Source: Paraburkholderia sp. Tr-20389
GTDB lineage: Bacteria > Pseudomonadota > Gammaproteobacteria > Burkholderiales > Burkholderiaceae
DNA length: 58,528 nucleotides
Direction of reading: 5' to 3'
Assembly (NCBI RefSeq): GCF_017104565.1
Contig: NZ_JAAGPD010000065.1
Span: 1-58,528, forward strand
In this document: positions 1 to 58,528 of the stretch, piece by piece
Numbering within the stretch: the first letter of the stretch is position 1
Layout of the letters: the number at the start of each line of letters is the position of its first letter
The notes under the pieces: model-generated
What the model saw: the letters and a program-made list of their open reading frames with translations, nothing else
Databases searched by the model: none
Told to the model about the DNA's origin: nothing
Made by a program: the position numbers and the translations under genes

Positions 1-2355
1 CCGCCATCGAACGGCGACGTCTATCTCGAAGTGACGATCAACGGCGAATCGACGAAGGAGATCGCGCACTTCGTCGTCACGGACGCGATGATTTACACGA
101 CCGCCGGTGAACTGCGCGACGTCGGCATTCGCACCGACGATCTGCCGCCGCCCGGCAAAGACGGCCTGATTGCGCTCGGCACGATTCCCGGCCTGCGCTA
201 CACGTACCGTCCCGAGCATCAGCAGATCGACCTGCAGGTCACCGACGCGCGCCGCCAGCCCGTCACGCTCGAGAACAGTCCCGCGCGGCCGCCCGTGTCG
301 GCGAGCGGCACGGGCCTAGTGATCAACTACGCGTTCAGCGCGCAGACCAATTCGCCGACGCAGTACGGTCTCTACAGCGAAGAACGCTTCTTCTATCCGG
401 GCGGTCTGCTCGACAACACGGGCACCGCGTACTGGTATCGCAACCTGCATCGCTACGTGCGGCTCGATACCACGTGGAGCCATTCGAATCAGGACACGAT
501 GGTGACGACGCGTGTCGGCGACACGATCTCGTCGTCGCTGACATGGACGCGTCCCGTGCGTCTCGGCGGCGCGCAGGTGTCGCGCGATTTCACGCTGCGG
601 CCCGACCTGATCACCTACCCTGTGCCGATGCTCGCGGGCACATCCGCCGTGCCGAGCGCCGTCGATCTCTACGTGAACAACGTGCGCCAGTTCAGCGGTT
701 CGGCGCCGTCGGGGCCGTTCGTGATCAACGCCGTGCCTGCCATCAACGGCGCTGGCGAAGCGGTGATCGTCACCCGCGATGTGCTCGGCCGCAGCGTGAT
801 GACGACGGTGCCGCTCTACATCGACGCGCGCCTGCTCGCGCCCGGCCTCACTGATTTCTCGATCGAAGCGGGCTTCATGCGCCGCTCGTATGCCCTGAGT
901 TCGTTCGACTATGCGGGCGATCCTTCGTTATCCGTATCGTTTCGACATGGCGCGTCGTCGCGCGTGACGCTGGAAACGCACGGCGAAGCCACACGCGGCG
1001 TGTACAACGCGGGCGTCGGCGCACTGCTCGAAGCGGGCGGCGCGGGCGTGCTGAACTTTTCGGTGGCGGGCAGCGCGGGCAATGGCGGCGCCGGGTCGCT
1101 TGCACGCAATGCGCCCGCCGCGGGCCTTTCGAATACGGCGGGCGTGCCAATCGGTATCGGCTTTGTTGAAGGCACGACGAATACGTCGTCAGGCGGCGTG
1201 CTGCCGACGCCCGGCGGCAGCGGCGCGCAGTTCGCCGCGGGCTGGCAATGGCACATTCCGTCGCTGTCGATCGATCTGCAGGCGCAACACGCGACGCCGC
1301 ACTACAGCGATCTGGCATCGGCGGAAGGCACGCCCGTACCGCGCACGACCTATCGCGCGACGGTCGCGCTGCCGTTTCGCCTGTTCGGCTCATCGAGCAC
1401 GGCGAGCGCGAGTCTCGTCGGTCTCGACGATCCGTACTACGGCAATTCGCGCATCGGCTCGCTGGCCTGGACGACGACGCTGCCCGCGAGTACATCGCTT
1501 TCCGCGAGCGTCTATCACGACTTCGGCGACACCAAAAATACGGGCGTCTTCGTCGCGCTGAGCTTCCTGCTGGGCGGCACGGTGAACGCGAGCGTCAATG
1601 CCGGCAGCGATCACGGCAAGCCGCTGTTCGGCGCAGCCGTCACGCGCACGCCGGACTATGGCGGCGGCCTCGGCTGGCAGGTGCAGACCTCGCGTCAGAA
1701 CGGTCAGCAGCAGTCGCTCGCACAGGCGACGTGGCGCGGGCGTTACGGCGATCTGATCGGCAGCGTCGCGAACGTCGGATCGCGGACCTACGGCGAAGTG
1801 GACGCGTCGGGTTCCGTCGTGTTGATGGCGGGCGACGTGCTCGCGGGGCGCCGCATCGACGACGCCTTCGCGCTCGTCTCCACCGATGGTGTATCTCATG
1901 TGCCGGTGCTGCACGAGAACCGCGTGATCGGCGAGACCAACGGCGCGGGCCATCTGCTCGTGCCCGACCTCGTCGCCTACGAGCCGAACCATCTCGCGAT
2001 CGACCCGCTCGACCTGCCCGCCGACACCTCCGTCGCAACGACGCGCCTGAATCTCGCGCCGCAATCGCGTGCGGGCGTACTCGCGCGCTTCCCGCTGCGG
2101 GACTTCACGGGCGCGCAACTGATCGTCGTCGATACGGCCGGCAAACCGTTGCCGCCAGGTGCCGTGCTGACGCAACAGGAAACGGGCAAGCGTTACGTCG
2201 TCGGCTACGACGGCCTCGCATTCATCGACGATATGCGCGCAGCCAACACGTTCACTTCGACGTCCGCGCAGGGACCGTGCGAAATCGACGTGCCGTTCAG
2301 GCGCAACGGCAGCGGGCTGCCGACGCTCGGCCCATTCGCCTGCAAGGCGCGCTGA
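1..2355 (+). CDS. Outer membrane fimbrial usher (FimD/PapC/CsuD family), 5' partial
   Basis: Usher of a chaperone-usher fimbrial system, forming the outer-membrane pore that exports and assembles fimbrial subunits. The frame is open from base 1 with no start codon in a convincing context, so the N-terminus lies outside the window. The 785 visible codons contain the usher pattern: a barrel-like stretch (YPGGLLDNTGTAYWYRNLHR), the middle-domain region with VDLYVNN and GPFVINAVPAINGAGEA, alternating beta strands, and a C-terminal domain ending at GPFACKAR. The next gene, a spore coat U subunit, starts 2 bp after this stop, which points to a Csu-like rather than a type 1 system. The family call is secure; subtype is inferred from the neighbour. 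Confidence 0.9.
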   Translation, partial: PPSNGDVYLEVTINGESTKEIAHFVVTDAMIYTTAGELRDVGIRTDDLPPPGKDGLIALGTIPGLRYTYRPEHQQIDLQVTDARRQPVTLENSPARPPVSASGTGLVINYAFSAQTNSPTQYGLYSEERFFYPGGLLDNTGTAYWYRNLHRYVRLDTTWSHSNQDTMVTTRVGDTISSSLTWTRPVRLGGAQVSRDFTLRPDLITYPVPMLAGTSAVPSAVDLYVNNVRQFSGSAPSGPFVINAVPAINGAGEAVIVTRDVLGRSVMTTVPLYIDARLLAPGLTDFSIEAGFMRRSYALSSFDYAGDPSLSVSFRHGASSRVTLETHGEATRGVYNAGVGALLEAGGAGVLNFSVAGSAGNGGAGSLARNAPAAGLSNTAGVPIGIGFVEGTTNTSSGGVLPTPGGSGAQFAAGWQWHIPSLSIDLQAQHATPHYSDLASAEGTPVPRTTYRATVALPFRLFGSSSTASASLVGLDDPYYGNSRIGSLAWTTTLPASTSLSASVYHDFGDTKNTGVFVALSFLLGGTVNASVNAGSDHGKPLFGAAVTRTPDYGGGLGWQVQTSRQNGQQQSLAQATWRGRYGDLIGSVANVGSRTYGEVDASGSVVLMAGDVLAGRRIDDAFALVSTDGVSHVPVLHENRVIGETNGAGHLLVPDLVAYEPNHLAIDPLDLPADTSVATTRLNLAPQSRAGVLARFPLRDFTGAQLIVVDTAGKPLPPGAVLTQQETGKRYVVGYDGLAFIDDMRAANTFTSTSAQGPCEIDVPFRRNGSGLPTLGPFACKAR

Positions 2356-2357
2356 TC

Positions 2358-3326
2358 ATGAAACGCGCGCTATGCTTCGCCTTTCTCTCAGCATGCTTCG
2401 CCTGCATGCCCGGCATCGCGCAAGCGCAAACCTGTACGGCCGTCGCGTCGAATCTGAACTTTGGCCAGGTGAGTCCCGTTGCGGGCACGACAGCGAGCGC
2501 GTCGTCGACGATCACGATCAACTGCACGGGCATGTCCGTGTTGCCCGTGCGAGCCTGCGTGAACATAGGGACAGGCAGCGGCGGCGGCAGCTACCTGCCG
2601 CGTATCGCACTCAACGGCACGAACCAGCTGCAATACAACCTCTATACGGCGTCGGGCGGCAGCACGGTGTGGGGCTCGCGCGGCTCGACGACTTATGCGC
2701 CCATTGCCGTCGATATCACCGAAAACGGCATGTCGGGAACAGGCTCCGCAACGCTCACCGTCTACGGACGCGTGCCCGCGTCGCAGACCTCGCTGGTCGC
2801 GGGCACGTATGCATCGTCATTCGCGGGCGCGTTGCAGGCGGAACTGGACTATCAGGCGTATCTGCTCGTCGCGCCCGCCTGCGCGTCGCTGACGGCGCCG
2901 AACAGCGCGTTCAGCTTCACCGTCAGCGCGAATGTCATCAACGACTGCACGATCGCGTCGACGAACATCAACTTCGGCACGGCGGGCGTGCTCAATTCGA
3001 CGCTCACCGCGACGGGCACGCTGACCGTCGCATGTACGAAGAACGACGCGTATTCGATCTCGCTTTCGCCCGGCGCGGGCAGCGGCGCGAGCGTCGCGGA
3101 TCGCGTGATGACACGCAGCGGCGGCACCGACAAGGTTCACTATCAGCTGTATCAGAACGCGAGCTACTCGCTGCCGTGGGGCGACGGCACGAACGGCACC
3201 ACGGCACTCACAGGCACGGGTACTGGGTCGTCGCAAAGCATCACGGTCTATGCGCGCGTGTTGCCGCAAACGACACCGCAGGCAGGCACCTACATCGACA
3301 CCGTCATCGCGACGATCACCTACTGA
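2358..3326 (+). CDS. Spore coat U (SCPU) domain protein, probable fimbrial subunit or tip protein
   Basis: A 322-residue secreted protein. The N-terminus MKRALCFAFLSACFACMPG, followed by IAQAQ, is a clear signal peptide with likely cleavage after AQA. Two homologous beta-rich halves follow: one starts at TCTAVASNLNFGQVSP, the second at DCTIASTNINFGTAG. Each has the SCPU pattern of a leading Cys and an xINFG motif and ends in a VYGRV or VYARV strand (the second ends GTYIDTVIATITY). SCPU proteins are subunits or tip adhesins of Csu-type archaic chaperone-usher pili. The start ATG lies 2 bp after the usher stop, so the two are one transcription unit. The gene converges on the hybrid kinase at 3342 with only 15 bp between and no clear terminator. 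Confidence 0.88.
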   Translation: MKRALCFAFLSACFACMPGIAQAQTCTAVASNLNFGQVSPVAGTTASASSTITINCTGMSVLPVRACVNIGTGSGGGSYLPRIALNGTNQLQYNLYTASGGSTVWGSRGSTTYAPIAVDITENGMSGTGSATLTVYGRVPASQTSLVAGTYASSFAGALQAELDYQAYLLVAPACASLTAPNSAFSFTVSANVINDCTIASTNINFGTAGVLNSTLTATGTLTVACTKNDAYSISLSPGAGSGASVADRVMTRSGGTDKVHYQLYQNASYSLPWGDGTNGTTALTGTGTGSSQSITVYARVLPQTTPQAGTYIDTVIATITY

Positions 3327-3341
3327 ATGCAATGCCGGGCG

Positions 3342-6300
3342 TCATTCGACGCACGCACGCAGCGCGTTGACGAGATCGAGCGGATCGTAGGGTTTGCGCA
3401 ATTGCGTGGCGCCCTGCAAATGAAGCTGCTGTTCCGGCGACAATGCCGCATCGGAGCCCGTGACGAAGATCACGTGAAGGCGGGATTCGCGCGCGGTGGC
3501 ATCGATCGCGAGATCGACGCCCGATGCGCCCGCCAGCCCGATATCCGTGAGCAGCACGTCGAAGCTTCCTTCCTGCAGCAAATCCAGCGCCTGCGCCGCG
3601 CTCGACGCTTCGGCGACCTCCACGCCGAAAGTGCGCAGCAACTCCGCCGTGCTCACGCGCACCAGCTCGTCGTCTTCGACGAACAGAATGCGCAGATTGC
3701 GGATCGCATCGAATGTCTCGTTGTTGCTGCGATCGACGAGCCGCACCGTCTGCGAGTCTTCCGCCTGCAGCGTCACGCCGCCGTCCGGCCGCGCATATTG
3801 CACACGCAGCGCATGCTCGATCTTGCGCGCGAGCGCTTCCCGCGAGTACGGCTTGCTCAGCAGTTCGACGCCTTCGTCGAGCCGTCCCGCATGCACGATA
3901 GCGTTGTCCGTGTAGCCCGACGTGAACAGCACCGCGATGCCCGGCTGGCGCTCGCGCGCCTTGCGCGCCAGTTCGGTGCTGCGCAGCGAACCTGGCATCA
4001 CGACGTCCGTGAACAGCAGATCGATCGGCACACCGCTCTCGACGATCGCGAGCGCGCTTTGCGCATCCTTCGCTTTCAGCACGCGATAGCCGAGTGCCGA
4101 AAGCATTTCGACGACCGTCGTGCGCACGTCTTCATCGTCCTCGACGACGAGAATCGTCTCCGCGCCGCCCTTGGCCGGACCGGCGTCGACGATCGTTTCC
4201 AGATCCTCTTCTTCGCGCACGCGCGGCAGATAGAGACGGATCGTCGTGCCGTGTCCCGGCTCGCTATAGATCTTCACGTGACCGCCCGACTGCTTGACGA
4301 AGCCATACACCATGCTCAGGCCGAGGCCCGTGCCCTGGCCTTCCGGCTTGGTCGTGAAGAACGGCTCGAACACATGCTCCTGCACATCGGCCGACATGCC
4401 CGAGCCCGTGTCGGTGACGGCGACCATCACGTACTGGCCCGGCGTGACGTCGACGTGACGCTTCGCGTAGGCATCGTCGAGCGACGCGTTGCCGGCTTCG
4501 ATCGTCAGCTTGCCGTGGCCGTCCATCGCATCGCGTGCGTTGATCGCGAGATTGAGCAGCGCATTCTCCACCTGGAACGGATCGACGAGCGTATTCCACA
4601 AGCCGCCTGACACGATGGTCTCGATCTCGATGCCGTCGCCGAGCGCGCGCCGCATCATGTCGTCGAGACCGCGCACGAAACGTCCGAGGTTCACCACCTT
4701 CGGCGCGAGCGGCTGTCTGCGGCCGAACGCGAGCAGTTGCGACGCGAGCTTCGCGCCGCGCGCGACGCCCGCGAGCGCATTGCGCACGCGCTGCGTCGGA
4801 CGCTCGTCGCCGGCGACATCGTCGGAGAGCAACTGCAAATTCCCGCCGATCACTTGCAGCAGATTGTTGAAGTCGTGCGCGACGCCGCCTGTCAGCTTGC
4901 CGATCGCTTCCATCTTCTGCGCGACGCGCAGCGCTTCTTCGGCATGGCGCAGCGCTTCCTGCGTTTCGCGGTCGCTCGTCACGTCGCGGCCGACACCGTG
5001 GATGCGCCTGGTATCGGGATCGAACGACAGCGTCCATGCGATCCAGCGCCATGAGCCGTCGATATGCCTGAGACGGTTTTCGAAGCGCATCGGCGCACCC
5101 GTGCGGCGCAGTTCGCCGAGATGCGCCTCGACCCGAGGAAGATCGTCGGTGTGAATCAACGAGAAGTAGGATTGCAGCGCGAGCCAGTGCACGTCGTGAC
5201 CGAGCACGCGGGTCCACGAAGGGCTCACGCGCTGCAATTCGCCGTCGAAGCCCGCGACCACGAGCAGATCCTCGCTCACATCCCACAGACGGTCGCGATC
5301 CGCGACGGCTTCGATCACGCGCCCTTCGAGCGTTTCGTTCAGTTCGCGCAGCGCCTCTTGTGCTTTCGTGCGCTCGGCGATTTCCCGTTGCGCAGCCTGG
5401 TAGAGGCGCGCGTTGTCGATGGCCGTCGCGGCCTGCGCGGCGATGCCTTCCACGTACCGCTCGGAGCGCGCGCTGAACACGCCCGGCGTCGGATGCCCGA
5501 AGAACAGTCCGCCAAGCACTTCACCCGTGCGCGACATGACGGGCGCGGCGAGATAGCTGCGCACCTGCAGATGCCCCTCGGGCATGCCGCGATGCGGCGG
5601 ATTGCGTCCGTAGCGCGAGTCTTTCGTGATGTCGTCGGAACGCACGATGCCCTCGCCCTCGAACGTCGGCGCGAACACCGCGGTGTTGCGCGGCATCGGA
5701 AACTTCGCGAACGTGTCTTTCGGCACGCCCGACAGCGTGTACAGCATGTAGCTGCCGCCCTTGTCGTCCTGCACGTTGTAGAAGAACGAGCCGAACGCGG
5801 CGCCCGTGAGTTCCGTCGCAGCATCGACGACGACCTGCACCGCGCGGTTCAGGTCGAGTTCCGCCGCGACCACCGTGCCCACGCGATTCAGGATTTCGAG
5901 TGTGCGCGACTCCTCGCGCAGACGGTTGCCCGTTTCGCGACGCAAGCGCGCGAGTTGCAGATTGCCCGCGACGCGCGCAAGCAGTTCGCGCGCCGCGAAC
6001 GGCTTGATCAGATAGTCGTCCGCACCCGATTCGAGGCCGCCCACCTTCGCCTCTTCGCCCGCGCGCGCCGATAGCAGCAGCACAGGCGTTTCGCGCAGAT
6101 CGTCGTCGGCGCGCAGCGCCTGCAACAGGCCGAAGCCGTCGAGCTTCGGCATCATCACGTCGGAGACGATGAGTTCGGGCTGCAACGTGCGTGCGGCGGC
6201 GAGCGCTTCTACGCCGTCGGCGGCGACATGCACCTGATGGCCCGCCGCCGAGAGAACGCGGCGCATGTAGTCGCGCAGATCGGCGTTGTCGTCGACGACC

Positions 6301-8249
6301 AGCAGCTTGCCCGTCGCTTCGCCGTCCAGCGTGGCCGGCAGCGTGTCGCTCACGCCGGACAGCGCGCCGGCGTCGTCGGCATCGGCGGTCGTTGTATCGG
6401 GCAACCAGCGCCGCGCCGCATCGGCGTAGCTTTGCGCGTTCGCGCTCATCGTCGCGCGCGCCGCTTCACTCGATGCGGGATCGAGCGTGACCGTGGGCGG
6501 CAACACGACCGTGAAGCGCGCGCCAACGCCCGGTTCGCTTTCGACATGAATCGCGCCGTCCTGCAGCCGCACCAGTTCGCTCACGAGCGCGAGCCCGATG
6601 CCGCTGCCTTCGACCGAGCGGCCCATCGCGCCCTCTACGCGATGAAAACGTTCGAACAACCGTGGAAGCTCATGCTTGGGAATACCGATGCCCGAATCGG
6701 CGACGCTCATTTCGATGCTGCCGTCTTCCGTCAATTTCAGGCTCACCGAAATCGCGCCAGTGAGCGTGAACTTGAACGCGTTCGACAGCAGGTTCAGCAC
6801 GACCTTCTCCCACATCTCGCGATCGATCGACACGAGATGGGGCAACCGTTCGCAATCCACTTCGAGCGTCATCCCCGCCGATTCGATGGCCGAACGGAAC
6901 AGCGACGCCAGGTCGGAGGTGAAGGCGGCGAGATCGGTCGGCTGCGGATGGATTTCGATGCGTCCCGCTTCGATGCGGGAGAAGTCGAGCAGCGCGTTCA
7001 CGAGCTTCAGAAGCCGCAAGCCGTTGCGATGCGTGACCTCGATCAGTTGACGGTCGCTCGCGCTCGCCGCGTCGGGCTGCGCGAGCAGTTCTTCGAGTGG
7101 ACCGAGCATCAGCGTGAGCGGCGTGCGGAACTCGTGACTGATGTTCGAGAAGAAGGTCGTCTTCGCGCGATCGATTTCCGCGAGCGCTTCCGCGCGCCGG
7201 CGCTCTTCTTCGTAGGCGTCCGCGTAGCCTAGCGTCGCGCCCACCTGCCGTGCGACCAGCGTAAGAAACGAGCGGTAGTGATCGTCGACGAGCCGGTACG
7301 GATTCAGCCCCACGACGAGCACGCCACCGCGCCCCGTTTCCCCCGAAGGCTGCACGGGCAGCACGGCCGCCTGCGTGCTCGGCCGCGGCCACGCGCCCGA
7401 AGGCAGCGATACGCCGAAGCGTTCGGCGAGATCCGGCACGATCACGAGCTGCTGGCTACGGAGTGCGTCGATGAACGGCCATGGGCAATCGAGCGCATCC
7501 ATCTTTGGCGGCGCGGCGAGATGGCCCGGCTCGATGCCGCATGTGGCCACCAGCGACGCGACGGCCGGCCCCGGCTCAGTCTGATAGAACAGCGCGAACG
7601 TGACGTCGTAGGGATCGCTTTCGAGCGCGCGCACGCTGCCTTCACAGACCTCGTGCCACGAGCGCGCGTCGCGCGTCGCGCTGCCGATTTCGCGCAGCAG
7701 CCGCAACTGGCGTTCGCCGAGCACGCGTGCCGTCTCGTCGCTGTTCGCGCAGATGATGCCGCCCGTGCCGCCGTGATCGTCGGGAATCGGGCTATAGGAA
7801 AACGTGTAGTACGTTTCTTCCGGATAGCCGTTGCGCTCCATGATCAGGAGCTTCTGCTCGACAAACGTGCCTTCGATTCCCTTCAGCGCCGTTTCCAGCA
7901 GCGGCTGGATGTCGTCCCAGATTTCACGCCAGATGACCGATGTCGGCTGACCGAGTGCGACGGGATGCTTGCCGCCGATGATCGACTTGTAGGGATCGTT
8001 GTAGAAAAAGAGGAGCTCCGGTCCCCAGCCGATCCAGATCGGCTGGCGCGACGTGAGCATGATGCGGATCGCCGTCTTCAGGCTTTGCGGCCATTGATCG
8101 GGCGCACCGAGCGATGTCGCGCGCCAGTCGTAGGCGCGTATCAGGCTCCCCATCTCGCCGCCGCCCGCAAGAAAGCTCGGGGCCGTACCGCCTGCGAGCG
8201 CCGCGTCCGCCTCAGAGGGAGCGCCCGCCATCGTGTTGTCCGGTTTCAT
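3342..8249 (-). CDS. Giant hybrid sensor histidine kinase (PAS-GAF-HK-REC-GAF-PAS-HK-REC-REC)
   Basis: A 1635-residue soluble hybrid kinase with two full kinase cores and three receivers. Visible order: PAS-like about 50-180; GAF about 185-350; HisKA with SHEFRTP (H372) and HATPase about 470-585 (LLSNAFKF, ADSGIGIP, GSGIGLAL); REC with D697 (LIVSDVMMP); GAF about 790-950; PAS about 985-1095; second HisKA with AHDFNN (H1125) and HATPase about 1215-1345 (TDTGSGM, GTGLGLSM); REC with D1415; REC with D1569. No TM segment is seen, so it is probably cytoplasmic. ATG at 8249 has a GAGGTT Shine-Dalgarno. It is the last gene of the leftward rsb cluster, 125 bp after the 8375-10003 gene, and may be co-transcribed. 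The final REC domains may serve phosphorelay or output to an unlinked partner. Confidence 0.92.
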   Translation of the reverse strand: MKPDNTMAGAPSEADAALAGGTAPSFLAGGGEMGSLIRAYDWRATSLGAPDQWPQSLKTAIRIMLTSRQPIWIGWGPELLFFYNDPYKSIIGGKHPVALGQPTSVIWREIWDDIQPLLETALKGIEGTFVEQKLLIMERNGYPEETYYTFSYSPIPDDHGGTGGIICANSDETARVLGERQLRLLREIGSATRDARSWHEVCEGSVRALESDPYDVTFALFYQTEPGPAVASLVATCGIEPGHLAAPPKMDALDCPWPFIDALRSQQLVIVPDLAERFGVSLPSGAWPRPSTQAAVLPVQPSGETGRGGVLVVGLNPYRLVDDHYRSFLTLVARQVGATLGYADAYEEERRRAEALAEIDRAKTTFFSNISHEFRTPLTLMLGPLEELLAQPDAASASDRQLIEVTHRNGLRLLKLVNALLDFSRIEAGRIEIHPQPTDLAAFTSDLASLFRSAIESAGMTLEVDCERLPHLVSIDREMWEKVVLNLLSNAFKFTLTGAISVSLKLTEDGSIEMSVADSGIGIPKHELPRLFERFHRVEGAMGRSVEGSGIGLALVSELVRLQDGAIHVESEPGVGARFTVVLPPTVTLDPASSEAARATMSANAQSYADAARRWLPDTTTADADDAGALSGVSDTLPATLDGEATGKLLVVDDNADLRDYMRRVLSAAGHQVHVAADGVEALAAARTLQPELIVSDVMMPKLDGFGLLQALRADDDLRETPVLLLSARAGEEAKVGGLESGADDYLIKPFAARELLARVAGNLQLARLRRETGNRLREESRTLEILNRVGTVVAAELDLNRAVQVVVDAATELTGAAFGSFFYNVQDDKGGSYMLYTLSGVPKDTFAKFPMPRNTAVFAPTFEGEGIVRSDDITKDSRYGRNPPHRGMPEGHLQVRSYLAAPVMSRTGEVLGGLFFGHPTPGVFSARSERYVEGIAAQAATAIDNARLYQAAQREIAERTKAQEALRELNETLEGRVIEAVADRDRLWDVSEDLLVVAGFDGELQRVSPSWTRVLGHDVHWLALQSYFSLIHTDDLPRVEAHLGELRRTGAPMRFENRLRHIDGSWRWIAWTLSFDPDTRRIHGVGRDVTSDRETQEALRHAEEALRVAQKMEAIGKLTGGVAHDFNNLLQVIGGNLQLLSDDVAGDERPTQRVRNALAGVARGAKLASQLLAFGRRQPLAPKVVNLGRFVRGLDDMMRRALGDGIEIETIVSGGLWNTLVDPFQVENALLNLAINARDAMDGHGKLTIEAGNASLDDAYAKRHVDVTPGQYVMVAVTDTGSGMSADVQEHVFEPFFTTKPEGQGTGLGLSMVYGFVKQSGGHVKIYSEPGHGTTIRLYLPRVREEEDLETIVDAGPAKGGAETILVVEDDEDVRTTVVEMLSALGYRVLKAKDAQSALAIVESGVPIDLLFTDVVMPGSLRSTELARKARERQPGIAVLFTSGYTDNAIVHAGRLDEGVELLSKPYSREALARKIEHALRVQYARPDGGVTLQAEDSQTVRLVDRSNNETFDAIRNLRILFVEDDELVRVSTAELLRTFGVEVAEASSAAQALDLLQEGSFDVLLTDIGLAGASGVDLAIDATARESRLHVIFVTGSDAALSPEQQLHLQGATQLRKPYDPLDLVNALRACVE

Positions 8250-8374
8250 CGACGCAACCTCAAATGTCCCGCCGTATCGCTCTCACCCATGCGGCCGTTG
8301 CCGGCCTCGCGATGGTTTTCTGTGTGCTGTGCTCGCTTGCTTCCGCTATTAGCCGTGTTCCGCTCGATATGCGC

Positions 8375-9999
8375 TCACTCCGTTACGTCGGTCCGGGTCG
8401 CGTCCGGCTGCGGCGTCTTACCTTGATTGCGCGGTGCGCCGCCGGCGGCGTCCGCCGCGATCACGCGCTCGATGTCATCGAGCGAAGCCGGCTTCACGAG
8501 ATGGTGATCGAAGCCCGCGTCGCGGGTGCGCTGGCGGTCGCTGTCCTGTCCGTAGCCTGTCAGCGCGATCAGCAGCGCGCCCGCCGTGGCCGGCTCGGCG
8601 CGCAACGCGCGTGCGACCTGGTAGCCGTCGACGCCCGGCAGACCGATATCGAGCAGCACGACTTCCGGTTTGAATTCGCTAGCGGCCGCAATCGCAGCCG
8701 CGCCGTCGTACATCACGCGCACCTCGTGGCCGAGCATTTCGAGCAGGATCGACATCGACTCGGCACCGTCCACGCTGTCGTCGACGACCATCACGCGCCG
8801 TCGTGTGCCGGGCGCGCTTTCGCCCGCTTGCTGCTCAGCGGCAGGCGTTCCTTCCCCCTCCGCCGACGTGTCCGGCAACGCCTCGCAGGGCTCGCCCGCA
8901 GTTTGCTCGACCGCCATCGGCAGGGTCACGACGAATTCCGATCCCATCCCAAGTCCCCCTGAAAACGCTTCGATCGTGCCGCCATGCAGCTCGGTGAGTG
9001 TTTTCGCGAGCGACAGCCCGATGCCGAGTCCGCCTTCGGAGCGCGCCAGCGAATCTTCGGACTGCATGAACAGGTTGAACACGTCCGCCAGTTCGTTCGC
9101 TGGAATGCCGATGCCGTTGTCGCGTACGCGGATCGTCACGCCGCCGTCGGCGGCGCTCACGTCGAGTTCGATCACGCCGCCCTCCGGCGTGTACTTCGCC
9201 GCATTCGACAGAAGATTGCTGATCACCTGCGCGACGCGGATCGGGTCGCCGTAAATCATGCAGGCGTCGTCCGGCATGTTGACGCGCAACGTGTGCTGCT
9301 TCTTCGCGATGAACGGCTGATTCGCTTCGACGGCCGTCGCGACGGCGGCGTCGACATGGACGCATTCGATCTGCAGCGCGATCTTGCCGTGCGTGATGCG
9401 CGACACGTCGAGCAGATCGTCGACCAGCCGGCTCAGATGTTCGACCTGACGGCGCGCGATCATGCGCGCATGACGTACGGCATCTTCGGCCGCGTGATAG
9501 CGCGGATCCATCAGTTCGACGGCATTGCGGATCGGCGCGAGTGGATTGCGCAGTTCGTGCGCGAGCGTCGCGAGAAACTGGTCCTTGCGGCGGTCCGCGT
9601 CGCGCAGCGCTTCTTCCGCGCGATGCAGCCGCAACAGCGCGCGCACGTTGGCGACGAGTTCGGCGGGTTCGATCGGTTCGGTCAAATAGCTGTCCGCGCC
9701 GCCGTCGAGCGCGCGAACCTTGTCGAACGATTGCACGGCGGCCGCCGACGTCTGCAGGATGAGCGTCGAGCGCGTCTGCGGATCGCGCTTGAGAATCGAA
9801 CAGACCTCGATGCCGCTGATATCGGGCAGCTTGACGTCGAGCAGCACGATCGCGGGGTTGTGCGTGCGCACCTGATCGAGCGCGCCCTGGCCCGTCGCCG
9901 CCTCGATCACCTCGAAACCGGCATGCACGAGCACGCGCGTTTTCGCGTAACGCGCGCCGTCGTTGTCGTCGACGTTCAGAATCAGCGGAGCGGCAACCG

Positions 10000-10003
<4 letters not shown>
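8375..10003 (-). CDS. Hybrid histidine kinase with receivers at both ends (REC-HisKA-HATPase-REC)
   Basis: A 542-residue protein. N-terminal receiver residues 1-125 with D56 (IVLLDVKLP); HisKA around H149 (TLAHELRNPL); HATPase about 245-365 with N267 (ISNLLSNAAKY), DNGIGIP and GLGIGLSL; C-terminal receiver about 402-520 with D452 (VVLLDIGLP) and K504. The start is the ATG at 10003, because its ATGA overlaps the stop of the upstream kinase gene (TGA at 10000-10002), a classic coupling. Receiver 1 probably accepts phosphate from the upstream kinase. The stretch LTGYGQDSDRQRTRDAGF is nearly repeated in the hybrid kinase at 31170, so the two are paralogues. No DNA-binding output domain is present. 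Confidence 0.92.
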
Positions 10004-11445
<1,442 letters not shown>

Positions 11446-11471
11446 GCGTGAAATGTACTCCTTGTCGGTGG

Positions 11472-11595
11472 GAGTTGGCGCTTTAGCGCCTTACTCCCGC
11501 CCCATGCAGAGCTGTCGATCAGAGTTGGCGCTTTAGCGCCTTACTCTGATCCCATGCAAAGCTTCGATCAGAGTTGGCGCGTTAGCGCCCTACTC
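11472..11595. repeat. Three tandem hairpin-forming repeats (REP-like)
   Basis: Three 25-bp copies at 11472-11496, 11522-11546 and 11571-11595, at 50 and 49 bp spacing. The core of each is GGCGC, a TTTA or GTTA loop, GCGCC. Flanking GATCAGAGT and ACTCTGATC extend copies 2 and 3 into stems of about 15 bp with one bulge. Copies 1 and 2 have identical cores; copy 3 differs at two positions and overlaps the stop codon of the phosphatase gene (11590-11592). The array fills the intergenic gap inside the signalling operon. Confidence 0.85.
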
Positions 11596-12738
11596 TGATC
11601 CCGCAACCAACTGCTGCTGATCCGCCTTGACGACGACCACGGTCGCGTCGTCTCGTCGGCGCGAGAAATCGCGGTACAGCACCGCGGCGATCATCACGGC
11701 CGGCTGCAGTTGCAGGCCCGGATATGCGGCCAGATCCCAGCGCGTGCCGATGCCGTCCGAATGCAGGATGAGCAGCGCGTCCCGCGTCCACGGCACGGCG
11801 AACTCCTGCGAATCGCGCATCGTATGACCGACGATCCCGTTGCGCGACGTGAGCTGCCAGCTGTCCCGAGATCCGTCAGACGGCGCACTCGCACTTCGCG
11901 CAGCACCACCGCCGACGAGCACCGGCCTGCCGACGTTGAAGATCGACGCCGAGATGTTCCCCGTTCCCGCGAATTCGAGCTGCGAACGCGCCAGATCGAG
12001 CCGAGCGATGGCGACGGCGGCGCCGCGCGTCGGACGCAGCGCGCCGTGCGCGAGTTCCATCAGCGCCGCAGGCGAACGGCCCGCGCGCCGCCGCACGACA
12101 TCGACGGCGCCCGCTGCCGCGACATGCGCGTCGGGACCGTGGCCAAGTCCATCGGCAACGGTGACGGTCAGACCGTGCTGATCCGCTTCGATGCCCCATG
12201 CGTCGCCGCACACCGATTCACCCGGATAAGGCACGCATACGCCGCCGATGTCGGTGCCCGCCGCCGCTCGCATCGCGCGCGCCGGTGCGCGATCGCTTGG
12301 AACACGGCTGCGCACGACCGCGCGCAGCACCGTGCCGAGCCCCGGTTGCGAATACACCGACACCTCTTCCGACAGCCGCCGGATCGCGCCCAGTCCCGTG
12401 CCCGGCGTGCCCGCCGTCGTGCTGCCGTCGCGAAACGCGAGACCCACGTTCTGCATGCCAGGTCCTTTATCGATCGCGACGATCTCGACGCCGTCCGCGA
12501 GTGTGCCCACCGCATCCGAAGGCAGCACGCGCACGAGCAGTTCGCCGTGCTGCGCATGCTTGAGAATGTTGGTCGCGGCTTCCGTCACGATCAGCGCGAC
12601 ACGGCCCAAGTCCGTTTCGTTCAACGCGCCTTTTTGCGCGGCATCGTTCGCGCCGCGCCGCGCGAAGGCGACGCTGCTCGCGTCGGTGATTTCGAACGAC
12701 GCGTGCATGGCGCGCAGACCGCTCAGCGAAGTTTCCAT
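11590..12738 (-). CDS. RsbT/W-like ATPase fused to SpoIIE/PP2C phosphatase (RsbX-like)
   Basis: A 382-residue protein. The N-terminal about 140 residues form a GHKL ATPase (EAATNILKHA, DKGPGM, GTGLGAIRRL). Residues about 165-375 are a PP2C/SpoIIE phosphatase with the metal-binding landmarks VCGDAWG, VADGLGHG, HSDGIG and RDDATVVVV. In stressosome systems the RsbX phosphatase removes phosphates from RsbR and RsbS; here the added ATPase half could bind RsbS/RsbR or a downstream partner. ATG at 12738 is chosen because upstream residues are non-conserved and this start overlaps the end of rsbT (stop at 12723) by 16 bp. Domain calls are firm; the substrate is inferred. Confidence 0.88.
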   Translation of the reverse strand: METSLSGLRAMHASFEITDASSVAFARRGANDAAQKGALNETDLGRVALIVTEAATNILKHAQHGELLVRVLPSDAVGTLADGVEIVAIDKGPGMQNVGLAFRDGSTTAGTPGTGLGAIRRLSEEVSVYSQPGLGTVLRAVVRSRVPSDRAPARAMRAAAGTDIGGVCVPYPGESVCGDAWGIEADQHGLTVTVADGLGHGPDAHVAAAGAVDVVRRRAGRSPAALMELAHGALRPTRGAAVAIARLDLARSQLEFAGTGNISASIFNVGRPVLVGGGAARSASAPSDGSRDSWQLTSRNGIVGHTMRDSQEFAVPWTRDALLILHSDGIGTRWDLAAYPGLQLQPAVMIAAVLYRDFSRRRDDATVVVVKADQQQLVAGSE

Positions 12739-13148
12739 TTGGTGATCGACACCGTCGTGCCTTTTCCTGGTTCCGACTGGATTTCGAATTCGTCGCACAG
12801 ACGCCGCGCGCCGCCGAGCCCCAGGCCGAGGCCCGAGCCGCTTGTGAAGCCGTCCTGCAACGCGCGTTCGATATCCGGAATGCCCTGCCCGTGGTCGACG
12901 AAGGTCAGTCTGATGCCTTTGCGCGTGCCGTTCAGCAGCACGTTGAGCGTCGCGTCGCCGCCTCCGCCGTACAGAAGCGTGTTGCGTGCCAGCTCGCTTG
13001 CGGCCGTGACGAACTTCGTCTGATCGACGAGCGAGAAGCCTTGTGCAATCGCTTCGTCGCGCACGATCTGGCGAAGCTTGACGATCTCCTGATCCGAGCG
13101 CAGACCGACTTCGACAGTCGATGTCACTACTACGCCGAATGAGTTCAT
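12723..13148 (-). CDS. rsbT: RsbT serine/threonine kinase (stressosome switch kinase)
   Basis: A 141-residue single-domain GHKL kinase. Landmarks: N-box SELARNTLLYGGGG, DHGQGIPD, and GSGLGLGLGGARRL. RsbT phosphorylates RsbS and RsbR in the stressosome and is released on stress to act on a partner. ATG at 13148 (MNSFGVVVTSTVEVGLRSDQ) matches the normal RsbT length of about 133 residues. It follows rsbS by 19 bp and overlaps the phosphatase gene downstream. No sigma-B, RsbW or RsbU gene is in the window, so its released partner is probably the adjacent RsbT-like histidine kinase or phosphatase. Confidence 0.93.
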   Translation of the reverse strand: MNSFGVVVTSTVEVGLRSDQEIVKLRQIVRDEAIAQGFSLVDQTKFVTAASELARNTLLYGGGGDATLNVLLNGTRKGIRLTFVDHGQGIPDIERALQDGFTSGSGLGLGLGGARRLCDEFEIQSEPGKGTTVSITKWKLR

Positions 13149-13167
13149 GTGTGAGCGCCCCGTTTGG

Positions 13168-13524
13168 TCAACGCTGTCGCTGCTTGAGCAGCGCCATGCC
13201 TCGTTCGACATTGAGCGCCGTGCGCACGCCTGTGAGCGTGAGCCCCAGCTCGACCAGCGTGATCGCCACCGACGGCTGCATGCCGACCACGACCGTTTGC
13301 GCATCGAGCACAGTCGCCATCGCCGCCGTGTTGCTGATCATGCGGCCGATGAAGGAGTCGACGATATCGAGCGCCGAGATGTCGATCAGCACGCCTTTCG
13401 CCTTGTCCTTCACGATGCGCGCGGTCAGATCGTCCTGAAGCGCGATGGCGAGACGGTCGTGCATGTCCACCTGAATCGCGACGATCAGGCAGTCGCCCAT
13501 CCGCAGGATTGGAATGCGATCCAT
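13168..13524 (-). CDS. rsbS: RsbS STAS-domain stressosome scaffold protein
   Basis: A 118-residue single STAS domain, the usual RsbS length. It begins MDRIPILRMGDCLIVAIQVD, close to the known RsbS N-terminus, and carries the IDISALDIVDSFIGR segment. Ser57 (in VDSF) corresponds to the phosphorylated Ser59 of Bacillus RsbS. RsbS forms the stressosome core with RsbR and binds RsbT until phosphorylated. It lies 9 bp after rsbR and 19 bp before rsbT, in the canonical order. Confidence 0.94.
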   Translation of the reverse strand: MDRIPILRMGDCLIVAIQVDMHDRLAIALQDDLTARIVKDKAKGVLIDISALDIVDSFIGRMISNTAAMATVLDAQTVVVGMQPSVAITLVELGLTLTGVRTALNVERGMALLKQRQR

Positions 13525-13533
13525 GTGCTCACC

Positions 13534-14397
13534 TCAGCTCGCGACGCGAGCCGAAATGCTCGACCCGCTTTTTTGCAGCGCGACGATGAACGCGTCGGCG
13601 AGCGTCGACTTCGTGATCACGTTGGTAAGGTCGACGCCGAGATGCACGATGGTCTGTGCAATTTGCGGACGGATGCCGCTGATGATGCAGTCCGCGCCCA
13701 TCAGACGCGCGGCCGCGACCGTCTTGAGCAGATGTTGCGCGACGAGTGTGTCGACGGTCGGAACACCCGTGATGTCGATGATCGAAATCGCGGCGCCTGT
13801 TTCGACGATTTTTTCCAGCAAGCTTTCCATCACGACCTGCGTGCGCGCCGAATCGAGCGTGCCGATCAGAGGCAGCGCAAGAATGCCTTCCCACAACTGC
13901 ACGACGGGCGTCGACAGTTCGAGCAGTTCTTCCCGCTGACGCGAGATGATTGCTTCGCGGGCGCGCTGGAACACTTCCGTCGTGAAGAGGCCGAGCGCGT
14001 CGAGCAGCAGGTTCACCGTCCAGCTCACTTCGGCGAGTTCGAGCGGCTGGCCGCTGAACTCTTCGCGCATGCGCGAATAGAGCGGCTGCTTCAGCGAGAA
14101 CACGAAGGTGGCTGTTTCGACTGGCGTGAAGCCCTGGCGCGCGCGATGCGCGGACATGTCGGCGAGAAATGCGCGTACGGGTTCCCATTCGGGGCGGCTC
14201 GCGTCGAGCGTATCGGCCTTCGCGATCGTGTCGGAGAACACGTTCAGGAAGTTGCGGAACTGATCGTTCATTTCCGCTTCCGTGGTCAGGCCACGGCGCA
14301 GCGCAATCGATAGATGCTGATTCAACCAGTCGGTGAGCAACGTGTCGCGATGACGCGTCAGCACCTCGACGAGAGCCGCGCTTTTCGATGCGTTCAT
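13534..14397 (-). CDS. rsbR: RsbR stressosome sensor (N-terminal RsbR domain + STAS)
   Basis: A 287-residue protein. The N-terminal about 150 residues are helical and form the variable turret-type sensor domain. Residues about 165-280 are a STAS domain with IIDITGVPTVDT, the segment carrying the two conserved RsbR phospho-threonines. The ATG at 14397 (MNASKSAALVEV) is chosen over a longer ORF start at 14475 because it is preceded by a GGAG Shine-Dalgarno and gives the usual RsbR length. First gene of the rsb cluster; promoter expected in 14398-14669. The nature of its signal cannot be told from sequence. Confidence 0.92.
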   Translation of the reverse strand: MNASKSAALVEVLTRHRDTLLTDWLNQHLSIALRRGLTTEAEMNDQFRNFLNVFSDTIAKADTLDASRPEWEPVRAFLADMSAHRARQGFTPVETATFVFSLKQPLYSRMREEFSGQPLELAEVSWTVNLLLDALGLFTTEVFQRAREAIISRQREELLELSTPVVQLWEGILALPLIGTLDSARTQVVMESLLEKIVETGAAISIIDITGVPTVDTLVAQHLLKTVAAARLMGADCIISGIRPQIAQTIVHLGVDLTNVITKSTLADAFIVALQKSGSSISARVAS

Positions 14398-14669
14398 AAG
14401 GTCTCCGGGGACGTTCAGGTAAATATTGCTCGATTGTTTGCGTGCAAACCGTTTGCGCACATTCGATGCGCGCAAACATTACCGGAAGGCGCCTGATGAC
14501 AGCAGATAGCAGCGCCTTACTGCACGATCGACCAAATACTACAGGGACGCTGCGTGATTGAGCATAAAAAGAGGGCCGAAATGTGCGATGCGCGACGGGC
14601 TTCGCACTGGCATCTCTTGAGCGGTTTTGTCTGACCTTGCAACGCTCATTGCGCCGCTCATTGCTCCGT

Positions 14670-16385
14670 TCAGGGTTCGCTGCAGACGAAGTTGTTTGCG
14701 TCGTTGAGATTGCCCTTGCCGAGATAGCGCGGATACATCGGATAGCGGCACAGCGGACGCGAGCGGCCGTTGGTGGGAGGCGCGATGTCGGTGGCGAGCA
14801 GCGTTTCCGGCGAGATGCCGCGCGTCACCCAATTGTCGAGTGCGCCGAGCAGATCGACGGATGGAATGAACACGCCGCTGCCATGCTGGAAGCCCGGCAC
14901 CATGTAGAGACGCATGAACGCGTTCACGCGCTCGTCGCCGTATAGATCGACGAGGTGCTCGTAGTAGCCGATGGTCTGGTTCGGGCTGATGACTTCGTCG
15001 GCGAGACCTTGCATCGTGATCAGCTTGCCGCCTTTCGCCATGAAGCGGCTCAGGTCGGAATTCATCGCGCCGATGGTCTGCGAGAGCGCGACCAACTGCT
15101 TCTGATATTTGCCGGGATGCAGCACGTCGAACTTCATCGAATCGAAGGTGGCGTCCTGCGCCATGAAATAGCGGGCGTAGCCGTCGCCTTGCGCGAACAG
15201 ATAACCGTTGCCGGCGAAAGTGGGCGACGTCTGTCGCACCGGGTCGCGGCCGAGTCCGAGCGCGCCGTTGAAGCGCGTGCCCTGAAAGACGTTGTAGCCG
15301 TGATAGCCGTTCACGTCGTAGGCGAGCTTGTACGGCAACTTGAGGCCATCGCGCAGGACGTTGAGCGTCGACAGTTGCGCTTCGGTGAGGCAGCCGCCTT
15401 CGTGCGCATAGGAGGTGCCGCGATGGCAGCGCAGCGCGTCGATGATTTCGGCTTCGTGCTGACGGCATTGCGCGACATTGCTGACGATGCCGTCCGCCGC
15501 GCCGTCGAGTTTGTCGCAGACTTCGAGCGACTTCTGATAGACGCGTTCGAGCAGCGCGGGCGGCACGAAGCCGCCGGGCGCCGCATATTCGGCCTGGCCG
15601 ACGCGCACGCCGATCAACCGCACGCCGGAGAAGTTCAGCGCGGGCGAATCGGCGATCACACCGTCGTAGTCGTCGGGGAAACGCTGCATCACCGTGTAGC
15701 CTTCGCGGCCGCCCGTCGAGCCGCCGGCGAAGTACATGCGGTCGGGCGGGTGACCGTACATGCGTACGATCAGCGCGAGGGCCGCGTCGTGCGTTTTCTT
15801 CAGATGTGCGTAGCCGAAATTGATGACGGATTCGTCGACGAGACCGAACACTGCCAGCGACGAATTGCCGACGTGACCCGAGTCGTCGCCGAAGGTAACG
15901 TAGCCTTGCGCGAGCGGCGCACGGATCGGCGAGAACGGCATCACGCCGATGCCCGTGACGACCGTGCCGTTGTAGCCGCCGCCACCGACCTGCAACGCGC
16001 GGCCGTTCCAGCGGCGCGGCAGGTTCAGGTCGAAGCGGATGTCGGGCGTCGTGCCTTTTATCGCGCGGATCACGCCTGTGACGCGGCAGAACTCGCCCGC
16101 GCCGTTGCCGGGCGTTTGTGCTGAGATTGGCGTGGCGGTTTCGACGTGGGCGCCGTGGGTCGGAATCGCGATGGTGTCGGGGTCGAGCCAGATGCCGTTC
16201 AGGTCCGTGCAGCGGGTGGTGAAGGTTGGTTTTTTTGCTTCGGTTTGAGGTTGAGGTGGGGTGTCAGGGGTGACTGACATTGCTGCTGCTGTTGCTGTGT
16301 TGGCGCCGAAGACGGTCATCGCGCACGTGAGCGCGATGCGTGACAGCGTTCGTGCTGCGCGCGGCCATGCCTTACCGCGCTTCAT
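14670..16385 (-). CDS. Tannase/feruloyl esterase family alpha/beta hydrolase, secreted
   Basis: A 571-residue protein with an N-terminal signal sequence ending near NTATAAA, so probably periplasmic or secreted. The tannase fold is recognised by LQVGGGGYNG, the nucleophile GGSTGGREG (S223), the acid in GLADEV (D463) and the histidine in PGFQHGSG (H501). The family cleaves ester bonds of gallate, ferulate or similar aromatic esters. Oddity: the family's typical CS-D-HC arrangement, in which a Cys before the Ser and a Cys after the His form a disulfide, reads GS-D-HG here, both lost together. It overlaps the upstream OpgC-like gene by 4 bp, so the two are co-transcribed. Confidence 0.88.
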   Translation of the reverse strand: MKRGKAWPRAARTLSRIALTCAMTVFGANTATAAAMSVTPDTPPQPQTEAKKPTFTTRCTDLNGIWLDPDTIAIPTHGAHVETATPISAQTPGNGAGEFCRVTGVIRAIKGTTPDIRFDLNLPRRWNGRALQVGGGGYNGTVVTGIGVMPFSPIRAPLAQGYVTFGDDSGHVGNSSLAVFGLVDESVINFGYAHLKKTHDAALALIVRMYGHPPDRMYFAGGSTGGREGYTVMQRFPDDYDGVIADSPALNFSGVRLIGVRVGQAEYAAPGGFVPPALLERVYQKSLEVCDKLDGAADGIVSNVAQCRQHEAEIIDALRCHRGTSYAHEGGCLTEAQLSTLNVLRDGLKLPYKLAYDVNGYHGYNVFQGTRFNGALGLGRDPVRQTSPTFAGNGYLFAQGDGYARYFMAQDATFDSMKFDVLHPGKYQKQLVALSQTIGAMNSDLSRFMAKGGKLITMQGLADEVISPNQTIGYYEHLVDLYGDERVNAFMRLYMVPGFQHGSGVFIPSVDLLGALDNWVTRGISPETLLATDIAPPTNGRSRPLCRYPMYPRYLGKGNLNDANNFVCSEP

Positions 16386-17491
16386 CGGCAGTCGGCTCCG
16401 CTGACGGCGGCGCGCGGCTGCGTCGGGCCCTTCCAGTCATTCCAGAAACGCGCGAGCAATAGCACTGCGATGATCGCGATCAGGTCGCCGGCGAGCGCTG
16501 CCAGGCCGTGGCTCAGGCCGCTGAGGCTGCGCGGGGTGGCGGTGTCGACGGCCAGCGAAATCAGCGTGCCGCCGACGAAACAGACGAGCCCCGTCTGGCC
16601 GACCTTCACGACGGCCGGCATGCGGTGCGCAAGTCTGGCGATCGCGCCCGTGCGAACGAGCCCGGTTGCGAGCCAGGCAATGGCGAGGAAGTTGATCACG
16701 CGTTCAATCGACAGGTTCTGTTTCAGGTGGCCTGGGAGCGGTTGCGTCAGGATGAACAGTTTGGTGACTGCGAAGGCTAGCACGGCTGCGATGGCGATTC
16801 TTGTTAACCAGCGGCCGGTGCGGGATTCCTGGATGTCGGTTGGGACCGGGTGTTCGCGGCAAAGGATACCGATTACGAACATCAGTTGCCACGCGAAAGG
16901 GTTGAAGGCCCAGTCGCTGACGTCGTCTATGGCGAAAAGTTTGGCCAGCGGTGTGGCTAGCGCCCATGTTGTTGCGCTTAGTGCTAGTGCTGTTAGCGGG
17001 GATTTGCGTGCTAAGGGGACGATGAGTGGGACGGTTAGGGCGAAGAGGACGTACATCGGCAGGACGCTTGATAGGTATGGCTGGCGTCTCAGCGTTGCGA
17101 TTTCGAAAGCTTCCTTGAATGGGGCTGCGGAGAAGGTCGGCCAGCCGGTTAGGTCGACCATGGGGCGGTTCAGGTGCAAGCGCTGCAGGATTGCGCCTGA
17201 AAGTAGTGTAAGGAGCGCTGTCAACAGGTACGCCCTGTAGATCTCCCAGCAGCGTCTGTGGAAGCGGGTTTGGGCGGCTTTGGGGCCTTTCTTGCTCAGT
17301 ACGGCGTTGTACGCTGCGGCTGATGCGTAGCCGCCCAGGCACACGAAAACTTCCGCCGAGTCGCATAAGGCGTAAGCGTGCAGCATCAGGTGCTGTAAGA
17401 CGCTCCCCGGGATGTGATCCAGCACGATCACGATCAGCACTATCCCTCGGAAGAAATCCACTTCGATCGAGCGGAGACGGGGTGGGTTCAT
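16382..17491 (-). CDS. OpgC-family integral membrane acyl/succinyltransferase
   Basis: A 369-residue polytopic membrane protein, probably about ten TM helices. It starts RSIEVDFFRGIVLIVIVLDH and continues AYALCDSAEVFVCLGGYASA, the hallmark N-terminal region of OpgC proteins, which add succinyl groups to osmoregulated periplasmic glucans. OpgC-like proteins are numerous in Burkholderiales and many probably modify other glycans, so the substrate here is open. The ATGA overlap with the tannase start (16382-16385) implies translational coupling and suggests that both act on one acylated periplasmic compound. Codon use looks slightly less GC-biased than the genes to its left. Confidence 0.87.
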   Translation of the reverse strand: MNPPRLRSIEVDFFRGIVLIVIVLDHIPGSVLQHLMLHAYALCDSAEVFVCLGGYASAAAYNAVLSKKGPKAAQTRFHRRCWEIYRAYLLTALLTLLSGAILQRLHLNRPMVDLTGWPTFSAAPFKEAFEIATLRRQPYLSSVLPMYVLFALTVPLIVPLARKSPLTALALSATTWALATPLAKLFAIDDVSDWAFNPFAWQLMFVIGILCREHPVPTDIQESRTGRWLTRIAIAAVLAFAVTKLFILTQPLPGHLKQNLSIERVINFLAIAWLATGLVRTGAIARLAHRMPAVVKVGQTGLVCFVGGTLISLAVDTATPRSLSGLSHGLAALAGDLIAIIAVLLLARFWNDWKGPTQPRAAVSGADCR

Positions 17492-18047
17492 GCGGGGCTC
17501 GGGTTGGGCTTTGGGGATGCCTACGCTTTGACGTGCCGCTTTCTGAGGGTGCTGCTTGGTTTCGGGTTTACGTGGAGTAGGAGCGGTGGAGAGAGGGAAT
17601 GTTCCCTGTGGTTAGCGGGGTGTAAGGAGGGACTTGGGGAATAAGGCGAGTTGGATGTGCTCGGACTCCAGACTTAAGGATGGTTAAGTTTGGTGCGCGG
17701 AGGACTATTAAACCAAGCCGCCGCATCGCTACGACGGCTTGCGCCAAGCAGCGTGCCAACAGTTATGCCCCCGTCTGTGCCCCCCCATATTGAGCACTGG
17801 TAAAATCGGGCGACTTTGGTTTTGGATGAGCTAGCCCGCAACGCCCTAAGCGTTGCGCGAATACAACAACGCCCTCGAGGCAGACCAGGCCCTCGTAGCT
17901 CCGAGAGCCTCTGAAGAACCGATTCGCGATGTTCTGCTTGTGCGAGCGACGCACCGACACGATCTCCGCCCGCACGGCTGCCCGCCAGCACCTATCTTAC
18001 CGTTCATTCGCAAACAATACCGAAGAGCGCCCCACTTGGATCTACGT
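17492..18047. other. Boundary region without a supported gene
   Basis: This 556-bp gap separates resident-looking genes from the AT-richer type III restriction-modification block. It holds a degenerate match to the tRNA-Ala 3' end (17691-17713), two G-rich integrase-arm-like motifs on the minus strand (about 17765-17788) and a perfect hairpin CGCAACGC-CCTAA-GCGTTGCG at 17837-17857. Several short ORFs cross it in both directions but none has a Shine-Dalgarno or recognisable domain. Confidence 0.6.
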
Positions 18048-19898
18048 ATGAGTAACGAAAAGGATCTTCTCACCCAGATCGACTCGCTTGGCGAGCAACA
18101 GCTCAGACGACTGCTGGTTGAGCACCTCACGCGTCGCAAGCTTGGGCTTTACTGGGAATCGAACGCGATCGAGCGCGATGAGGCTCTGAATTCTCACGTT
18201 GTCCTGCCGACGTTAGATGAGAAGCTGTCAAATCTCTCAGCTGCCGCCGAGCCATGCCGCAATCTAATTGTTGAAGGTGACAATTTCGATGCTTTGCGAT
18301 TGCTCACGGCGACACACAGAGGCAAGGTGCGCGTCATCTATATTGATCCGCCATACAACACTGGAAACAAAGATTGGGTCTACAACGACCACTACGTCGG
18401 GGCAAACGATCGTTGGCGGCACTCCCAGTGGCTAGAGTTTCTTTATCGACGGCTAACGCTTGCTCGCGAGCTGCTGACCCCTGACGGCGTCATATTGGTG
18501 TCTATAAATGACGAGAATCGCGCGCGCCTTGAACTGCTACTTGAAGAGGTTATGCCAGGTAGACGCTTGGGCACGATCACATGGAGGACGCGCCAGGGTT
18601 CCAATGCCGATCAACGATGCTTTCTTAGCGTTGATCACGAGCATATTCTCGTCTACGGCAATTCGGAGTTCCGCTTCAAAGGATTTGAAAAGACGTACGA
18701 GATGTATAGCAATCCGGACAGCGACCCCAGAGGAGACTGGCGCCCCGACAACTTGACGCTAGGATTTTCCTACCGAGAGCGTCCGAATTTGTTTTATCCG
18801 CTGACCGATCCTCGTTCTGGCGTCTCGTATCCGCCTAATCCCGATCGTGTCTGGGTCTATGCAACAGAACAGCGGCTAAAGCCAGGTCAGCGGGTTCAAG
18901 CCAAGACAATGGAAGAGTTCATCGCTCTCGGACAGATCATATTTCCCTCAGAGCAACGAATCGAAACGTGGCACACCATCGAAGCCCTGCTCAACGCGAT
19001 TGACAAGGGGGACGTTCCGAAAAGCGGAAAGACTCCCTTGCTTCGTCGCGACCTTCCGAATCTCGAATACTGGGTCGGCCGCCCGGTTGGTTTCGGACGC
19101 CCTCAGTTCAAGCGATATAAGGCAGATCTGAGAAACCAAACTCAACCGTTGTCGAGCTGGATAGTGCCGAGTTTTGAAGAAGGCGACTACGAAGCAGAAA
19201 ATAGTTTGATCTCAGGTACGAACCAAGAAGGCGCACGTGCAATAGCTGAACTTTTTGGTGATCGTGCGTTTAACTATGCTAAACCTCTGTCGCTCATTAA
19301 AGGGCTCTTGGCTCAGGCAACCAAGTCGGATGACATTGTTTTGGATTTTTTCGCAGGTTCTGGCACTACCGGTCAAGCTGTGATGGAATTAAACGCAGAA
19401 GATGGTGGAGCCCGCTCGTTTATTCTATGCTCTAGCACCGAAGCGACTGCTAAAGAACCGAAGAAAAATTTATGCCGTGACGTCTGCGCCGAACGCATAA
19501 GGCGCGTTGCCGAAAGAATGGAAGATGGGAAACAGTCTCTTGGTCAGTTTGCATATTTGAGACTCGATCTGCTGCAACCAGCTGATATTGCCTTTGACGC
19601 GACCTCGCACCACGCGTTTCACCTTCTTGGACTTCGAGAGCGGCAAGCCACCTCGGTACTGCAAAAGACAAACGTTCTCAGCATCGGTGGTACGGAAGAA
19701 CTCGCGATCTTAGTCTGCCCGGAGGTCGATAACGGGACGCTCGAAACGCTTGCCACTTGGCCGGCGAATCGACTTTCCGTCTATTCCCCTCGGCCAGAAA
19801 CGGTCGAGCAAATCTTGAGCGAACGCGGGTTACAAATCAACAGCTATTCACTCCTAGACGCGCTTCTACGCGGACAGACCACCGTTGCGTCCAATTAA
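18048..19898 (+). CDS. mod: Type III restriction-modification DNA methyltransferase (Mod), adenine-specific
   Basis: A 616-residue N6-adenine methyltransferase of the beta group. Motif IV is IDPPYNTGN (DPPY at 100-103), then a long target-recognition region (about 160-420), then motif I VLDFFAGSGTTGQA (about 431-444), the order that defines beta-class enzymes. Mod alone methylates and, with Res, forms the type III complex. The ATG at 18048 (MSNEKDLLTQ) is preferred to an upstream in-frame start because the extra N-terminal residues look like non-coding DNA. The res gene starts 14 bp downstream. Base composition is markedly less GC-rich than the first 17 kb, consistent with horizontal transfer. 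Confidence 0.93.
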   Translation: MSNEKDLLTQIDSLGEQQLRRLLVEHLTRRKLGLYWESNAIERDEALNSHVVLPTLDEKLSNLSAAAEPCRNLIVEGDNFDALRLLTATHRGKVRVIYIDPPYNTGNKDWVYNDHYVGANDRWRHSQWLEFLYRRLTLARELLTPDGVILVSINDENRARLELLLEEVMPGRRLGTITWRTRQGSNADQRCFLSVDHEHILVYGNSEFRFKGFEKTYEMYSNPDSDPRGDWRPDNLTLGFSYRERPNLFYPLTDPRSGVSYPPNPDRVWVYATEQRLKPGQRVQAKTMEEFIALGQIIFPSEQRIETWHTIEALLNAIDKGDVPKSGKTPLLRRDLPNLEYWVGRPVGFGRPQFKRYKADLRNQTQPLSSWIVPSFEEGDYEAENSLISGTNQEGARAIAELFGDRAFNYAKPLSLIKGLLAQATKSDDIVLDFFAGSGTTGQAVMELNAEDGGARSFILCSSTEATAKEPKKNLCRDVCAERIRRVAERMEDGKQSLGQFAYLRLDLLQPADIAFDATSHHAFHLLGLRERQATSVLQKTNVLSIGGTEELAILVCPEVDNGTLETLATWPANRLSVYSPRPETVEQILSERGLQINSYSLLDALLRGQTTVASN

Positions 19899-19912
19899 AA
19901 ATATCAACCCAT

Positions 19913-22603
19913 ATGTCCACAATTCCGCAAGAAGAAGCGATGAATTTCCTTGTAACCGCTCCTCAAAGCGCTGGTGTAGAACCAGAGGAATTTCAGAAAT
20001 CGATCATACGGGGTATGACCAAGACATTATTGAGAGAGACCAAGGCGCCTTGCTTGTTAAGGGCTCCGACCGGTTCCGGAAAGACCTACATGCTCGCACG
20101 TGTCCTTGCGGACGTTAGCGCCCAAGAGAATGCGGTCTGGTTTTGGTTTGTCCCCTTTGTCAACCTTGTTGCGCAAACCCTTGATGCATTGGTAAGCAAT
20201 ACATCGGACTTAACTCCTCAACTGCTCGTGCACGGTAGAAACCAAGACCCCGCTGGGGGCGAGGTCCTAATATCGACCGCTCAAGCCGTTGCTAAAGCCC
20301 AATGGAGAAACAGCGGCTACAACGCCGACGGTGACGACGATACTCGGACATTGGCTGAACTCAGAGCACGGGCTATCGTCAAAGGACTTAAAATCGGCCT
20401 TGTTGTTGATGAAGCGCATATCGCGCTAGACAAGGCTACCGAATTCGGCAAGTTCGCTCAGTGGCTAAATGCCGATTACTTGATTATGGCAACGGCCACG
20501 CCTAGAGATCAGCGCATCCTAGATTTCCTGGCCGGTGCGGGAAAGTCCGAGTTCGAGTCATTCACGGTCAGCCGCGACGAGGTAGTCGACGCTCGATTGA
20601 ACAAGCGCTTCATCGAAGCAATCGTGTATGACCTTCGCTCGAGTGTCCAGACGGTCGCCGACCTGAAGCGCACTGTCCTAAGGCAGGCGTGGAAACGGAA
20701 CCAAAGACTTAAATCTATTTTGGCCAGCGCCGAGATACCTATCACACCATTGCTCTTAGTGCAGGTTGCAAACGGCGACACGACCGTGGAGGAAGCAGAG
20801 CGCGATCTGATTCGCATCTGCAACGTCCCTGCGCACGCCATTGGAAAGCACTCGTCAGACGAACCCGATCCTGTTCTTATGGCGGCTATCGCCAACGATT
20901 CGACTAAGGAAGTGCTGATCTTCAAACAGTCTGCGGGGACAGGGTTCGACGCGCCGCGAGCGTTTGTGCTCGCGTCTACGAAAGCCGTGAACGATACCGA
21001 CTTCGCCATGCAGTTCATCGGTCGCGTAATGCGTGTCGCAAGAGCGATCCGGACCAAGTATGTGACCTCCGACCAGATTCCCGAGGATCTGAATACCGCT
21101 TATGTGTACCTCGCCAACGCGGAGGCGCAACGAGGATTCGAATCGGCGGTGGCGGCGACGAGCCAGATCAAGAGCGCGCTCGAAGGGCAAACCGAAAAAC
21201 TAGTGACCCGTCAGACAATGTCCGGGGCCGTCGTGTATAGCAATCGCTCCACCCCGCAAGCACCGATAGCGTATGACTTCTCGCTTCCGGCTAGCCCACA
21301 GAGTGCTCCTCCATCGACAGGAGTCAAGCCGGCCGCCCCTGATCAATCTCAGGAAACATTCCGGTTCGACGAGCCACAAGATCTGCTCGACGAAATGCAA
21401 CAAGTGCAGATCAAACCTCAGAAAAATGCTTTGCGTGCTGCAATCTCTTCGGAAGATGATCTCTCAGCGCAGCTTTCTACTGCGAGAATACGCCCATATC
21501 TCATTAACAGAGAACTCAGAGACGTCCCGCTCGCATTGAAGCGCGAGCGCCGACCAGACTTGGTGGACATGTCCGCTATTTCGCAGACTGTCGCCGCCAA
21601 ATTAGACGTATCGCAAAAACTTTTGGACGACGCGGTAAGGGTTGCGCTCAATCGCGTAAAGGTTAGTGAACTCCACACAGAACTTACGACGAAGAAAACA
21701 CGAAATGAACAGGTAAGGATTGTTACGGATCGGAATGCTCTCGCGAAACATGCAATCACCTGCCTCAGAGCGCTTCCCCAAGTCGAAGACGCAGATTGCA
21801 GGATAATTATCGACGTCCTCGCTCAACGTGTTACCGCATCCATTCGCGATGCACTCGACGATGCAGAGGATACGCCGGATGTGACAACTATTCAGCGTTC
21901 GGCGCGCGACGCCGCCCACTGGATAGTCATTCGGCAATTCGACCGACTTGAAGAGGGACTTCATGAAGCGATTGCGGCTCAAGCTTTGACAGAGAATGCC
22001 GAACCGCTCCCCGACGCGATGCTGTTTCCCGTGGATATACCCCTTACAAGCTCGAGCAAGAACATCTACGGTGTACTACCTCCCACGAACGACGAACTAA
22101 GCTTGGTTGAACAGGTTCTATTGCTGGAGGATCGCGCATTACTTTCCGAAAAGACCTATTTTTTTGAGGATCAACCGTTTAGAACAGGGAAGTTCGATGG
22201 AGTCTCAAGTCTCAACAGCGAAGAAAGGGCGTTCGCTCGCGCACTTGATGATGCAGATTTTGTTGAGTGGTGGCATCGCAATCCAGATCGCAAACCATAT
22301 TCGGTTAGATTGGTACGAGGTGAGCACAAAAACTTCTTCCATCCTGACTTTGTCGTTTGCCTCCAGCATTATCCCGGAGACAAGCCCATCCTCCGGTTGA
22401 TCGAGACAAAAGAAAACGTTAAAGACGCAGCGAGAAAAGCAAAGCACGTTCCGGATTATTACGGGAAGGTTCTTTTCTTGACCAAAGATCACAAACGTCT
22501 AAGGTGGGTCCGCGAAGACGGCAGTTTAGGCAGCGATGTTGATCTGGAAGACCTGCATGAAGTTCGTGAGTGGTTACGGAGTACCCGCCCAGTCGTGGCC
22601 TAA
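19913..22603 (+). CDS. res: Type III restriction enzyme subunit (Res), SF2 helicase-nuclease
   Basis: An 896-residue protein. Walker A APTGSGKT (51-58), DEAH box VVDEAHI (166-169), TAT motif III (ATATPRDQ, about 193-200), motif VI region FIGRVMRVARA. The C-terminus carries a PD-(D/E)xK nuclease: HPDFVV (D812) and LIETKEN (E831, K833). The complex with Mod translocates or slides on DNA and cuts when two head-to-head unmethylated sites meet. Start options are ATG 19913 or ATG 19940, the latter preceded by a GAAGAAG Shine-Dalgarno; the first is listed as it gives the compact spacing to mod. All catalytic motifs are intact, so the system should be active. Confidence 0.93.
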   Translation: MSTIPQEEAMNFLVTAPQSAGVEPEEFQKSIIRGMTKTLLRETKAPCLLRAPTGSGKTYMLARVLADVSAQENAVWFWFVPFVNLVAQTLDALVSNTSDLTPQLLVHGRNQDPAGGEVLISTAQAVAKAQWRNSGYNADGDDDTRTLAELRARAIVKGLKIGLVVDEAHIALDKATEFGKFAQWLNADYLIMATATPRDQRILDFLAGAGKSEFESFTVSRDEVVDARLNKRFIEAIVYDLRSSVQTVADLKRTVLRQAWKRNQRLKSILASAEIPITPLLLVQVANGDTTVEEAERDLIRICNVPAHAIGKHSSDEPDPVLMAAIANDSTKEVLIFKQSAGTGFDAPRAFVLASTKAVNDTDFAMQFIGRVMRVARAIRTKYVTSDQIPEDLNTAYVYLANAEAQRGFESAVAATSQIKSALEGQTEKLVTRQTMSGAVVYSNRSTPQAPIAYDFSLPASPQSAPPSTGVKPAAPDQSQETFRFDEPQDLLDEMQQVQIKPQKNALRAAISSEDDLSAQLSTARIRPYLINRELRDVPLALKRERRPDLVDMSAISQTVAAKLDVSQKLLDDAVRVALNRVKVSELHTELTTKKTRNEQVRIVTDRNALAKHAITCLRALPQVEDADCRIIIDVLAQRVTASIRDALDDAEDTPDVTTIQRSARDAAHWIVIRQFDRLEEGLHEAIAAQALTENAEPLPDAMLFPVDIPLTSSSKNIYGVLPPTNDELSLVEQVLLLEDRALLSEKTYFFEDQPFRTGKFDGVSSLNSEERAFARALDDADFVEWWHRNPDRKPYSVRLVRGEHKNFFHPDFVVCLQHYPGDKPILRLIETKENVKDAARKAKHVPDYYGKVLFLTKDHKRLRWVREDGSLGSDVDLEDLHEVREWLRSTRPVVA

Positions 22604-22713
22604 GCGGGGACGCTCCGCCGGCCGAGCTGCTGCAAGCAGCACGTCGCACATAGGCAGACGAATGTGGCGTGCCTTGAGGGCGCAGGGTACCCGGTGCGCA
22701 TCGCGTGCCACAC

Positions 22714-23460
22714 TCAGTGCGACTTGAGGCCCTCGCAGCTGGATGCGGGGACTGGAGCCCGTTCGGTAAGACGCTGTGCATGCCTTTTACCGCTTTTTGA
22801 TGCGCTGGGCTGAGTCGCGGGATACGAGATCTCTGCGTAGTTCTGTATAACAATCTGAGCAGCCCCAGACGTCGGCGAAGGCACGGCCGCAGCCTCTTGC
22901 GCTGGCGAAGGTGGAGTTACGAAGGAGCGCGCAAGAAATACGAGTAAGACGGCGATTGCCGACAGGGCGACGACCTTCACAATCCTGAATGCTGGTTCAC
23001 CCTTCTTTACGCGCTCCCACTCGCTTTTCAATACTACCTTTGTCGACTCCATCAACTCACCGGTCAAACGCTGCTCCTCAGCCTTTGTGCCGCTGCCGTT
23101 GTATGCGTTAAGAACGTTTGATCTAAATGAGGCTACTTGCTGAATAAGGTGCGAGTGCTCTCGTGGATTCAATCGCAGGAGAATTCGATGCTCAATCGAC
23201 TGCAATTCATGCAATAACTTAAAATTATCCTCCAGAAACTTCACTTGCGAATCTTGGTTGTTTTTTTTCGCGCTATAAAGTGCGACAACCTCAGTGGTTC
23301 CAGAGATAAATTGTGAAATATCTTTCCGTATTTCATCTATCCAGGTCTGGCGAAACTCGGAAGTCTTCTGCTCCTTTGTCAGAACCGTCGAAATGAATAC
23401 CACGAGCCCGGCAATAGCCGCGGCAATAATGGAACCTATTGCGGCGTCAGGTAGCTGCAT
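22714..23460 (-). CDS. Two-TM membrane protein of unknown function
   Basis: A 248-residue protein not recognised as a named family. Visible features: an N-terminal hydrophobic helix (about 6-27, IIAAAIAGLVVFISTVL), a cytosolic helical charged region of about 130 residues, a second TM helix (about 160-180, VVALSAIAVLLVFLA), then a Pro/Ser/Ala-rich tail. This membrane-anchored layout is common among effectors of defence systems, but no effector motif is identifiable. It starts 24 bp after the stop of the unknown gene at 23485-24381 and is probably co-transcribed with it. It converges with res (110 bp apart). Composition is AT-richer than the core. Confidence 0.65.
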   Translation of the reverse strand: MQLPDAAIGSIIAAAIAGLVVFISTVLTKEQKTSEFRQTWIDEIRKDISQFISGTTEVVALYSAKKNNQDSQVKFLEDNFKLLHELQSIEHRILLRLNPREHSHLIQQVASFRSNVLNAYNGSGTKAEEQRLTGELMESTKVVLKSEWERVKKGEPAFRIVKVVALSAIAVLLVFLARSFVTPPSPAQEAAAVPSPTSGAAQIVIQNYAEISYPATQPSASKSGKRHAQRLTERAPVPASSCEGLKSH

Positions 23461-23484
23461 AATCGTTGACCATTAGATGATCAT

Positions 23485-24381
23485 TCAGGACTCTTCCTTC
23501 ACTATCGAAATGAAATACATGTCACCTGCCAGTGGGTCGAAAGCTCCATACTCCAGCACCGGGCAGGCAACTATTCTAAACTCTGGTGGATTCCGCTTCT
23601 TGAGGTAGCGCCTCAATCCGGAGAAGCCCTTGTCAGTATGGATGTGCAAGTTGAACTCTTTCCTAGATATGAGGTTGAGCGCTTTGGCCTTTGAGATTCC
23701 GCCGCTCCCCGAGTCCAAACCCCGCAAAGTAATCGGTATCTCAACAAGATCACCCAATGATCGAACCGATACCACGTTGTGAAAGGCTGCTGAAATCCGT
23801 TGATCAAAGACAAAAGTGGACAGAGCCTTTCCTGCATGCAGAGTTACTTCTACAAAACTACCGTCACCGTCCCGGGCTCTAATAGCGGAAGCGATTTGAT
23901 CAAACTCCTTAACGATGGACCGATCGCCGTAGGCCCGCGTCTGCGGCGCATCAGGACTGTTCATAAACTGTCCGTATTCCATCGAAGTTTGCGCGCCGGC
24001 GTTGTAATTCCTGCGTCTCGCCTCAGCCTGATCGACCAGTCGTTCCTGCTCTTCAACGACGGGAGCGCTTGCTTGTTCGTAAGCCGGCGCAACCGCGTTT
24101 TCGATTCGCTTTACGATATGGGCACTGCCGTCTTCACTGCTACCTAATAAGTCCGCAATGAACCCGCCTTCACGAGTTTGAGCCATCATGAAGTCTGTCT
24201 GAGCGTAGTCCTCGTCGCGAAGCCGCGCATTCTTCCAGATGCTCCCGTACTTCACGTCGAGATATGCACGGTCGATTGCGGTTTGTATGTGACTGAGAGT
24301 TTTACTAAATGCGCGCAACTGAACAGAGTGATCCTCTGTAATCGGGCCATCGAAGTGTATCGATATACTATTTTTACTCAT
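23485..24381 (-). CDS. Conserved-looking protein of unknown function
   Basis: A 298-residue soluble protein; family not recognised with certainty. It begins SISIHFDGPITEDHSVQLRA, followed by an amphipathic segment (LSHIQTAIDRAYLDVKYG) and REGGFIADLL, which looks like a conserved N-terminal domain of about 100 residues. A linker rich in Glu/Gln/Ala comes next, then a second half with VEVTLHAGKALSTFVFDQR and a C-terminal beta-rich part (FRIVACPVLEYGAFDPLAGD). It lies between the cyclase-like gene (389 bp upstream) and the two-TM protein (24 bp downstream), inside a probable defence island. The close pairing suggests a soluble sensor with a membrane effector, which is inference only. Confidence 0.65.
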   Translation of the reverse strand: MSKNSISIHFDGPITEDHSVQLRAFSKTLSHIQTAIDRAYLDVKYGSIWKNARLRDEDYAQTDFMMAQTREGGFIADLLGSSEDGSAHIVKRIENAVAPAYEQASAPVVEEQERLVDQAEARRRNYNAGAQTSMEYGQFMNSPDAPQTRAYGDRSIVKEFDQIASAIRARDGDGSFVEVTLHAGKALSTFVFDQRISAAFHNVVSVRSLGDLVEIPITLRGLDSGSGGISKAKALNLISRKEFNLHIHTDKGFSGLRRYLKKRNPPEFRIVACPVLEYGAFDPLAGDMYFISIVKEES

Positions 24382-24770
24382 GGCGATCGCGACCTTATCT
24401 TTAATCTTATATCGCCCGACCGCTACCTAATTGACGCAGAAACGCAGATAGAAAGCCGCGCCGGACCGTTCATCCTGCGTTAACGGCCGCCAGTGAGATA
24501 ACTGTAGGAATTTCGTGAAATATGCGTGTTGCGCGCAAGCCGAGTAAGCGACTCGTATGTAACTAATCTAGGAAAACGTACGCTCGCCTCCATGACGCGT
24601 TCATCGAACCAGCAATCGGATCGGCGAATCAGACGTTTGGAATCAACCTTCCGCATGGAAAAAAGCCTTTGCGGATTTCGATGCCGGCCACACTGGTCAA
24701 CGCCGCGTCCGCCGAGTTCTTCAATGCGGCTCTGGGGGGCACCGGAGAAACACTTTTCGTATAGAGCACG
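24382..24770. other. Intergenic region with a plus-strand coding remnant
   Basis: The gap between two minus-strand genes. It must hold the promoter of the 23485-24381 gene; the stretch next to its ATG is AT-rich. From 24567 to 24764 a plus-strand frame with no usable start codon encodes a protein-like stretch (for example AFIEPAIGSANQTFGINLPH and AASAEFFNAALGG) ending in TAG. I read this as the 3' remnant of a lost gene, not as a functional one. Confidence 0.4.
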
Positions 24771-25706
24771 TTACGAATCGCGCTTGGGCAGCCGGTCGCC
24801 GTCAATGTGATAACCACCACGTCCCGCCCTCTCGACTGCAATATTGAACTGACGGGCCAATTGAGCATTCTTTTTGAAGTGCAAGGGTCTGTCGGCAGTT
24901 TGATCGAGGGCGGCGCACAAATGGCCGTGTATGGCCTCGATTTCTGAAGAAACGTCCGGCACCGTCTCGTAATAGTCGCTTGCCCCGAAATCCGCAAAAA
25001 TGTCGATGTATGCGGGGCCGTCCTCGGCACGCTTAATGTGCGTGTTTAGGAAAGCCGTCAGCCTGGTATTCGGCATCTCCGAGCACTTACGACGTATGTG
25101 TTCGCGCACCGAATTTTCCAAGATGACACGCGGGCCATCTGCGTGAGTCGACTCGAAAAGATAAGCGTTGACAAAAGCGGGCCCAAAGACCATGGGTGCT
25201 CCCGATTTTCCCAAAGTCGAACTGTCTTCGTGGTACAAAAGACCTTTAGCTACTCCGCCGCGGCTAAGAAAGCCGGCCATCAGCAGCTGCCGGCAGATCC
25301 GAAAAACTATATATACGAGAAGTCCAATCTCTCGAATATCCGGTTTAACTGAAATGACGACGCAATCAGAAAACGAAGTCATCCGGTCTTCAAAGTCATC
25401 GGCTGTCATATCAAGGCCGACTTCTTTCGCAAAGACATCAGCCCACGCATCATTACTCACCGACAGTGCATGGTATATTTTTCTAACCAAATCCGGTTTG
25501 CCGGCCGATTTAAAAATGATGTCTTTGAATCCGAGCACGTCGACAAAAGCGACGACCCTTTCTTCATACGCTGCGTGCCGAGGAGCGTCGGCGACGAATG
25601 CCGTTTCCTCCGACTGTGGCACCGTTGCCTGAGTCTCGACGACAGTAATGTCGGAAATATTAAGGCCCTCTGGTAGAGGGCCGCTTTTCTCAGCTGAGTC
25701 AGGCAA
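24771..25706 (-). CDS. Divergent class III nucleotide-cyclase-like protein (Pycsar PycC-like fold)
   Basis: A 311-residue protein whose middle matches the landmark order of class III cyclases: FVDVLGFKDI (D56, first metal Asp), FSDCVVIS (D114, second), SRGGVAKG (about 148-155), then VFGPAFVNAYLFES (G175-S186) and PRVILENSV. Pycsar defence cyclases belong to this fold. The residues aligned with the usual transition-state Asn and Arg are V179 and L183, so activity is uncertain. The start is TTG at 25706 behind GGGGGAG; no ATG occurs before residue 100. It follows the Panacea gene by 15 bp in the same frame and is probably expressed from its SOS-type promoter. A role as toxin or signal synthase is inference. 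Confidence 0.6.
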   Translation of the reverse strand: MPDSAEKSGPLPEGLNISDITVVETQATVPQSEETAFVADAPRHAAYEERVVAFVDVLGFKDIIFKSAGKPDLVRKIYHALSVSNDAWADVFAKEVGLDMTADDFEDRMTSFSDCVVISVKPDIREIGLLVYIVFRICRQLLMAGFLSRGGVAKGLLYHEDSSTLGKSGAPMVFGPAFVNAYLFESTHADGPRVILENSVREHIRRKCSEMPNTRLTAFLNTHIKRAEDGPAYIDIFADFGASDYYETVPDVSSEIEAIHGHLCAALDQTADRPLHFKKNAQLARQFNIAVERAGRGGYHIDGDRLPKRDS

Positions 25707-25721
25707 CGCTCCCCCGCGGGC

Positions 25722-26183
25722 TTAATGCTTAATCAGAGACTTGAAATAGGCTTCGATTTTGGCGTTGTCGAGTTCGTCGATTCCAACCGCCCACGCTTCA
25801 GCCCAAGGCCCGGTGTCGACGTGCGACATATTTACCAGCTGAGCTCCGGTGTAACCGTCGTACAGCTCTAGCACCTTGTCCACAATCTGCCCCGATTGCT
25901 CGTCCAAGGGGACTGGGACTTCATTGGTCGCACTCACCAGTGGGTGCGACGGCGGAATCGGGTTCGAGGAGAAAACTTTTAATTTGTGATAAACGCTCGG
26001 CAAAACCGGGCCGAACTTCCACGCGGCGAAATTTTCGTCAACCAGCGGGGTGTGTCGAAGTGCGAGATGCCATCCGTGGCAGAAATAAGCGAGCTTTTGT
26101 ACCGACAGATTGGTTAACAAACGGCCGCGCGCGCCCGATCGACGAATGATTTCGCCGGCGAGTTGCAGTGCTGAAACCGTCAT
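25722..26183 (-). CDS. Panacea domain protein (SocA/GepA family, DUF4065), probable antitoxin
   Basis: A 153-residue protein that is almost all Panacea domain: LSVQKLAYFCHGWHLALRHT (about 26-45), then AAWKFGPVLPSVYHKLK (about 53-69). Panacea proteins are antitoxins that neutralise unrelated toxins encoded next door; SocA and phage GepA are named members. The ATG at 26183 has a GGGGAA Shine-Dalgarno. The longer in-frame ORF reaching 26360 would run through the promoter and a palindrome, so is rejected. The cyclase-like gene follows after 15 bp. If this is a PanAT pair, that gene would be the toxin. A promoter with a LexA box lies about 46 bp upstream. Confidence 0.82.
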   Translation of the reverse strand: MTVSALQLAGEIIRRSGARGRLLTNLSVQKLAYFCHGWHLALRHTPLVDENFAAWKFGPVLPSVYHKLKVFSSNPIPPSHPLVSATNEVPVPLDEQSGQIVDKVLELYDGYTGAQLVNMSHVDTGPWAEAWAVGIDELDNAKIEAYFKSLIKH

Positions 26184-26228
26184 TTCAGTTCCCCAATTAA
26201 TGATCGTGCACCGCACGACCCAAATGAT

Positions 26229-26257
26229 ACTGTACATACATACAGTGCTTTTTTCAA
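26229..26257 (-). promoter_or_regulatory. Sigma-70 promoter overlapped by a LexA/SOS box
   Basis: On the minus strand: -35 TTGAAA (26257-26252), 17-bp spacer, -10 TACAGT (26234-26229). A perfect CTGT-N8-ACAG LexA consensus, CTGTACATACATACAG on the plus strand (26230-26245), covers the spacer end and the -10. It sits about 46 bp before the Panacea start codon, so the Panacea/cyclase-like operon should be derepressed by DNA damage. Confidence 0.75.
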
Positions 26258-26270
26258 GTTTTGGATGCCT

Positions 26271-26318
26271 ACCACGACGGGGATCCCACATTGGTTTACG
26301 TAGGATCCCCGTCGTGGT
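26271..26318. repeat. Perfect 16-bp inverted repeat
   Basis: Left arm ACCACGACGGGGATCC (26271-26286) and right arm GGATCCCCGTCGTGGT (26303-26318) are exact complements with a 16-nt loop. No T-tract follows on either strand, so it is not an ordinary terminator. It lies just upstream of the SOS-type promoter. Confidence 0.85.
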
Positions 26319-26494
26319 GGACGGAGGGTAGCAGGACATCACGAAAGAGTCAATAGCCAATGCCGTGCTGGCTCGTCCACGCCTACTTTCCCAAGAGCCG
26401 TCGCGGAGCCCGGGCCCGTGCTATGTTCTCGGCGGTGGCCGAAATGCTCAGGGCTTGACGGCAAACCCTAAAGCAGAATTTGCCCGAAAAGCTA

Positions 26495-26872
26495 ATGAAG
26501 AAAACCACAAAACTCTATCGACACTGGAACAACGGGGGACGGCTGCTATACGTTGGGGTCTCACACGACGCAATAAAGCGACTCGCGCAACACGAGGCTG
26601 ACAAAGAATGGCAGTCTGAGATCGCGCGGGTGACCATTGATACGTATCCAACCCGTGAAGCCGCAGAGCAGGCCGAGCGAGAGGCTGTTCGCAACGAAAA
26701 CCCTTTGCACAATCGAATATGCTTCCGGCCGAAGAATGAAATAGGGTTGCCGCAACCTCGAACCTCATATCGCGGTTTTTGGAAGAACTTATCTCAGGAA
26801 GGAAAGGCAGAGCATCTAGCTAAATTGCGGGGCTGTGGTCCAGTCCAGTCGAATTCCATTGGCAGAATGTAA
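26495..26872 (+). CDS. GIY-YIG nuclease superfamily protein
   Basis: A 125-residue protein with a single GIY-YIG-like domain: KLYRHWNNGGRLLYVGVSH (the Y...YVG pair replacing GIY-YIG), a basic helix IKRLAQHEADKEW with conserved Arg and His, then TREAAEQAEREAV with the catalytic-type Glu and ENPLHN with the terminal Asn. Small stand-alone proteins of this kind are frequent on phages and plasmids. ATG 26495 (MKKTTKLYRHW) is chosen because the domain starts at once. The C-terminal 45 residues are unassigned. It is followed 35 bp later by the DUF5710 gene. Target and partner are unknown. Confidence 0.8.
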   Translation: MKKTTKLYRHWNNGGRLLYVGVSHDAIKRLAQHEADKEWQSEIARVTIDTYPTREAAEQAEREAVRNENPLHNRICFRPKNEIGLPQPRTSYRGFWKNLSQEGKAEHLAKLRGCGPVQSNSIGRM

Positions 26873-26907
26873 TCGGCGCTGAGCGCAATATCCGAAACGC
26901 TTACCGT

Positions 26908-27579
26908 GTGGAGACGGTAAATGAGTTGTCAGTACTCGCAAGGCCAGGCGACAGTCTCTTCATAACGGCGCTGGAGCCGCTTGGTTCAACCTGCGAAGAA
27001 ATCGAAGATGCCTTGCGCTCGATATTACGGCTGGGCGTTTCGTTGTATAGAGGTCGTCGCAAGCGTGACGAAAAGCTTTGGTTCGCGCCCGATGACTTGC
27101 GCGAAGCAGAGCAGCATCGCATACAAGTCCCACCGCGGCAATTGCCTCGCTTACTTCGTGGTATGGGTCAACTACGCGAAGATTGGACACTGCCTGACGG
27201 CAATCTTATCAATGCGATTCCTCCCAACTCAACACACGCGCGATTCGATTACATCGACGCAGCAATGCGGACCAAGTATGGCACCGGATGGCGCCGCATG
27301 TTCCCTTGGCCAGCATGGCGAGATATTCCGATAGCAGTTCCGTTTCACGAGAAGGATAAAGTAAAGGCGTTAGGAGCGCGTTGGTACGTATTCGGTCGCA
27401 GATGGTATGTGCCGAAGGGAATCGACCTAAACAAGTTTGACCGATGGTTGCCTGACATCGACAAGTGGGCGCAAAAGCCGGGAAGCATTCCTCCTGTGCT
27501 GCCATATTTCTACGTTCGAAAAACTCCGCCACCTGGATGGGGTGGCCGAAACGATCTAACCGAAGGCCTCGAGGAATGA
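26908..27579 (+). CDS. DUF5710-domain protein with resolvase-like N-terminal fragment
   Basis: A 223-residue protein starting at GTG. Residues about 140-185 (AVPFHEKDKVKALGARWYVF, RRWYVP, FDRWLP) match DUF5710, a short domain seen in plasmid and mobile-element proteins. The first 50 residues (SVLARPGDSLFITALEPLGS, then EEIEDALRSILRLGVSLY) recall the end of the serine-recombinase catalytic domain, where one expects RPGD...DRLGRS...L...G. The motif is altered to EPLGST and the catalytic serine region is absent, so it cannot be an active recombinase. It probably arose by fusion of fragments in mobile DNA. It sits just after the GIY-YIG gene in the same direction. Confidence 0.6.
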   Translation: METVNELSVLARPGDSLFITALEPLGSTCEEIEDALRSILRLGVSLYRGRRKRDEKLWFAPDDLREAEQHRIQVPPRQLPRLLRGMGQLREDWTLPDGNLINAIPPNSTHARFDYIDAAMRTKYGTGWRRMFPWPAWRDIPIAVPFHEKDKVKALGARWYVFGRRWYVPKGIDLNKFDRWLPDIDKWAQKPGSIPPVLPYFYVRKTPPPGWGGRNDLTEGLEE

Positions 27580-28281
27580 GAGCTTCTGGCACGAAGCGGA
27601 ATCTGCTCCGAAAGAAGAGCCCCTCGGACTCCATGGCGTGCGAAAATGGGGCCTAGCTAAGTCTTACTCTCATTTCCCGTTTTTTAAAAAGGGGAAAAAT
27701 TCTCCGCGTGCGAGGGCAGCCGGTCTAGAAAGCGCGCGCCGCCACGACTTTTCCGCCCCCCTCCGTTGCTGGGACGGCGGGCGGCCCTCGTGAGCCGAGT
27801 TCTGCGCACTTCAGCAGACGTTCGCCGCTTACGGCTGCAGCCGAATTGGACCGCCGGTTCGTCGACCTGATAGCGGACAACCTCTCAGTGATGATGCGCG
27901 ATGCAGGCGTTAGTGACGCCCGGCGGATCCAGCTGGCATGAAGAGCGTGAGACGACAGCGGACGCGGAGCACCCATGAAAACGGCGTGCGCGAAGCACGC
28001 ATCCGCGCCTGGTCACCGCCCCCTGGACAAACTCGCATGCTCCGGATGCTCGGAGCGCCTCCGATCTCAGCCACGATGCGTTCTGCATCTTTTGTAGCCA
28101 CGATGCGCGTTGCTCTAAAGTCGCAGAGCAAATGCCCGTTATATTGCTGACCAGCGCTCAATCCGGCAAATCGATTCCACGCACGTTGGGAGCGTGCTCA
28201 CTGGTATCCCTGCCGATCAGAGACGCGGCCTGATGTGCCCGCTTAGTCGTGCCTCCCGACGTACTTCACGTAGTCTCGACA
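27580..28281. other. 702-bp region without a supported gene
   Basis: Apart from the possible terminator at 27673-27697, I see no gene. Around 27790-27942 a plus-strand frame reads as protein-like (AAAELDRRFVDLIADNLSVM, then ARRIQLA and a stop) but lacks a start and may be a decayed 3' end. Small minus-strand ORFs are shadows. The promoter of the GGDEF-EAL gene should lie near 28200-28280. Confidence 0.45.
27673..27697 (+). terminator. Possible terminator after the DUF5710 gene
   Basis: TTTCCC (27673-27678) pairs with GGGAAA (27692-27697), with a self-complementary T-run/A-run between. It lies about 95 bp after the DUF5710 stop. The structure is AT-rich and not classical. Confidence 0.35.
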
Positions 28282-31056
28282 ATGACCGAACCTCTTTTGG
28301 GGCAACAGCATCACCAGAAACCCCGTTCTCGCCGCCACGTCGCGGTAATCGCCGCGATGATAGCGGTCGGCCTCCTCGTCGTGGTCGCTGTTGCGATGCG
28401 CGCGGCCTCTTCCCAAGACGCAGCGGAACGACGACTGCGCAGCGCACTTTTGGCATCTTCAGAGCTTGAGATGCTACTCACGCAGCATGTTGCCGCCAAC
28501 ACCGACTTTGTGCGCGGCATCCGGGCGGCAGGTTTCAACTCACGCGCTTGGCCCGTGCGGCGCGCAGCGGCTGTTGCCGGCGCCTACGAGAGACTGGAAG
28601 AAGACTTGGCCGACACGCCGGAAGCCGTCCGAAGCGTGAAAGAACTGCGTCGACTGAGCGCCATCTGGCCGGAACAACTGGACGCCGCAGCCCGTAGTAT
28701 TGCCTTGGCAAGCAATACGTCACCTGTTGATGCGAGTTCGCTTCAAAGTGCGAACGAGACTTTCAGCTCGATCATGAGCATTCTGACGATGCTCAGAACG
28801 CGCGAGCGCAACGAGATTGCACAGATGCAACTTAACTCGCAGTCTGAACTGGCGAGACAAAAGATATTTCTGTCTGCGCTTGGGGCATCCGGCGTGCTGC
28901 TACTGGTACTGCTGCTCTACACCAGTCATCGGGCGGCGCTCGCAAGGGCGACGGCCAAGGTCACCGCGACCGAAGCCGAACGTCGCTTCAAGGAATATTT
29001 CGAAAACCATCCGGTCGCGATGCTCATTTATGACATCGACACATTCCTGATCCTGACCGCCAATGCAGCGGCACAGCGGCAATACGGTGCGTCGCTGCAG
29101 CAGCTAAGACAGACGCGAATGGATCTCCTGCGCCCCGATGAGGAGGCCGAGTCCTTTCGACGGGACCTCAAGCAATATATTGAGTCAGGCGCGCAAGGCG
29201 GATCGGGAGGGTTACGTCGACACAGGCGCGCTGACGGTAGCACGATCTTCGTGGATATATCCTTTCATCTTCTGGACTATGCGGAGCGGAAGGCCTGCTT
29301 TATTTCTGCTCGAGATGTGACGGAGCACGAACGCGCGAAAGAAGCCTTGCGCGTGCGCAGCGGCGCGTTGGAGGCATCGCGCAACGCCGTGCTCATATCG
29401 GAGAAGTCTGGCGATTCAAACATCATCACCTACGCGAACGCAGCGTTCGGGACCGTCACCGGCTTTCCCGTACGGGAGGTCATCGGTGCAGAACACTGGT
29501 CGGTGCTGGGCTGCGAGATCACCTCGCCGCAGGCGCAGTCCGTCCAGATGGCAATGCGATCAGATAGAGAAGAGTCGGCGCTTTTACGATGCCGCCGCCG
29601 CGACGGCTCGTCTTACTGGAGCCAGTTGCAGGTCGCGCCCGTGCTTGACGAATCGGGACGCCCGACCCATTGCGTGACCGTCTTCAACGATGTTTCGGAA
29701 CGCGTCCGGGACCAGGAAACGTTGCGCGCTCAGGCCCAGCAGGATCCACTTACACAGTTGCCCAACAGACTTGGCCTTACTGCTCAACTCGACCCGTTGT
29801 TCACTCGTGCGCGACGCGATCACGAGCGGATCGCGCTGGTATTTCTTGATCTCGACAATTTCAAGGTCGTTAACGATTCGCTAGGCCATACAGCCGGAGA
29901 TGCACTGCTGCGCGACGTTGCGCGCCGCCTTTCCCATCGCATGAGAGCACACGAGCTTGTAGCACGGTACGCGGGCGACGAGTTCGTGGTTGTGCTGTAC
30001 GGGCGCGGCAACATTGATGAATTTGTAGCGGCCGCCCGAGAGATGCAGGCAGATCTGAGCGAAGACGTCCGGATCGACAACAGGCTCGTGCGCCCGCAAG
30101 CCAGTATCGGGGTAGCCGTGTTTCCCGATCACGCACAAGACCTCGAAACGTTGCTGCGCAGCGCAGATTCTGCAATGTATCGAGCGAAATCGGTTGGACC
30201 AAGCGGCCTGCAAATTTTCGACGAAGCAATCGCACGGGAATACAGCGAGCGCGCCGCCATCGCGCAGGATCTGCGAAATGCGCTCGATTCCGGAGCGCTT
30301 ACTCTCGCTTATCAGCCGCGACTGTCGCTGCAAACGGGATTGGCGAATGGATTCGAAGCCCTGGTTCGCTGGAACCATCCTGCCCGCGGAGCGGTTGGTC
30401 CGGCCGTATTCGTGCCGATTGCCGAAGAAAACGGCCTCATATCGGAAATCGGAGAGTGGGTGTTGGAGCAGGCTTGCCGACAAACGAAGGTTTGGGCGCT
30501 CGAGCATCCGGAGATAGTTGTCTCGGTCAACGTGTCACCGATCCAGTTCTTGCGCTCCGACCTGCTGTCGGTTGTTACGGGAGTCATTCAGCGTACGGGG
30601 GTAGATCCACGCAATATCGAAATTGAAATAACCGAAGGTGTGCTCATGGCGCCGCAATCCGTGGCCACGCTTAGCGCTCTTCGCCAGAGGGGCCTATCAG
30701 TCGCAATCGACGACTTCGGATCAGGATATTCGAGCCTAGGGTACGTTCGCAGCTTCATGGCGGATCGGCTGAAGCTCGATATGTCGTTCGTCAAGGGTAT
30801 CGGCGTATCGACCGCGGACGAGGTGATCGTGAAGACCGTCATCGCGATGGGACGCACCTTGGGCATGCGCGTCGTCGCAGAAGGCGTCGAGACGCACCGC
30901 CAGCTCGAATTCCTCATTGACAACGGTTGCGAGGAGATCCAAGGGTACTGGTACGCGCGTCCGACGGACGCAGCACGTGCCACGGCTTATCTGGACACCC
31001 CGCGTAATCTTGCACGGACAGCCAACGAAAAATACCAGTCAGCCCCGGACGCCTGA
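28282..31056 (+). CDS. PAS-PAS-GGDEF-EAL cyclic di-GMP signalling protein, membrane-bound
   Basis: A 924-residue protein. TM helices at about 20-42 (VIAAMIAVGLLVVVAVAM) and about 205-225 (FLSALGASGVLLLVLLLY) enclose a periplasmic sensor of about 160 residues. Cytoplasmic part: PAS about 235-355, PAS about 360-485, GGDEF about 490-650 with ARYAGDEF (A in place of the first G, a variant often active), and EAL about 665-910 with FEALVRWNHP, EITEGVL and DDFGSGYSSL. The inhibitory I-site RxxD appears as RAHE, so product inhibition may be weak. EAL catalytic signatures look intact, so it may degrade c-di-GMP or do both. ATG 28282 is preferred to GTG 28249. It converges on the hybrid kinase at 31170. 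Confidence 0.9.
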   Translation: MTEPLLGQQHHQKPRSRRHVAVIAAMIAVGLLVVVAVAMRAASSQDAAERRLRSALLASSELEMLLTQHVAANTDFVRGIRAAGFNSRAWPVRRAAAVAGAYERLEEDLADTPEAVRSVKELRRLSAIWPEQLDAAARSIALASNTSPVDASSLQSANETFSSIMSILTMLRTRERNEIAQMQLNSQSELARQKIFLSALGASGVLLLVLLLYTSHRAALARATAKVTATEAERRFKEYFENHPVAMLIYDIDTFLILTANAAAQRQYGASLQQLRQTRMDLLRPDEEAESFRRDLKQYIESGAQGGSGGLRRHRRADGSTIFVDISFHLLDYAERKACFISARDVTEHERAKEALRVRSGALEASRNAVLISEKSGDSNIITYANAAFGTVTGFPVREVIGAEHWSVLGCEITSPQAQSVQMAMRSDREESALLRCRRRDGSSYWSQLQVAPVLDESGRPTHCVTVFNDVSERVRDQETLRAQAQQDPLTQLPNRLGLTAQLDPLFTRARRDHERIALVFLDLDNFKVVNDSLGHTAGDALLRDVARRLSHRMRAHELVARYAGDEFVVVLYGRGNIDEFVAAAREMQADLSEDVRIDNRLVRPQASIGVAVFPDHAQDLETLLRSADSAMYRAKSVGPSGLQIFDEAIAREYSERAAIAQDLRNALDSGALTLAYQPRLSLQTGLANGFEALVRWNHPARGAVGPAVFVPIAEENGLISEIGEWVLEQACRQTKVWALEHPEIVVSVNVSPIQFLRSDLLSVVTGVIQRTGVDPRNIEIEITEGVLMAPQSVATLSALRQRGLSVAIDDFGSGYSSLGYVRSFMADRLKLDMSFVKGIGVSTADEVIVKTVIAMGRTLGMRVVAEGVETHRQLEFLIDNGCEEIQGYWYARPTDAARATAYLDTPRNLARTANEKYQSAPDA

Positions 31057-31125
31057 CCCAGTTCTCGCTCTAGGTAGGTCTTCGACTCGAATTTCGAATT
31101 TTTTGGAATTCGGCACCAGATAATC

Positions 31126-31142
31126 GCGCCGCCCTTCGGCGC
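31126..31142 (+). terminator. Hairpin between convergent genes
   Basis: Stem GCGCCG-CCCTT-CGGCGC, then GCTTT, between the rightward GGDEF-EAL gene and the leftward hybrid kinase. The T-run is short. Confidence 0.45.
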
Positions 31143-31169
31143 GCTTTCCCAGTAAACGCACGGCGACAT

Positions 31170-33140
31170 TCAGATTTTTGCCAGAATAGACAGGATCGAA
31201 TCTGGGCTCGCCGGCTTGACAAGGTGGTGATCGAATCCAGCTTCGCGCGTTCGCTGCCGGTCTTCCGGCTGACCGTATCCCGTCAATGCGATAAGGCATG
31301 TCCGGTAAGAGCCGCCAAATGCCCTGATCTGACGTGCAACCTCGTACCCACTCAAATCTGGAAGGCCCAGGTCGAGGATCACGGCCTGAGGGCGAAATGC
31401 GTGCGCGACTTCGACAGCCTCGCGCCCCGTGAAGGCGGTGCGCACCTCCATGTCACTGAGGATGATCGCCAGGGACGTCGCAGCGTCTTGGTTGTCGTCT
31501 ACGACCAGCACCCGGAGAGTTCGTCCGTCTTTCTCGCTCGCGACATGGTCCGTCTTCGTCGCACACGTTGGCGGGTCTGACAGCGGCAGTTGGACTGTGA
31601 ACCGGCTACCGGAGCCCGGGCCGTCGCTCTCCGCGAAGACAGTCCCGCCGTGCATCTGCACCAGCGACCGAGCGACAGCCAAGCCTATGCCCAACCCAGC
31701 TGCCTCGCCTTGCCCGCTGGGTGCAGCCTGCTCGAAAACTTCAAATAACGCAGGGATCAATTCCGAATCCATGCCGATTCCGTTGTCTTCGACGCAGATG
31801 CTGGCGATCCCCGCGTTGCACAGCATCGTCACGCGGACGTGCCCGTCGACGGTTGTATATTTGATCGCATTGTCGAGCAGATTCGACATCACCTGGGTGA
31901 TACGCGTTAAGTCGCCGCGAACGTAGGCTCCAGCGCAGTCGTCCCCGATAAAGTCGACGCGATGGTGTTTTAGGGCGGCGGCGGGAGCCGTTATTTCAAG
32001 CGCCCGGCGAATGGCATCGCGAATATCGAAGACCTCCAGATGGAGCTGGATCTTACCGGTCGATATCCGTGACACGTCCAGAAGGTCGTCGATCAAATGC
32101 GAAAGATGGCTTGTCTGCCTTTCGATCACCTCTCGGATCCAGCGCAGCTCTTGCGCAGTCGAGCCGCTTTCCTTGATCAGTTGCGCAGCGGTGCGCACAG
32201 GTGCCAAGGGATTTCTGAGCTCATGCGCAAGCGTCGCGAGCAGCACGTCCTTGCGCTCATTTGCCTTGCGAAGCGTCGCATCGGCGTGCGCCCGCACAGT
32301 AACGTCAGCTAGCGTTCCGATTATTACAGACGACCCGGCTTCAGCAGACGTCAGTTGACCAGATATCTCCACCGTTCTCGGTTCACCGCTATCGACCTTT
32401 TTTATAACAAGCGTCTCCCGCAGCGGCTCTCCCGTTGAGGCTGCATGGCTGAAAGCCTCTCGTATTCTTCGAGCGTCGTTGGAATGAACCAGGCGGTCAA
32501 AAAATGCATTTCCGCTGAGCGGGCCTTTGCGAATGGGCTGCCCGGTTATCTCGTACATACGCTCGTTTTCCCACACCGCCGTGTCGCGCGCGATGTCCCA
32601 TTCGAATATGCCCAGCCCCGCGGCTTGTGCCGCAACCCGTAGCCGGTCCCTCACCCGCTTTTGCTGTACAAGCGCATCCGTCGTCCGGCGCGACTGCTGT
32701 GACTGCAACTGCCAGATCGCACTGTGTATTAGTTTGCCAAAGAAGTCGTCGACAACATCGTGCGCAGCAATCTGATGGTCGCGCATACCTGAACAGGCGA
32801 AAAACTCACGCACTCGCGACTGCGTGCATCGCCGCAGGAGGTTCAGTTCGAGATAGAGTTCGTCGATCAGGTAGCCTTGGCGCCACCGGTCTGTGGCATA
32901 GGCGCGCGCGCCACGGCTTGCTCGAGCGGCCGCCCGCGCGAGGTCCTCACCTCGTAAGGTAGAACAAAGCTCCGATAGCAGACGCGGAAGCTGGACGAGC
33001 AGTTGCCGCATCCCCTCTTTGCCTGGAGTGCGAATATGCGTTTGCTGCCGCACGGCACGGACCCAACGCCGCGCTATCCGGCGCCGATGTGTCTGAAGGT
33101 CGTCAGCTACCTGGGACAAAGTAAAAAGAGCGTCCTCCAT
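31170..33140 (-). CDS. Hybrid histidine kinase with RsbRD-type N-terminal sensor (RsbRD_N-PAS-HK-REC)
   Basis: A 656-residue soluble kinase. Residues about 1-140 are all-helical with RRRIARRWVRAVRQQ, RWRQGYLIDELYLELNLLRR and a C-terminal helix, the pattern of the RsbRD N-terminal domain of stressosome co-antagonists. PAS about 165-285; HisKA with TLAHELRNPL (H306); HATPase about 405-520 with NLLDNAIKY and DNGIGM; receiver about 542-655 with D590 (VILDLGLPD). It resembles the 8375-10003 kinase and its receiver shares LTGYGQ..DRQRTR.AGFDHH. ATG 33140 is preferred to TTG 33167, having GGAACGAGA before it. It stands alone with no partner gene nearby. Confidence 0.88.
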   Translation of the reverse strand: MEDALFTLSQVADDLQTHRRRIARRWVRAVRQQTHIRTPGKEGMRQLLVQLPRLLSELCSTLRGEDLARAAARASRGARAYATDRWRQGYLIDELYLELNLLRRCTQSRVREFFACSGMRDHQIAAHDVVDDFFGKLIHSAIWQLQSQQSRRTTDALVQQKRVRDRLRVAAQAAGLGIFEWDIARDTAVWENERMYEITGQPIRKGPLSGNAFFDRLVHSNDARRIREAFSHAASTGEPLRETLVIKKVDSGEPRTVEISGQLTSAEAGSSVIIGTLADVTVRAHADATLRKANERKDVLLATLAHELRNPLAPVRTAAQLIKESGSTAQELRWIREVIERQTSHLSHLIDDLLDVSRISTGKIQLHLEVFDIRDAIRRALEITAPAAALKHHRVDFIGDDCAGAYVRGDLTRITQVMSNLLDNAIKYTTVDGHVRVTMLCNAGIASICVEDNGIGMDSELIPALFEVFEQAAPSGQGEAAGLGIGLAVARSLVQMHGGTVFAESDGPGSGSRFTVQLPLSDPPTCATKTDHVASEKDGRTLRVLVVDDNQDAATSLAIILSDMEVRTAFTGREAVEVAHAFRPQAVILDLGLPDLSGYEVARQIRAFGGSYRTCLIALTGYGQPEDRQRTREAGFDHHLVKPASPDSILSILAKI

Positions 33141-33868
33141 GACTCTCGTTCCATTCGCGATTTTCAATTCGTCCCACCGCTCGAAAACAGGGGGCTCTTG
33201 CCACAGCCAAGAATAGCGAGTTCGGCGCAGGCTGGCTGGCCACGACGGCGGAAAAGCGAATCCCGTACCAGCTTTGTCTCAATTTTGACGCACCCCTAGA
33301 TCAGCGGCGTGTGCGCGGCGGTTCGTTATGCTGGCGCGCCGCTAGCCCGCCGCCTCCGGCCCGAAGCACCGGTGCGCGAGATTGCAATGAGGCCTTGCCG
33401 GGTGATCGATTTGCATACCGACATTGGAAAAAGTACGCGCCGCCTCGGCCGGCGGATCTTCTGGAAGAAGGATAGCCTGGTTGCAAACGCAAGCCCACGC
33501 GCGGCCGACGCAGACCGACTTGTTGCCAATGGATGCAGCCCAGTACGGCAAGATTCCGGCGATCGAGTTGAATCGCTCCCGAGCGCTGGTTTTCATCGCT
33601 TCTTGTACCCGCTGTCCTACCGACAACTAAACGCTGTCAACGCCTTGCCTTGCGACCATTCTGGAAGATCGTTGCGGGCGCCCTTTTGCTTCCGCCACCT
33701 TGATCCATCGAATTCCGAACTGTGCCTTTCGAAAAATCCACGATGAAAAGGGATTTACAGCGTCTGGTGTTTAGCGCAGTCGCAGCTTGCTCACAACCGC
33801 GGAGAATCTGCTCCGGCTTGCTGGCTCTGCCAAATCAAAAGAGGTGCGTAGGGCAATCTACTTGAAGA
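33141..33868. other. Region with a broken duplicate of an outer-membrane gene start
   Basis: No intact gene is supported in these 728 bp. From about 33614 it is a diverged copy of the region upstream of the BamA-like gene (35942 onward). A 145-codon plus-strand ORF (33309-33746) spans it but has an Arg-rich shadow-like composition and no domain. Confidence 0.55.
33743..33800 (+). pseudogene. 5' remnant of a BamA-like gene
   Basis: The first codons, ATG AAA AGG GAT TTA CAG, are identical to those of the BamA-like gene at 36069. Similarity runs through the signal-peptide region with three substitutions (33766, 33768 and 33778). Near 33790 one base is missing (GCTTGCTCAC against GCTTGCCTCAC), which shifts the frame, and similarity ends soon after. 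The preceding 130 bp also align, with GTCCTA at 33614 and 35942 and GATCCA before each start. Confidence 0.75.
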
Positions 33869-34210
33869 TCAGACAGTTTTTATCAACTCGTCCCGCTGCT
33901 CTGCCCATTTGAGGAGGGCGTCCAGTGCGGGACAGAGTGCTTGTCCCCAATCAGTCAACCGGTATTCCACCTTGGGCGGCACCTGGGGATAGAGCTTTCT
34001 TGCCACGATCCCGTCCGCCTCCAGTTGCCGTAGCTGCTGAGCCAGCATCTTTTGCGAAATACCAGGGATGAGCTTCTCCAGATCAGAGAAGCGCTGCACC
34101 TTGCCATCAAACAGACGGAACAGGATGACCAGCTTCCAGCGCCCTTCCAGCAATTTAAGCACTGCTTCGACACCAACTGCGGCCGTATCGGGGGTGTATT
34201 CCTTTCCCAT
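33869..34210 (-). CDS. HxlR-family winged-helix transcriptional regulator
   Basis: A 113-residue single-domain regulator. The HxlR signature runs through VLKLLEGRWKLVILFRLFDG, then RFSDLEKLIPGISQKMLAQQ with the recognition helix, the wing YPQVPPKVEYRLTDWG and LCPALDALLKWA. HxlR proteins often sense electrophiles or oxidants through a cysteine, but the usual N-terminal cysteine before the EGRW motif is absent here. It is transcribed divergently from the NTF2-like/SDR pair; an inverted repeat in the 94-bp gap is the likely operator. A regulatory role on this pair and on itself is inferred from layout. Confidence 0.9.
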   Translation of the reverse strand: MGKEYTPDTAAVGVEAVLKLLEGRWKLVILFRLFDGKVQRFSDLEKLIPGISQKMLAQQLRQLEADGIVARKLYPQVPPKVEYRLTDWGQALCPALDALLKWAEQRDELIKTV

Positions 34211-34218
34211 GGGTAGGT

Positions 34219-34256
34219 AACTTACTTTTCCGTGCGTTCTTGTTCAATAGTAAGTT
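34219..34256. promoter_or_regulatory. Candidate HxlR operator
   Basis: AACTTACT (34219-34226) and AGTAAGTT (34249-34256) form a perfect inverted repeat, centres 30 bp apart, in the divergent gap 9 bp upstream of the HxlR start codon. The spacing, about three helical turns, suits a dimer or two dimers. Confidence 0.6.
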
Positions 34257-34304
34257 TATAGCGAAAATTCCTGTATCGACAGTTTGCCATGAGAGGCTTT
34301 TGGC

Positions 34305-34631
34305 ATGGGCATTTCACTACCGGATGCGATCTCCACTTTTTTCCAGGTGAGCAATGGTGCTGCGCCTTCATCGCTGCGATGCGCTTTTTCCGAAAAGGCC
34401 GTTGTCCACGATGAAGGCCAGACGTATCAGGGGCACGAAGCAATCGAAACCTGGCTGGTGCAAGCGCAGCGCAAGTATGCCTATCGGGTAGAGCCGTTGA
34501 CGATCACGCAAGACGACGCTGGCGTCACTGTCGTGGCTCGATACACCGGCAACTTCCCCGGAGGTCTCGCCGACCTGAAACATGTATTCCGGCTCACCGA
34601 CCACAAGATTGAATTTCTAGAGATCCACTGA
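34305..34631 (+). CDS. NTF2-like (SnoaL-type) small protein
   Basis: A 108-residue protein with the NTF2-like fold pattern: an N-terminal helix ([17 protein letters not shown]), [20 protein letters not shown], a second helix and strands [40 protein letters not shown]. Such proteins are small-molecule isomerases, hydrolases or binding proteins; no catalytic assignment is possible. ATG 34305 has a GAGG Shine-Dalgarno. Its stop overlaps the SDR start by one base (TGATG), so the two are translationally coupled and probably act on one substrate under HxlR control. Confidence 0.85.
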
Positions 34632-35410
34632 TGACCATGAACCTCGAACTCACGGGGAAGCGTGTGCTTGTCACGGCTGGCACCAAAGGCGTTGGCCGCG
34701 CCGTCGTCGAACTGCTCGGCGGACTCGGCGCGCGCATCCTCACGACGGCTCGTACCAAGCCGGACTTCATTACCGACGCCATGTTCGTCGAAGCCGACCT
34801 CACAACGCCGGAGGGTTGCGCGACCGTGGCACAGGCCATCGAAAGCCGGCTGGGTGGCGTGGACGCCATCATCCATGTCCTGGGTGGTTCGTCAGCGCCG
34901 GCAGGCGGTTTTGCCGCGCTGGATGAAACCGAATGGCAAAAAGAACTGAACCTCAATCTGTTTCCGGCCGTACGACTGGATCGGGCGTTGGTGCCGAAGA
35001 TGATTGAACAAGGTGCGGGCGTCATTATCCACGTCACGTCCATCCAGAATCGTTTGCCCTTGCCGGAATCGACCACGGCTTATGCTGCCGCCAAGGCTGC
35101 ACTGTCCACGTACAGCAAGAGCCTGTCGAAGGAAATCACGCCTAAGGGCGTGCGCGTCGTGCGAGTGTCGCCGGGCTGGGTGGAGACGGAAGCAGCAGTT
35201 GCGTTGGCAGAACGGCTTGCCAGCCAAGCCGGTACGGATTACGAAGGCGGCAAGCAGATCATCATGGACGCGCTGGGTGGCATTCCGCTCGGGCGGCCGT
35301 GCAAGCCTGCCGAAGTCGCCAACCTGATCGCCTTTTTGATCTCGCCGCGTGCGGCGGCGATCAGTGGAACAGAGTACGTGATCGACGGCGGAACCATTCC
35401 CACCGCGTAA
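34631..35410 (+). CDS. Short-chain dehydrogenase/reductase (SDR)
   Basis: A 259-residue classical SDR. Cofactor motif [12 protein letters not shown] near residue 14, [14 protein letters not shown] for the NAG-type loop, catalytic Ser in HVTSIQ, Tyr-Lys in [10 protein letters not shown], and C-terminal [10 protein letters not shown]. It reduces a carbonyl or oxidises an alcohol with NAD(P)H; the basic residue in TTARTK after the second strand hints at NADPH. Coupled to the NTF2-like gene by a one-base overlap. HxlR-SnoaL-SDR cassettes of this kind are common accessory operons in proteobacteria. Confidence 0.9.
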
Positions 35411-36068
35411 GGTTGATGCACCGGACACCGACGCGATCCTGCGGTGCTCATCGCCCGGGCACCCTGTGGGTCTTCCAGCCGCGTCCCAACATCCGTCCTT
35501 CACGTCTACCGCCGCTCAGCATTGACGCTTAAGGCGGGCGACCCGCGATTGCCGTCGCGCTTCGAAAATACTTGTCGCATCGAGTCGCGGAGCTTCGCGC
35601 TGACATTGCGATTGCAGCTCTATGGGCTGCGTGATCCCTTGCCGGTGCGATATGTTGATCAACAACGGCAGAGCCGGGTGCACAGCTAGAACAGCGATGC
35701 CGGTTTCTCACTCCTTCCTGTTTCACCGCAATCAGTTCTGCATTTCACTTCGCTGCAACCGCGAGAGCGACGTTCTCTACATCAAGCTCGTAGTGTCTGG
35801 CCTCCGCTCCGTGATCCCCACGAGTCGAAAGCATCCTACGTTCCGATTCGTCTGGGGACATCGCGCTAAGTAGATCTCGCCGCCTCGGCTTCTGCCCGAC
35901 ACGGATCGCTGACTTAGCTTTTTGACCCATATCCATTCGTCGTCCTATCAACAACCAGACCCCTCCGACGACGTGCCATGCGACGATTTTGAAGGATCGC
36001 CGCTGAGGCACTCGGCTCCCGTCACCTGATCCACTGAACCCCGAAAGGTACCTCTTGAACAAGCAACG
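35411..36068. other. 658-bp upstream region of the BamA-like gene
   Basis: No convincing gene. From about 35942 it aligns with 33614 onward. The promoter for the BamA-like gene should lie here, but no strong -35/-10 pair is obvious. Short ORFs have no domain or Shine-Dalgarno. Confidence 0.5.
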
Positions 36069-38369
36069 ATGAAAAGGGATTTACAGCGTCTAGCGTTTAG
36101 CGCGGTCGCAGCTTGCCTCACGGTCGTCGAATCGCCGCAAGCTCTCGCGAATAACCCGGTTGTCAAGGAAATCAGAATCGAAGGACTGAGACACCTCCAG
36201 CCCGATAGATTCCTTCCAAGCTTGCCGTTGAAACCCGGCGACACGTTATCCGACGATATAGCTTCAAAATGTTTGAACGCGATGTACAACACAGGGCTGA
36301 TCGCCGATGCAACAGTGGATTTCGATGGCGAAGTCGCCGTCTTCCACGTCGTCGAGAAGCCGACGATAGCGCAACTCGAGTTTTCGGGCCTGCACGCGTT
36401 GGAAAAAAACAAGCTGTCGCTCGTCTTCAAGGACGCTGGTATCGCGCTCGGACTGCCCCTGGACAAGGCGCTGTTGAATAAGGGCATGCAGACTCTGCGA
36501 AACCTGTATATCGGACGGGGCTTCCACGCGGTGAAAGTCGAACCGACGGTAACCCCGCTGGACCGCGACCGGGTCTCCGTTCTCATCACAGTGTCCGAAG
36601 GACCTGTCGCAAAAATAAGGCAGATCACATTCGTCGGAAACGAGCACTTCCAGGACAACGCGCTACGCCGCGAGATATCGCTACGCCCATCCGATTGGTC
36701 GTCCTGGTATACGAAAAACGATGTTTTCACGCGTGAGGCGCTTGCAATCGATGTCGAGCGACTCAGAGGTTTCTATCTGGATCGGGGCTTCATCGATTTT
36801 TCGATCGATTCTGTTCAAGCATCTGTCGATCACGATGGCGCAGGCGTCGACCTCACTGTTGCGTTGCATGAAGGCGCTCAGTACTTCGTCGGATCGGTCC
36901 AGCTCACGGGCGACTTGCTAGGCCGCGAGTCTGAACTCACCCCTCTAGTCGGAATTCGTCCGCGAGAACCATTCTCCTTGAGCAAGCTTAGCGCCGCACG
37001 AGCAGCCATCTGCGAGCGGCTTGGACGGTACGGCTACGGACTGGCGGATGTTCAGGTCGCCTCTCAAAGGAATCAGGACAACCGCGCGCTCGGCCTGATA
37101 TTGACCGTGAATCCGGGGCAGCGGCTTCACGTACGGCGCGTGAACATCATGGGCAACACTCGAACGCGTGATGAAGTCATCCGTCGGGAAATGCTGCAAC
37201 TTGAGAGCGCCTGGTTCGATCGGACTCGTGTCGCGAAATCTATCGCTCGCATCAAGCGTCTGGAGTTGTTCTCATCGGTTGAATCTCAGATCAGGGCGGT
37301 CGAAGGTTATCCCGATCAGATCGATATAGATGTAACGGTCACCGAGAAGAAGACAGGATCGGCTCGTCTAAGTGCTGCCTCATCGTCTTCCGACAAATTC
37401 TCGATCATGGCAGGCTTATCCGAAGAGAACCTGTTCGGTACGGGTCATGCCATTGGTCTTCAAGTCGACACGTCTATCGCGAACCGACAGGTTTCGGTGC
37501 GGGAATACAGCCCATACGTAACACCAGACGGCGTTAGTCGTAGTTCGGATATGTACTATAAGACGACAGCAGTGAAAGGCAAGCAAGAGGGAGGCGACGT
37601 CGACATTAGATCAATAGGTGCCGATCTCAGATTCGGCCTCCCGGTATCGGACGACGACAAGGTTTACCTCGGACTCGCATTCGAGAACGATCACTATTCT
37701 TTAGGCAAGGGCGCTGCAAAGATCTACCAGGACTATCTGGACGCCTATGGCACCACTGTCAATTCCGCGCCTTTAACCTTCGGATGGCTTCGGGACATGC
37801 GTGACGACGCACTTGTGCCGAGTGCCGGCTACATGCTTCAAGCGGACAGCGAATTGGGTACCCCATTAGGAGGCCCGTTCTATTACCGGACGGACTTGCG
37901 GGGACAATACTTCTATTCTTTCGCCAAAGGGTTCGTCCTGAGCGCCAACGTTCACCTGGGATACGGTCAGAGCCTGACCGGTGACCCGTATCCGATCGGC
38001 AAGCGCTACTACGCGGGCGGTATCGGGTCGGTAAGAGGATACGCGCCTGGCTCACTCGGACCGAAGGACCAGACGACTGGTGATCACGTTGGTGGCACGG
38101 GGCTGGTCGCAGGCAGCCTCGAAATGACCGTTCCATTGCCTGGCAGTGGCTGGGACCGAACACTACGGGTATTTTCATTTCTCGATGCGGGGAAGCTCTG
38201 GGACGAAGGCGAAACGTCTTACGTGACGGACCTACGGTATAGCTGCGGTGCGGGCGTAGAGTGGCTTTCTCCCGTCGGACCATTAAAACTCTCACTGGCG
38301 ATGCCTCTTGTCCAGAACCGTGGCGATGAACCTCAATATTTTCAATTTCAGATAGGCACCTCATTTTGA
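36069..38369 (+). CDS. BamA/Omp85 paralogue (five POTRA + 16-stranded barrel)
   Basis: A 766-residue protein, the usual BamA length. A signal peptide ends near SPQALA. POTRA repeats run from about 30 to 425 (KEIRIEGLRHLQ, IAQLEFSGLHALEKNKL, KIRQITFVGNEHFQDNALRR, YFVGSVQLTGDLL, HVRRVNIMGNTRTRDEVIRR). The barrel ends with the QFQIGTSF C-terminal Phe signal and contains the lid-lock motif GSVRGYAPGSLGP in place of VRGF. Core bamA normally sits in the rseP-bamA-skp-lpxD cluster; here no such neighbours occur, so this is an extra copy, possibly dedicated to the YadA-type adhesin 310 bp downstream on the opposite strand. A frameshifted remnant of a sibling lies 2.3 kb upstream. Confidence 0.9.
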   Translation: MKRDLQRLAFSAVAACLTVVESPQALANNPVVKEIRIEGLRHLQPDRFLPSLPLKPGDTLSDDIASKCLNAMYNTGLIADATVDFDGEVAVFHVVEKPTIAQLEFSGLHALEKNKLSLVFKDAGIALGLPLDKALLNKGMQTLRNLYIGRGFHAVKVEPTVTPLDRDRVSVLITVSEGPVAKIRQITFVGNEHFQDNALRREISLRPSDWSSWYTKNDVFTREALAIDVERLRGFYLDRGFIDFSIDSVQASVDHDGAGVDLTVALHEGAQYFVGSVQLTGDLLGRESELTPLVGIRPREPFSLSKLSAARAAICERLGRYGYGLADVQVASQRNQDNRALGLILTVNPGQRLHVRRVNIMGNTRTRDEVIRREMLQLESAWFDRTRVAKSIARIKRLELFSSVESQIRAVEGYPDQIDIDVTVTEKKTGSARLSAASSSSDKFSIMAGLSEENLFGTGHAIGLQVDTSIANRQVSVREYSPYVTPDGVSRSSDMYYKTTAVKGKQEGGDVDIRSIGADLRFGLPVSDDDKVYLGLAFENDHYSLGKGAAKIYQDYLDAYGTTVNSAPLTFGWLRDMRDDALVPSAGYMLQADSELGTPLGGPFYYRTDLRGQYFYSFAKGFVLSANVHLGYGQSLTGDPYPIGKRYYAGGIGSVRGYAPGSLGPKDQTTGDHVGGTGLVAGSLEMTVPLPGSGWDRTLRVFSFLDAGKLWDEGETSYVTDLRYSCGAGVEWLSPVGPLKLSLAMPLVQNRGDEPQYFQFQIGTSF

Positions 38370-38679
38370 AGCGTTCCGCGCGAGCATCTTCCTATGTTTT
38401 CACTGTTTGACACGTAAAAAACCTCTGCTTGGCACCGGATAATACGTGTCAGTACAAAGCAAAAAGCCGCACGCCAAGCGTGCGGCTAGCCAAGTAATGG
38501 AGATCCGGACGGCCGGGCCAGAACAGAAAAACAGGTTCCTTACGACGCAAACACCAACCTGTGAGACGACGTGATGAGACTGCGACTACGGTACTCGAAT
38601 AGTAACGTATTGATCAAAAAATCGAACTCGCAGACTCGGCTGCCCGAACAGAAGCCAAAGGCTCCCTGCGATCGTGCGG
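38370..38679. other. Gap between convergent outer-membrane genes
   Basis: 310 bp between the BamA-like gene and the YadA-type adhesin. It holds the terminator at 38465-38487 and otherwise nothing I can support. Confidence 0.6.
38465..38487 (-). terminator. Intrinsic terminator of the YadA-type gene
   Basis: A perfect 10-bp stem AGCCGCACGC / GCGTGCGGCT with loop CAA (TTG on the minus strand), followed on the minus strand by TTTTTGCTTTG. It lies about 190 bp after the adhesin stop. Confidence 0.8.
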
Positions 38680-39573
38680 TCAGAACCGGTAACCTACACC
38701 GGCACCACCACCGTACGATCCACGCGTATTTGTAGTGAACGACGCCTTCACCGTCCAGTTCTGCGTGGACGTAGAGACGCCAAGCGCAACCGCCGACTGA
38801 CCATCGAACGCGCCACCCGCCAGGGAAACCATACTTTCACCGGCATATGCCTGTGGCAAGTTGGCGATCGCAATTGCGGACGCCGATCCTCCTTGGGCAT
38901 CCTTGCGATCATGCTCCATATCTGCTCGCACACTGTTCACTTGAAGATCGGTATAAGCGTTTGCCTGCTGCACACCGTTCTTTACGCCATTTGCCACTAC
39001 ATCGTTCAATTGTTTGACGTTGACGCCATCCGTATCGGCTACCCCCTTCGCTATGTTGGTAGCGCGCTGGCCACCGCCATCGAGCGGAGCCGGTTTTGCG
39101 TCTTTATCACGCTTTCGGCCATCCGGAGACACTGGACCCGGTTGATTTTCGATCTTAGCAATACGCTCCGAAACTCCACTGATCTCATCGGTTACGCGTT
39201 TGGACAGCGCAAATAGCTGACGGCCGTTCACTGCGTCGGTACTGTCTGCTTTAAGCTGTCCGTCCGCAACATTCGTAAGCCTGACGTTCGTACCCGCGCC
39301 CAAGCCACCTAGTGTCACCGATTTAAAATCCGATCCCGGATCGTATCTCATGATGTCGTAAGCTTTTAAGAGCTTAGATACCTGATGGTCCAGGAATTCT
39401 CCAATGTCGATTCGATCATCGCCGTGTCCTTGAGTTGCGGCACTCACCGAACCACTTGTGCTGGAGGATGCGCTTCCTGGCGCAGCCGTCGCCAACATCG
39501 GCATTGCGAACAGACACGCACACAAGCCAGCCGACGCGATTTGAACAGAATTTACCGCAAATCGATTTTTCAT
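38680..39573 (-). CDS. Short trimeric autotransporter adhesin (YadA-like)
   Basis: A 297-residue protein. A signal peptide (MKNRFAVNSVQIASAGLCAC, ending near MLATAA) is followed by a short head and stalk with YadA stalk motifs: ADSTDAVNGRQLFALSKRV and GVADTDGVNVKQLNDVVANG. The C-terminal about 75 residues are a YadA membrane anchor ending GGAGVGYRF with a terminal Phe. It is much smaller than most trimeric adhesins and seems to lack repeated head domains, so it may be a minimal or reduced member. ATG 39573 has a GGAAGCG Shine-Dalgarno; a perfect palindrome lies 64 bp upstream. Confidence 0.88.
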   Translation of the reverse strand: MKNRFAVNSVQIASAGLCACLFAMPMLATAAPGSASSSTSGSVSAATQGHGDDRIDIGEFLDHQVSKLLKAYDIMRYDPGSDFKSVTLGGLGAGTNVRLTNVADGQLKADSTDAVNGRQLFALSKRVTDEISGVSERIAKIENQPGPVSPDGRKRDKDAKPAPLDGGGQRATNIAKGVADTDGVNVKQLNDVVANGVKNGVQQANAYTDLQVNSVRADMEHDRKDAQGGSASAIAIANLPQAYAGESMVSLAGGAFDGQSAVALGVSTSTQNWTVKASFTTNTRGSYGGGAGVGYRF

Positions 39574-39636
39574 TTCGCTTCCCAATAATTTACTTAGTGA
39601 AACGAAACGATACGAAATGGCACCTACCCTTTAAAT

Positions 39637-39648
39637 TAGACGCGTCTA
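39637..39648. promoter_or_regulatory. Palindromic operator-like site upstream of the YadA-type gene
   Basis: TAGACGCGTCTA is a perfect 12-bp palindrome 64 bp upstream of the adhesin start codon. Regulator unknown. Confidence 0.4.
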
Positions 39649-39850
39649 CAAATTCGCTTACAAAGTCAGTTTCTTCTCGCAAGCAGCTTGATCGAGATAA
39701 AGCACGAAGGCGAAACCAGACGCAATTCATCGTGCGATTTTTCGCCCCTCGATATGACGATCGGCGAGCAGTTAGATAGATGCTGGCGCACGGCATATGA
39801 GCGATAACTGCATCGCAGCCGCCAATGGCGGCCTGCTTGAACGCCTGGAA

Positions 39851-40483
39851 CTAGACATATTGCTCGATTATCCGACCGATATCCGTGTCCAATCGAACAT
39901 CAGCACCAGCCGAGCCGGCCTGCAAAATGCGTTGTACCTCTACCTCACCGTATCGGAACACGAGCATGCAATCCTTCGGCATCCGCTCGAAGTTGAGCCG
40001 ATCGACATCGAGTCGATAGTTCCGCCGAAATCGTCCCATCGGCCGTGGCTGAGCATCGGCATATGCGGAAGCCGGATCCCGATAATGAATCTGCAAGTGC
40101 CCGGCCTCGTTGATCCGGTATTTGATGCGCCCACATTCACGCGCGTCGGCAACGAGATAGAAGTTCTTTCCCGTACGATCATAAGCTACGACCATGATGA
40201 AGCCGCTTTGAGAAACGTCGTCCACATCGTCGTCGACGGATGTTGACTGCGCTCTTCCGAAGGGGTCGAAATGACGACACACATCGGCTGTGATGTTGCT
40301 TCCTATCCGGCACCATAAAGCTTGTTGCGTCTTCCCATGACCCAAGCGTCTGTTCTCGCAACCACTAAAGCGCGCAATGCTGACATGCGTGCCGTCGTAG
40401 TTCTCAATCCAGTTTCCTTTCAACACATCGACTTCAGAGGCGTGCGGCGCACACTGCGGTGGGGCCAGGCTGATCACTGTCAT
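39851..40483 (-). CDS. Hypothetical protein
   Basis: A 210-residue protein, not recognised. ATG 40483 (MTVISLAPPQCAPHASEVDV) is chosen because AAGG lies about 10 bases before it. No signal peptide or TM helix is visible. It contains GNWIENYDGTHVSIARFSGC, four further cysteines, DDDVDDVS and beta-strand-like segments such as SGFIMVVAYDRTGKNFYLVA. A long ORF on the opposite strand (39797-40246) overlaps, but the minus-strand frame is longer and less Arg-rich. It lies between the adhesin and porin genes in the same direction; no function is inferred. Confidence 0.5.
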   Translation of the reverse strand: MTVISLAPPQCAPHASEVDVLKGNWIENYDGTHVSIARFSGCENRRLGHGKTQQALWCRIGSNITADVCRHFDPFGRAQSTSVDDDVDDVSQSGFIMVVAYDRTGKNFYLVADARECGRIKYRINEAGHLQIHYRDPASAYADAQPRPMGRFRRNYRLDVDRLNFERMPKDCMLVFRYGEVEVQRILQAGSAGADVRLDTDIGRIIEQYV

Positions 40484-40628
40484 TTTTTGCTTACCTTGCG
40501 GAGGGCAGACGTGTCCTGTTACAGGCGGCGACAACGTCTGCTTTTGTGTATCAGAATAGATCGACGGCCATGCTATTGCCAGCCATGTCGGACAATAAGC
40601 GAGGTGCTGAAAGCCCCGCGCACCTTAC

Positions 40629-41777
40629 CTAGAACATGTGCTTCATGCCTACGCTGACAGCGACCTGCGTGCCCTTGCCCGAAGCGTCCATGCCACTAAT
40701 GGTCGCGTTCGCTCCGTTGTTCACACGTTGATAGGCGCCCTGCAGGTAAACGCTAGTGCGCTTCGACATCGAATAATCCGTTTCCATGCTGTACTGTTGC
40801 CAATTCTGTCGGGATCCCGCCACATCCGCGCGCGTGTAGGTGTACGCGCCGCCGACACCAAGTTGCGGGGTGATTTCGTACCGCAGGTTGACCTCAGCAT
40901 TCTTGAAGTCGGCGCTTTTTCCGTGAAGATCGATGCCGGCCGGCTTTCCCGAAGCTTCGGGACTGATGCTGATTCCGTTCGACAGATGGGTCTGACTCAG
41001 GACGACGCCCGCGGTCACAGGTCCCACTGTGTATGCGGCGCCTGCGCCCCATGTCTGCCGTCGCCCGGCATGAAAAGGACTGTCGTGGCCAACTGCGCCG
41101 TCAGGGTTTGAGGGACCTTCAACGGTCCTGCTTTCGTTTTGCTGAAGATATGCTGCAGCAAGGCTCAAGCCACCCAGTTGATACGAAGCGCCGACGCTGT
41201 ATGCGCGGTTGTCGGCGAAATGCCCTGGCTTGTTGGAGAAGCCGTACATCGCCCCGAGTTTCAAGCCATAGAGTTCCGGACTTTCATACTTGACCGAGTT
41301 ATTCGTCCGGAATGAATTACTCAGATTATCGTTATCGTACGGATGGGCGAACTTATCGGCACCGTATGCACTTCCCGTCAGCGACAAAGGGGCAACGTAG
41401 TCGACCATGCTGTCCGTCTGACGCCCGATCGTTACGGTGCCCAATTCTTCGCTGCTCAAACCCGCGAACGCCTTGTTCCCGAACAAATGCGATTTTTCCT
41501 TAAGCCCGCCGTTATTGACGTCGAATGCGCTTTCGAGCGTAAAGACCGCTCTGAAGCCCTTTCCGATATCTTCATAACCGCGCAAGCCAAAGTAGCTGTC
41601 GCTCGACATGGACTGCTTCCAGCTGGACTTACCGAACTCGTTGTTCGTGAATGTACTGCCCGCGTCGAGCAGTCCATAGAAGACGACACCGCCTTTTGCA
41701 TGCGCAGCACACGAAAAGGCTGTACAACAAACTGCCATACCTATAGCTATGCAGGCCTTGTCTCTACGGTGTTCCAT
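40629..41777 (-). CDS. Gram-negative general porin (Burkholderiales OmpC-like)
   Basis: A 382-residue porin. A signal peptide ends at CAAHA, then GGVVFYGLLDAGSTFTNN, the standard first strand of betaproteobacterial trimeric porins. Also SYFGLRGYEDIGKGFRAVFT, FGNKAFAGLSSEELGTVTIG and a C-terminus VAVSVGMKHMF with the terminal Phe. These form diffusion pores for small hydrophilic solutes. It appears complete. It is a lone gene with an AT-rich upstream region of about 215 bp. Confidence 0.94.
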   Translation of the reverse strand: MEHRRDKACIAIGMAVCCTAFSCAAHAKGGVVFYGLLDAGSTFTNNEFGKSSWKQSMSSDSYFGLRGYEDIGKGFRAVFTLESAFDVNNGGLKEKSHLFGNKAFAGLSSEELGTVTIGRQTDSMVDYVAPLSLTGSAYGADKFAHPYDNDNLSNSFRTNNSVKYESPELYGLKLGAMYGFSNKPGHFADNRAYSVGASYQLGGLSLAAAYLQQNESRTVEGPSNPDGAVGHDSPFHAGRRQTWGAGAAYTVGPVTAGVVLSQTHLSNGISISPEASGKPAGIDLHGKSADFKNAEVNLRYEITPQLGVGGAYTYTRADVAGSRQNWQQYSMETDYSMSKRTSVYLQGAYQRVNNGANATISGMDASGKGTQVAVSVGMKHMF

Positions 41778-41992
41778 GTTTCGCTTCCAGTTTCAAAATA
41801 ACAGGAGACTGGACTGTACAAACCGGCGTTGTTAATGAATATTGGATTGGTACGAAACTGATGGAGCGATGACCTGGAACATCCAATAAAAGCTAGTTTG
41901 CTCTTAGGCTTTCCAATCCGCCTGGCTGTAACGAGCTGAGCCGCAGCCATCGTTGATGGCGCGGCGTATTTCAGATCTTCGGTCGATGCCGC

Positions 41993-43018
41993 TTAAAACA
42001 GCGTATTCGAACTGCGCGCCGCCATGGCTCGACTAGCCAGACACCCTTCAACAGAAGAGCGTATTTGAACGTCCAAAGAATTTTTCAGAAGCCTGCGTTT
42101 CGCACGGATCGTCCCGCACTGTTCCTCGCATGCCTCGTCGCGATGCTCCTTGCGAGCCTGAGGAATGCCCAGGACGAGCCAACCCTGCCAGACTCGCATC
42201 CTGAGCGCTGCACACAACGCCCTGTAGTCAGCGGCGATCCGATGCTTTGGGCTTCTATAGCGCCAAGTGGCGTACACATGTGATTCGTTGTCTACCATCA
42301 ATACGCTTTGCAAACCAAGCGCATTCGCCATGGACTGGGTGAGGTAAATCACAAGGCTCTTCGGCCTCATGCCGTGCCACTGTTTCGTGAGAGTCCGGTA
42401 GAGGGCGCGGCCGTCTACGCATCGGTCCGGCCCCTGCACGCATCCGATCAGCAGCCGCGGCCGCTGTCGACGGCCTCCAAGCGTTGCAATCGAGAAGGTG
42501 CACGATACAAGTCTATGGCCTTTCGAATCCCGAATGGTCAAGGTCCAATCGCCTTCTTTTCCAAACCTCGATAGCATCTCAATCTGCACGTACCAGCGCT
42601 GGCCCGACGATGAAATCATGGCCAGCGGACACAATCCGTCGCGTGCCAGTTCCTCGACAACGCGGGGCGCCATCGCCCGGGATAGGTAAGCGTGCTCGAC
42701 GCTGACGGCCAGTCGCTGCCATGCAGTCAGAGATCGATGAAGAAACGGCCGGTGGATACGTTCGATAAGCCAGGGGAACTGCCGCACGATCTCGGCATGA
42801 CGCGATCCGAAACACACGAGCATCCACGGAATCGTAGCCTCCCACCAGATCACGCTTCTAACAAGGAATCGCAGGCGCCTCCTGCGCCATGCGGCGGAAC
42901 TCTCCGGATACGCGAGGGATGCCCCTCTTATGCAAAGAGCGAGCGTAGTGATGATTTTTCTATGTGTGAAGCGCATGACGAATTTGGCCGCCCTAGTCAA
43001 CTGTTTCAGTTCATCCAT
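41993..43018 (-). CDS. VirK/YbjX family protein (DUF535)
   Basis: A 341-residue protein. The DUF535 core is visible: FLHRSLTAWQRLAVSVEHAY, LIGCVQGPDRC, LTKQWHGMRPKSLVIYLTQS and ALGLQSVLMVDNESHVYATW. Members (Salmonella VirK and SomA/YbjX) are linked to virulence and to resistance against antimicrobial peptides, but have no known biochemical activity. ATG 43018 (MDELKQLTRAAKFV) is preferred to 43048. The C-terminal 40 residues after the core look unconserved. An 18-bp near-perfect palindrome lies about 130 bp upstream. Confidence 0.83.
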   Translation of the reverse strand: MDELKQLTRAAKFVMRFTHRKIITTLALCIRGASLAYPESSAAWRRRRLRFLVRSVIWWEATIPWMLVCFGSRHAEIVRQFPWLIERIHRPFLHRSLTAWQRLAVSVEHAYLSRAMAPRVVEELARDGLCPLAMISSSGQRWYVQIEMLSRFGKEGDWTLTIRDSKGHRLVSCTFSIATLGGRRQRPRLLIGCVQGPDRCVDGRALYRTLTKQWHGMRPKSLVIYLTQSMANALGLQSVLMVDNESHVYATWRYRSPKHRIAADYRALCAALRMRVWQGWLVLGIPQARKEHRDEACEEQCGTIRAKRRLLKNSLDVQIRSSVEGCLASRAMAARSSNTLF

Positions 43019-43720
43019 GCCCGTGCCGGCGATGCAGATCGAAGACACGGACGGCAGGGAAACGACAGCACGAGTCGTCGCGGCTCTTTGCCTGACGATC
43101 GCGTGACGAAGCGGCTTAAGGTTATTTCACAGCGAGACCGTGTCTCAATCAGACCTGTCTGATTGTTTGTCTAATTCGTTCCAGCACGGTCTAGTGACGA
43201 GAGCAGTAGCCCGTACATGTCCTGGCACATGGAGGACGCATGCGCGCGGAAATGCCGCGCAACGGCAGAAGTGCGACGAACGTTCAGGCACAACGATCAA
43301 GGGAGCGACGTGTGCATCTGCGTGGCGAGCAGAATCCAGGTCATCAATCGGTGATTCGAAGTATCGGATGGTCGTACAGATAAAATGGAAAATGATTTCT
43401 GGCGTCATGGCAGATTGGCACCGATGCGTCCCTGGTGGCTCACTGATCGCCCGGTCGTTGCCCGACCGGGCGCGGTCCGTCGCGTCAGCCATGCGGTGCA
43501 CTGTGCTCTTCCTTCTTTAGCTGCAATCGACCCGTCCAGATAACTTGACGCGGCGAATTACCCAAGCACACTCACGCGCGCGGTGAGGATCCACCGGATG
43601 CCCGGCACGCAAGCGGCAATGCAGTGCGAAGCTGCGTGCGGTTTAGCCTTGCGTGTGTGATCGCTACGGGCGATGCCTGTGCGGGTCGAGCGGTATTGGC
43701 GGGATAACGCCCCTGATATC
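43019..43720. other. 702-bp region with a palindrome and a hairpin but no clear gene
   Basis: It holds the operator-like palindrome at 43147-43164 and a GC-rich hairpin GCCCGGTCG-TTGCC-CGACCGGGC at 43449-43471 with no T-run. ORFs on both strands (for example 43145-43501 minus) lack a Shine-Dalgarno or domain. Confidence 0.5.
43147..43164. promoter_or_regulatory. 18-bp operator-like palindrome upstream of the VirK-like gene
   Basis: AATCAGACCTGTCTGATT: 8-bp perfect arms around a 2-bp centre, about 130 bp upstream of the VirK-like start codon. A TetR/MarR-type site is possible. Confidence 0.45.
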
Positions 43721-43906
43721 TCATGCCTTTGCACGATTCAGGATAGCCATGCATTCAGCCGGCGTTACATGTGTAGGCGGGGCCATTGCCATGCAGCGGT
43801 CAATGGCGACGCGCCGGTCCTGCAAGGAGGACACGGCGCAAAAAGCGGTGCGCGTGCCCTCAGGCAGAAATCGTGTTGCGACAGATACAACAACTATCAT
43901 CGGCAT
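43721..43906 (-). CDS. Small hypothetical protein (61 aa)
   Basis: A 61-codon ORF beginning MPMIVVVSVATRFLPEGTRT and ending NRAKA. It has a full GGAGG Shine-Dalgarno 9 bp before the ATG, the main reason for listing it. It contains three cysteines and a short hydrophobic N-terminus; no domain is recognised. A plus-strand ORF overlaps without such a ribosome-binding site. Confidence 0.35.
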   Translation of the reverse strand: MPMIVVVSVATRFLPEGTRTAFCAVSSLQDRRVAIDRCMAMAPPTHVTPAECMAILNRAKA

Positions 43907-43986
43907 CCATGCAGGCCTCCGGTGAGATCAGTAAATAGGCGGCTGCACTCGCGGCGCAAGCTGCTTTTATTTGCAAGCCAGATGGC

Positions 43987-44286
43987 TCACGGCGTTGGCG
44001 GACAAACTCTCCTGGACTCGATAGCAAAGACAGCCTTTACCCGACGCGACGGCTTCTTTTCTTCCTGACAACCGTCTCCACGCAGCGGGCGCCGCTTTGG
44101 ATCGACTTGCTTTTTCGAACCATGCCCGGTCGCGCGGTCCCTGGTAACGATAGCGGGGTTTCGCTCGCTTGCCGAAGCGCTTTGAATTCTCGGCTGCACG
44201 CCCGCTGTCGCCGGCTGCACGGGAACGACTAGCAAGGCTGCACCGCATAGCGCCGCGGCGGTGCATACAGCGAATACGTTTTTCAT
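43987..44286 (-). CDS. Small secreted basic protein of unknown function
   Basis: A 99-residue protein starting MKNVFAVCTAAALCGAALLV, a clear signal peptide with probable cleavage near PATAG. The mature part is short, basic and low in hydrophobics (SERNPAIVTRDRATGHGSKK) with two cysteines near the end. An ATG two codons upstream (44292) is an equal alternative. It follows the lipoprotein gene by 87 bp in the same direction and may belong to that unit. No function is inferred. Confidence 0.5.
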   Translation of the reverse strand: MKNVFAVCTAAALCGAALLVVPVQPATAGVQPRIQSASASERNPAIVTRDRATGHGSKKQVDPKRRPLRGDGCQEEKKPSRRVKAVFAIESRRVCPPTP

Positions 44287-44373
44287 GATCATGGATACCC
44301 GATGTTTGTGCCTTGGTATTTGTCGCACGTTGGTAACAGCAATTCGTTTGTAGCCGCACACACGCGACCCGCA

Positions 44374-45012
44374 CTATTGCACCGCTTGACTATCTTTCTC
44401 CGCGCACTTGCCTAAGCCAGGATGCCGCACCGGCGCCCAATAACTGGCTGTATATCGTCGAGTTGTGACGGGAACCTTCTGAAAGGTCGTCATCCGATCG
44501 CACCGCGCGCTAGCCGGTCCATCCGGCAGCGCCGACGTCACATCCGATGGCGTCTGTTTGCCAGGCGGACCAATCGGCGTTCCCAATAGCGTATGTGCTC
44601 TCAGCGCTGGAAGCCTTGCACACTGCTGCTGCTCTTGCGCCGTCTGCGGGTACTCGATCACGACAGTTGCGGGCTCCACCTTGTCCGTTATTTTCGTTAC
44701 TACGACCACTGCCGCACCGATCTTCTCTCCCTGTATTTTTGCCTGCGCTAGAAAATTCCCCTCCCCGGTCGTCGCGAAAGATGACGTGCCGATGAGCGCA
44801 TACCCTTTCGAAATTAATGAACGCTCCCTCTCCTGTGCTTCGCTCGCGTTTTGCGCCTCGATTACTTCGCAACTTTGCGTCGCCGGCTGTGCGACGTGCA
44901 GTTGTATCGGCACATAGTTTTCCTCGAAAGGATTTGCGCATCCATGGCACCCGGCCGCAAGAATTACGATTGCCGTTGATCTGATGTGTTTCCGAAAAAC
45001 GCGGTACGGCAC
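44374..45012 (-). CDS. Probable lipoprotein or secreted protein of unknown function
   Basis: A 212-residue protein. The chosen start is GTG at 45012, which has GGGAGG eight bases upstream and lies 4 bp after the regulator stop; the longer ATG (45057) would overlap the regulator gene. The N-terminus VPYRVFRKHIRSTAIVILAA followed by GCHGCANPF is a signal with Cys at the end, a lipobox-like context (LAAGC). The mature part has SLISKGYALIGTSSFATTGE and AQAKIQGEKIGAAVVVVTKI, a pattern seen in small periplasmic proteins of unknown role, and four further cysteines. The tight link to the NarL-type regulator suggests co-expression. Confidence 0.55.
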   Translation of the reverse strand: MPYRVFRKHIRSTAIVILAAGCHGCANPFEENYVPIQLHVAQPATQSCEVIEAQNASEAQERERSLISKGYALIGTSSFATTGEGNFLAQAKIQGEKIGAAVVVVTKITDKVEPATVVIEYPQTAQEQQQCARLPALRAHTLLGTPIGPPGKQTPSDVTSALPDGPASARCDRMTTFQKVPVTTRRYTASYWAPVRHPGLGKCAEKDSQAVQ

Positions 45013-45016
45013 TGTC

Positions 45017-45676
45017 TTATCCTCCCTGGCACGACAGGCAAAACGAGAGGAACCCATCCTGAAATGCCAGCCGGAAGAGTTCGGCGTCGTTGCACACTCC
45101 GAGCTTGACCATGCCTCTCATCTTGTGCGCGCTGATGGTCTGCTTGGATCTGTGCAACGCCCGTGCTATCTCGCAAACGGTCTTCCCTGAGACGAAATGC
45201 GCCAGGATCTCGCTTTCTCGCGGCGTCAGCGCCCGTTCAGGGTCGCTCAGGCATGCGGCGTTACCGCTTTTTCGCAACAGAGACGGGGAGAAATAGTGCG
45301 CATTAAAGTGGGCCGCCTTGATTGCGTCTGCCAGATGCCCGACGGTATCGATCCGATGCAACACAGCGGCAATTCCGAGTCGAGTCATCGTTGCGAGCTG
45401 CGCCGGATTTTCGATACAAGCATGGGCCACGATTCCCAGTCTGGGGTACCGGTTCTGGATAACGGGAATCACGGAGCGACATGGGCCCGACCTGATCTGA
45501 ATGGCGTAAGGATCCGTCACCAGAACGTCGCATCCCTTCTTTTCAGCAAGGGCTAGCACCTCTTCGCTGTCGTGTGCGGTACCAATGAGTTCCACATTTT
45601 CGCAGCCGCTCAGCACCTGTTCGATTCCGACCGTCACGATAGGGTGACTGTCTGCCGCAATAACCTTGATCATCAT
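45017..45676 (-). CDS. NarL/RcsB-type response regulator (REC + LuxR HTH)
   Basis: A 219-residue regulator. The N-terminal receiver (MMIKVIAADSHPIVTVGIEQ) has the acidic residues near the start and the phospho-acceptor Asp in CDVLVTDPY. The C-terminal LuxR HTH runs through LTPRESEILAHFVSGKTVCE and SKQTISAHKMRGMVKLGV. The overall pattern is closest to RcsB/NarL proteins. ATG 45676 is chosen with GGAG five bases upstream. No histidine kinase is adjacent, so its partner is elsewhere or is one of the orphan kinases. Downstream lies the GTG-started lipoprotein gene, 4 bp away. Confidence 0.88.
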   Translation of the reverse strand: MMIKVIAADSHPIVTVGIEQVLSGCENVELIGTAHDSEEVLALAEKKGCDVLVTDPYAIQIRSGPCRSVIPVIQNRYPRLGIVAHACIENPAQLATMTRLGIAAVLHRIDTVGHLADAIKAAHFNAHYFSPSLLRKSGNAACLSDPERALTPRESEILAHFVSGKTVCEIARALHRSKQTISAHKMRGMVKLGVCNDAELFRLAFQDGFLSFCLSCQGG

Positions 45677-46244
45677 GCTTGCTCCGAATTTGACTGCCAT
45701 TAGCGCGAGATGACCAATGCGCAAAGCGAGCGGCCACAGACGGGTATAGCGAGGCAACCGGCGTTAAGGTATTGCAAATATGCGTATTTCCTCAATTGGA
45801 CAAGTCCGATTCTTTCACGCTCCGATGGGATGTTTTTGTCGGACACCGTAGTCAATCAGCGTCTTCGAATGCTTCCCTTCTTTTCTTTATTGAGGACTAC
45901 AACGGACCTTATTGGACGAATCATGTCCGACATAGATGCTGTCTTGTTGACCCTGCGGTTGGGATTGACACACACTGTAAACAGGGTTCGCGGCGTCCCC
46001 CCCTATCCCAAGCCCGGTGGGCACGAGAGCTTGGACTTCTCTCAGGTCACACGGATGCAGTACATACCATCAAGCTGCGCCGCCTGTCGCCTCATGAGGA
46101 TGTAAGTGAGGCGGCCCCGCCCTCTACGACCCGTGCCTCGCTGATCCGAAAAAGAGCAGCGTTACCCATCCCGGCCGCCCCCCGCTGTTGACCTCAAATG
46201 TACCGGGGCGGCATTTCGTCACAGCTAACGTGAGTGCCTGACTT
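45677..46244. other. 568-bp divergent region without a supported gene
   Basis: The gap between a leftward regulator and a rightward chaperone-like gene should hold both promoters. Overlapping plus-strand ORFs (45710-46105, 45772-46191) have no domain and no good Shine-Dalgarno. A CG-rich run before 46190 precedes the chaperone-like gene. Confidence 0.5.
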
Positions 46245-46964
46245 ATGAGTCGCCAGGAAAGTATCAAGGAGATCCTCAAAATTGCGATCATTCTTCTCGT
46301 AACGACTGCGATGTCAGCGGCGGCAGTTGCTGCCGCGCAGTTCGCATTGGAGGTCGACCGAACGCACCTCTACCTTGATGAATCGTTGCCGGAGGACACG
46401 GTCGTCGTGCGAAACAAGTCTAATTCGCCGCTATTTCTCCGGTCGTCTGTTCAAGGATCTGGAGGCGCATCGCCGGCACCGGTCGTTGTGCGGCCTTTAG
46501 GTGCGTCGATCAGTCCTGGCGACACGGCGGTTATTCACGTTCGTTTGACGGATCCGGTGGGAGAAGAGGAGTCTTTGTTCCAACTGCAGCTGGAATGGCA
46601 GTTATCGTCGGATTCGGGTACGTCGAGGGCGCCTCGGCAACTTAACGTTCCCCTGCTGGTGCATCCAATGTCACTGCCGCGTCAGGTCAATCCGTGGTTG
46701 TATATCCGTTTCCGCATGACAGTGGACGGCCGCCTTTACGTCGACAATACCGGTCCTTACGTTCTACCGGTCTCGCCGCTGCTCGAGTTCGCGCCCGAAA
46801 AGCGTGCGTTTGGCCTTCCCAAGGCACTATTGCTCCCTCACGAGTCGGTATTCGTATCCGGCGTTTTCCCAAACTTGAAGTCCAACGCGGTGTCGATAAC
46901 GCCGACAGACCTTTCCGGCAAGCTGCTGCCTAAAATTGAATTGCCCCTTGAGCGAGGCAGCTAG
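46245..46964 (+). CDS. Orphan fimbrial-type periplasmic chaperone (PapD-like)
   Basis: A 239-residue protein with an N-terminal signal or anchor (IAIILLVTTAMSAAAVAAA). The mature part follows the PapD-like pattern: FALEVDRTHLYLDESLPEDT, VVVRNKSNSPLFLRSSVQGS, VVRPLGASISPGDTAVIHVR, then ending QLNVPLLVHP before a second domain (YIRFRMTVDGRLYVDNTGPY). Chaperones of this type cap fimbrial subunits for an usher. No usher or subunit gene is adjacent; the usher at the window start is 44 kb away. The second domain is shorter than usual. Function as a chaperone is likely but unproven. Confidence 0.75.
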   Translation: MSRQESIKEILKIAIILLVTTAMSAAAVAAAQFALEVDRTHLYLDESLPEDTVVVRNKSNSPLFLRSSVQGSGGASPAPVVVRPLGASISPGDTAVIHVRLTDPVGEEESLFQLQLEWQLSSDSGTSRAPRQLNVPLLVHPMSLPRQVNPWLYIRFRMTVDGRLYVDNTGPYVLPVSPLLEFAPEKRAFGLPKALLLPHESVFVSGVFPNLKSNAVSITPTDLSGKLLPKIELPLERGS

Positions 46965-47011
46965 TTCCGATCCCATCCGATGATTTGCGTAGACATACGT
47001 TTCTTTTCGCG

Positions 47012-47122
47012 GTTACCACAGTTACAGCAGTTACGCCGGCCGCAAAGCCTTATGGAGTAAGGCTTTGGCAGTTACGGCCTACCGTAACTGCGCGATTGCG
47101 TAACCGCGCCGAACGCGGTTAC
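47012..47122. repeat. GTTAC/GTAAC iteron array A (candidate replication region)
   Basis: Seven copies in 111 bp: GTTAC at 47012, 47021, 47030, 47071 and 47118; GTAAC at 47084 and 47100. Inside it is a perfect hairpin AAAGCCTTA-TGGAG-TAAGGCTTT (47044-47066). It lies 12 bp downstream of the primase stop codon. Confidence 0.7.
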
Positions 47123-47134
47123 GCAACACGGCAC

Positions 47135-49876
47135 TCAGGAACTGGACCACATGGCGGAAGTGAAGACATACACTTTCGTCGGTCCCTTGCCGGGCAGTCG
47201 CTCCGTTCGCTGAGCCCAGCCGTTACTGGCGGGCTTGAGCCACCCTGCCTCTATCAGCGTTTTCGCGGCAAGCTTGGGGTCTTGACCCGGGCAGATTTCC
47301 CGCTTGAACACTTCAGGAAATAACAGGTACTCAACGCCTGACTCGGTCGAACGCCTGTAGCCTGCGCGGTTCAGCGTCGGGCGGTCACCGTTATCCTGCA
47401 GGTCGGTGAACCGGGCCTCTTCATGCGATTCGAAAAACGCCTTGACGGAAGACAACAGAGCGGCGTTTTCGATGTTGCCGGCACCGCCCCGCCCGCTCAT
47501 CCACTCGCGAAAGCACGTAGCCGATGCAGATTTGGCCTCGCCCGGATTCCACCCCGTGATCCCTCTTTCGGTCGCATGCTCGCCCGCAAGCGCAATGAGG
47601 GCGAAGCGCTGGCACACCCGATGTGCCTGGCCGCTCGCATCTGCTGGAAGATGTTCGTCGAGAAATCGCTCCGTTCCCCGCTTTAGCAGGTTGGCCATGC
47701 TGGCCGACTCACCCGTCAGTATCTTGAGATACTCGACGGCCGCGACACCGTAGCTGCGTGCGCAGCCCTCATTGACGACCGAGGAAAATTGCGCGCCGCC
47801 CGACGTCCCGTGCAGGTTTTCGAAAAGTCCCATTCCCTTGCCCGCATCGGCCGGCAACTCGACCAGCCGGACCTCCTGACCCGCCTTCGCACGCTTTCCT
47901 CCCGCCTGCATGTGTTGCGCAAGGCCGATTTCTCCCGCTGACAGGAAGAGTAGCCGCCAGGTCTGTCGGGGTCGCGCGGTCCCGCTGCGGCCAGCCCGCG
48001 CTTTTCCGCTGCCGTTGGCAAGCATGTAAGCGATTTCGCCTGCTTCACGTGGATCAACCTGCGCGAGCTCGTCAAGTACCAGCAACGTGTCGTTATGGAG
48101 TGCAGCGAGCGCTTCGAGCCCGTTCGATGTCGCGCGCCAGCGCTGCATATAGTCGGGACCGCCGAAAACGCTACATGCCGCGCGAAGCGCCGTCGTCTTT
48201 CCGGTCGACGATTCTCCTACCAGATTGATACCGCCGGATTCCTGACCAGAATGGACGAGTAGCATTCCCGCGAATGCCGCGGACACGGCGAGCACCAGCC
48301 GGGAGTTGCCGGTGCAATAGCGCGCCACGTCGTTTTTCCAGTCATCGATCGTTCCTGCTTGCGAGTAGGTGTGCAGCACCGCCTCCGATTGGAAGATCAC
48401 CCTTTCGGCTGAATCGCCGACCGTCCGGTCAGGGAAAACGAATGCACCGTTATGCCAGCCTGTGCGCGTGACACATCGGGCACGCGCCTTGGGCTTGGCT
48501 GTCGTGACGTACTCGGTCAACTTGTTACGCGCTCGCGCTCCGGGAGCGATATCAAGGCCCAGTCGGGCGAGTTCGCCTCTCATATCAGCGCCGTCTGAAC
48601 GAAGCATTTCCATGGGCATGCCCCATACGTGTGGGTGATCGTCTGCGTCTGCCCACTCGAGCAGGCGCCCCCAGTTTTCCGAAGCGCGGTCGCGCACGAG
48701 CGCGCTCACCCGCAGCGGTGAGCAGATCCAGCGCCGCTCGCCTTCGTCGTCCAGATAGAAGACGCCTTCCCCAGTCACGCTGAACCCTCGCGGCACGCAG
48801 CCATTGCTGGCCACGCCCGGGTGCTCGCCAGGCTGATTAACCGGTACCGACATGGGGGGCGCGGCACGTGCGATCTGACGGGATACCTCATCGGCGCCGA
48901 ACCGCACATGGATGTCGTTAAAGTCCGATTCGCCCTGCGCGCGCTCGCTGCCGAAATCAGGCAGTGCGAGCATGCCCCCAACGGCAACCGCAGCCTCGAC
49001 CGCCTTGGACTGCCCGTTACCCAGATCGGCGAGGATCACCAGATGCGCGTCGGGGTACGCACGCCCCATCGCCCGAGCGAGCGCGGGCAAGTTGCCGGCC
49101 GAAAGGGCAGCGACGGCCGGATCGCCAGTGCAAGCGTGCGCCGAGAGCATCGTTGCAACGCCCTCACCGATGAGAATCCGGTCGTTGCTGCGTGCAGGCT
49201 TTGCTGCAATCCACCCGCCCCCTGACTTCTCTCCTCGTGCGAGCGCACATTTACGGCCTGTCTCATCGATCATCTCGACGCTCGTAACGGCCCCATCGAT
49301 TTCCACCGGTGCAATCAGAATGCGACCTGTGAGCGCTTCCCCGCCTGCGCGGGGCGTGTATCCGATCACGGCCGACAGCGTTTCGAGCGGCAGTTCCCGG
49401 AGCTGCGCAATCGCCGCAACTCCCTTCCGAATCAGATACGGGTGGTCGCTGGTGGCCGGTGCCGACGTATCGATGATGCGGGCAGCGAGAATCGCGGCGC
49501 GCTTTCGTTCCATCAGTCGCCGATTAGCCTCATTGCGCGCGCGTGTCTCGCGCTCGTCATGGCGTTGCACGAGACCCGCGCTCGAATCGTGCGTCCGGAT
49601 GCCCGGACCCGAGTAGCCATGCTTCCTGGCAATCGCGATGAGAGTTTTAATGGTGATTCCGCCATCTGCGCGCAAAGAACGCCACGTATCACGCGCGTCC
49701 GCCTCGATGTAACGGTCACTGCGTCTACTCCAGGTATCGAACACTTTGAAGCCCTCCTCTCCAAGTGCGTGCTTGATGGCCGCGGCGATACGAAACCATG
49801 TGTCTCGATCGATGTCGGCCGGAATGAACGACAACACATCCCCGATTTGCTGAGAATTCCCCGCGACCGTGTTCAT
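47135..49876 (-). CDS. P4-alpha-like primase/helicase (PriCT_2-Toprim-DUF927)
   Basis: A 913-residue replication protein. Residues about 10-90 match PriCT_2 (PADIDRDTWFRIAAAIKHAL, DTWRSLRADGGITIKTLIAI). A Toprim-like domain about 230-340 has ILIGEGVATMLSAHA and LVILADLGNG. The DUF927 helicase domain about 360-650 has Walker A VGESSTGKTTAL (about 552-562) and Walker B LLVLDELAQ. Such proteins prime and unwind at the element's own origin, as alpha does in phage P4. It is the last gene of a chain of overlapping genes (4-bp overlap with 49873-50208). GTTAC arrays flank the module. Confidence 0.88.
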   Translation of the reverse strand: MNTVAGNSQQIGDVLSFIPADIDRDTWFRIAAAIKHALGEEGFKVFDTWSRRSDRYIEADARDTWRSLRADGGITIKTLIAIARKHGYSGPGIRTHDSSAGLVQRHDERETRARNEANRRLMERKRAAILAARIIDTSAPATSDHPYLIRKGVAAIAQLRELPLETLSAVIGYTPRAGGEALTGRILIAPVEIDGAVTSVEMIDETGRKCALARGEKSGGGWIAAKPARSNDRILIGEGVATMLSAHACTGDPAVAALSAGNLPALARAMGRAYPDAHLVILADLGNGQSKAVEAAVAVGGMLALPDFGSERAQGESDFNDIHVRFGADEVSRQIARAAPPMSVPVNQPGEHPGVASNGCVPRGFSVTGEGVFYLDDEGERRWICSPLRVSALVRDRASENWGRLLEWADADDHPHVWGMPMEMLRSDGADMRGELARLGLDIAPGARARNKLTEYVTTAKPKARARCVTRTGWHNGAFVFPDRTVGDSAERVIFQSEAVLHTYSQAGTIDDWKNDVARYCTGNSRLVLAVSAAFAGMLLVHSGQESGGINLVGESSTGKTTALRAACSVFGGPDYMQRWRATSNGLEALAALHNDTLLVLDELAQVDPREAGEIAYMLANGSGKARAGRSGTARPRQTWRLLFLSAGEIGLAQHMQAGGKRAKAGQEVRLVELPADAGKGMGLFENLHGTSGGAQFSSVVNEGCARSYGVAAVEYLKILTGESASMANLLKRGTERFLDEHLPADASGQAHRVCQRFALIALAGEHATERGITGWNPGEAKSASATCFREWMSGRGGAGNIENAALLSSVKAFFESHEEARFTDLQDNGDRPTLNRAGYRRSTESGVEYLLFPEVFKREICPGQDPKLAAKTLIEAGWLKPASNGWAQRTERLPGKGPTKVYVFTSAMWSSS

Positions 49877-50208
49877 TGCACGCCTCCATCACCGAGACCG
49901 GCACGCAAAAGCACTGCAATAAAGGCTGCCGAGTCGCCGATCACGCGCGTCGCTTCATCCGCAAGCGCGCAGATGCCTTCGAGATCGTCGCCGCGGTACA
50001 TCTTGGTCTCCAGGATGTCGCCCTTAGCGAACCCACCCGCCCGAGCGGCACTTAGCACCGCATCAAGAATGTGGCGTGAATGCTGCCGAATCTCGGGCTC
50101 GACATCCTCGGCCTGATACCAGATGAAGCCGGCTATAGCGACCAGATGGGCGGGACTGACGTAATGCCCGTCACCAAGGTACACACCGCGATCCTGGTTT
50201 CTTTTCAT
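49873..50208 (-). CDS. Hypothetical protein of the replication operon
   Basis: A 111-residue protein, not recognised. It begins MKRNQDRGVYLGDGHYVSPA and has helical segments (HSRHILDAVLSAARAGGFAK, AFIAVLLRAG). No TM or DNA-binding motif. Four-base overlaps at both ends with its neighbours mean it is translated with the primase, so an accessory role in replication or its control is likely; no more can be said. Confidence 0.7.
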   Translation of the reverse strand: MKRNQDRGVYLGDGHYVSPAHLVAIAGFIWYQAEDVEPEIRQHSRHILDAVLSAARAGGFAKGDILETKMYRGDDLEGICALADEATRVIGDSAAFIAVLLRAGLGDGGVQ

Positions 50209-50720
50209 GTGCCGCTCCTTGAGGAGTACTTATCGGCATCGACACAACAAGACGAACCTTTGTGCTCACCGACCACATCGAGAAGGCGTCGGCTCAACTT
50301 GTTGAGGCCATTTGTCGCATCAGCCATCTCTTCGAGATGCGTTTGGCTCGCTTGCGAAGCAAGTTCAGCGAAACCGTGCGTCAATTGGCCGCAGTTCATA
50401 GCCGCGACGATATCGTCAAGTAGCTTGCGCGCCGCCTTCGCAGCGTCGGCGGCTCGCGTCAACTGTTGCACGATCTCGTCTGCGATCTGACGAAGAGCCA
50501 ATTTCTCGGCCGCCCTCCCTGGCCCGGATTCGACTGCGCACCATTCAGTCGAATCCGAAGCAGCGTCGGCGACTTGCCTCGAAAGATCGATCAGCAGGCC
50601 GACCACTCCGTGGATGGGAATGGCGTCGTCCAGTCGGTCGACGGGTAGAGCCGACGAAAGCGTTTGGAGGACGTCGTGGATCTGCCACGCCTTCGCGGGA
50701 ATCTGCGGTTGACTAATCAT
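50205..50720 (-). CDS. Hypothetical helical protein of the replication operon
   Basis: A 171-residue protein, not recognised. Mostly helical and Ala-rich with a probable coiled segment (EIVQQLTRAADAAKAARKLL). ATG 50720 has a GGAGG Shine-Dalgarno inside the end of the preceding gene and overlaps it by 8 bp; its stop overlaps the next start by 4 bp. It belongs to the primase transcription unit; function unknown. Confidence 0.7.
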   Translation of the reverse strand: MISQPQIPAKAWQIHDVLQTLSSALPVDRLDDAIPIHGVVGLLIDLSRQVADAASDSTEWCAVESGPGRAAEKLALRQIADEIVQQLTRAADAAKAARKLLDDIVAAMNCGQLTHGFAELASQASQTHLEEMADATNGLNKLSRRLLDVVGEHKGSSCCVDADKYSSRSGT

Positions 50721-50883
50721 TCATTACCTCCGGACAGACAAGCTCAGCGAGACGACGAAGTGCGTCGCCGGCGATGTCGAGCGCGTCGGCATCCGTCGGC
50801 GCGGGTGCAGCGTCGCGTAACGCACGATTGACAATTTCGATTGGGGATTGCGTTTGCTCAGGACGAGCGAGGACTTGGCGCAT
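50713..50883 (-). CDS. Small hypothetical protein, first gene of the replication operon
   Basis: A 56-residue protein starting MRQVLARPEQTQSPIEIVNR. The start at 50883 is fixed by an ideal AAGGAGG seven bases before the ATG; the longer ORF to 51096 is an artefact. Acidic and helical, with one Cys, no known domain. It is likely the first gene after the operon promoter and may be regulatory. Confidence 0.65.
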   Translation of the reverse strand: MRQVLARPEQTQSPIEIVNRALRDAAPAPTDADALDIAGDALRRLAELVCPEVMND

Positions 50884-51247
50884 GGTGCGACCTCCTTGGG
50901 TTAATGAGCACCCGATCCCCAACGCCAATTGGGGTGGCCGGGCACATGGCAGAGTTGGCGTACCGGAACCCAAGGAAACCGGCGAGCGCAAGCGCTCCCC
51001 CACCAAGGCCCGACCATAGAAGCCGGCACGAGGTGTACGGACGTAAAAAAACCGCGCTGCGGCGGTTGTCCGCCTTGGGAAATTTCTGGACGCCAATCCA
51101 GGTTCGCTTTTGTATCAGCGACGAATTCAGTATACGTTCCCCCATATATGGAGGCAAGGCGGATATGCGATCTCGCATACGGATCCACAATAGGGAAGAG
51201 AGCAGGATTTCGCCCCCGCCCGAGGATTCGGGCGGGAGGATCAGAGG
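50884..51247. other. Promoter region of the replication operon
   Basis: 364 bp between the AlpA-type gene and the small ORF. It holds the terminator at 51050-51067, an AT-rich stretch near 51120-51160 that could hold a leftward promoter, and no supported gene. Confidence 0.5.
51050..51067 (-). terminator. Intrinsic terminator after the AlpA-type gene
   Basis: Stem AACCGC / GCGGTT with loop GCTGCG, followed on the minus strand by TTTTT. It isolates the HTH gene at 51248 from the replication operon. Confidence 0.7.
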
Positions 51248-51484
51248 TCACGCGGTGGCTGCAGCTTGGACTAGGGCCGCGCGGATCAGCCCGACGTTGA
51301 AACGCGTGGTCGACCCGAACTTGCGGGGAGGAGGAAGCCGTCCTTCCCTAACGCGCCGCCAGACGGTCGGCACCGAGCATCCAAAAAGCCCTGCGACAGT
51401 TCGAATCTGCACGTGAGCGGAGTCTGGCAACAGGTCGAACGAAGATAACTCCCTGGAGATAAATGAATCGGATCGTAAGGTCAC
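51248..51484 (-). CDS. AlpA-like helix-turn-helix regulator
   Basis: A 78-residue protein. The winged HTH core is QIRTVAGLFGCSVPTVWRRV, then REGRLPPPRKFGSTTRFNVG, the pattern of AlpA/MerR-like excisionase and phage regulators. It probably controls the integrase or the replication operon. The first 25 residues look unstructured, so a slightly later start is possible. It has its own terminator downstream. A second protein of the same type is at 52917. Confidence 0.85.
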   Translation of the reverse strand: MTLRSDSFISRELSSFDLLPDSAHVQIRTVAGLFGCSVPTVWRRVREGRLPPPRKFGSTTRFNVGLIRAALVQAAATA

Positions 51485-51661
51485 GATTGCTCCCGAAATA
51501 AAGCGACGCAGTTCGCCCGCTACTGCGTCTCACTGAACCAGCCTGAAACCGGGCAAGCTTCATTAGACGCGACCCGCACACGTGTGTCTTGGCACCAATT
51601 TGATGGAATTACGTGCCGGGACAGCATCGCGGCGGGTGTTCTGCGCCAGGCGCCGAGCGTA

Positions 51662-52558
51662 CTACCCGTCGCCGAATTCGTGTCTCGTCTTCTTCTTTTG
51701 CTTTTTGGCGCGCACCTGCCCCGCGAGCACCCTGCTGGTCTGGACGGTCATCAGCGAATTGGCCATGGGCCGGACCGTTCGGCGTACCCGCTCAGCCGGA
51801 GACGAAAGTTCAATCTCATTGGGGAACAGTGCGGTCGCGATCTCGTTGTCGGTGAATTTCGTTCGTCGCAATACCGAAATGATCTGAAGATCGATGTATG
51901 CCAGCACCTTCATCTCGTGCCAGCGTATGAAGTGGTTTCGATCGAACCCACGTCGGGGCTTTTTCATTCCGACGCGGCTTTGGAATTCCTTCACGAAAGA
52001 AGCGATGTGTTTCAACAGATCGTCCAGCGGCACGGTCAAGTCGACGATGATGTGAGCGACCCCCATATCGCTGGAAAATCCATGGATGCTCTCGATAAGG
52101 ATCCTGCACGGCTGATCCGCGAGTCGATGAAGTTGTTCATCCTCCGGCCCCTCGAAGCGCTCATCCGAGGAGAAAAGCCGCGCGACCACCTCGTGAGGGA
52201 TACCCTCCGCCTCAGCGGCCTCGCGCGTCAGGTGCGAAATGCCGGCAACGTCTCTCACTGTAAGCTCGGCGACCGGTTGCTCCACCCCAGGGTAGATATC
52301 AAAGGTGTCATCGCTTGCGGCCAAAAGCAGCGGTGCCTGAATCCGCCTCAGGCATCTGCGAAACAGAACGATGTGAAGCGCCTTGAGCGTTTCGCTATCC
52401 GCGCGCAACACCGTCCCGTCTACTAACAGGTTTGCAGCCCTGAGATCCGAATTCCGCTCATTGAGATTCAACGCCCAGTCTTCAAGGGTCAACCGTTCGG
52501 CTCCCTCATATTTTGTGATATCGAAGAATGTGGGCAGGCGGGGACGACGATTTTTCAT
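51662..52558 (-). CDS. DUF6387-like protein
   Basis: A 298-residue protein. It begins MKNRRPRLPTFFDITKYEGA and continues LTLEDWALNLNERNSDL, which recalls DUF6387 proteins often carried on integrative elements beside the integrase. The body is helical without a recognised catalytic motif; the C-terminus is highly basic (RAKKQKKKTRHE), suggesting nucleic-acid contact. ATG 52558 has GGAG six bases before it; the longer ORF to 52690 is rejected. Family call is from memory of its N-terminal pattern and is moderate. Confidence 0.6.
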   Translation of the reverse strand: MKNRRPRLPTFFDITKYEGAERLTLEDWALNLNERNSDLRAANLLVDGTVLRADSETLKALHIVLFRRCLRRIQAPLLLAASDDTFDIYPGVEQPVAELTVRDVAGISHLTREAAEAEGIPHEVVARLFSSDERFEGPEDEQLHRLADQPCRILIESIHGFSSDMGVAHIIVDLTVPLDDLLKHIASFVKEFQSRVGMKKPRRGFDRNHFIRWHEMKVLAYIDLQIISVLRRTKFTDNEIATALFPNEIELSSPAERVRRTVRPMANSLMTVQTSRVLAGQVRAKKQKKKTRHEFGDG

Positions 52559-52916
52559 TGGACACTCCGTGGTGAAAAAATCGAATCGTCGGCCGTAACA
52601 GCTACCCCCGCTCCACTCTTTAAGCGTCAGAAGGGCGCGCTTGCTCGGGATGCGACCGGGTCGAACAAGCGTCTCCGAAAGCCTCCTCAATAGAATCGAA
52701 GTCGGCCAGCCAGGTGCCAGTCGACATGACTAGCCGGCGTACCCGCGACCTCGGGCGCGGTTACAGCAAACGCGGTTACGAAAACCCGGTTACCTGTAAC
52801 GCCTTGCCTGGCAAGCGATTGCGGCAGGCGTTACAGCCGTTACCGCTGTAACCGCGTTTTTTTGTATGTGGCAGGTGAGGGTGCGACGCAGCGAACGACC
52901 GACGGCAGAACAGATA
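52559..52916. other. Gap holding iteron array B
   Basis: 358 bp without a gene. GTTAC/GTAAC array B occupies 52760-52852, followed by a T-run. Confidence 0.65.
52760..52852. repeat. GTTAC/GTAAC iteron array B (candidate replication region)
   Basis: Seven copies in 93 bp: GTTAC at 52760, 52775, 52789, 52830 and 52839; GTAAC at 52796 and 52848. Many sit in a longer GCGGTTAC context, also seen in array A. It has the same number and orientation mix (5+2) as array A, 5.7 kb away on the other side of the replication genes. Confidence 0.7.
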
Positions 52917-53129
52917 TCAATGGTCGGCAGTTCGGTATTCCGCCGGTGATGCAAGAAAAGCTTCTATGTCGGCAATACGCCAGCCCACCGATCGAGGGCC
53001 GATCGCAACGGGCGCAGGGAAGGTTCCTTTGCTAATCCTCGCGTAGATGGTTGAACGGGACAGTCCCGTCAATTCCTCGACCTCGGGACGACGGAGTAGA
53101 GCAAGACCGGGATCCTTGAGCCTATTCAT
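52917..53129 (-). CDS. AlpA family phage/excision regulator
   Basis: A 70-residue protein, the usual AlpA length. LLRRPEVEELTGLSRSTIYA, then RISKGTFPAPVAIGPRSVGW and RIADIEAFL are the standard AlpA signature. In P4-like elements these small HTH proteins activate or direct excision by the integrase. It lies 240 bp downstream of the integrase gene in the same direction. ATG 53129 (MNRLKDPG) is chosen because the domain starts at once. Confidence 0.92.
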   Translation of the reverse strand: MNRLKDPGLALLRRPEVEELTGLSRSTIYARISKGTFPAPVAIGPRSVGWRIADIEAFLASPAEYRTADH

Positions 53130-53329
53130 GTGCGCTCCCGGCTGGGGCACCGACAGGTAGAGTGCTGGGCATGTTGGTCACCTGGTTTGAGGAAGTGGTC
53201 CTGTGCCCGCTTGAATCTGCGCACCTGATTCAGATTGCGCCGGGGCGACGGCCATTACAGACCAGACACGTCCATGTGTCGCGGCAGACAAATGCTGACG
53301 GTTTTATGCCGGGGTGACTTTGGTCGGTA

Positions 53330-53350
53330 GATGCCCCCGAACGGGGCATC
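53330..53350 (-). terminator. Hairpin downstream of the integrase gene
   Basis: GATGCCCC-CGAAC-GGGGCATC: 8-bp perfect stem, 20 bp after the integrase stop. No T-run follows, so termination is uncertain; it could be a regulatory or recombination-related structure. Confidence 0.4.
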
Positions 53351-53369
53351 AGTGCGCAGCCAGAGCCGG

Positions 53370-54587
53370 TTATGGCATCTCGGTTGGAAGCGGTGGCGAG
53401 AGATGAGCGCCGGTCTTGAGTTCGTCGAGGTAATCGGCCCAGCGCTGCATCATTATTGTTCTGTCGTCGATGAACTTCGTCCGGTTATATGCTGTTCCGA
53501 GCGCATCGGGCACCTTGTGAGCGAGTTGATGTTCAATGACTTCGCTGGGAAACCTCAACCGCTCATGAAGGATCGTCCGCGCCATTGCGCGGAAGCCGTG
53601 TCCCGTGATCTCCGTCTTCGTGTCGAACCCCATCCTCCTCAGCGCTGCATTGATCGCTGCACCGCTCATCGGCTTTCTCACATCGCGTCCGGGGAAGACG
53701 TATTGGCGATGTCCCGTCAACCAGTGAAGTTCGCGCAGGATCGCGACGGCCTGTCGTGACAGCGGAACGAGGTGGTCGATTCGTGTTTTCGTCACTGAGT
53801 AGCGCCACTGCGCCTTGTCGAGATCGATGTCGACCCATCGTGCGGTACGAAGCTCTCCCGGCCGGACGAACATAAGCGGCGCGAGCTTGAGAGCGCATTG
53901 AACGACGAATGTCCCCTTGAACCCGTCGAGCGCACGCAGCAAAGCGGCGACGTCTTCCGGCTCGGTCATCGACGCGAAATGCGTATGACGGGCGGGTGGC
54001 AGGGCACCGCGCAGATCGGCGCTCGGATCACGTTCGGCGCGCCCCGTCGCCACTGCGTAACGAAATACCTGCCCGCAGTTCTGGTGAACACGATGTGCGG
54101 TGTCCAGCGCACCGCGGGCCTCGACTCTTCGCAGCACCGCGAGCAGCTCGACAGGACGGATCTCCGCGATGGGCCGAGCGCCGAGCCACGGGAACACATC
54201 GTTCTCGAGCCGGGCGATAATTTTCTCTGAGTGCGATGACGCCCACGAAGGGGCATGTCGCGCGTACCACTCGCGAGCGACGGCCTCGAAACTGTTTGCT
54301 GCTCGCTCGATCCTCGACGCCTTCTGGATCTTGCGTTCGAGCCCTGGGTCGATTCCGTTCGCGAGAAGCCGACGGGCGTCATCCCGGCGCAACCGCGCCT
54401 GCTTCGCGCTCACGGTCGGATACACGCCGAGCGCGAGACGCTTTTCCTTGCCGGCGAAACGATACTTGAACCGCCAGTATTTCCCCCCACTTGGGGTCAC
54501 TTCCAGATACATACCGGCACCGTCAGTGAGCCGGTAGGGCTTGTCGCGCGGGCGCGCATGGCGGATTTGCAGATCGGTCAAGGGCAT
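53370..54587 (-). CDS. P4-type tyrosine recombinase/integrase
   Basis: A 405-residue integrase. The N-terminal DUF4102 arm-binding domain is seen in PYRLTDGAGMYLEVTPSGGK, FKYRFAGKEKRLALGVYP. Catalytic residues: Arg in RPGELRTARW, HGFR (HxxR) in EITGHGFRAMART, His in IEHQLAHK, and Tyr in LGTAYNRTKF. All are intact, so it should be active. ATG 54587 (MPLTDLQIRHARP) has GAGGAG upstream. It lies 371 bp from the 3' end of tRNA-Ala, the usual layout for integration into a tRNA gene. Confidence 0.95.
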   Translation of the reverse strand: MPLTDLQIRHARPRDKPYRLTDGAGMYLEVTPSGGKYWRFKYRFAGKEKRLALGVYPTVSAKQARLRRDDARRLLANGIDPGLERKIQKASRIERAANSFEAVAREWYARHAPSWASSHSEKIIARLENDVFPWLGARPIAEIRPVELLAVLRRVEARGALDTAHRVHQNCGQVFRYAVATGRAERDPSADLRGALPPARHTHFASMTEPEDVAALLRALDGFKGTFVVQCALKLAPLMFVRPGELRTARWVDIDLDKAQWRYSVTKTRIDHLVPLSRQAVAILRELHWLTGHRQYVFPGRDVRKPMSGAAINAALRRMGFDTKTEITGHGFRAMARTILHERLRFPSEVIEHQLAHKVPDALGTAYNRTKFIDDRTIMMQRWADYLDELKTGAHLSPPLPTEMP

Positions 54588-54958
54588 CTGGACTCCTCGG
54601 GGCATCAACGATGGAAATCGTGCAGAACCCCTGACGGTGCCTGTTTTGGCAATCGTCAGTCAATAGGATTTGTCCGAACGCGCTTCATCACCGCGCAGCT
54701 AATGGTCGAAGGGAATGCCGAAACAGCATCGGTTCAGCCACAGGGCGAGCCTTGCCGGCTCGCAGCCCCCAATGAGGCAAGCCGCGACGACTTACTGGGG
54801 GCATCGGGGGCTGGCAAACGAATAATGCCCCGCCGACTGCCCCCGCCTTGACCGGCATCTCACCGGATCTGAATGAACGAGCCAAGAAACAAAAAACCCC
54901 GCGAGCCTTGCTGGCTGCGGGGTTCAAGGAATTTCTAGGACGTGTCTGGTATGCGGAA
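54588..54958. other. Attachment-side region between integrase and tRNA
   Basis: 371 bp with integrase-arm-like GGGGGCA motifs (minus- and plus-strand copies between about 54795 and 54846), the tRNA terminator and no supported gene. Confidence 0.55.
54895..54924 (-). terminator. Intrinsic terminator after tRNA-Ala
   Basis: AACCCCGC pairs with GCGGGGTT, with an inner AGCC/GGCT extension and a TTGC loop; on the minus strand TTTTTTGTTTC follows. It is 35 bp downstream of the tRNA 3' end. Confidence 0.8.
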
Positions 54959-55034
<76 letters not shown>

Positions 55035-55089
55035 ACGGTGAAACAATTCTAGCACGGCACAATTTTATTGTGCCAACCGCCGATTTGCG

Positions 55090-55425
55090 CTACTTCAAGG
55101 GCGCTCCAGCCAGCACCCAATCGACAACAGTGCGAATATCCGCATCACTCATAGCAGGATGAGCGGGCATCGGAATAGCACCCCAAACACCTGATCCACC
55201 ATCCTTGACCTTCTTGGCCAGGACAGCCGGAGCGCCGGCATTCCCCTTGTACTTCTCGGCAACCTGCTGAAACGAGGGGCCAACGAGCTTCCGGTCAACA
55301 GCATGGCAGCCCATGCAAGCATTACTACGAGCGATACCAAGACCACGCGGCGGCGCATCGGCAGCACGAGCCACGGAGCCGACCACGACAGCCGCCACCA
55401 GCAAAACAGCAACAAAAGCCCTCAT
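55090..55425 (-). CDS. Periplasmic cytochrome c (class I, c551/c552 type)
   Basis: A 111-residue protein with a signal peptide ending at ARAA. Haem attachment site CMGCH (about 37-41), the axial Met in WGAIPMPAHP, and the final helix DADIRTVVDWVLAGAPLK. A small electron carrier between respiratory complexes. It overlaps the dolP gene upstream by 4 bp, which is unusual for functionally unrelated genes but typical of this Burkholderiales locus. Confidence 0.92.
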   Translation of the reverse strand: MRAFVAVLLVAAVVVGSVARAADAPPRGLGIARSNACMGCHAVDRKLVGPSFQQVAEKYKGNAGAPAVLAKKVKDGGSGVWGAIPMPAHPAMSDADIRTVVDWVLAGAPLK

Positions 55426-56225
55426 TGCCCCGCCTTCGAATTCCCCGGATGCACCTGCGACGAGTTGCTAACCGGCGCCGGCGACTGCTGCTCCAAAGGC
55501 TTCGACGTAATCGAAGAATCCGGCACCGCCCCCGAAGTCACCTCAGCATCAGGCTGAGCGGCAGCAGCAGCCGGCGCCCCCGAAGCCGCCGACGCAGCCG
55601 CCGCCGTCGCCGCGGCAGCCTCTTGCGGCTGGATGTACTGGAACACCTTCACAACCTGCGTGACGCCAGGCACGCGGCTCGCGACGTCCGCGCCGCGATT
55701 GCCTTCATCGACTGTCACCAGACCCATCAGATAGATCGACCCGCGCTCGCACACGACCTTATAGTTGTTCGCCGAGATATCCTTCTCGGCGATCAGCGCG
55801 GTCTTCACGCGACCTTCCAGGTACGTATCGTTGCTGCGCGAAGAGAAAGAACTCGCAGGAGCAACGGTCAATTCATTGATAATCGCGTTCACGTTATTGA
55901 GGCTGCGCACGACCGATTCAGCACGTGCCTTCGAAACTTCGCCCGCCACCTCACCCGTCAACAGCACTCGCCGGTTGAACACCGTCACATTCACGTGCGC
56001 GGAATCCGGCAGGTTCTCGCTGATCAGCGACATCGCCTTCACCTGAATCTCGCGGTCTTCCGTCTGCGCGCCGAGCGTGCGCCGGTCGGTCGCAACCAGC
56101 GCGCTGCCGCCCGCCGCTGCACCCACAGCCAGCACGCAGCCCTGCAACGTCGCAGCCAGCCCGGCGACGAGACCGACCACCAGCGTGGTTCTCACAAACG
56201 TACTCTTCACGCGATATGCGCTCAT
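55422..56225 (-). CDS. dolP: Dual-BON-domain outer-membrane lipoprotein DolP (YraP)
   Basis: A 267-residue lipoprotein. Signal MSAYRVKSTFVRTTLVVGLV ending in lipobox LQGC (Cys30). Two BON domains at about 60-125 (HVNVTVFNRRVLLTGEVAGE) and about 135-205 (LEGRVKTALIAEKD, GSIYLMGLVTVDEGNRGADV). An Ala/Pro-rich C-terminal tail of about 60 residues is longer than in E. coli DolP. DolP supports outer-membrane integrity and BAM activity. ATG 56225 has AAGGAGAG upstream. Gene order rsmI-yraN-diaA-dolP matches enterobacteria. Confidence 0.9.
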   Translation of the reverse strand: MSAYRVKSTFVRTTLVVGLVAGLAATLQGCVLAVGAAAGGSALVATDRRTLGAQTEDREIQVKAMSLISENLPDSAHVNVTVFNRRVLLTGEVAGEVSKARAESVVRSLNNVNAIINELTVAPASSFSSRSNDTYLEGRVKTALIAEKDISANNYKVVCERGSIYLMGLVTVDEGNRGADVASRVPGVTQVVKVFQYIQPQEAAAATAAAASAASGAPAAAAAQPDAEVTSGAVPDSSITSKPLEQQSPAPVSNSSQVHPGNSKAGQ

Positions 56226-56245
56226 CAACTCGCTCTCCTTCGGAA

Positions 56246-56881
<636 letters not shown>

Positions 56882-57057
56882 TCAATTAGACGTGTGCCCT
56901 TCCCCGTGCGATTGTCCCGGCCGCTCCGACCGGCGCGCTTGACGAGGCCGTTCTTCATTGCGCTTGACGGCGACGCTTGCTCGCATCGAACGCGTGAACG
57001 CGCGCCGCCCTTTTCGCGTCCGCAAGTTTAGCGTACTCACGCGGCGAAACTGCGCGC

Positions 57058-57528
57058 TCAACAATCGTCCGCGCGAAAAGCGTCCCGCAGCCACACCAGA
57101 CGTCCGCGCTCGAACGCGATCACGTCGAAACGGCAAGCCGGCATCGCGACATCATGCGTCGACAAAAAGTGCTGCGCGGCGCGCACGATGCGCTGCTGCT
57201 TGCGCCGCACGACACTCGCCGCCGCACCTCCATATCCGCTTTGCGCCCGCGCACGCACTTCGACGAACACGAGCGAACCATCGCGCTCGCGCATCACGAG
57301 ATCGATCTCGCCACCGCGACACGCGACGTTACGCGCAACGAAGCGCAATCGCTGCCGCTGAAGAAACGTCAGCGCATGCGCTTCGAACGCTGCCCCGACG
57401 GTTTTGGACCGAGCGCCTCCGGAAAAGTTGTCGGCGCGTCGCGCGGCATCGCGCGCACGCTCGGGTAATGGCGCGGCCGCGTGGCACAATGTCGGCCTTG
57501 TTTCGTCTGTCTGCGTCTTCCGTGTCAT
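57058..57528 (-). CDS. yraN: YraN family (UPF0102) endonuclease-fold protein
   Basis: A 156-residue protein. The core [20 protein letters not shown], then [10 protein letters not shown] and [10 protein letters not shown] shows the E-x-D...E-V-R restriction-endonuclease-like motif of the family, and it ends [13 protein letters not shown]. Function is not established. Start choice is uncertain: ATG 57528 shares the CATG tetranucleotide with the rsmI start on the other strand, while TTG 57489 ([14 protein letters not shown]) would remove the overlap and give the more usual length. Confidence 0.88.
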
Positions 57529-58402
57529 GACTCCTCTTTCCGAACTCGCGCAAGGGCAGCAGTACCCCGCTTCCGCGCTCTATGTCGTGGCTACACCAAT
57601 CGGCAACATCGCCGACATCACGGTGCGCGCGCTGCACGTACTCGGCCTCGTGGATCGCATCGCCGCCGAAGATACCCGCAACACGGGACAACTGCTGTCG
57701 CGCTACGGCATCTCGAAGCCGCTCGTCGCCGTGCATCAGCACAATGAACGAGAGTCGGCGCAGCGCATCGTCGACTATCTGCGTGCAGGCGAGCGCGTCG
57801 CGTATGTCTCCGATGCGGGCACGCCCGGCATCTCCGACCCAGGCGCAAAACTCGTCGATGCCGTTCGCGAAGCCGGTTTCACGATCGTTCCGCTGCCCGG
57901 CGCCAGCGCACTCGCAACCGCACTCAGCGTCGCCGGCGACTGGGTTTCGACGTTCTCGTTCCTCGGCTTCCTGCCGCCGAAAGCAAAGCAGCGCGCCGCC
58001 GCGCTCGCGCCGCTCGCCAGGCATTCGCAAGCGATGGTGTTCTACGAAGCGCCGCATCGCATCGTCGAAACCGTGCAGGCGCTCGCCGACGCGTTCGGCG
58101 GCGAGCGGCGTCTGTTGATCGGCCGTGAGCTGACGAAATTACATGAGGGATTGCATCGTTGCACCCTGGCCGAAGGGCCAAAGTGGCTCGAAGAAGATGC
58201 AAACCGGCAACGCGGCGAATTCGTGCTGGTCGTCGAAGGCGCGCCCGCGGATTCCGAAGGCGAGCACGATCACGATGCACTTCTCGGCATGCTGCTGGAA
58301 GAGGTGTCGGTGAGCAGCGCGGCAAAGATCGCGGCCTCGCTGACGGGCGTCTCGCGCAACACGCTGTACACGCGCGCGCTCGAACTTAAAAAGGACGATT
58401 GA
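57527..58402 (+). CDS. rsmI: 16S rRNA (cytidine1402-2'-O)-methyltransferase RsmI
   Basis: A 291-residue SAM-dependent methyltransferase of the tetrapyrrole methylase fold. [20 protein letters not shown] at the N-terminus, [51 protein letters not shown] and [12 protein letters not shown] are the standard RsmI blocks. It 2'-O-methylates C1402 of 16S rRNA, in the decoding centre. ATG 57527 is chosen because the homology begins directly after it. Complete; the stop is 5 bp from the start of a group II intron end. Confidence 0.95.
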
Positions 58403-58407
58403 ATCGG

Positions 58408-58528
58408 CATAGGGGGTAGCCAACAGGCTACGCCCCTGCCACACCACCCGGCATGCGGGTCCGCACCGGGCGGTTCGGGAAGTTGAGGTCAGGAGAGACG
58501 GGGTAGGCCTAGTCGGTCGAACCATGCA
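58408..58528 (-). mobile_element. Group II intron, 3' end (domains V-VI), runs out of window
   Basis: On the minus strand a domain V-like hairpin is formed by CCGCCCGGTGCG and CGCATGCCGGGTGG around GACC (58444-58473). Next comes a domain VI-like hairpin (GGGGCGTAGCC / GGCTACCCCC, about 58411-58435), and the putative intron ends CCCCCTAT near 58408. This resembles the 3' ends of proteobacterial group II introns. The reverse-transcriptase gene would lie beyond 58528. Insertion is in antisense orientation to rsmI, just after its stop. Confidence 0.7.

What the first reader, a model, noticed from the sequence alone, without database searches (positions are those of the whole stretch)
24771..26257. 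SOS-controlled Panacea plus cyclase-like gene pair: candidate new toxin-antitoxin or anti-phage system
A Panacea-domain gene is followed 15 bp later by a protein with the class III nucleotide-cyclase landmark order (D56, D114, RGG, VFG...ES). Panacea proteins are known promiscuous antitoxins whose partner is normally the next gene; class III cyclase relatives are known as Pycsar defence signal synthases. I know of no described pair of this kind. The two genes sit in an AT-rich island beside a type III restriction system. Pairing, frame and promoter are seen; the toxin or signalling role is inference.
Basis: partly seen in the sequence, partly recalled or inferred. Interest (0 to 1): 0.85.

Follow-up and report, generated by a model that had tools for sequence, protein, structure and literature searches.

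The report
DNA-damage-controlled Panacea–cyclase-fold gene pair
Two neighbouring bacterial genes with a DNA-damage (SOS) control site in front look like an antidote and a toxin whose toxin has the shape of enzymes that make cyclic nucleotides; one similar pairing has been tested before, so this looks like a new branch of a known kind rather than a wholly new system.

The parts
25722..26183 (-). Panacea-domain antitoxin-like gene (PanA-like), 153 aa, first gene of the operon
   Evidence: Pfam PF13274 E 1e-18 above gathering score; NCBIfam SocA model 99.9 bits, below its cut-off of 190
24771..25706 (-). cyclase-fold partner (candidate PanT toxin), 311 aa, TTG start behind GGGGGAG
26230..26245 (.). 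LexA (SOS) box, CTGTATGTATGTACAG read on the minus strand
   Evidence: exact CTGT-N8-ACAG; same motif before lexA, recA, uvrA of this genome; exact box before the pair in L002 and L003, one mismatch in L020
26229..26257 (-). sigma-70-like promoter TTGAAA-N17-TACAGT overlapped by the LexA box
   Evidence: consensus scan, 3 sites found against 1.6 expected; equivalent TTGATA-N17-TACAGT read by eye in L002
26271..26318 (-). 19-nt-arm hairpin between an upstream promoter-like site and the LexA promoter; possible leader or terminator
   Evidence: 95% complementary arms; same arrangement in L002; a 24-base sequence overlapping it (26308-26331) occurs once in the genome at up to 3 mismatches
26325..26353 (-). 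possible second promoter TTGACT-N17-TACCCT (TTGACA-N17-TACCCT in L002), read by eye
   Evidence: not listed by the consensus scan
25664..25682 (-). hairpin GGCCCTC-N5-GAGGGCC in the first codons of the cyclase-fold gene
   Evidence: 4 terminator-like sites found, 3.3 expected; stem identical in L002 (4923-4941) while the loop differs; synonymous divergence lower over 37 N-terminal codons (pS 0.50) than over the gene (0.82)

Best explanation
A mobile, LexA-repressed Panacea toxin-antitoxin operon (PanAT type). The upstream gene makes a Panacea antitoxin; the downstream gene makes a toxin with a class III nucleotide-cyclase fold that keeps the two metal-binding aspartates. Shown here: gene pair, fold, conserved adjacency, common ancestry of the paired proteins, LexA-type box over the promoter. 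Inferred: in healthy cells LexA holds transcription low and Panacea binds and blocks the partner. DNA damage (including prophage induction or phage attack) derepresses both genes; if the antitoxin is lost or titrated, the free toxin uses ATP/GTP or another NTP at its two-metal site and slows transcription and translation, as reported for the prophage phi52237 cyclase-like PanT. Because the usual Asn/Arg pair for cyclisation is missing, the product may not be an ordinary 3',5'-cyclic nucleotide.
For: Panacea domain; antitoxin-first order, gap 15 bp here and 17, 3, 2 and 13 bp in L002, L003, L020 and L056, meeting the in silico criteria of Kurata et al. (at most 100 nt, two or more species, no longer operon). 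Five distinct loci with no other shared gene in different surroundings: phage capsid gene (L002), groES/groEL (L003), viral contig (L020), a genome of another family of the order (L056). Paired proteins are one clade, 100/99, 0 of 500 label shuffles as clustered. Fold. Metal Asp invariant 47/47. LexA box exact in 3 of 5 pairs; chance of an exact box in 150 bp about 0.002. Same box before lexA, recA, uvrA in this genome. Precedent for a cyclase-like PanT that is toxic, neutralised and bound by its Panacea: PMC8832971.
Against: No toxicity, neutralisation or binding was measured. 42 of 47 family rows have no Panacea gene in the stretch fetched (about 1.5 kb each side for whole-genome loci, 4-5 kb for most others), so the fold is not tied to an antitoxin. 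The L020 box has one mismatch, and 1.42 such matches are expected by chance in that locus (152 of 200 shuffles have one), so it is weak evidence; L056 has no exact or one-mismatch box. In the own genome CTGT-N8-ACAGTA has 17 matches against 12 for the reversed control pattern, only a modest excess. hhalign probabilities against the own-genome cyclases are 56% and 78%. Kinship with the phi52237 toxin was not tested directly; tblastn of the window protein (E<=0.01 and E<=10) and of L056's (E<=1) in the phage collection found no relative (whether that record is held is not known), and no phi52237 protein is among the 50 BFVD matches listed of 178.
Confidence: 0.7

Rival explanations
1. The partner is a pseudo-cyclase: it binds a nucleotide or a protein through the two-metal site but does not make a cyclic product, and harms or regulates the cell by binding.
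For: Class III transition-state Asn/Arg positions are not conserved (V179: N in 6 of 47; L183: R in 5 of 47, mapped); one Foldseek match (rank 41, E 1e-3) is a class III cyclase-like ATP-binding protein (6yii).
Against: D56 and D114 are 47/47, R149 46/47, E185 and K279 43/47, which speaks for a conserved active site.
Confidence: 0.25
2. Panacea acts as a SocA-like protease adaptor (type VI): it hands the partner to ClpXP, so the operon is a conditional degradation switch rather than a stable inhibitory complex.
For: NCBIfam SocA model matches at E 1e-28, though below its cut-off; SocA is the ClpXP adaptor for SocB (PMC5812544 passages).
Against: Kurata et al. report stable complexes for five PanAT pairs, including the cyclase-like one (PMC8832971 passages; the number tried was not seen).
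Confidence: 0.15
3. Pycsar-like or other signalling defence: the partner makes a cyclic nucleotide that opens a separate effector, and Panacea tunes it.
For: Cyclase fold; a type III restriction system is next door; two unpaired relatives lie beside genes of defence type (L004 between genes that look like hsdS and hsdM, named by eye; L014 beside dsr1).
Against: No PADLOC match for either gene of the pair; no cyclic-nucleotide-binding or TIR domain in six neighbours by Pfam; no third gene shared by any two of the five loci in the stretches held.
Confidence: 0.08
4. The adjacency is accidental hitch-hiking of two island genes.
For: Both lie in a low-GC region; most relatives of each gene found here occur without the other.
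Against: Five distinct loci with the same order and 2-17 bp gaps, paired clade 100/99; of 9 genomes with a phrog_21097 match among 399 of the order, the two strong ones (2e-104, 1e-49) are exactly the two with Panacea.
Confidence: 0.02

Closest known systems
PanAT toxin-antitoxin systems (Panacea/DUF4065), in particular the Burkholderia prophage phi52237 pair (Kurata et al. 2022, PMC8832971)
   Same: Panacea antitoxin, two-gene locus, partner resembling adenylate/guanylate cyclase, found on mobile elements
   Different: Here a LexA-type box overlaps the promoter and stands before 3 of 5 pairs; the words SOS and LexA do not occur in that paper's main text. No sequence link to the phi52237 toxin appeared in the searches run; direct comparison was left out. 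Its Dataset S1 (88 toxin clusters) was not seen and may hold this family.
Class III nucleotide cyclases (Pfam PF00211)
   Same: Fold over residues about 42-240, both metal Asp
   Different: No Pfam match of the window protein; catalytic Asn/Arg pair not conserved; extra C-terminal helices (253-293) and a low-confidence N-terminal tail (1-37) in the model
Pycsar pyrimidine cyclases (PycC)
   Same: Class III motifs and two metal Asp (PMC11224242 passages)
   Different: No PADLOC match and no effector domain in the neighbours by Pfam; a Panacea gene instead
SocAB (type VI)
   Same: SocA is a Panacea-type protein
   Different: Window Panacea is below the NCBIfam cut-off for SocA; SocB is described as a sliding-clamp binder, not a cyclase-fold protein
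LexA-controlled toxin-antitoxin modules (tisB/istR, higBA)
   Same: SOS repressor controls a TA module (passages)
   Different: Other toxin and antitoxin families

Membership tests
PanAT toxin-antitoxin (Panacea) | Panacea (PF13274) domain in one gene | tested here: met
   E 1e-18, 68.7 bits over cut-off 25.7
[quoted passage not shown]
   Gaps 2-17 bp in five loci; no other gene shared by any two of them in the stretches held
PanAT toxin-antitoxin (Panacea) | Partner toxic alone, neutralised and bound by its Panacea | not testable with these tools
   Needs expression and pull-down
Class III nucleotide cyclase | Class III catalytic fold | tested here: met
Class III nucleotide cyclase | Two metal-binding Asp | tested here: met
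   D56, D114 in 47 of 47, aligned to the Asp of own-genome cyclases
Class III nucleotide cyclase | Transition-state Asn and Arg (role recalled; invariant N139 and R143 in the 4 own-genome cyclases) | tested here: not met
   V179 and L183 in the window; N in 6 of 47 and R in 5 of 47
Class III nucleotide cyclase | Above Pfam PF00211 cut-off | tested here: not met
   No match for the window protein at E<=1; 1 of 18 family members matches at E 0.0036
Pycsar | PycC match and adjacent effector (cyclic-nucleotide receptor) | tested here: not met
   PADLOC none for the pair at E<=0.1; Pfam shows no such domain in six neighbours
SocA equivalog (type VI) | NCBIfam NF047745 cut-off | tested here: not met
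   99.9 bits against 190
SOS (LexA) regulon | LexA box over the promoter, same motif as known SOS genes of the genome | tested here: met
   26230-26245 over the -10; same motif before lexA, recA, uvrA
SOS (LexA) regulon | Induced by DNA damage, LexA binds | not testable with these tools
   Needs reporter or gel shift

The most novel reading that the evidence does not exclude
A family of two-metal, class III-fold enzymes that has lost the usual cyclisation residues makes a different nucleotide product that stops transcription; one clade was captured by a Panacea antitoxin and put under LexA, giving mobile elements a DNA-damage-triggered suicide or exit switch, while the unpaired members, some of them beside defence genes, do related work without an antitoxin.
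Probability: 0.25. Interest if true: 0.78.

Novelty: new variant of a known kind. Interest (0 to 1): 0.52.

Why it matters
Panacea antitoxins swap toxins freely, and the one cyclase-like toxin characterised in the paper seen has no known reaction. A second, SOS-linked lineage with five comparable loci, an invariant metal site and an unusual active site makes that reaction testable, and links a Panacea system to the DNA-damage response, which would explain when such modules fire. It also points to a broad, unnamed protein family (phrog_21097/phrog_23933) found on plasmids and viral contigs and in two loci beside defence genes.

Tried and rejected
Pfam, NCBIfam and PADLOC gave nothing for the second gene; PDB sequence search gave only chance dUTPase matches at E about 1. 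tblastn in the phage collection: none at E 0.01, two chance Vibrio phage matches at E 10, none for L056's protein at E 1. BFVD fold search: two matches at E<=1e-3, a 671-aa phage protein named as a transmembrane sensor and a 406-aa Harvfovirus response regulator; a guanylate-cyclase-domain protein of Faunusvirus at 8e-3. The search for related loci with the single window protein in viral contigs found nothing. Pycsar and accidental adjacency considered and put low (see rivals). att repeats of 14 bp or more around tRNA-Ala: none in the window, so the island ends are not fixed. Rfam: no match in 17-30 kb. A search for a paper on 6yii found none. Papers were searched for Panacea with LexA/SOS, DUF4065 with toxin and Panacea/PanA with cyclase: no paper describing LexA control of a Panacea module was seen in listings and passages; supplementary files were not viewable.

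Full report
What is there. On the minus strand, a Panacea gene (25722-26183, 153 aa) is followed after 15 bp by a 311-aa gene (24771-25706, TTG start behind GGGGGAG). The Panacea domain scores 68.7 bits against a Pfam cut-off of 25.7. The second protein matches nothing in Pfam, NCBIfam or PADLOC at E<=0.1 but matches phrog_21097 (E 1e-104) and phrog_23933 (E 8e-22), both of unknown function. Both genes are under purifying selection against L002.

Active site. Over 47 family rows (duplicates and ORFs under 200 aa dropped) D56 and D114 are 47/47, S113, R149 and G150 46/47, E185 and K279 43/47. The positions that align with the canonical Asn and Arg carry N in 6 and R in 5 of 47; the five paired proteins (window, L002, L003, L020, L056) carry V, V, I, V, N and L, V, Q, T, Q. 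The family thus keeps a two-metal site but not the usual cyclisation pair. That these residues matter for catalysis is recalled knowledge.

Conserved pairing. The same two genes, in the same order, occur in P. phenoliruptrix (L002, 17 bp gap, beside a phage capsid gene), Herminiimonas (L003, 3 bp, beside groES/groEL), a viral contig (L020, 2 bp) and a genome of another family of the order (L056, 13 bp; Panacea 32%, partner 38% identical to the window's). No other gene is shared by any two of the five loci in the stretches compared (20, 10.8, 10.8, 6.0 and 3.4 kb). In 399 genomes of the order, phrog_21097 matched 9; the two strong ones (2e-104 and 1e-49) are the two with Panacea, the seven weak ones (2e-9 to 7e-4) have none in the fetched stretch. 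Samples of 197 relatives, 369 genomes of the class and 398 of the phylum gave 8, 6 and 10 genomes with a match, the window's own counted each time; of these only the window's genome and G012 (the same sequence as L002) were paired. In a 47-row tree the five paired proteins are one clade, support 100/99, and none of 500 label shuffles is as clustered (the bootstrap had not fully settled). The simplest reading is that the adjacency was gained once and kept.

Regulation. CTGTATGTATGTACAG (26230-26245) overlaps the -10 of a TTGAAA-N17-TACAGT promoter. Exact CTGT-N8-ACAG boxes also precede the pair in L002 and L003, with different inner bases. L020 has a one-mismatch site 103 bp before the ATG, but 1.42 such sites are expected by chance in that locus; L056 has no exact or one-mismatch site. 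A chance exact match in 150 bp has probability about 0.002. In the window's genome the same box with TA behind it occurs 17 times against 12 for the reversed control, a modest excess, but the places include lexA (two boxes), recA and uvrA, checked by Pfam, and three loci with ImuA-like ORFs (L076, L077, L082; named by recall, Pfam gave no match for the one scanned, L077), one of them followed by a Y-family polymerase gene (L076). Of 19 other Panacea loci inspected, 3 (L045, L046, L054) also have an exact box within 300 bp upstream, two of them before small proteins with hydrophobic stretches (L061, L063 and L065 were not inspected for the box, L037 and L038 have none). LexA control of Panacea modules may therefore not be confined to this pair.

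What is known. Kurata et al. 2022 (PMC8832971; passages, section 5 part 1 and section 9 read) showed that Panacea neutralises many toxins; one validated, co-purifying pair from Burkholderia prophage phi52237 has a toxin with HHpred similarity to adenylate/guanylate cyclase that mainly inhibits transcription and raises ppGpp through RelA. Whether the window's partner is homologous to that toxin was not compared directly; no link appeared. In the companion network paper (PMC10440598; one passage) the word cyclase occurs once, in spelling out the GAF domain. Pycsar cyclases (PMC11224242; passages) share class III motifs and metal Asp, but no Pycsar partner was found here. LexA-controlled toxin-antitoxin modules of other families are known (tisB and higB: passages in PMC5812544 and PMC6120978). 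A Serratia phage Panacea pair with a MazF-like partner is described in PMC7556043 (passages) without a LexA box before it. No paper found describes LexA control of a Panacea module; the library is open-access only and supplements were not readable.

Verdict. A conserved, mobile Panacea operon with a LexA-type box and a cyclase-fold partner, most likely a toxin-antitoxin module (0.7). Enzymatic product unknown; a pseudo-enzyme is the strongest rival. The genus is probably Paraburkholderia (inference: genome G012, marked same genus, carries the L002 sequence).

Noticed in passing
L045 (-22), L046 (-102), L054 (-36 relative to the Panacea start): Three of 19 other Panacea loci inspected also have an exact CTGT-N8-ACAG box upstream; in L046 and L054 the next ORF is a small protein with hydrophobic stretches. 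LexA control may be shared by further Panacea modules of the order.
   Followed up: partly
window 25664-25682 and L002 4923-4941: A perfect 7-bp-stem hairpin sits in the first codons of the cyclase-fold gene; its stem is identical in L002 while the loop differs, and in L002 it reads as a hairpin plus eight T (intrinsic terminator) for the antisense direction.
   Followed up: partly
window 26271-26353: A promoter-like TTGACT-N17-TACCCT (by eye) followed by a long hairpin lies upstream of the LexA promoter, conserved in L002: a possible second promoter with a leader, or a small RNA.
   Followed up: partly
window 47135-55034: Tyrosine integrase (53370-54608), a DUF927/PriCT_2/Toprim primase-like gene (47135-49876) and DUF6387 next to tRNA-Ala (54959-55034) look like an integrative element; no att repeat of 14 bp or more was found in the window.
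   Followed up: partly
L004 4968-5672; L014 3995-4846: Unpaired cyclase-fold relatives lie between genes that look like type I restriction S and M genes (L004, by eye) and beside a gene annotated dsr1, an anti-phage sirtuin (L014), hinting at defence roles for the wider family.
   Followed up: no
window 26480-26872 and 26908-27579: Divergent small genes beyond the pair: a GIY-YIG-like protein (E 7e-4, below cut-off) and a DUF5710 protein (E 6e-17).
   Followed up: no
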